From Arbacia lixula (taxonomy: Eukaryota; Echinodermata; Echinoidea; Arbacioida; Arbaciidae): DNA of 64,000 nt. Location of the stretch: positions 34,372,840 to 34,436,839 of the forward strand of contig OZ022576.1 of assembly GCA_963669155.1 (NCBI GenBank), read 5' to 3'. A program made the position numbers and the translations under genes. How positions within the stretch are numbered: the first letter of the stretch is position 1; each line of letters opens with the position of its first letter. The notes under the pieces were generated by a model. It worked only from the letters and a program-made list of their open reading frames with translations, was not told the DNA's origin and did not search any database. Below are positions 1 through 64,000 of this stretch, piece by piece.

Positions 1-603
1 TTTAAGTTTTTAAATTCCTCTTATCTTTTGACATGATTGTTGTTTCTGAAAATGTTATGCAGAAAAGTTAAAGACAGAAAAATCCCCTTTCTGATTATGT
101 AATTTTTTTTTGTTTCAAATTGTGAAATGATTAACTACCTAACATTAACATTACTTATGATTGCTTGTAGAAGAAATGTTCAACTTTTGACATTATCCTA
201 TCATCCTTTAATTTGTAGGGTTTAATCTGTCATACCTGTTCCAGTTATAATAAAGTTGTTCAGGTCACGATAAGCTTTCTATTAAAACCAGAAACACCAT
301 CCTTGTTGAAACAAAAGGAAGGCAAACTTGAGTTTGTAAAGAGGTGTTTTACTCAGTAAGTAAGAGCTCACTCACAATAAGCAGGAAGTGACCTCTCTGG
401 GGACAGTAATCCTTTATTTCAACAGTGGTCACTTGTGTTGACACTATCAATTTTTCTATAGTTGATTTTCCTCTTCACTAACTCGCACATAAAAGACTTA
501 TGTGGATCTGTGCAGATTTGCACTTAGGCCGCTCCACCTATCGTGCAAATGTGCCATCGAGCCGCGTAAAGAGTTAATGAGCTCTTAAAATGCTAATGCA
601 TAG

Positions 604-15502
<14,899 letters not shown>

Positions 15503-18500
15503 GAGATCATCTGCATATCGCTGCCCCACATGGCAACAAGAGCACAGACCTTTCTATTGTAAATAGCCTGTGCGATTGACAGTTCTTTCGTCCACTAGGT
15601 AAGAACCTTCAGGAGGAAAAATCAATTAAAATGGCATTAATGAAAGACAAGAGAACATTTCAAAAGACTGCCCAACATACTATCCAATTTAAAATGGGTA
15701 TGTTACATCATTCTGCATAAATTGAGAGCTCTGATATATTTGTCTGTCTCTTTGCTCTATACCAGGGTAAGCTCTAAGCCTTGTTTCTGTGAGATTTGTG
15801 TTATGATTGCGCTGTACAAAATATGTGAGCTTTCTCTGTTAGTGAAGATATAAAAATAAGATAATGAAATTTATTCAAAATGAAATTATGCCTCATCTTT
15901 TCTCAAAAATACATTGATTATGAAAGATGGAAGCAAATTACAACTCATGAACATTTATTTAATGTTATATCTGAACTTAGTGACTGCAATATTGAAATTA
16001 CATTTTAAAACTTATACTAACACTGTTAAAAATAGCCTGTATCTATGTTTTTATGTGTATGATTGCTAAAGCTACTAGGTTTTGTGTTATGATTGCACTG
16101 TACAAAAAAAAATTGAGCTTTTTCTCTGAGTGAAGAAATAGAAGTAAGCAAGATAATGAACTATATTAAAAACGATATGTTGCCTAATCTTTTCTTGAAA
16201 ATACATTGATGAAAGATGGAAGCAAATTACAACTCATGAATGTTTTTCTTATGTGCAACATATATAAGCTGCAATGTTATATCCCAACCTACTGACTGCA
16301 ATATTGAAATTACATTTTCATTTATACCAACACTGTTGAAAACAGCATGTATCTAATAATGTTTTCATGTGTATGATTGCTAAGGCTACTAGATTTTATG
16401 CAAACGTGTGCCATAGCTGTGATTAAGTATACCTCTGAAATGATTGAATTCTATAGAATGCTGCAGTTGAAGCCACCCCCCCCCCCCCCCCCCCCCAGAT
16501 TCATGGACTTATCTTGTGTGGTAGTAAATTTTATGGTAACAGTGTAATCCTTGCTCAGTTTCTCTTCTATGAAGAATATAAACCTGCTTACACTGTTAGT
16601 AGTGGTTTCACTTTTGTGAATTCTGTGTATAAACAAGTCATGTTAATTTACAACACAGTTTAGCAAGACTATCCCCACTTTAGTAGTTTGCCATGTAAAC
16701 TGTATGCAAACTATAACTGACTAAAGCTGTGACAACTTTATGGAAAGCATAATGTGTTGTATGGCATTCAAATTCATTTCTCAAACAAGAAACAACATTT
16801 AGGTTGTGAAAAAGGATTGGATATGTCCCGGTCTTCATTGGAGGAAGGGGTAAATATTGGATTTTCTTGTCATTCTACATTGCTTTCATCGCAGATAAAT
16901 CCTTAACATGATTGTGATTCCTGATAAAGAGATCATGAAATGATATGTATTATGAAATGTTCAAATGTTGAAATTAGAATTATGTGATATTTTTGTAATC
17001 ATGTGGAAAGAACTCTTTGAAAGTATCAGTCCCGTTATCGTCCAAGCGCCTTTATGACACTACTAGTTCCATGTTACAAATACTATATTTTTTACTGTAT
17101 TTTCATTTTTTTAATTTTCATTCACCTTGTAAAACACAACTCATTCTAGTAAGCTAGTACAAAATATCATTCTAATGTGCTTTAATATGATTTTAAGGAA
17201 AGAACTTACTTTTATGTTTATTCCTTTTTGCCATGGATGAGGTATATTTTAGTTTTGTGTACAATGATTTTGTTTGAAAATGAAAAATTGTGTCTGTATA
17301 TACTGAAATAGATTATATTTCCAATATGTAATGAAAGCAACTCATGGCCTTTGAAATACAAAACTGTGAGCAGTTTGATTTTGATTTTGATTTTCAAGTG
17401 TAAATTTACATTCATGATTTCTATGATACAGATATTTTTGAAAGAAAAAGAATATGTGATAGTATTATGATGTTTAATCCTTTTCAACTTTGCTTTTTCC
17501 GTGTGTAACTTAACTTGGAATGGAACGCATAACCACCGCAAATTTAGGCATGTACACCACCTATGATGTAATCTATATTTGCATAAAATTGTGTTTTTTC
17601 AATGAACCAAAATCTATTTAAAATGTATGAAAAATGTATACTGTTAAGTTTTGAATCCCCCCCAATCATTTAATTCACCTGATATTAGTTAAGAAGTATT
17701 CATTTAAGGTATTTAGATTCTGTATGATTTGAAAGATAAGTTGGTGACATGCAAAATGCAAAAGCCCCATTTTCCCCTTTGTTCTTGTTTTTTAATTAGA
17801 TCCTACAGCATACTTATGTTTTATCATTAAAACACCCTAATCAATTGCAGTGATCATTACAAAATTTGCAAAATTTAGGGTGAAGTACATGTATTTTCAC
17901 AAAAGGTGATGTGGTGTTGTAACGTATCCCCAGTCATTGCCATTTTGGTCTCATAATTTATGCAAGACTTCAAAAAAGTGTCATGAAATCACTTTAGAAC
18001 AATTCGGTGAAATGTTGAGGGTGCATAAGGGTGAAACAGCCATTGTAATTTTTGAATGAAACATGTTATATTTGCAAAATTGCATGTTCCTTACTGTCTT
18101 AACTTTGATTAATTGATATATAATGTCAATATGTAGAGTGTGTACATGTGTTTTGATGTGGGAAAGGAAGATTATATGTATGAACAGAGTGTTATTCTGT
18201 TTTATATAAAGTGGAAATGAAATATAAATATAAAATGGAAATAAAATATAAAAAAAAATGTAATTGAAATGAATGTAGGGATGGGCATTATGTTGTGCTT
18301 ACTGTTAATAATCAGAATTAATGGAGAAAAGTCAGTACTCAGATGTATGAAGAGTTATTGTGTGAGCAAAATTATTGTGGAAAGACAACAATAAATGAAT
18401 GCTAGAGTTCAACAAAATGCAGATGTGTTCATTCTCTCCATGCCTTTTGACAATTATTGTGTCTTACTACCAAATCATCACCAAGAAACAAATACTCCAG

Positions 18501-20436
18501 GGCTCAGTAATGGTGGTCCCTTCAAAATTGTGCTCCCAAATTGTCCGAATTGGAACTCATATGGGAATATCTAATCCGGCAATTTCTTTACTCTGTCAGT
18601 ACAAGAGTTTGTATTATTAAATCATTTTAGGCATTTTGAAATGCCTCTTTAACATTCAGAAATGAATTCCAAGAAGGTTAGACGGCAATTTTCTCCATAA
18701 TACCAGCACAAGAGACGGTGCTATTATTTGATTATTTTGCTTCCTGCTCGGCCCATCATCAAGTCTTAATGAGGGATATGAAACGAGCAAACACTGCCTT
18801 CAGCTTGAGTGATATCTATCTGCATTTGGTTATTCCATCGGTGGATTGTCACCATTTCCTTTGGGGCTGCACCTTGGGAAATAGTACAATGAAAGTCACC
18901 TCGTGTGGAAAGATTTCACTGGCTTCTCTCAATGCAGTATATATTGATATACTACTGTCCCCAGTTTACACCCATTACAAAAACACACAAACACTCGCAC
19001 ATAGATTTGTTAACTCTTGAAAGGACATAAACACATAAACAAGAAATATTTTATATTTCCTTACAAGTAGCGAACTGGCATTATTTATTGTACTGATAAA
19101 TTTGATACAAATTTGCTCTTACACATTATGTTTAATGCTGACAACTTGTGTGTTGCATAACGGCATTTATGCCATTACTGATTCTATCAAGAATAGCTGC
19201 ACACACTCCCCCCCCCCCCCCAAGAAAAAAATAATAATAAAATAAAATAAATAAAAATGAAATAAAAATAGCAATAAAAGATGGTGCAATATTGAATATA
19301 AAATGTATCAATACATCAAAAGGTTTTGAACAGTTTGTAGGAAGTGACAGTCCTTAAGCAAAAGTATTGCACAAAATCACCTCATGTAAAGTTATAAAGC
19401 ACAAGAATATTAAAGCATTTCAAAAAGATATATAACCTAACACAATGACCTTTCAAATAAGAGATTGATAACAACTTGCAAGACATATTCTGCCTTTTCT
19501 GATGAACATAATCAGATCTATATCTATGCTAAGTTATTTTATTGTTGCGCAAATGAGAATTGCGTTTTATCCCCGGCACAACACATTTCCATTCGAGGCA
19601 TTTGAATCAACTATTAAAGCAACTTAAGATTGAATGGAGATCCCATGTAATATCTTTTCTACCATTACATGATCAGTATGTCCAAAGAATGCAGAATTTA
19701 CCACAGCATGATTGAAAACAATGGCAAAAGAATACAGAAGTATGTGCCAGTGTTTTTTGGGGTTTTTTTTATTTCTTCAACTTTGAATCAATATTTGTTT
19801 TTATAATGATTATTGTACTTCAGTGTTCTTGTTTCCACATGTATGGCCATCATGCGTAACGAAGCATGTCCTGTAATCGGCTTAAAACTTAAAATTTAAC
19901 CTTGTGTGTGTGTAATAACCATGGAAACGAAGGTACATGTAATAAACACGCATTTACTAGAGAACTTCTCACATATAAAAATATCCCTACTGCAATGTAC
20001 ATATACATTTGCAAAATGTGTATGTGATCTGTTGATTAAAGAATGATATCCCAACCAATTATAAAGAAAACATGAAATATGACTTTTGATACATGAAATG
20101 CAAATGCAAGAACAAGGGTCATGTAAAATATGGTCAGTAATACCATACTTGCAGAAAACACAGATGTAATCCATTCTGAATTGGACTGATAATTAGATAC
20201 AAACAAATTGTAAGTATATCCAATATCTTTGGAAGGTTAAATTCTAATCAAACTCCAACACAAATCACAAATGGAGTAGAAATGGTGCACCTTGAAATCT
20301 CTTTCTGACAAAAGCAAAAAAATCATTAGAAAAGGAGAACCAGACAGAAATATTCATGCCATTCGAAATAGCACTGATTACATAGGAAGTGGTTATATTT
20401 CAGAATCACAAGAGGCATCAAAAATGTTTACAAATA
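15503..20436. other. SUR 3' UTR and intergenic DNA
   Basis: About 4.9 kb with no credible exon on either strand. It holds a 286-bp tandem duplication (15795-16390), poly-C tracts at 16477-16496 and 19208-19222, and several AATAAA motifs (e.g. 18390-18395) that could end the SUR transcript; none can be chosen from sequence alone. Confidence 0.6.
15795..16390. repeat. Two diverged tandem copies of a ~286-bp unit
   Basis: Both copies run from tttgtgttatgattg through gaaagatggaagcaaattac and tatgattgctaa to ctactag. The second has small indels, including an extra cttatgtgcaacatatataa. It lies in the probable SUR 3' UTR. Confidence 0.85.
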
Positions 20437-20438
20437 GT

Positions 20439-20444
20439 TTTATT
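20439..20444 (-). terminator. Candidate ALG12 polyadenylation signal
   Basis: AATAAA on the minus strand, about 260 nt past the ALG12 stop. It is the nearest perfect hexamer I found downstream of the stop; use is unproven. Confidence 0.35.
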
Positions 20445-20521
20445 TTCATTGAAAGTTCAAATATTACAAGACATGTTCAGATTGATAACATTTCCACCAG
20501 CCAGTGTCGCATAGTGCTTTT

Positions 20522-20658
20522 GACCCCGTTTTATAAAGAATTGCAATTGATCGCAACTTGCCTTACTTTTGATATCAATTGGAACGCTGTACATTAGAGA
20601 TAGGGCATTGGATTTGCGATTGATACAGATCAGTCACAACTCTTTATAAGACCGGGAC
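20522..20658. mobile_element. Degenerate short inverted-repeat element
   Basis: Left ccccgttttataaagaattg and right caactctttataagaccggg are imperfect inverted partners. In or next to the ALG12 3' UTR. Confidence 0.55.
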
Positions 20659-20703
20659 CTGGAATAAGATACGGTTCTCAAACTTGTAACATCTATAGAG
20701 AGA

Positions 20704-37631
<16,928 letters not shown>

Positions 37632-38092
37632 TTTAAGTGATTACACGATATTTCCTTGTGAAAGATGAACTTCACGTCAGACCCGTTGTTGGTTAGGTTT
37701 GCCACACTCAAAACGCTTAACGGTGTTACTGAATCAGTAATTACTATATCCGTACAACGATAACATCCGTACTCTAACTCAACTATCATGCGGATAATTT
37801 GCCCTAGAAAAAAGAGACCCGTATTATTGAAACGGACGTAAACAAAGATTGCTCGGAATGGGGGTGGGGTGGGTTGGGCGTTGAGTTGAGTTAATTTCCA
37901 ACAATCCTAATCAAATTCGACAAATCATAAACATATTCAGACACGTATTAACAACAAGAATTATAATTTACAAAGATCAGATTTCAACTTAAGCTGTTGG
38001 GAATCAAAATCATTGAGAATCTGATTTAGCAGAAGAAAGGGTCACCAGCCATGCGTAAAGTCGTTCTTAGCGTAAGAACAGCTTGGTGAAAC

Positions 38093-38824
38093 CAGGGAGG
38101 TGTTCGGAAGGAGTAGAAACTCGAGCATAATACATTCAAACATCTGTATGGGTTCTAAAGCGTGGTCATGAATGTCAAAAAAATTCCATAATCATGACAA
38201 TGCTTTGATGTTCCATGTGCCGAGCCGACATTTAGCTGATGTAAACTTGAAAAGAAATTTCTTAAATTTTCCATTTGTCTGTAGACGTTTTGTTTTTGAC
38301 AAATTCGATTGCAAACTATAAGGAAGTTAACGGCAGATAATGACAGATCCTAATACATTGTATTCTGCTTTTGTTTCGAAAAGTATTGCGGAATCATTAA
38401 AAATCGGACATATAAGCTATTTGTATTACTTATAAAATTGACCAATTTCTTCACTTTCCGACATCTTGTGCATTTGGGGGATTCAACCACTCTCAAAATG
38501 ATATATTAAGCTGTGTATTTTCATTAACGGCGTTTGTGTGTTTGCGTGCAGCAGATATATTTTCCTTGAAAAACTTGTTAATTAATGTGTTTGCTGATAC
38601 CTGTTGTGCTCATGGAAGTATTAATGCCATTAACAGAACGGGACAAGCGAAATGAGACTGTACATTTCTTTTGTTCTCTCTGAGAAGCCGTTGCCGCACA
38701 ATCATGTTCATAATTGTTCAAATACCTGAACAGCACCTGTTGAGAACACCATAACTTTTCAGCGGCTTGGCACATGGGTTCAAAGAAAGAAAGTTGCTTC
38801 ATATCCTTCCATAACACATCCCTG
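38093..38824. mobile_element. hAT-like insertion present only in duplicate copy 1
   Basis: Ends cagggaggtgttcggaagga and tccttccataacacatccctg-type inverse (first base c, last g). Flanked by gtgaaac direct repeats (38086-38092 and 38825-38831; 8 bp if the last G is shared). The empty site is preserved in copy 2 near 47660 (ggtgaaacacccccagg). CAGGG tips and a 7-8-bp duplication fit hAT. No transposase ORF. Confidence 0.82.
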
Positions 38825-39412
38825 GTGAAACACCCCCAGGACCATATTGCCGGGCTGTATTGTTGGATAGAAAAGGGGCATAAATAATTTCTATCACTAC
38901 TTCGCTGTCTTCTTGTTTGTCATTCTCATAGAAACCCTCTGTAAGGATGGTGATATTTTAAAAAATAGCATTGTGGTTTTTTGTACAGATCATTCCCTCC
39001 ATGAAGAATACACTTGCGATTATGGCATTGTACATAACTTCAATATTATCAATTGTCTTGCGAAGTATATAGAGAATTATTTATATTTTGCTTTCTAGCA
39101 CATTGTGAGTGCTTTTCTGAATTACATGTATTACAACCTGTGATGATTACTAGAGAGTAAAAGAGTTTCCAAATGTGCTCTCATTGGTAAATATATTCTG
39201 AAGAAATATGATTTTGTCTTGAATCTGTTACCTACGTACATCTGCCTTTTGTGTGAATGTGTAGAATGATTTAGTTGAAATAGAAATTTTCTTTACTCTC
39301 TTTTTCCTACATAAGTGCAACAGATTCACCGAGTATGAAAATCATATAGGGAAGGGGTAGAATATAACGCACCGATGTCATGGCAAAACCGTTTTGGTGT
39401 CATCAAACTCAT

Positions 39413-39475
39413 CGTCAAGACTTATCGCCAAGACTTATCGCCAAGACTTATCCCCAAGACTTATCGCTAAATTTG
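39413..39475. repeat. Short tandem repeat of caagacttatcgc
   Basis: Four units here against about two in the second duplicate near 48255, so the unit count changed after duplication. Confidence 0.7.
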
Positions 39476-39707
39476 TATGATTTACTTCTGCAGTCACGGC
39501 AGTATGATACTCTATCTATCAAGGGCTCGGTAGGTACCATTTCTAATAAAGAAATGATATCAAGCAATTGGGGTGTTTCATTAACTTAAATCAAGATCAG
39601 AATAAGCTCCTAAGATTGATCGAATCGATTTTAAGCGTCAATGAAAGCCCCTCCCCCGGCTTCTTCCCCGGGTTACGAATCCAAAGCTAGGCTTGGGTGC
39701 ATTTTTG

Positions 39708-40445
39708 TGAATGGGAAAGTCCACTCCACCCTGAAGTTAAGTTGTTTTTTATACAAGCAGAAACATGAAAAGAACACATTAGTGAAGGTTTGACAAAAAT
39801 CCGTCAAAGGAAAAGAAGTTATGATGTTTTATAATTTTGATTTTGTGACATGACGAACGAGGTGCTGTCCTATGTTATGCGCTGCATAATTACATGAATT
39901 GCTTTTTTCTGAATTTGATGAAGGAATAAATCTCTTTCATAAAGGTATTGTGTAAAAACGTGTGTCTAATGATATATGAAATGCACAGGTAAAGGGTGCA
40001 TATCCTTTGGGAGAAATGGACATTAACAAAAATGAGCACACAGCATATGCGAGGGCATCTCGTACGTGACGTCACAAAATCAAAACTTTAAAAACATTGT
40101 AACTTCTATGAAAGGGATATTTCACCCTGAAATTATTTTTGGTTTCAATAAAAGGAGACACTTGAAAGATACATATTAGAGAAGGTTTGACGAAAATCGG
40201 TCGAAGGAAATTTGAATTGTTATTATATGTTCAAGTTTTGATTGTGACGTCACGTGCGAGATGCTCTCCTATTAGCCTATGTTATGTACAATTTTTGTGG
40301 AAAATGTCAATACAGGTGTATACTCAAAAGCATGTTCACGATTTCACCTGTGCGTTTGATATATCATTAGACACATTAGACACGTTTTTACACACTTATC
40401 GCTATGAAAAGAATACAATAAAGAAAACGGCAATTTATGGAAAAA
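39708..40445. mobile_element. Compound of two palindromic elements carrying TGACGTCA
   Basis: Arms share gaaggtttgac, aaaatccgtcaaagg, attttgtgac and cacgtgcgag, and their inverse. TGACGTCA occurs at 40067-40074 and 40245-40252. The first element has lost about 60 bp relative to its twin at 48517. Family also at 41742, 48517, 50517 and 56500. Confidence 0.75.
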
Positions 40446-41359
40446 TGAGTAGAGCTTCTACTGTCACTTTGTTTCCATAATTGAAACCAGTCAAAACTTA
40501 AACATGAAAAAACAGTTAAGATTCTTTTGGGAAAAGTGCCACTAAGTATAAATTTTTTTTTATGCCATTTGTGTACACAAGGATTAGCAAAAGAGAACTT
40601 CGAGGATTTCTAATCACGGTTTTAGTGGAAGACATATTTATCCATGATCACTTTTGGTGCAAACAAAACCTACTTACTACACTTGTATTATACATTTATA
40701 TCTTAATTCCTGTTATGTATTGCATATGATGTGTAAAATACGATATTTACTGGGAAGGAGCATTTAATGGGTTTTTTTTGCAGCCCAACACAGCGTACAT
40801 GCAAACAAGAGCAGTTATATATAAAGTAGGCCTACCTTGTGCAGTTTAAAGTCGAAACACAGACATAAAGAGAAAGAGAGTGGTAGGGAAAGAACGTGGA
40901 AAACGGGCACGAAAGTGAGGAGGGAAGAGAAGAAAAGAGAAAAATTGATAGAAAGAGGGAGAGAGAGAAAGAAATAGAAAGCGAGATAACTAACATGACT
41001 AAAAGGGGGTTAAAAGAGGGATAGAGAGGGTTGGCGGGAAGGCCAAAGGAAAATATGGAAAAAGCGTTTCTTCAATTCTCTTGCACCAAGGAAGCAAACA
41101 TGCTATAAACATAAAGGGTTGTTGCTAAGCCGGGCAAATGTCGGCGGGCAAGCCTTAGGAGGTTGCCATTGGAAACTGTTGTGAAACAAGTAGGCCTATG
41201 CATAATAGATAATCTTATTGACAACATTTCGTCATTTTGCTCATATCACGGAAACACACATCTCATCACGAAGAGCGCTTAAACGATGGGAAGCGGTGAA
41301 CCATCTGGCTTGCCCAGTGCGCAATCCATATTACGACGTCAACAATGCCAAGCCGGTTC

Positions 41360-41371
41360 TGCGCACGCGCA
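41360..41371. promoter_or_regulatory. NRF-1-like site upstream of unknown gene, copy 1
   Basis: TGCGCACGCGCA fits the NRF-1 consensus YGCGCAYGCGCR in full, 126 nt before the proposed start codon. In animals such sites lie in core promoters of housekeeping and nuclear-encoded mitochondrial genes. Conserved in copy 2 (50129-50140). Confidence 0.65.
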
Positions 41372-41496
41372 AGATTCATTTCTATAGCTACAATATCACA
41401 TTGCTCATTGCTATATGATTTGCGTTTGCGATCTGTATACTAGCATACTTTTCGAGCTATTTTGGAAATATTTCCTCTCTAGTTTCATTGATATCA

Positions 41497-41561
41497 ATGA
41501 TGTCGGCTATGTTTCACCGTATAGTTGACATTTTCCATTTTGGAACTTCTTCCAACAACGG
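41497..41561 (+). CDS. Unknown gene copy 1, exon 1
   Basis: 21 codons plus two bases from ATGATGTCG, closing at gg|gtaagt. Phase matches exon 2, giving a glycine at the junction. Supported by conservation in copy 2 (one substitution, F15L). Confidence 0.6.
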
Positions 41562-42413
41562 GTAAGTCAACAAAACAATTAAACTCTTTACTTTACTTTC
41601 TGAAATGTTATAATGATGATAAATGTTCAAAATGTGCAACGTAACGCGTACATTCATATATTATTCATATTATTCCACTCACTAAAGGTTTATGAAATAA
41701 ATGGTTTAGTTTTGAGTATTACCTCAGACATCATCACAGGCTTTAAACTGAAAGTCCACCCTGAAGTTACGTTGGTTTTGATAAAAGTAATATATGTAAT
41801 ATGTATCTTTTCCATAGACGTGATAAAATTATGTGTGTAAAAATACGTGTCTAATGATATATGAAATGTACAGGTAAAATACATTATCCTGTTGAGAAAA
41901 TGATAATTTTCAACAGAAAATGGTACATAAATTATAGGCGCATCACGCAAGTGACATCACAAACTCAAAATTTTAATAAATCATAATTTTCTTACCCTTT
42001 GACGGATTTTCGTAAAACCTTCACTTTTATGTTTTCTTTATTAAAAACAAGTTGACGTAAGGGTGGACATCCCCTTTGATAATCATATTCACGATGTGAT
42101 CATTTGATATGAAAGGATGAATACCACTTGTTAAAATAACAAATGTGATTATAATGTGTGTAGGAACAATGCTTGTTCTATGATGTATTCTTTGATACGG
42201 CTATATGTCATTTATGTGTGTATGTATTACTGTCCATATACAACCTAATGCTCTTCTATTATTTATAAATAAACTCACGTTATTATGCCGCCTTAAGATA
42301 ATTCAATTCGTCTATGTTCTATCTTTAATCAATGACGTGCTACTTGAAGAATAACATATTTCATAATCTCTCTCCTAGTTTATTGAGGGCGTTACTAACG
42401 AAAGTGTTAAATG

Positions 42414-42471
<58 letters not shown>

Positions 42472-44276
42472 ACTCGGTCTTTCCCTCTACTGACATTTTC
42501 CATAATACTTGGATAATACATGAATGATTCTGGTGATTACAATAAAAGTTGTGTTTGTTCATTTTTATAAGACAATAGTGGAGAGCCAAAAGCAATTAAC
42601 ATGGTGTGTTCTTTATTCCTTGATCAAAAAGAAACTCAGTTATACAATTGACCCTGACATTATCTTTTATTCGATCAATGTTGTATAGACATTTTGGTGA
42701 AGTACACGCTATTGTTTTCACGGGTTCTATTCTCAGCGCCCCTGCTAATTCGTCAACCCCAGAGGCATCAAAGGTCATTCCCGAAGAGCACAGGACCATA
42801 TGGCAGAAACTGCTCTCGTGGTGGAAGAAGACAACGACGCCGGGCAGCCATGTTGCCCCGCAAAAGTCCAGCAGCGTCGACGACGAGGACGACGACGAGG
42901 GTATCGATGGTGAAGTCACCGTATTTGTCAATTGTCGATGTCGTCTAATGCGCGTAGTGCGCATGCTCGAGGCCGTGTACGTCGGAGTGGAGCAGGTCCA
43001 CGAGGAGAGGTATGGCCCGAGTGGCATCATCGACAGCAGCGATGGGGTACGCCTGACGCGCCCCTATCGAGGGCGCGGAGTCGACCGCAGCCGATGGCAG
43101 CAGCTGCTTCTGATTAATGCCACGGACGTTTTAAACGCCAAGCTCAGAACCATCTGCAAACTCGTCAGCAGCTACAGGTCCAAGATGGACCAACCTGCCT
43201 CGGACGATGTTTCAGGCGACGAGGATCCCGAGGAGACCAATGAACCAGAACTCCTGACGATCCATCACTTTCCTATTCTAGCCAGGCCGCAGCCCCCTCC
43301 CATTCCCACCAAGGTCACAAAGAGGGAAGTCGCTATCGGATTCTTCTATATCTGCTCAGCTCTGGTGTTCAATGCGATCTGCTATCTGTTCCCTAAGAAG
43401 GTCTCGTCTGATACGAAGGACATGAAGGATGAGGTTCGAGAGAAGAGAAAGGCTGCAGTGAGCCTGCTTGAGCAGAGCTATCCATCAGGGAGGGTATCAG
43501 GTCTGTTAGATTTTACCCCGTGTGAGGACTGGAGGCCTGTGATCAAGAAGCCTTGCTCACATGGTAAACCGTACGTTGTTAGCCGCGATGTTAATCTACC
43601 TTTCCTGTACAGTGGATCCTGCGCTCCATCTGAACCTCAAGCCTCAGCCTCTGCCTATTCCGATGAGGACGATATCGAACTCGTATCTCTCCGTTGGACC
43701 CTAAGAGGACAGTATCTAGAAACCATCCGTCGTCTGGGGAAACGCGGTGTGTGCGCCTATGTGGACAGACTACTCGAAACAGTTGAAGAGCACGTCTTCC
43801 AGCTCCAGGAAGGCCTGGATCACATGAATGACGCGAAGCTCCGGATAAGCAGACCATACAGTGATCGTGGTGAGCTGCTGCGAAAGGCTCTCAACATAAA
43901 AGGGTCCGCCATGGAGATCCGACAACTGGCCAGAAGTAGCTCTGGTCAGCATGACGCCATGGTCAAGGTATCCCTGATGAAGCACGTCAAGCGCCTTGAG
44001 CGGAGGACGGAAGAGATGCAGCTGCGATGGGACAGCTGGAGGCGCGCCAGGAGGTCATCACCTGAAAGAAGATCCCTGATGACGTCGCATCAGCCTACTA
44101 CGATTCCCATGGAGACTCCGATGACGTACGCGACCCGGCTGATCTCAAGACAGACCGCAGCGGGGTTCGTCGCGAAGAGGCTCGGCGTGCCTCCACACAA
44201 GTCCTTGCTGGACTTGGCGTTCGGCAAACCCGACCTGGTAGGACTGAATACAGTCATCCTACTTCGGGGATGTTAG
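41497..44276 (+). CDS. Unknown single-span protein, two exons, duplicate copy 1
   Basis: Proposed exons 41497-41561 (phase 2, donor gtaagt) and 42689-44276 (acceptor ttgtatag) encode 550 residues. I do not recognise the family. Visible: N terminus MMSAMFHRIVDIFHFGTSSN; amphipathic IWQKLLSWWKK at ~59; acidic DDEDDDE at ~86-92; one strong membrane span (VAIGFFYICSALVFNAICYL, ~236-255); an acidic SDEDDIE near 346; helical, charged 370-480 (LETVEEHVFQLQEGLDHM); an RRARRSSPERR basic patch; then a C terminus ending VILLRGC. If splicing is wrong, an ATG at 42678 gives an unspliced 532-residue product. Exon 2 is GC-rich against AT-rich flanks, like a real gene. The NRF-1-like promoter motif hints at housekeeping or mitochondrial use, which is inference. 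Confidence 0.7.
41742..42085. mobile_element. Palindromic element in the intron of unknown gene copy 1
   Basis: Ends gaaagtccaccctgaagtta and taagggtggacatccccttt; inner tttgacggattttcgtaaaa. Same family as 39708-40445. Its twin is 50517-50872. Confidence 0.8.
42417..42476. repeat. (CT)n microsatellite
   Basis: Long tc run in the intron of the unknown gene. The copy 2 equivalent (51211-51252) is shorter. Confidence 0.95.
42689..44276 (+). CDS. Unknown gene copy 1, exon 2
   Basis: 529 uninterrupted codons from HFGEVHAIVF to the TAG at 44274-44276. Such a long GC-rich frame in this AT-rich context is very unlikely by chance, and both copies keep it open. Confidence 0.85.
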
Positions 44277-44563
44277 CACTGCTGAGCGAAATAAAACGTG
44301 ATATGCTGACCATACATCGATCATACTAAGGGAGTGTTGGCATTGCTCAGAAGTAAACGTGATAGCCTGCACGAACGAATCTAAGGGGTGATCTAAACCC
44401 TGGCCCCTGTCCCCTGCCCCCCCCCCCCACCCCTTGGGAAACAAAAAGAATGGTAATGGGGGAGGGGGGGGGGGGTAACTCATTCTCCCACCTTGGTATC
44501 TCTTCAAAAAAGGTAGTTGTAAGCACAACAAATCCTCCCCCCCCCCTCCCCCCCCCCCCCGGG

Positions 44564-44850
44564 GCAAAAAGCGAGATCCGCCCCAGGGTAGCAGACAAGA
44601 TTGCTGCCCGGAGGCTCAGACTAGCCGGCCACTGTTTTCGGCATCCAGAGCTGACCACGCAGAAGCTCCTACTATGGGAACCAACCCACGGAGCAAGAGG
44701 AAGAGGAAGACCAGAGACGACATAATTATGTGGATGTACTGAAGAGAGATACGGGAGTGACAAGCATCAGTGAGCTGGCGACTTTGATGGGGGACAGGGA
44801 TGTGTGGAGGACCCATGTGAGATTCCGGCAGAAGGAGCCTAAGCAAAAAA
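44564..44850 (+). pseudogene. LINE reverse-transcriptase C-terminal tail, copy 1
   Basis: Reads RRLRLAGHCFRHPELTTQKL, LLWEPTHGARGRGRP, then after four extra bases (aatt near 44726) YVDVLKRDTG. This is the usual end of RT ORFs in non-LTR elements. The body of the element is absent. It follows the unknown gene's stop and poly-C/G tracts, in another frame. Confidence 0.75.
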
Positions 44851-45018
44851 AGAAAAGTATCAAAGATTAAAAACGAACAAGATGACTGAACTACGACTTC
44901 TAAGCGCTTAAATTTATTGTTTGTAAAAGTGCGTGGATGATATTGTAACTTTGATTTTCATGAAACCTTCACTTATATGTTTCTTTCATGTTTCGATCTT
45001 ATTACATTAAAACTAACT

Positions 45019-45661
45019 TAAAGGTCCCCTGTCATCAAAATGTATGTTGACTTCTGTTGATGCAACTTAATATGTATATAACAAAATCACTAACTGTTCG
45101 ATGGAAATATGTGTCCTATATTTTAAGATATTTTTCTATATTTTTTTCTCAGCACTGATAAGCCCTGCCTCCCAAATATCCTCCAGCTCAAGATTCCCCC
45201 TGTGACATCATCAAAGGTAGAAATTAGCAGGATAGCAGACATAACTTATGTACAAACTAAACATTGAAATGACTACCTACAAGTGCTTATAATAGCATCA
45301 CATAGCTAGCACATTTCTGACATAAGGAAACGATTATTCCCACATGAAATGTTGTTAGATATTTACTGTATGAAGACATGTGATGCTCTTGTGGGCAGGT
45401 GGAGGTAGTCATTGCAATGTTTAATTGGTGCATAAATTCTGCTTATTATCCTGCTAATTTCTACCTTTGATGATGTCACAGGGGGAATCTTGAGTTCGAG
45501 GATATTTTGGAGACGGGGCTTATCAGTGCTGAGGAAAAATAAAGAAAAATCATTGTCAAATATAGGACAAATATCTCCATTTAACAGTTAGTGATTTTGT
45601 TATTTACATATTATGTTGCATCAACATAATTCGACATACAGTTTGATGACGGGGGTCTTTA
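45019..45661. mobile_element. Long palindromic (foldback) element, only in copy 1
   Basis: Arms of about 280 bp: aaaggtcccctgtcatcaaa ... ctgtgacatcatcaaaggta, with inverse tacctttgatgatgtcacag ... tttgatgacgggggtcttt. The centre (~45330) is AT-rich. No ORF. Copy 2 of the duplication lacks it. Confidence 0.85.
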
Positions 45662-45689
45662 ATTTCAGGGTGGACTGTCCCTTTAAAAG

Positions 45690-45795
45690 ACCCCACACAC
45701 ACATACACACACACATACACACACACACATATACACACACACACATTTACACACACACACTTACACACATACGCACAAACACACACAAACACTTT
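45690..45795. repeat. (CA)n microsatellite
   Basis: Interrupted ca/ta dinucleotide run beside the foldback element. Confidence 0.9.
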
Positions 45796-46104
45796 TTTTT
45801 AAATTCTACTGAACAAATTGCACCGTACAGCATCATTTATTAATTGTATCTGCAATCAAACACTTCAGACCTCTGACAAATCAGTTGCCAAACCACACCA
45901 TATCATCATCGAATAGTGAACGGAAGCGCGCATTGGAGAGAGAAAAGAAAATGTGAGAGGGAGAAACAAAGCGCAATTGCCCAGGTATCGTTTGGTAGTT
46001 CTGTCTATTTTTTGTAGGTATAATTTACACCATCCAAATACAACTGACAGCAAATATGCACGTGTTTATTCATACCTAAGTATTCAATTGATTTAAATAA
46101 ATTT

Positions 46105-46140
<36 letters not shown>

Positions 46141-46305
46141 ACACATACACACAAACACATACACACACATGCATGCACACACACATACAAACTGGTCAGT
46201 ATTTAACCGTAAAATATTTATAGGTATACATCATTATATCTGCCTTAAACGTACAAAAATGTGAAGGATATTACGAGAGCTTGTGAATTTTATGAGAACA
46301 TCAGT

Positions 46306-46361
<56 letters not shown>

Positions 46362-46364
46362 GTG

Positions 46365-46416
<52 letters not shown>

Positions 46417-46430
46417 TGTGTGTAAATTGG
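46105..46430. repeat. (CA)n, (TA)n and (GT)n microsatellites at the end of copy 1
   Basis: (CA)n at 46108-46190, a 21-unit (TA)n near 46316-46358 and (GT)n from 46361 to about 46425. The last abuts the orphan ARMC4 exon. Confidence 0.93.
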
Positions 46431-46442
46431 CGCTTGGCGCTT

Positions 46443-46737
46443 GGCGCCCTCGCCCTGTGGAGCTGCAGTAAGAGTACTAAGAACAAGTAAGCCATCCGCA
46501 AGGCCGGGGGAATCCCTCTGCTGGCTCGCCTCCTCAAGTCACCCCATGAGAACATGGTCATCCCCGTCGTAGCCACCCTCCAGGGGGGCATTTCATCAAA
46601 GGACTTGTCGGATATTTTATCCGACAAGTTTGCTCTCGGCCAATAAGATGCAAGCATTTCAGTAGCTTATAACAGTTTGTCGGATAAAACGTCCGACAAG
46701 TCCTTTGATGAAATGCCCCCAGGAGTGCGCCTCAGAG
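46443..46737 (+). pseudogene. Orphan ARMC4/ODAD2 exon, nonsense codon and MITE insertion
   Basis: Translates to GALALWSCSKSTKNK, then TAA (46488-46490), then [20 protein letters not shown] and [12 protein letters not shown] 136-bp MITE interrupts here, then ECASE and donor gtaagt follow. ARMC4/ODAD2 (outer dynein arm docking protein, ciliary armadillo repeats) has the same block with a sense codon at the TAA. The intact donor and following intron-like DNA mean this is a copied genomic exon, not a retrocopy. No other ARMC4 exon is nearby. Confidence 0.85.
46584..46720. mobile_element. MITE inside the ARMC4-like exon
   Basis: Ends gggggcatttcatcaaagga and tcctttgatgaaatgccccc, with inner ttgtcggatattttatccga inverted pairs. 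About 136 bp, no ORF. Confidence 0.88.
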
Positions 46738-47467
46738 GTAAGTTGCTGTCACCCTCATGAAATGTAGGGTGTTATTCCAAAATTGTGAGAGCGGGCGTTA
46801 GAGGTTCATTGCAGGTCTCCTCACAATATTTCCTTGGGGTGATATTCAAACATGCTGAGGTAGGCCTCATCACATGAGAGCGGTTTGTAACTGTTCCTGG
46901 GGTTAGCAATGCCGATAAAACACCAGCATTTACGTAGATGTGATCTTCGTAGACAGTGGTGCAATTATATGCAAACTAACCTAAAGGAATTTAAGTTCAG
47001 TGGTAGTTTTAGAGTTTGCCATTGGTATGCAAACTACTTGAATTAAGGACTTCAAGTTCAATGGTCTTGACAGACATGTGATCTTTACAGCTAGTGATAA
47101 AATGAGAGAGAGATTTACTGGTCCGACATTGTCTAGCAAGCTAGTCTTGGGCACTCCTAATGAGAGTCCTCGCTGCTGCTTGCTCTACCCACATAGTTTA
47201 GAACCAGTTGTCTTGACAACATGCTAACATGACATCACACTTTGGTACTCTATTGCACAGCTACCAGCTAAGTGGTATTTACTGACATGCAATCGTTACA
47301 ACCAGTGTTTTAAGTACTGTACCGTCTTCCCTGCAACCCACAGGCTGGCTGATAAGATACCTGTTTTTTCACCAAGCTGTTCTTAAGCTAAAAACAACTT
47401 TATGCATGACTTGTTACCCTTTCTTATGCTAAATCCGATACCACAATTTCTTCCTGTTTTAACATAA
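46738..47467. other. Spacer between the two duplicates
   Basis: Starts as an intron-like continuation of the ARMC4 fragment. Contains a dispersed repeat (47130-47262) related to 24497-24632. No ORF. Confidence 0.55.
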
Positions 47468-48516
47468 TAATTTCCAACAATCCCAATCAAATTTGACAAA
47501 TCATAAACATATTCAGACACGTATTAACAACAAGAATTTTAATTTACAAAGAACAGATTTCAACTTTAGCTGTTGGGAATCACAATCATTGAGAATCTGA
47601 TTTAGCAGAAGAAAGGGTCACCAGTCGTGCGTAAAGTCATAACGTAAGAACAGTTTGGTGAAACACCCCCAGGACATGTATTGTTGGTTAGAAAAGGGGC
47701 ATAAATAATTTCTATCACTCCTTCGCTGTCTTCTTGTTTTTCATTCTCATAGGAACCCTCTGTAAGGATGGTGATATTATTGCATTTATAAAAAATAGCA
47801 TTGTGTTTTTTGTACAGATCATTCCCTCCATGAAGAATATACTTGCGATTATGGCATTGTACATATTATTAACTTCTATATCATCAATTGTCATGCGAAG
47901 TACATAAATAATTATTTATATATTACTTTCTAACACATTGTGAGCGCTTTTCTGAATTGCATGTATTACGACCTGTGGTGATTACTAGAGAGTCGTGAAA
48001 GTAAAAGAGCTTTCAAATGTGCTCTCACTTGTAAATATATTCTGAAGAAATATAATTTTGTCTTGAATCTGTTGATTATGTGCATCTGCGTTTGTGTGAA
48101 GGTGTAGAATGATTTAGTTCAAATAGAAATTTACTTTACTCTCTTTTTCCTACATAAGTGCAACAGATTCACCGAGTATGAAAATCATATAGGGAAGGGG
48201 TAGAATATAACGCACCGATGTCATGGCAAAACCGTTTTGGTGTCACCAAACTGATCGTCAAGACTTATCGCCAAGACCTATCCTCAAGATTTACTTCTGC
48301 GGTCATGGCAGAATGATACTCTATCTATTAAGGACTCGGTAGCTACCATTTCTAATAAAGAAATGATATCAAGCAATTGGGGTGTTTCATTAACTTAAAT
48401 CAAGATCAGATAAGCTCCTAAGATAGATTGAATCGATTTTAAGCGTCGATGAAAGCCCCTCCCCCCGCCTCCTTCCCGTTTTACGAATCCAAAGCTAGGC
48501 TTGGGTGCATTTTCAT

Positions 48517-49255
48517 GAATGGGAAAGTCCACTCCACACTAAAGTTAAGTTGTTTTTGATAAAAGCAGAAGAACACATTAGTGAAGGTTTGACAAAAATC
48601 CGTCAAAGGATAAGAAGTTATGATCTTTTATAATTTTGATTTTGTGACATGACATGCGAGGTGCTGTCCTATTTTATGCGCTACTTAATTCCATGAATTG
48701 CTCTTTTTCATAAAGGTATTTGTGTCTAATGATATATCAAATGCACAGGTAAAAGGATGCATACCCTTTGGGGGAAATGGACATTTAAAAAAAAATAAGT
48801 ACACATCATCTCGCATCTCGCACGTGACGTCACAAAATCAAAACTTTAAAAACATTATAACTTTCCTATCCTTTGACGGATTTTCATAAAACTTCACTAA
48901 TATGTTTCGTTCACGTTTCTGCTTCTATGAAAGGGATAGTTCTGCCTGAATTTATTTTGGTTTCAATAAAAGGAGACACTTGAAAGATACATATTAGTGA
49001 AGGTTTGACGAAAATCGGTGAAAGGAAAAGAAAGTCATTTGAATTGTTACGATATGTTCACGTTTTATTGTGACGTCACGTGCGAGATGCTCCCCAAATG
49101 TTATGTACAATTTTTGTGGAAAATGTAAATACAGGTGTATTCTCAAAAGCATGTTCACCATTTCACCTGTGCGTTTGATATATCATTAGACACATGTTTT
49201 TACACATATATCGCTATGAAAAGAATACAATAATGAAAACGGCAATTTGGAAAAA
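48517..49255. mobile_element. Compound palindromic elements, twin of 39708-40445
   Basis: Keeps the full arm catctcgcacgtgacgtcac ... cctttgacggattttcataa that copy 1 has partly lost. TGACGTCA at 48825-48832 and 49071-49078. Confidence 0.78.
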
Positions 49256-50102
49256 TGAGTAGAGCTTCTACTGGAAAACATGTCTCTTTGTTTCCATAAC
49301 TGAAACCAGTCAAAACTTAAACATGAAAAAACAGTTAAGATTCTTTTGGGAAAAGTATTAGTAAAAGAGAACTTCGAAGAGATCTAATCACGATGTCAGT
49401 GGAAAACATATCATCCTTGATCACTTTTAGTGCAAACAAAACCTACTTACTACACTTGTATTATACATATATATCGTAATTCCTTTAATGTATTGCATGT
49501 GATGTGTAAAATAAGATATTTACTGGAAAAGGAGCATTTAATGTTGTTTTTTTTGCATGTACAGTGTACATGCAAACAACAGCAGTTATATTTAAGTAAG
49601 CCTATTTCTTGTGCAGTTTTAAGTCGAAACACAGACATAAAGAAAAAGAGAGTGTCAAACGTGGAAAACGGGCACGAAAGTGAGGAGGGAAGAGAAGAAA
49701 AGAGAGAAAAAATGATGGAAAGAAGGAGAGAGAGGAAGAAAGAGAAAGCGAGATAACTAAAAGGGGGTAAAAAGAGGGATAGAGAGGGTTGGAGGGAAGG
49801 CCAAAGAAAGATATGGAGAAAGCATTTCTTCAATTCACTTGCACCAAGGAAGCAAACATGCTATAAACATAAAAGGTTGTTGCGAAGCCGGGCAAATGTC
49901 GGCGGGCAAGCCTTAGGAGGTTGCCACTGGTACCTGTTGTGAAACAAGTAGGCCTATGCATAATAGATAATCTTATTGAGGTAGCAGTTACAACATTTCG
50001 TCATTTTGCTCATATCACGGAAACAAACGTTTCATTACGAAAAGCGCGTAAATGATGGGAAGCGGTGAACCATCTGGCTTGCCCAGTGCGCATTCCATAT
50101 TA

Positions 50103-50110
50103 TGACGTCA
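50103..50110. promoter_or_regulatory. CRE-like TGACGTCA upstream of unknown gene copy 2
   Basis: Perfect CREB/ATF palindrome 156 nt before the proposed ATG and 19 nt before the NRF-1-like site. The equivalent in copy 1 reads CGACGTCA (one C/T difference). Confidence 0.55.
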
Positions 50111-50128
50111 ACAATGCCAAGCCGGTTC

Positions 50129-50140
50129 TGCGCACGCGCA
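50129..50140. promoter_or_regulatory. NRF-1-like site upstream of unknown gene, copy 2
   Basis: TGCGCACGCGCA, the same as in copy 1, 126 nt before the ATG. Confidence 0.65.
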
Positions 50141-50265
50141 AGATTCATTTCTATAGCTACAATATCACATTGCTCATTGCTATATGATTTGCGTTTGCGA
50201 TCTGTACACTAGCATACTTTTCGAGCTATTTTGGAAATATTTCCTCTCTAGTTTCATTGATATCA

Positions 50266-50330
50266 ATGATGTCGGCTATGTTTCACCGTATAGTTGACAT
50301 TTTCCATCTTGGAACTTCTTCCAACAACGG
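50266..50330 (+). CDS. Unknown gene copy 2, exon 1
   Basis: 21 codons plus GG, donor gtaagt. Differs from copy 1 by one base, changing F15 to L. Confidence 0.6.
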
Positions 50331-51206
50331 GTAAGTGAACAAAACAATCAAAACGATACTCTTTGCTTTACTTTCTGAAATGTTATAACGATGATAAATG
50401 TTCAAAATGTGCAACGTAACGCATACATTCATATATTATTCATATCATTCCACTCACTAAAGGTTTATGAAATAAATGGTTTAGTTTTCAGCATTACCTC
50501 AGACATCATCACAGGCTTTAAACTGAAAGTCCACCCTGAAGCTACGTTGGTTTTGATAAAAACCAAAAACACGAAAGAAATATGTATCTTTTCCATAGAC
50601 GTGATAAAATTATGTGTGTAAAAATACGTGTCTAATGATATATGACATGTACAGGTAAAATACAAATAAAATACATTATCCTGTTGAGAAAATGATAATT
50701 TTCAACAAAAAATGGTACATAAATTATAGGCGCATCACGCAAGTGACATCACAAACTCAAAAATTTAATAAATCATAATTTTCTTACCCTTTGACGGATT
50801 TTCGTCAAACCTTCACTTTTATGTTTTCTTTATTAAAAACCAAGTTAACGTAAGGGTGGACATCCCCTTTGATAATCATATTCACGATGTGATCATTTGA
50901 TATGAAAGGATGAATACCACTTGTTAAAATAACAAATGTGATTATAATGTGTGTAGGAAGAATGCTTGTTCTATGATGTATTCTTTGATACGGCTATATG
51001 TCATTCATATGTGTATGTATTACTGTCCATATACAACCTAATGCTCTTCTATTATTTATAAATAAACTCATGTTATTATGTCGTCTTAAGATAATTCAAT
51101 TCGTCTATGTTCTATCTTTAATCAATGACGTGCTACTTGAAGAATAACATATTTCATAATCACTCTCCTAGTTTATTGAGGGCGTTACTGACGAAAGTTT
51201 TAAATG

Positions 51207-51256
<50 letters not shown>

Positions 51257-53058
51257 GGTCTTTCCCTCTACTGACATTTTCCATAATACTTGGATAATAC
51301 ATGAATGATTCTGGTGATTACAAATAAAAGTTGTGTTTGTTCATTTTTATAAGACAATAGTGGAGAGCCAAAACAAATTAACATGGTGTGTTCTTTATTC
51401 CTTAATCAAAAAGAAACTCAGTTATACTATTGACCCTGACATTATTTTTTATTCGATCAATGTTGTATAGACATTTTGGTGTAGTACACGCTATTGTTTT
51501 CACGGGTTCTCTTCTCAGCGCCCCTGCTTATTCGTCAACCCCAGAGGCATCAAAGGTCATTCCCGAAGAGCACAGGACCATATGGCAGAAACTGCGCTCG
51601 TGGTGGAAGAAGACAACGACGCCGGGCAGCCATGTTGCCCCGCAAAAGTCCAGCAGCGTCGACGACGAGGACGACGACGAGGGTATCAATGGTGAAGTCA
51701 CCGTATTTGTCAATTGTCGATGTCGTCTAATGCGCGTGGTGCGCATGCTCGAGGCCGTGTACGTCGGAGTGGAGCAGGTCCACGAGGAGAGGTACGGCCC
51801 GAGTGGCATCATCGACAGCAGCGATGGGGTACGCCTGACGCGCCCCTATCGAGGGCGCGGAGTCGACCGCAGCCAATGGCAGCAGCTGCTTCTGATTAAT
51901 GCCACGGACGTTTTAAACGCCAAGCTCAGAACCATCTGCAAACTCGTCGGCAGCTACAGGTCCAAGATGGACCAACCTGCCTCGGACGATGTTTCAGGCG
52001 ACGAGGATCCCGAGGAGACCAATGAACCAGAACTCCTGACGATCCATCACTTTCCTATTCTAGCCAGGCCGCAGCCCCCTCCCATTCCCACCAAGGTCAC
52101 AAAGAGGGAAGTCGCTATCGGATTCTTCTATATCTGCTCAGCTCTGGTGTTCAATGCGATCTGCTATCTGTTCCCTAAGAAGGTCTCGTCTGATACGAAG
52201 GACATGAAGGATGAGGTTCGAGAGAAGAGAAAGGCTGCAGTGAGCCTGCTTGAGCAGAGCTATCCATCAGGGAGGGTATCAGGTCTGTTAGATTTTACCC
52301 CGTGTGAGGACTGGAGGCCTGTGATCAAGAAGCCTTGCTCACATGGTAAACTGTACGTTGTTAGCCGCGATGTTAATCTACCTTTCCTGTACAGTGGATC
52401 CTGCGCTCCATCTGAACCTCAAGCCTCAGCCTCTGCCTATTCCGATGAGGACGATATCGAACTCGTATCTCTCCGTTGGACCCTAAGAGGACAGTATCTA
52501 GAAACCATCCGTCGTCTGGGGAAACGCGGTGTGTGCGCCTATGTGGACAGACTACTCGAAACAGTTGAAGAGCACGTCTTCCAGCTCCAGGAAGGCCTGG
52601 ATCACATGAATGACGCGAAGCTCCGGATAAGCAGACCATACAGTGATCGTGGTGAGCTGCTGCGAAAGGCTCTCAACATAAAAGGGTCCGCCATGGAGAT
52701 CCGACAACTGGCCAGAAGTAGCTCTGGTCAGCATGACGCCATGGTCAAGGTATCCCTGATGAAGCACGTCAAGCGCCTTGAGCGGAGGACGGAAGAGATG
52801 CAGCTGCGATGGGACAGCTGGAGGCGCGCCAGGAGGTCATCACCTGAAAGAAGATCCCTGATGACGTCGCATCAGCCTACTACGATTCCCATGGAGACTC
52901 CGATGACGTACGCGACCCGGCTGATCTCAAGACAGACCGCAGCGGGGTTCGTCGCGAAGAGGCTCGGCGTGCCTCCACACAAGTCCTTGCTGGACTTGGC
53001 GTTCGGCAAACCCGACCTGGTAGGACTGAATACAGTCATCCTACTTCGGGGATGTTAG
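50266..53058 (+). CDS. Unknown single-span protein, two exons, duplicate copy 2
   Basis: Exons 50266-50330 and 51471-53058 encode 550 residues, paralogous to 41497-44276. By eye there are nine amino-acid changes (F15L, E26V, I36L, N41Y, L64R, D95N, R157Q, S182G, P316L in copy 1 to copy 2 order) and two silent ones. All lie in the first 60 percent; the last ~700 nt look the same. The membrane span (~236-255), acidic tracts and helical C-terminal half are unchanged. Family unknown. The same donor (gtaagt), acceptor (ttgtatag) and NRF-1-like motif are kept. An unspliced ATG start at 51460 is the alternative. Confidence 0.7.
50517..50872. mobile_element. Palindromic element in the intron of unknown gene copy 2
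   Basis: Twin of 41742-42085. Has an alternative stretch aaaaccaaaaacacgaaaga where copy 1 has gtaatatatgtaat, so it diverged after duplication. Confidence 0.8.
51211..51254. repeat. (CT)n microsatellite
   Basis: Shorter version of the tract at 42417-42476. Confidence 0.93.
51471..53058 (+). CDS. Unknown gene copy 2, exon 2
   Basis: 529 open codons ending LLRGC and TAG. Eight missense and two silent differences from copy 1 by eye. Confidence 0.85.
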
Positions 53059-53337
53059 CACTGCTGAGCGATCGAAATAAAACGTGATATGCTGACCATA
53101 CATCGATCATACTAAGGGAGTGTTGGCATTGCTCAGAAGTACACGTGATGGGCTGCACGAACGAATCTAAGGGGTGATCTAAACCCTGGCCCCATGTCCC
53201 CCCCCCCCCCCCCACTCCCTCCCTTGGGAAACAAAAAAATGGTAATGGGGGTGGGTGGGGGGTTAACTCATTCTCCCACCTTGGTATCTCTTCAAAAAAG
53301 GTAGTTGTAAGCACAACAAATCCCCCCCCCCCCCTTG

Positions 53338-53643
53338 GCAAAAAGCCAGATCCACCCCAGGGTAGCAGACAAGATTGCTGCCCGGAGGCTTAGACTAGCC
53401 GGCCACTGTTTTCGGCATTCAGAGCTGACCACGCAGAAGCTCCTACTATGGGAACCAACCCACGGAGCAAGAGGAAGAGGAAGACCACAGACGACATATG
53501 TGGATGTACTGAAGAGAGACACGGGAGTGACAAGCATCAGCGAGCTGGCGACTTTGATGGGGGACAGGGATGTGTGGAGGACCCATGTGAGATTCCGGCA
53601 GAAAAAAAAAGGATCAAAGATTAAAAACGAACAAGATGACTGA
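53338..53643 (+). pseudogene. LINE reverse-transcriptase C-terminal tail, copy 2
   Basis: Open frame through RRLRLAGHCFRHSELTTQKL, WEPTHGARGRGRPQTTYVDV, LKRDTGVTSISELATLMGDR and DVWRTHVRFRQK. The four extra bases of copy 1 are absent. Only the last ~90 residues of an RT are present, so this is a dead fragment unless a host gene has taken it up. Confidence 0.75.
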
Positions 53644-53833
53644 ACTGCGACTTCTAAGCGCTTGAATTTATTGTTTGTGTGGGTGATATTGTAATTTTAA
53701 TTTATGCAAACCTTCACTTATATGTTTCTTTCATGTTTCGATCAATGTTTGTAGGCATTTACATCATCCAAATACAGCTTACAACAAATATGCACGTGTT
53801 TATTCATACCTAATTATTCAATTGACTTAAATG

Positions 53834-53837
<4 letters not shown>

Positions 53838-53878
<41 letters not shown>

Positions 53879-54034
53879 GTATACACACAGACACATACAC
53901 ACACATACAAACTGGTCAGTATTTAACCGTAAAATATCTATAGGTATACATCATTATATCTGTAAAAAAAAATGTGAAGGATATCACGAGAGCTTGTGAA
54001 TTTTATGAGAACATCAGTACATATATAATGGATG

Positions 54035-54067
<33 letters not shown>

Positions 54068-54095
54068 TTGTTTGTATGCGTGTGTGTGTACGCAT
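53838..54095. repeat. (CA)n and (GT)n microsatellites at the end of copy 2
   Basis: ac run at ~53840-53874 and gt run at ~54031-54090, matching 46105-46430. The (TA)n tract is nearly absent here. Confidence 0.9.
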
Positions 54096-54112
54096 GAGTA
54101 TCACGAGTTTCA

Positions 54113-55038
54113 TTAAAACAAATACCAAGAAATGTTTACGTCTATCAACAACAATAATGCATAGTTTGCATACTGGTCACAACATAAAGAATTGTGAGTT
54201 ATCGGAAGAGTAATTTAGCCATAGTCAACGTATACGTAAATGTTTCGTAATTGAAGCATTCAAAAGTGGATACGTAAATACACATTTTCTCACAAAGTTT
54301 AGGTTCAGAGTAAAACTAAGGTATAACACATTGTTATAAATGAAATGCAACAATGATAAACACACAAAGAAAGGCATAACTGTCGTACTTAGCAAGTATT
54401 TTTCCAGACCATGGAAAGGTTAAAGGGACAAGATGTAACCACAAGTTGTGTCCATAAGAAGCAAAGTTCACTTATATATACAATTACTTTAACGTGTATG
54501 TTACATTGTATGTTGTTGTTGTAAATTCACAAATCGTTTTTTTTTTCTGCAAGAGGCAACTTTCTATTATTTGTGAAGACCCTTTAGGGTAAATACACAT
54601 TCTCTCACAACTTTTGGGTTGAGAGTAAAACTATTTTATGACACATAAAATGCAACAATGATAAACATGGGCGTCATTCCTCGCAATATTCATATGGTAG
54701 ACACCTGGATGGAACAATAGGTCCCCCCCCCCCCCCCCCCACACACACACACAACTTGAATAGAATTCCTGCGAGGATTGACGCCCATGATGATAAATAC
54801 ATTATGTACGCTTGCCTGTCGTACTTTCATGACTTTGCTAGCATTTTTTTTTGTTTCTGAAAAAGGCAAATGTAATTTTGCACGTTACACTTTGGAAAAA
54901 TATAATATGCGCACAATCCATTATTTTCATTGCAAACGCTAAACAAAAGTAAAAAGAGAACAATTAATTTCAAGTTGTTTCCGTTAGAGGAAAAGTTCAG
55001 TTACATATCTAGTTTGCTCAAACACTTTACTTCGAAAA
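54113..55038. other. Intergenic DNA with one inverted-repeat element
   Basis: AT-rich, no exon seen. Holds the element at 54668-54792. Confidence 0.55.
54668..54792. mobile_element. Short MITE with poly-C centre
   Basis: Arms catgggcgtcattcctcgca and tgcgaggattgacgcccatg, flanked by gatgataaa on both sides, a possible 9-bp target duplication. The centre is a C run and (CA)n. Confidence 0.8.
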
Positions 55039-55440
55039 TCATGACTTGTGCTCCTTTTCAATTGTAGTGGCTTGCTCACGTGAAATACAGAACAGTCTTC
55101 TTGATAGACGCCGTGGAGCTTCGATGTGACAAAGTACCTGGTCACGTGCCACCCATAGTTTATTTTCTTTGACTGGCCATTTAAAGAACGTGTTTTCTTT
55201 CACCTTCCCACTCCATGTGGCCATAAAACTGATGTGAATATCTTCGTCACCTGCTTCAACAACTTGACCCCACACACTAGTCCTCATCGTACATAGAGCC
55301 GTGACCGAGTCTTCCGTCTAATATACTGGCTTCACTCTTTGGTCAGAGGACTGTATCATCCCATTGTTTTGATAGATTTTTTTTTGTCTCCGGTAGTCGG
55401 CCTGAATCTCGGCTCTTGATTTCCCTATTTTGACCTTTTG
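55039..55440 (-). pseudogene. Possible relic gene, minus strand
   Basis: Two adjacent frames: 55440-55321 reads IQKVKIGKSRAEIQADYRRQ to a TAG, then ATG at 55287 opens 82 codons (WGQVVEAGDEDIHISFMATW, FFKWPVKENKLWVARDQVL). A KSxAExQxxYR motif and a GxVxxxDxxxxxISFM...FxWP...VxxxQIL tail resemble short domains seen in many uncharacterised, often transposon-linked, animal proteins. The central part is missing, so a remnant is likelier than an intact gene. Weak call. Confidence 0.3.
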
Positions 55441-58157
55441 GATCTAAGGAGTAAAGATACAATTATCGTATCAGTGAAATCAGAAAACTCACATTCTCAA
55501 TTGGTGATATAAAACACGTAATATAAAACCATAATACCTAACCTACGTTACCTCAATTCACGGGGAATCAAGAGTCACATAATTGATTTGAAAGATTACG
55601 ATTGAAAACATATACGTACCTTTGCCAAGAAATATCTCGTGCACTCTGTTCACGACGTGTCATCATTACAATGCGCCCTCTTGTCGCTTTGACTGTTTCT
55701 AAGCAACTATGATGAGAGATGGAGCTAGATAGCACATATTAGCGATGATTCCTTGTAACGTTAGCGATTTTAATTCATATTATTTTTCAGGCGGTAACGT
55801 ATGTTACGGTAACGGAGGTCACATCTGTGATTCTCTCAAGCGATTACAAATGACTCATGAAATTAAAAACTCAGTACAGAGGTAGGGGTACCAAATGCCT
55901 CTGTTTGGTAACTCCTTGTAACATTTTCATTCTTAACTTCCCATAGCGGTGGTAACGTATCACCATACGGTCTGAAACATGCTTGTGTATGAAGCTTTTA
56001 TTCTTCATTGGATACCCAGGTGGCATAACTAATGTTAACAAGTATACGAGATACGAGTTTTCAGGATGGATAATAAACAAATTTAATACCAAGGAATTTT
56101 AAATGCTGGGAATATAAACCACGGTAACGTATGTTTCTCATACCTTTGCGACAAATTTGATTTGTAAAATAATCAAATTGAATAGTTTTCAAATATATAA
56201 AGTTATATCTTGCACTGTAGGCATATGACTTTAGTAGGTTAAGAACCAGTTGTAATACGAAACGAACTAATTTTAAGCTGCATAGCATAACAAATCGATT
56301 TTCGTCGGGATTGCCGTGTTTATGTATTCATAACTTCCGAAAGAATCAAACCTGAAGGTTGAGATTTTCGGCAGATATAGTTAACAATATACATATGGTG
56401 ACTATTATCCCCGAATTACGTTGATCGGGCATTGCTTTATTTTTCCTTGGTAGAATCATTGCAACACGTCAGTTGTCACTAAATTGTACATATTTAGTGG
56501 TTTTGAGCCAATAGTGCACCTTGAAAATAATTTCGATGAAAATCCGTCAAAGGATGATCTTTCAGTATTAAAGTTGTGATTCTGTGACTTCTCGTGCGAG
56601 GCGCTCTCCCATAATTATGTTGTGTAGATTTTTTTTTCTCGAAAATGTGCAGTTTCTCAACGAGATATGGATCATTTTACCTGTGCATGATCATTAGAAA
56701 CGCGTTTTTACACACATATCTGTATGAACAAAAAATCATTCCGTTGTCAAATATAAAAAGAGCAATTATGGAATTGTTTTGTACACAACATAATCATACA
56801 GCACACAACATGTGAGAGCGCCTCGCACGTGACGTCACGTTTCAAAAGATCATAAACCTTCTTATCATTTGACATATTCTCGTCAAAACTTCACTAATAG
56901 CCTATGTTTCTTTCATGTTTCTGCTTTTATTGAAATCAACTTATTTTCAGGGTGAACTATATCCTTTTAAGATATTCCTTCCGAACAAAGGAGCTTAACA
57001 TGACCTAAACATTTTCCAAAACATTTCCAATTGAATGTTCTTTAAATGTTCTTTGAATGTTTCCAATTTCCAATTTCCAATTGAGTTACTGACATGATTA
57101 TGAGTGTTGCATTAGGCCACTGCCAATTTGGATCATTTCGACTACTTTAAGTTTGCTAGTAATGTTGTATTTGTGTTGTTGGCAGTCTATATTGCCATTT
57201 CCTTTGTGATCAAGACAGGGCAAAGTTAACATCACTTTGATCCGGAAAGGGCTCCCGGTTCCGCTCTCCCAAAGTTACGGAAAAGAATATTTATATACCT
57301 ACATAGTGTAATACACAACAACAATATATAAGAGCTTATAGCCCTCTTTTTCACACCCTGTGTATGACTCATTGAAATTTACCACTTGAAAACAGACCAC
57401 GATGTAAATGGAAGGAACTGGCCATTTTTTTTTAAAACCTGTTTGCTTGATGTAAATAATGTTTATGGAGGCCTATGCCTACTGTGCCTATTTTTGTGTG
57501 ATTGGAATATTACGGAAGAAGCACTTAATTTCGCGATGATAGGCCTCTATCATAACTTGGATGCGTTCAATAGGCATAGACCTAGATGTTTCAACTTATA
57601 ACGTTAGGCGGCCAAACAGTTGCTTTTTAAAACTCGTTAAAACAATATTCCGTTTTGAAACGTATGTTGGATTTGGGTATGCATGTACATGTATGTAGAG
57701 AAGCGGTTGATCAATTATTGATTACGGATTTTCTTTGCCATACTGCGCGTTTCTTATTATACTGAGTTTGATATTGTGATGCCTCAGTTGGCACAAACCC
57801 AATCAGTCATGCATGATCCCGACCTTTCAAGATGCAGTGTAGTAGACGTTTTCTGGTTGGTCAAAATAAGAGCACGTACGCACGTTTCACCATTCAGCTT
57901 GCGCGTAAGGAATATTTGTTGTACCGTAACAAATCAATATACACCCAAGGCGTCCATGGTGACCAAATAAGGCGTGCTGTACACACAGCGTAGTTCAGCA
58001 GGTACACACATAGTGTATATGAGAGTGTAGTAGGCCAGCTAAATAGGAAGAACGACAAGCTTAGAATGTGACAAATAGACGTTTTATCAGACAAATTTTA
58101 TTGAACAAATTGGCCATGTAGAGGGCAACATTTGCTAATGCTGCTGTAAGACTGGAA
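55441..58157. other. Intergenic DNA upstream of the TTLL gene
   Basis: No convincing exon on either strand. Contains the palindromic element at 56500-56975. The TTLL promoter should lie near its right end, but no TATA box or other clear core motif was found. Confidence 0.5.
56500..56975. mobile_element. Palindromic element carrying TGACGTCA
   Basis: Left arm gatgaaaatccgtcaaagga and right arm with cctcgcacgtgacgtcacgt; TGACGTCA at 56830-56837. Single copy of the 39708 family outside the duplication. Confidence 0.75.
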
Positions 58158-58181
58158 ATGGAGGATAATGTTACAAATTGA
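58158..58181 (+). promoter_or_regulatory. Upstream ORF overlapping the TTLL start codon
   Basis: ATGGAGGATAATGTTACAAA followed by ttga encodes seven residues and stops inside the main frame. Its start is 10 nt before the TTLL ATG. If the transcript begins upstream, it could limit main-frame initiation. Confidence 0.5.
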
Positions 58182-58593
58182 GTCGGTGAGTTCCGGAATT
58201 GATCAGTCGCGGGTGTCGAGGCACGACCCCAGTCCCGCAGCTGGCAACATCGGTGGCTCCGGGATCGCAAACCAGCGATTCAGCTTCGACAAGTTTGAGC
58301 AAGAGTTGACTTTTGCACCCAAGCTAAATGCGACAAGTTTGAGATTGGCGCATGAACGTCGAGCACAAGTCAAGAGTGGAATTGCACATAGGACTCCGGC
58401 TCAGACTCGAGTCGCAAGACTTATCAACAACTCTGAAAATGTGGACGGTGTGTCTCAAAGTCCAATTCCAAAGCTTCCAGGAGAATTCACTTTCAAACCA
58501 CAGATGAGCACTGCAAGTGCCAAAATTGCTCAGGGATTGGGAACAACATTTATGGCTAGACAGGAACTACACCTTCAAAAGCAGAGGCAGAAG
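58168..58593 (+). CDS. TTLL exon 1 (N-terminal extension with two repeats)
   Basis: 142 codons. Repeats ELTFAPKLNATSLRLA and EFTFKPQMSTASAKIA. Ends QKQRQK, donor gtaagt, phase 0. Confidence 0.8.
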
Positions 58594-61500
58594 GTAAGTT
58601 TGATTTCATGTGATTTTATATATCCAAACAAATTACAGTGAGACGACACCCCCGGTAGGCCCAGCTCGAGTCGATCTACCCGATATCAACATGCACTTTT
58701 AATGTTTTTGTTTTTTTAAAGGAAGTTGATATAGATGTGTTTATTTACCTTTATGTCCCTTCTTCTGAGCTGTAATCAGCAATTCTTTATGTGAATATAT
58801 CTCATCAGATTTTGGTAGATGTTACGCTAAAAATGTAAAATACTCTTTTGGTCTATACTGATTCTAGTAATTGTAACCGGAATCAATGTTTGTGAAAAAT
58901 CTGAACAAACAGGTAAATGCGTATTTGTGGGGTTAATAATTATATTTGAGTGTCAAAAATTGATGTTTAATGTAGAGTTTACCACATTCATCAAAGTCTG
59001 TAAGAGAACATTAGCTTAAAATCAATTCTGATCTACTGGCAAAAATGCTAACTTTAGGGAGCAGCAGAATTTTATATTCACCTTCCAGAGCACATAAAAG
59101 TTTTGGACAATGATATACAATCACTTAGTTACAATTACATGTGTATTTCCTTCCACTCTTTCATCAGTTGGAACAAAGCACCAAGCTACCTTTACGAGGA
59201 CGGCTTTCCCCTGTACCAAGCATTGCAAAAACAAGAAGATTGAGTCTCAAAGAAAAAGAGGTGAGTGTCTCCTGCGGCTGCAGTATTGTCTACATGAACA
59301 ATTCTTTGGCTCCATGCTTTATTTTCATATCAATATATCTATTCACAAATGTTGCTAATATTAATGTTATTTGCTCTATCACATTTTGTTTAGATAATGC
59401 AGTCTACAACAAATGTATTTTATGTAATTTTTGTAATTGAGTTTCAAGAATCCGTAGTGATTTTATGTTACCTCCATATACTGACATTTTCTGTCTAAAC
59501 TGTATCTAGATAATTGGTTGATAATTTGAATTGCACATCTTAAATGCGTTCCATCACAGAATGAGGAGAATTCCCAGCTGGCATGGCGAACTCCTACCTC
59601 AACGCCAAACCTGACCGATGCCAAAGAGAACCTGACCGGTGATGCCGGCGCCAAGCCGCTCATGGCTGGGTCCACCCCCACCCTCCTCAACCCTGTCAAA
59701 CCAGGGCGGGGCGGGACTCTCATGCAGACCTCCATCAGTCTCAACAAGCTTCAAGACAGTGAGTGCTGGCTCGGCCTCTTATGAATGTTGCAATTAGGAA
59801 GAAAAACTAATATTTTCAGGGGATGTCATATATACACCCTGAACTTTTTATGTTTTGCATTATATCCTCTCAAGATATTTATTTTCCACAGTGTCGTTCT
59901 TTGCATCTTATATGCTAAATTGCCCATAACCCCTGTCTTATTATTTCACTGGTAATCATAAATTTTCATCGTTCCTAGTTTTAGAAGAATGGGACTCTTT
60001 TTCTTCTCATTTATATTTATTTATTACTGAAATAAATTGTTAATTGAATTTAATGATAGAAGAATTATTTCAATAACAGAAATATTTGAGGAAAAATATG
60101 TATGAAATGTCAATATTATATCTATTTCTCAGTGTGTAACGGTTATACTAATATGCTGTTTGCATTGATAAGTATATCATGAATATGTGCTACTCGCAGT
60201 GTAACATCTCATGAAATGTTATTTATATTGTATCATTATCAATTCTTTTCCTCTAGGTTTCTATCCCCAACCCACTACTATGTCACTGAAGAAACATAAA
60301 GGCTCCACAAAATCTAAACATCTCAATCACAAACGGGGCACCACATATCCATCCGAAGGTAAGACCATTAATAAAACAGAATTCATGAAATATAAATAAA
60401 GGGCTGATTATAATTGAATTGTTCCACATACAAATTAAATGAATATGTAGTCAAAATAATTTTAATTCAAGTAAACCTTTTTCCTGTCATTTGAAAGGTA
60501 ATTAGCTTCAGTATAAGATTGTATTCTATCAGTTTGGAACTGATTATAACCTATGTGTAATAAACATGTGGAACTTGTCTATCTTTATGTGAATGATTTC
60601 AATCTCTATGTCTGCTATTAAACAGGCCGAGCCAGTCAACTTGAAGACGACGTCGATCAAGTGAGTCCAACGGTTCCGGCTAGCCACCACCGAAGCAAGA
60701 CCACCGCCTCCCCAGAGCTGTCCCCACGAAGCAAGGCAAGGCACTCTGTCTCACGCAACAACTACAATGGGGACAGGCTCAGGCATGCCAAACTCACAGC
60801 AGAGAAAGCTATCAAGGTACAAATCGAAAAGAGATGAATATCTATTGAATGGAAGTGATATGTTGTAGGCACATATCAGTATGGACATTGTGATTGTCAA
60901 TCTCACAGTTTTCTCCCACAAGAAATGCAGGTGAAATTTACTATTGACGACTATTTCTTATTGTGTGGTGAAAGTTTATACATTGGTTATGTAATTAGGT
61001 CTGTTATTAACTGCAAGAGTTTCAGAGCTTACTTTAATGAATGCCTTTATATAGAAGTTAAAAAAAAACAGACACAAAATATTTTTTTTGCCTTATTATA
61101 AAGGTATAATTTTGTTAATTTTTTTTTTTCCAAGTGACATATACTGTATATGCCATATATCATGCGAGTCTAATTTTTTGCGAATCAGGATTTCCTGACA
61201 ATTTCGCGAGTCGTTAAATTCGTGATCGTGGAATACTAGTACTATTAGTAAATGTGCTCTTGCATGTCGTACGTGTATTAATGTTTTTGCGTGTTGTTAA
61301 ATACATGAATAGCACCCGACTCGTGAAATTCATGAAAATAAAAACCCCGCGAAATATATGGCGTATACAGTATGTGAACGAGGACACATTCCTATGCCAG
61401 TGAGGTTTCATGCTATCATTACCTTGTATCATTGCAGACAAAGAAGATTTTCACCATCCAAGGCCCCTACCCCGTGGTCAGATCCAGCCTGAGGCGGAGG

Positions 61501-64000
61501 GCCTGGGTGGAGAAGGAGTATCGACTCATGAACCCACACAAGTTCAAGAAGAAGACTGGTGGGGAGGACGACTCTGAGTCCGACGACGATGACGACGTCG
61601 ATGGTAAGTCTTCTCTCGTGGCTCACTGCTAGCAATCACACATCAGACCAATGGTCTCTTGATTATGTTTCAATGTTTTTCTGTGCACAAATTTTAATAG
61701 TGTGGATTGAACATAAGTAAAAGGTACCCTTAGAAGCTAGCTGCATACATAAACATACATTGCCCTCCTGTTTGCAAACAGCATACTCCAAATGCTGATT
61801 CTAGAAACAGCTTGCAATACATCAACATATCCTCCATGGCAACAATTCAAAGGTTCCTCGAAGTGGTGTGTGGTTTTAACTCTTAGCCTGCCCTAATGAA
61901 TAGAGCCCACCACCACGCTGTTAATCCCCATTGTGCCAGCCCCAAATCCGCCCTGTGCCAAGTTTATTTTGATGCCTTGTTAGTTGCGCTTTTTTTCTGC
62001 GTTGGCATTTTCGAACCACTCTATTTTGAAACCTATACACTTTTACAGGAAAACTTGTACACAAAAGTTGTAGAAAACTGTATCAGCTTTATTATGATAT
62101 CAAATTTCTATGGAGATCTTATTTTGTCATTTTATCATAAACTAATAAGAAACGAATGAATAATGAACAATGACTGCTATTACGAATGCTTGCAAGGGCG
62201 CTTTTGGCACTCGAACGGCAGTGAGCTCGCGTGTACAAAGCAGTTAATCGATAGCGCGTTAGCGTGTATGAAGCACCGCGCTATGGCACTCTAAGCGTTA
62301 AGTACCTCTTGATCTGTTTTCCCCCTACAGATGACAATGCGTGTGATGATGAGAATGATGATGGTGGATTCCAGGATCCCGATGGCATGTATGGAATAAT
62401 GGTAAGTAGTATCTCGTCAATCTGAGAATCTTCCACAGTGGCAGTTATGTTCTCTGTCAAAGCTATTCAAACTGGTATTGTCAAACGCACACATGAAGGG
62501 ACAATTTGTGCTTAGCCTAAAATACACACTTCTCTAGACAGTGGAACCTGGCAATGTATACATTGAACATGTCAGCAAGGGCCACTTGTTATTTTTCTGA
62601 TAAGTTGTCCGTCATTGTAAACATTTAGCTTAAAGCATTCCATAAAATCTATGAATGTGTTAGTACCTAATGCCTGAAAGATACAACAATAAGTTCCTAA
62701 GCCATTTTCGTCTTTATTTGTTTCATATCTGAAAAATTGTCAAGGGCATAAGAGCTTTATGAAAAGCTTGCCTAGATTTCATAATTAACCCGTACTTATT
62801 TTTATCTTTTCCTCAAATTTCTAGTCAAGAGTTGTGAGGAATTCCACCCCCACCTTTCTCTGGACAGTACGGAAAGGAGCCATCGACTACAAGTATCTAA
62901 GAAAAGACACCATTGTCAATCATTTCTGCAAGAATGGAACCTTCACCACAAAGGTACACCTTTGGGAAATTTGCTTGATGATTTGAACTTTGGTCATTTT
63001 ATTAAACATGTTAATTGTTGAGGTAAAGATTCTTTGCTGAGTTGAGTTAGTTTGCTATTTAGCTTATTAATTTTTGTGTGCTTAAAACTAAAGAAGAGGC
63101 AATAACATTTAAGAAGACAAATCATGTTGTATATTCATGTGATAAGTATGTATGACCTATGTGTGTCACCATACAAGTTTCAAGTTTTTATGTAAACCAC
63201 AGAAGCTGAACAAAGTGTATAGAGCAGGCCATCACATGAATAACAACAATTTGAAATTTTTTATTGTTTAATTATACTGACACTTGTCATCATATCATGT
63301 CACAGGTGGGCCTATGCACAAGCCTCAAGAATCTTCCATGGTACGATGAGCAAGAGTCAGACACCTTCTTCCCCCGCTGCTACAAAATCTGTGTTGATGA
63401 GGAGCGGGATGCTTTCAGAGGTAGGTTCTCACAACAAACTACTCTCTATTCCATGTGATGTATATCAACATCTGTATTAACTCTCTGCATGCCACATGTA
63501 AGTAATATACACAAGTAATATACACAATTCCCATAGAGCATATGGCACAAATGGCACATAAATGGTTAAAATGCATTCAAAGGAAGGTTAAATTACTATA
63601 GATAGGAACATGGAACAACATTTCATTAGTCATAATATACCATAATGTTAGTTAAAAACTATCCAGTGCTTTTTCAATCAAACTTTGTAAATATCATTCT
63701 TAATTGTTGTTTTTTCTAGTGACTTCTTGTGCCATTGTTCTATTGATATTCACAGGCAAAGACATCAAAATGCAGTATCAACTCATATTTCATGCTTTTA
63801 TCATAGCTTTAATATATGTCAATTATTGCATTTTAAATTTTGAATGGGCATCAGATTGTTTATCACACACCTCTCACCTTCCCTCCACCTTGCAGACGAC
63901 TACAGGCTCTCAGCTGCTATTGGTGTGCTCAGGTGGATCATCATGAAGCAGGATGGCGATCTCGACATCGATCTCTCAGATGAGCCGGAGGAAGAAGAGG
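58168..64000 (+). CDS. TTLL3/TTLL8-like tubulin glycine ligase, 5' part, 10 exons
   Basis: Exons 58168-58593, 59168-59260, 59560-59758, 60257-60358, 60626-60816, 61438-61603, 62331-62401, 62825-62953, 63306-63420 and 63896-64000+ give 532 residues and continue off the window. TTLL3 and TTLL8 add the first glycine to tubulin side chains in cilia and flagella. Diagnostic: RLRHAKLTAEKAIK joined to TKKIFTIQGPYPVVRSSLRR (~325-360), RKGAIDYKYLRKDTIVNHFC, GLCTSLKNLPWYDEQESDTF, FPRCYKI and DDYRLSAAIGVLRWI. The ATP-grasp catalytic part is beyond the edge. About 320 residues precede the family core, far more than in human TTLL8. They include two copies of E[LF]TFxP[KQ][LM]xxxS..[LI]A (46-61, 106-121). 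In-frame TAA at 58147 fixes the start. Confidence 0.9.
59168..59260 (+). CDS. TTLL exon 2
   Basis: Reads LEQSTKLPLRGRLSPVPSIA then KTRRLSLKEKE; basic, probably disordered. Acceptor tttcatcag, donor gtgagt. Confidence 0.8.
59560..59758 (+). CDS. TTLL exon 3
   Basis: Low-complexity NEENSQLAWRTPTSTPNLTD through TLMQTSISLNKLQD. GC-rich, donor gtgagt, phase 1. Confidence 0.8.
60257..60358 (+). CDS. TTLL exon 4
   Basis: Reads FYPQPTTMSLKKHKGSTKSK; lysine-rich. Acceptor ttcctctag, donor gtaaga. Confidence 0.78.
60626..60816 (+). CDS. TTLL exon 5 (start of family core)
   Basis: Ends NGDRLRHAKLTAEKAIK, which matches the opening of the TTLL3/8 conserved region. Donor gtacaa is weak. Confidence 0.87.
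61438..61603 (+). CDS. TTLL exon 6
   Basis: TKKIFTIQGPYPVVRSSLRR and AWVEKEY, then an acidic run DDSESDDDDDVD. Donor gtaagt. Confidence 0.93.
62331..62401 (+). CDS. TTLL exon 7 (acidic)
   Basis: Reads DDNACDDENDDGGFQDPDGM then YGIM; an Asp-rich linker continuing the acidic run of exon 6. Both junctions strong. Confidence 0.85.
62825..62953 (+). CDS. TTLL exon 8
   Basis: Reads SRVVRNSTPTFLWTVRKGAI then DYKYLRKDTIVNHFCKNG, matching the TTLL3/8 LRKDQxxNHxxxxGxFTTK block. Confidence 0.93.
63306..63420 (+). CDS. TTLL exon 9
   Basis: Reads VGLCTSLKNLPWYDEQESDT then FFPRCYKICVDEERDAF; highly typical of TTLL3/8. Donor gtaggt. Confidence 0.94.
63896..64000 (+). CDS. TTLL exon 10 (cut by window end)
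   Basis: Reads DDYRLSAAIGVLRWIIMKQD and an acidic DEPEEEE. Open to the last base. Confidence 0.9.

Follow-up and report, generated by a model that had tools for sequence, protein, structure and literature searches.

A probable family of tandemly duplicated two-exon genes for predicted membrane proteins in Arbacia lixula

The window, by which we mean the whole 64-kb stretch of DNA that was analysed (C1:34372840-34436839), carries a tandem pair of genes, A and B, that is almost certainly a genuine protein-coding pair under selection. On balance we favour an explanation in which the pair belongs to a tandem two-exon membrane-protein gene family with six recent copies and one older relative. The evidence comes from the reading frames, from the copies elsewhere in the genome and the pattern of substitution between them, and from a promoter and leader block that has changed very little. 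Coordinates of the features are collected in Table 1.

Table 1. Features of the gene pair in the window, numbered from the first nucleotide of the window
Feature	Copy	Position	Strand	Remarks
Near-invariant promoter/leader block	A	41334-41484	+	151 nt; CRE-like start, NRF-1-like site, upstream ATG at 41415
NRF-1-like site TGCGCACGCGCA	A	41360-41371	+	Perfect; exact in A, B, D, E, F and relic G
NRF-1-like site TGCGCACGCGCA	B	50129-50140	+	
Exon 1	A	41497-41561	+	65 nt, donor in phase 2; one of three in-frame ATGs is the start codon
Intron	A	41562-42736	+	Contains a repeat present elsewhere in the window
Exon 2, from the probable (corrected) acceptor	A	42737-44276	+	TAG stop included; from acceptor strength, copy F frame and dN/dS
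Exon 1	B	50266-50330	+	
Exon 2, from the probable (corrected) acceptor	B	51519-53058	+	Stop included
First acidic tract	A	42873-42914	+	Acidic tract at this place in 7 of 7 members
Conserved core 1, RCRxMRVV ... QxLLxN ... KM	A	42915-43187	+	From alignment with the C7 member; low dN/dS in codons 76-175
Predicted membrane span	A	43335-43391	+	Residues 222-240 of the 534-aa product; from hydropathy
Predicted membrane span	B	52117-52173	+	Same residues as A; placed by the offset of 8782
Conserved core 2, basic, ends WRRxR	A	43674-44051	+	From alignment with the C7 member; helical only in low-confidence models
AATAAA	A	44290-44295	+	13 nt past the stop
AATAAA	B	53076-53081		17 nt past the stop
Tract apparently homogenised between A and B	A	43168-44355	+	Single mismatch (43570)
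Larger duplicated block	A, B	left copy about 37892-46313, partner 47468-54026	+	Gaps and inserts; exceeds the extent given in the first-pass annotation

The gene pair and its copies in the genome

The first-pass annotation of this DNA described two directly repeated genes, and this is borne out. Two open frames (42624-44276 and 51406-53058) are direct repeats, with an exon 2 offset of 8782 from copy A to copy B; each has 550 codons from stop to stop, and no other frame in the window comes near them in length. Frames of this length are beyond chance, since in Markov sequences of matched composition the longest frame was 252 codons (300 sequences of 1800 nt) or 302 codons (60 sequences of 64 kb). 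The codon periodicity of exon 2 is 8.9 and 9.1 in the two copies as against a median of 1.1 and a maximum of 8.2 in 105 background windows, with a value of only 1.8 in the middle third of the exon. In both copies exon 1 lies about 1.1 kb upstream of exon 2 and has a strong donor (CGG/GTAAGT in A). The donor was said to be kept in both copies, and GTAAGT is indeed present in A and B, in the top 0.3% of GT sites by the weight table with which we scored splice sites. In the predicted gene a short exon 1 would be joined, across a phase-2 intron, to one long exon, with a product of about 534 residues; both its splicing and its expression we infer.

A search of the genome (607 Mb in 590 contigs) with the protein found at least seven loci among the best candidates scored. 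Contig C1 carries three copies, A, B and C, the last being 110 kb beyond B (97%), and contig C20 carries copies F, D and E with 89%, 86% and 85% identity respectively; here D and E lie about 9.4 kb from each other as a further tandem pair. The seventh is a distant relative on contig C7 (27% identity, E 7e-30), and a search back with its protein gave, among the best candidates scored, itself, the same six and two matches at chance level (E 0.77 and 6.2). A DNA search around exon 1 found eight places: the six copies, a relic on C20 that has no exon 2, which we call G, and a promoter fragment on C1. Exon 1 is present in copies C, D, E and F and in relic G as well as in A and B, and among the copies the promoter, exon 1 and intron travel together with exon 2. 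The C7 gene (L013, 2426-4959, minus strand) could be modelled to the same plan, with an exon 1 of 41 nt that was picked by eye, a phase-2 intron of 893 nt and one long exon, giving 546 residues and an in-frame stop 30 nt before the ATG. The family would then comprise six recent copies on two chromosomes and one older relative, spread by duplication.

With regard to selection, we took open frames together with a dN/dS below 1 as the mark of a functional coding family. When exon 2 is read from the corrected acceptor discussed below, all six close copies are open and dN/dS is 0.29-0.56 in 14 of the 15 copy pairs. The exception is A-B, at 1.08 on nine changes (seven nonsynonymous and two synonymous), which taken alone gives no signal of constraint. 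The synonymous excess was significant in all four pairs tested (A-D, A-F, D-E and D-F; P 6e-6 to 0.006, with site numbers approximate). By region, dN/dS is 0.10-0.40 where defined for codons 23-75, 0.17-0.40 in 13 of the 14 defined pairs for codons 76-175 (0.46 in A-B) and 0.21-0.55 for codons 346-470, while for codons 261-345 it is 0.31-2.33, most pairs being close to 1 or higher. The constrained residues 23-75 contain no methionine, and translation must therefore start upstream of exon 2. The changes in exon 1 itself are nearly all nonsynonymous (none synonymous to ten nonsynonymous in A-D, 1:7 in D-E), so that either the N terminus evolves fast or its model is wrong. The chance of ten out of ten in the absence of constraint is about 0.09, and positive selection on exon 1 therefore lacks support.

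The promoter/leader block and the start of exon 2

A perfect NRF-1-like site had been reported upstream of each copy, and both sites were found. No other match to YGCGCAYGCGCR occurs in the window, where 0.02 are expected, and two or more matches occurred in 1 of 100 shuffles; as the second site duplicates the first, the two count as one event. The site lies in a block that differs at only 1-4 positions in 150-151 nt in the pairs A-B, A-D, A-E, A-F, A-G, D-E and D-F, whereas fourfold sites differ by 7.4-14.7% in A-D, A-E, A-F, D-E and D-F, and exon 1 by 3-15%. A-B is the exception, with 2 differences in 151 in the block as against 1 in 263 fourfold sites (0.4%), which is what conversion of exon 2 would produce. 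The sequence flanking the block can hardly be aligned between A and either D or E. B, D, E, F and G share TGACGTCA at the start of the block, where A has CGACGTCA. In copy C an insertion has seemingly displaced the upstream part of the block, and the NRF-1 site differs by one base; in the 500 nt before the start of the C7 gene there is no NRF-1-like site with fewer than four mismatches. NRF-1 sites are common in broadly expressed promoters, and a promoter of CRE/NRF-1 type might drive broad expression of the protein here. With a nearly frozen promoter and leader beside a drifting protein, the family would allow a test of whether constraint on regulation can be stronger than that on coding sequence.

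The block may also act as a leader, in which an upstream frame beginning MICVCDLYTSILFELFWKYFLSSF would repress or extend the main frame, and we put this forward only tentatively. All six coding copies have retained the upstream ATG, and relic G, which has no exon 2, has lost it. There is also an 11-nt difference: in A, B, C and F the upstream frame overlaps the main start in another frame, but in D and E it is in phase with the main protein and reads on into it. Of the main ATGs E has lost the first two and D the first. However the conservation of the block sets in at the CRE/NRF-1 end, before this frame begins, the upstream ATG has a T at -3, and the fold of the putative leader RNA is not unusual (z -1.2). 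A fuller and rather doubtful version would have a family of helical membrane proteins with two cores, undescribed and restricted to its lineage, in which the ultraconserved promoter-leader frame serves as a translation brake in four copies and, through the 11-nt difference, as an N-terminal extension in two. The 11-nt difference is in itself a concrete case of a possible switch from upstream frame to N-terminal extension.

The start of exon 2 needs to be moved. The first-pass annotation placed the acceptors at 42689 and 51471, giving a protein of 550 residues with HFGEVHAIVFTGSILS after exon 1, and this is probably wrong. These acceptors are in phase and leave A, B, C, D and E open, and there is a branch-point-like CTGAC about 30 nt upstream of 42689, with none of that form found for 42737. 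However they score -2.0, and 28% of all AG sites score as well, whereas the acceptors 48 nt downstream (42737 and 51519), which are also in phase, score 3.3 in A and 5.6 in B. In copy F there are 49 nt and not 48 between the two acceptors, the extra, frame-breaking base being just behind the upstream one, so that F meets a stop after 66 codons from the upstream acceptor but is open and constrained from the downstream one. From the downstream acceptor all six close copies are open for 527-537 codons; a single TGA that was counted in copy E is outside the frame from either acceptor, and the E frame is open. Given the weak upstream score and the frame of copy F, the 48 nt are most likely intron, and judged on these sequence features the acceptor of exon 2 in copy A is very likely 42737, with the upstream alternative improbable. 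The product of A and B is then 534 aa. One other AG in the intron of copy A, before 41818, scored 3.57 as compared with 3.32 for 42737, and was rejected as it is out of phase.

The predicted protein and the duplication of A and B

In an alignment of the seven members a WW pair is invariant; there are also an acidic tract, core 1, a hydrophobic segment and core 2, and the six copies have a second acidic linker between core 1 and the hydrophobic segment. Both cores align with the C7 member, which is only 26% identical, and have many invariant residues. The first-pass annotation had a single membrane span, and our criterion for a single-pass protein was one 19-residue segment above 1.6 on the Kyte-Doolittle scale. 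The segment averages 1.99 in the gene pair and 1.64-2.21 in the six copies, and is 1.38 in C7, where it includes a charged R and D. The proposed span thus holds in 6 of the 7 members and is weak in the C7 protein. With these values the six copies are likely to be membrane proteins by prediction, while a span in C7 is doubtful. Two AlphaFold2 runs without an alignment gave pLDDT of 38.9 and 45.5, too low for use.

If the segment does insert, a single helix would anchor the protein in a membrane, with two helical cores facing opposite sides of it; in C7 the two would perhaps lie in one compartment. The cores could act as a scaffold and bind partners through conserved basic patches, although we offer the scaffold role only as a suggestion.

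We think it unlikely that this is a mitochondrial protein, with an amphipathic N terminus as targeting signal and NRF-1 as regulator. There is the NRF-1-like site in the promoter, and the N terminus of copy A has helical moments of 0.49-0.57 over its first six windows, which is close to the protein's 90th percentile (0.54). However exon 1 is the least conserved part of the gene, the C7 model starts MASGSQIDESG and the best NRF-1-like match in its promoter has four mismatches, and NRF-1 sites are not specific to mitochondrial genes. An amphipathic N terminus had been given as a feature of the protein, but as a trait of the family it lacks support, as exon 1 changes fastest and is unlike that of C7. 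The mitochondrial link that had been suggested was drawn from the NRF-1-like site, and given a C7 promoter with no such site within 500 nt at fewer than four mismatches it too lacks support.

The likeness of A and B needs separate treatment. They differ at 37 of 1116 aligned intron sites as against 10 of 1587 sites in exon 2 as first annotated, and in that reading frame 9 of 11 changes alter the protein. We considered protein constraint as the reason for the low divergence of exon 2 and dropped it, as the synonymous sites are equally low: only 2 of about 390 differ between A and B (P 0.0013 in comparison with the intron). The identity of A and B is thus in itself no evidence of constraint. The tract 43168-44355, with its single mismatch, has mismatch-free runs of 786 and 403 nt, and in 10000 random placements of the 102 mismatches these were matched as longest run in 0 and 0.1% respectively. 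The best explanation appears to be recent gene conversion between A and B over the last kilobase of exon 2. The duplication itself is larger than the genes, although a global alignment of A and B tracks it only from about 38851 to 44998. In 250-nt bins between 38851 and 40850 A and B differ by 3-13%, and copy A carries about 1 kb, mostly inverted repeat, that has no counterpart in B.

It could be argued that A and B are an assembly artefact, with two haplotypes of one locus placed end to end, as outside exon 2 they mostly differ by 2-7% and allelic differences in highly polymorphic marine invertebrates approach that level. However the window has no N, the spacer between the blocks is unlike both the left flank of A and the right flank of B, the inverted-repeat insert of A is absent from B, and C20 has a tandem pair of its own in D and E, at about 9.4 kb. 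We regard the artefact as quite improbable, and a true tandem duplication as the better reading.

Family identity and comparison with known systems

The first-pass annotation could assign no family, and our profile searches agree with it: the libraries searched recognise none, and match the protein to no transposon protein. There was no family match in Pfam, PDB, IMG/VR or GTDB, nor in NCBIfam and PHROGs, for which only copies A and B were searched. Taken to E 10, the scans of Pfam and, with copies A and B, of NCBIfam and PHROGs gave nothing stronger than LST1 (E 3.2 and 6.1), MerR-DNA-bind (0.11 and 0.2), DUF6474 (0.03), DUF7811 (0.19), phrog_24778 (0.17), phrog_3882 (0.19) and phrog_15936 (0.24), all of them weak and those from Pfam below the curated cut-offs. 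Sequence and profile searches of PDB gave nothing below E 0.16, searches of IMG/VR and GTDB with the protein and with the seven-member alignment found no relative, and Rfam at gathering thresholds had no match in the 64-kb window. A literature search found nothing on this gene, but text searches cannot look up a sequence. The family is one that the searched libraries, which include no eukaryotic protein collection, do not recognise, and it may be undescribed. To us it looks like a young, lineage-duplicated family with an older relative rather than new biology. If public animal annotation lacks it, this would be a new, defined family that has two conserved cores and comes with paralogues suited to work on structure and function; if not, it is a young gene family of the ordinary kind.

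It is very unlikely that the open frames are transposon remains or domesticated parts of transposons. They are multi-copy with a single long exon, and there is a Tc1-like transposase frame in the same window, but there is no match to a transposase, integrase, RT or capsid in Pfam or PDB, or for copies A and B in NCBIfam and PHROGs; the matches in the genome are at seven places, which is a lower bound, and exon 2 is accompanied by the promoter, exon 1 and intron. The Tc1-like frame (28986-29867) has a Pfam match of its own, and served as positive control for the Pfam scan.

Membership of CXorf65 / Il2rg (PF15874), with core 1 as a diverged version of that short domain, was suggested by a resemblance in the order of short motifs in core 1 and is highly improbable, as PF15874 is absent from Pfam scans of the whole protein and of segments to E 10, and in a search of the genome with the profile (curated cut-off 27 bits) it was above the cut-off on C2, C8 and C12 and weaker on C10, with none of the seven family loci among the best candidates scored. 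We have dropped this identity, as the profile matches four other contigs and the likeness is confined to short motifs of core 1.

A lineage-duplicated family thus remains the preferred reading, and its nearest comparison is with its own distant member. The C7 gene is like A and B in having a short exon 1, a phase-2 intron and one long exon, and its protein has the acidic tract, both cores, the WW pair and the WRRxR end. In contrast its identity is only 26-27%, its hydrophobic segment is weaker, its N terminus is unrelated, its promoter has no NRF-1-like site, and it is a single copy among the best candidates scored.

Lineage-restricted tandem gene families are a general phenomenon in animals, and this one resembles them in its tandem and dispersed duplicates, its relic, its signs of gene conversion and its moderate constraint. 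It differs from such families in general in that, for five of the six pairs measured, the promoter/leader block has changed less than either fourfold sites or exon 1.

Repeats around copies A and B, and relic G

The introns of both genes of the tandem pair, copies A and B, carry a short interspersed repeat that is found several times in the window. An inverted-repeat element is present in the larger duplicated segment around copy A and is missing from that around copy B. The frames downstream of each gene read, we presume, like the C-terminal end of a protein from a non-LTR retrotransposon; a Pfam search of 53311-53640 up to E 0.1 gave no match. In the case of relic G, a remnant copy on contig C20, exon 2 is absent from the remaining 4.7 kb of the L012 stretch that was read.

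Features located in the window and at the related loci (L008, L012 and L014 are stretches of the same genome, each with its own coordinates)
Feature	Position	Strand	Details
ABC transporter-like exon	6612-6977		Pfam E 0.025, below cut-off
ABC transporter-like exon	13994-14359		Pfam E 3.4e-7
Alg9-like mannosyltransferase gene, exons	24667-33293	minus	Glyco_transf_22 E 1.5e-13 and 2.4e-7 (Pfam)
Tc1/Sleeping-Beauty-like transposase frame, 293 codons	28986-29867	minus	HTH_SB E 1.5e-20, DDE_3 E 4e-11 (Pfam)
Short interspersed repeat	41847-42034, 50628-50826, 39727-40409, 48533-49221, 56536-56968
Frames downstream of each gene	44600-44860 (A), 53340-53640 (B)
Inverted-repeat element	45015-45665		arms 283 nt, 84% complementary
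Open frame, 163 codons	58150-58638		two FxPxxxxxSxxxA-type stretches
Relic G	L012 1930-3325 (C20:17377429 on)		promoter block, exon 1 and intron as far as CT repeat
Apparent insertion at copy C, its two ends	L014 ~2160-2175 and L008 ~2510-2520 (C1:34496669-34533014)

Other genes and a tandem array

We take the mannosyltransferase gene to be ALG12-like. The 163-codon open frame had no match in a Pfam search. A large tandem array, flanked by the two ABC transporter-like exons, starts at about 7700; its step is mostly 65 nt, and one 300-nt reference matched it at 58 overlapping places.

An apparent insertion at the copy C promoter

The promoter region of copy C, the third family copy on contig C1, is split by what appears to be an insertion, roughly 36 kb long, with 47-nt inverted repeats (94%) at its ends. 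As read, its first bases are TGTCACC and the target CCGG is duplicated; judged from its ends, it presumably resembles the Ginger-type DNA transposons.
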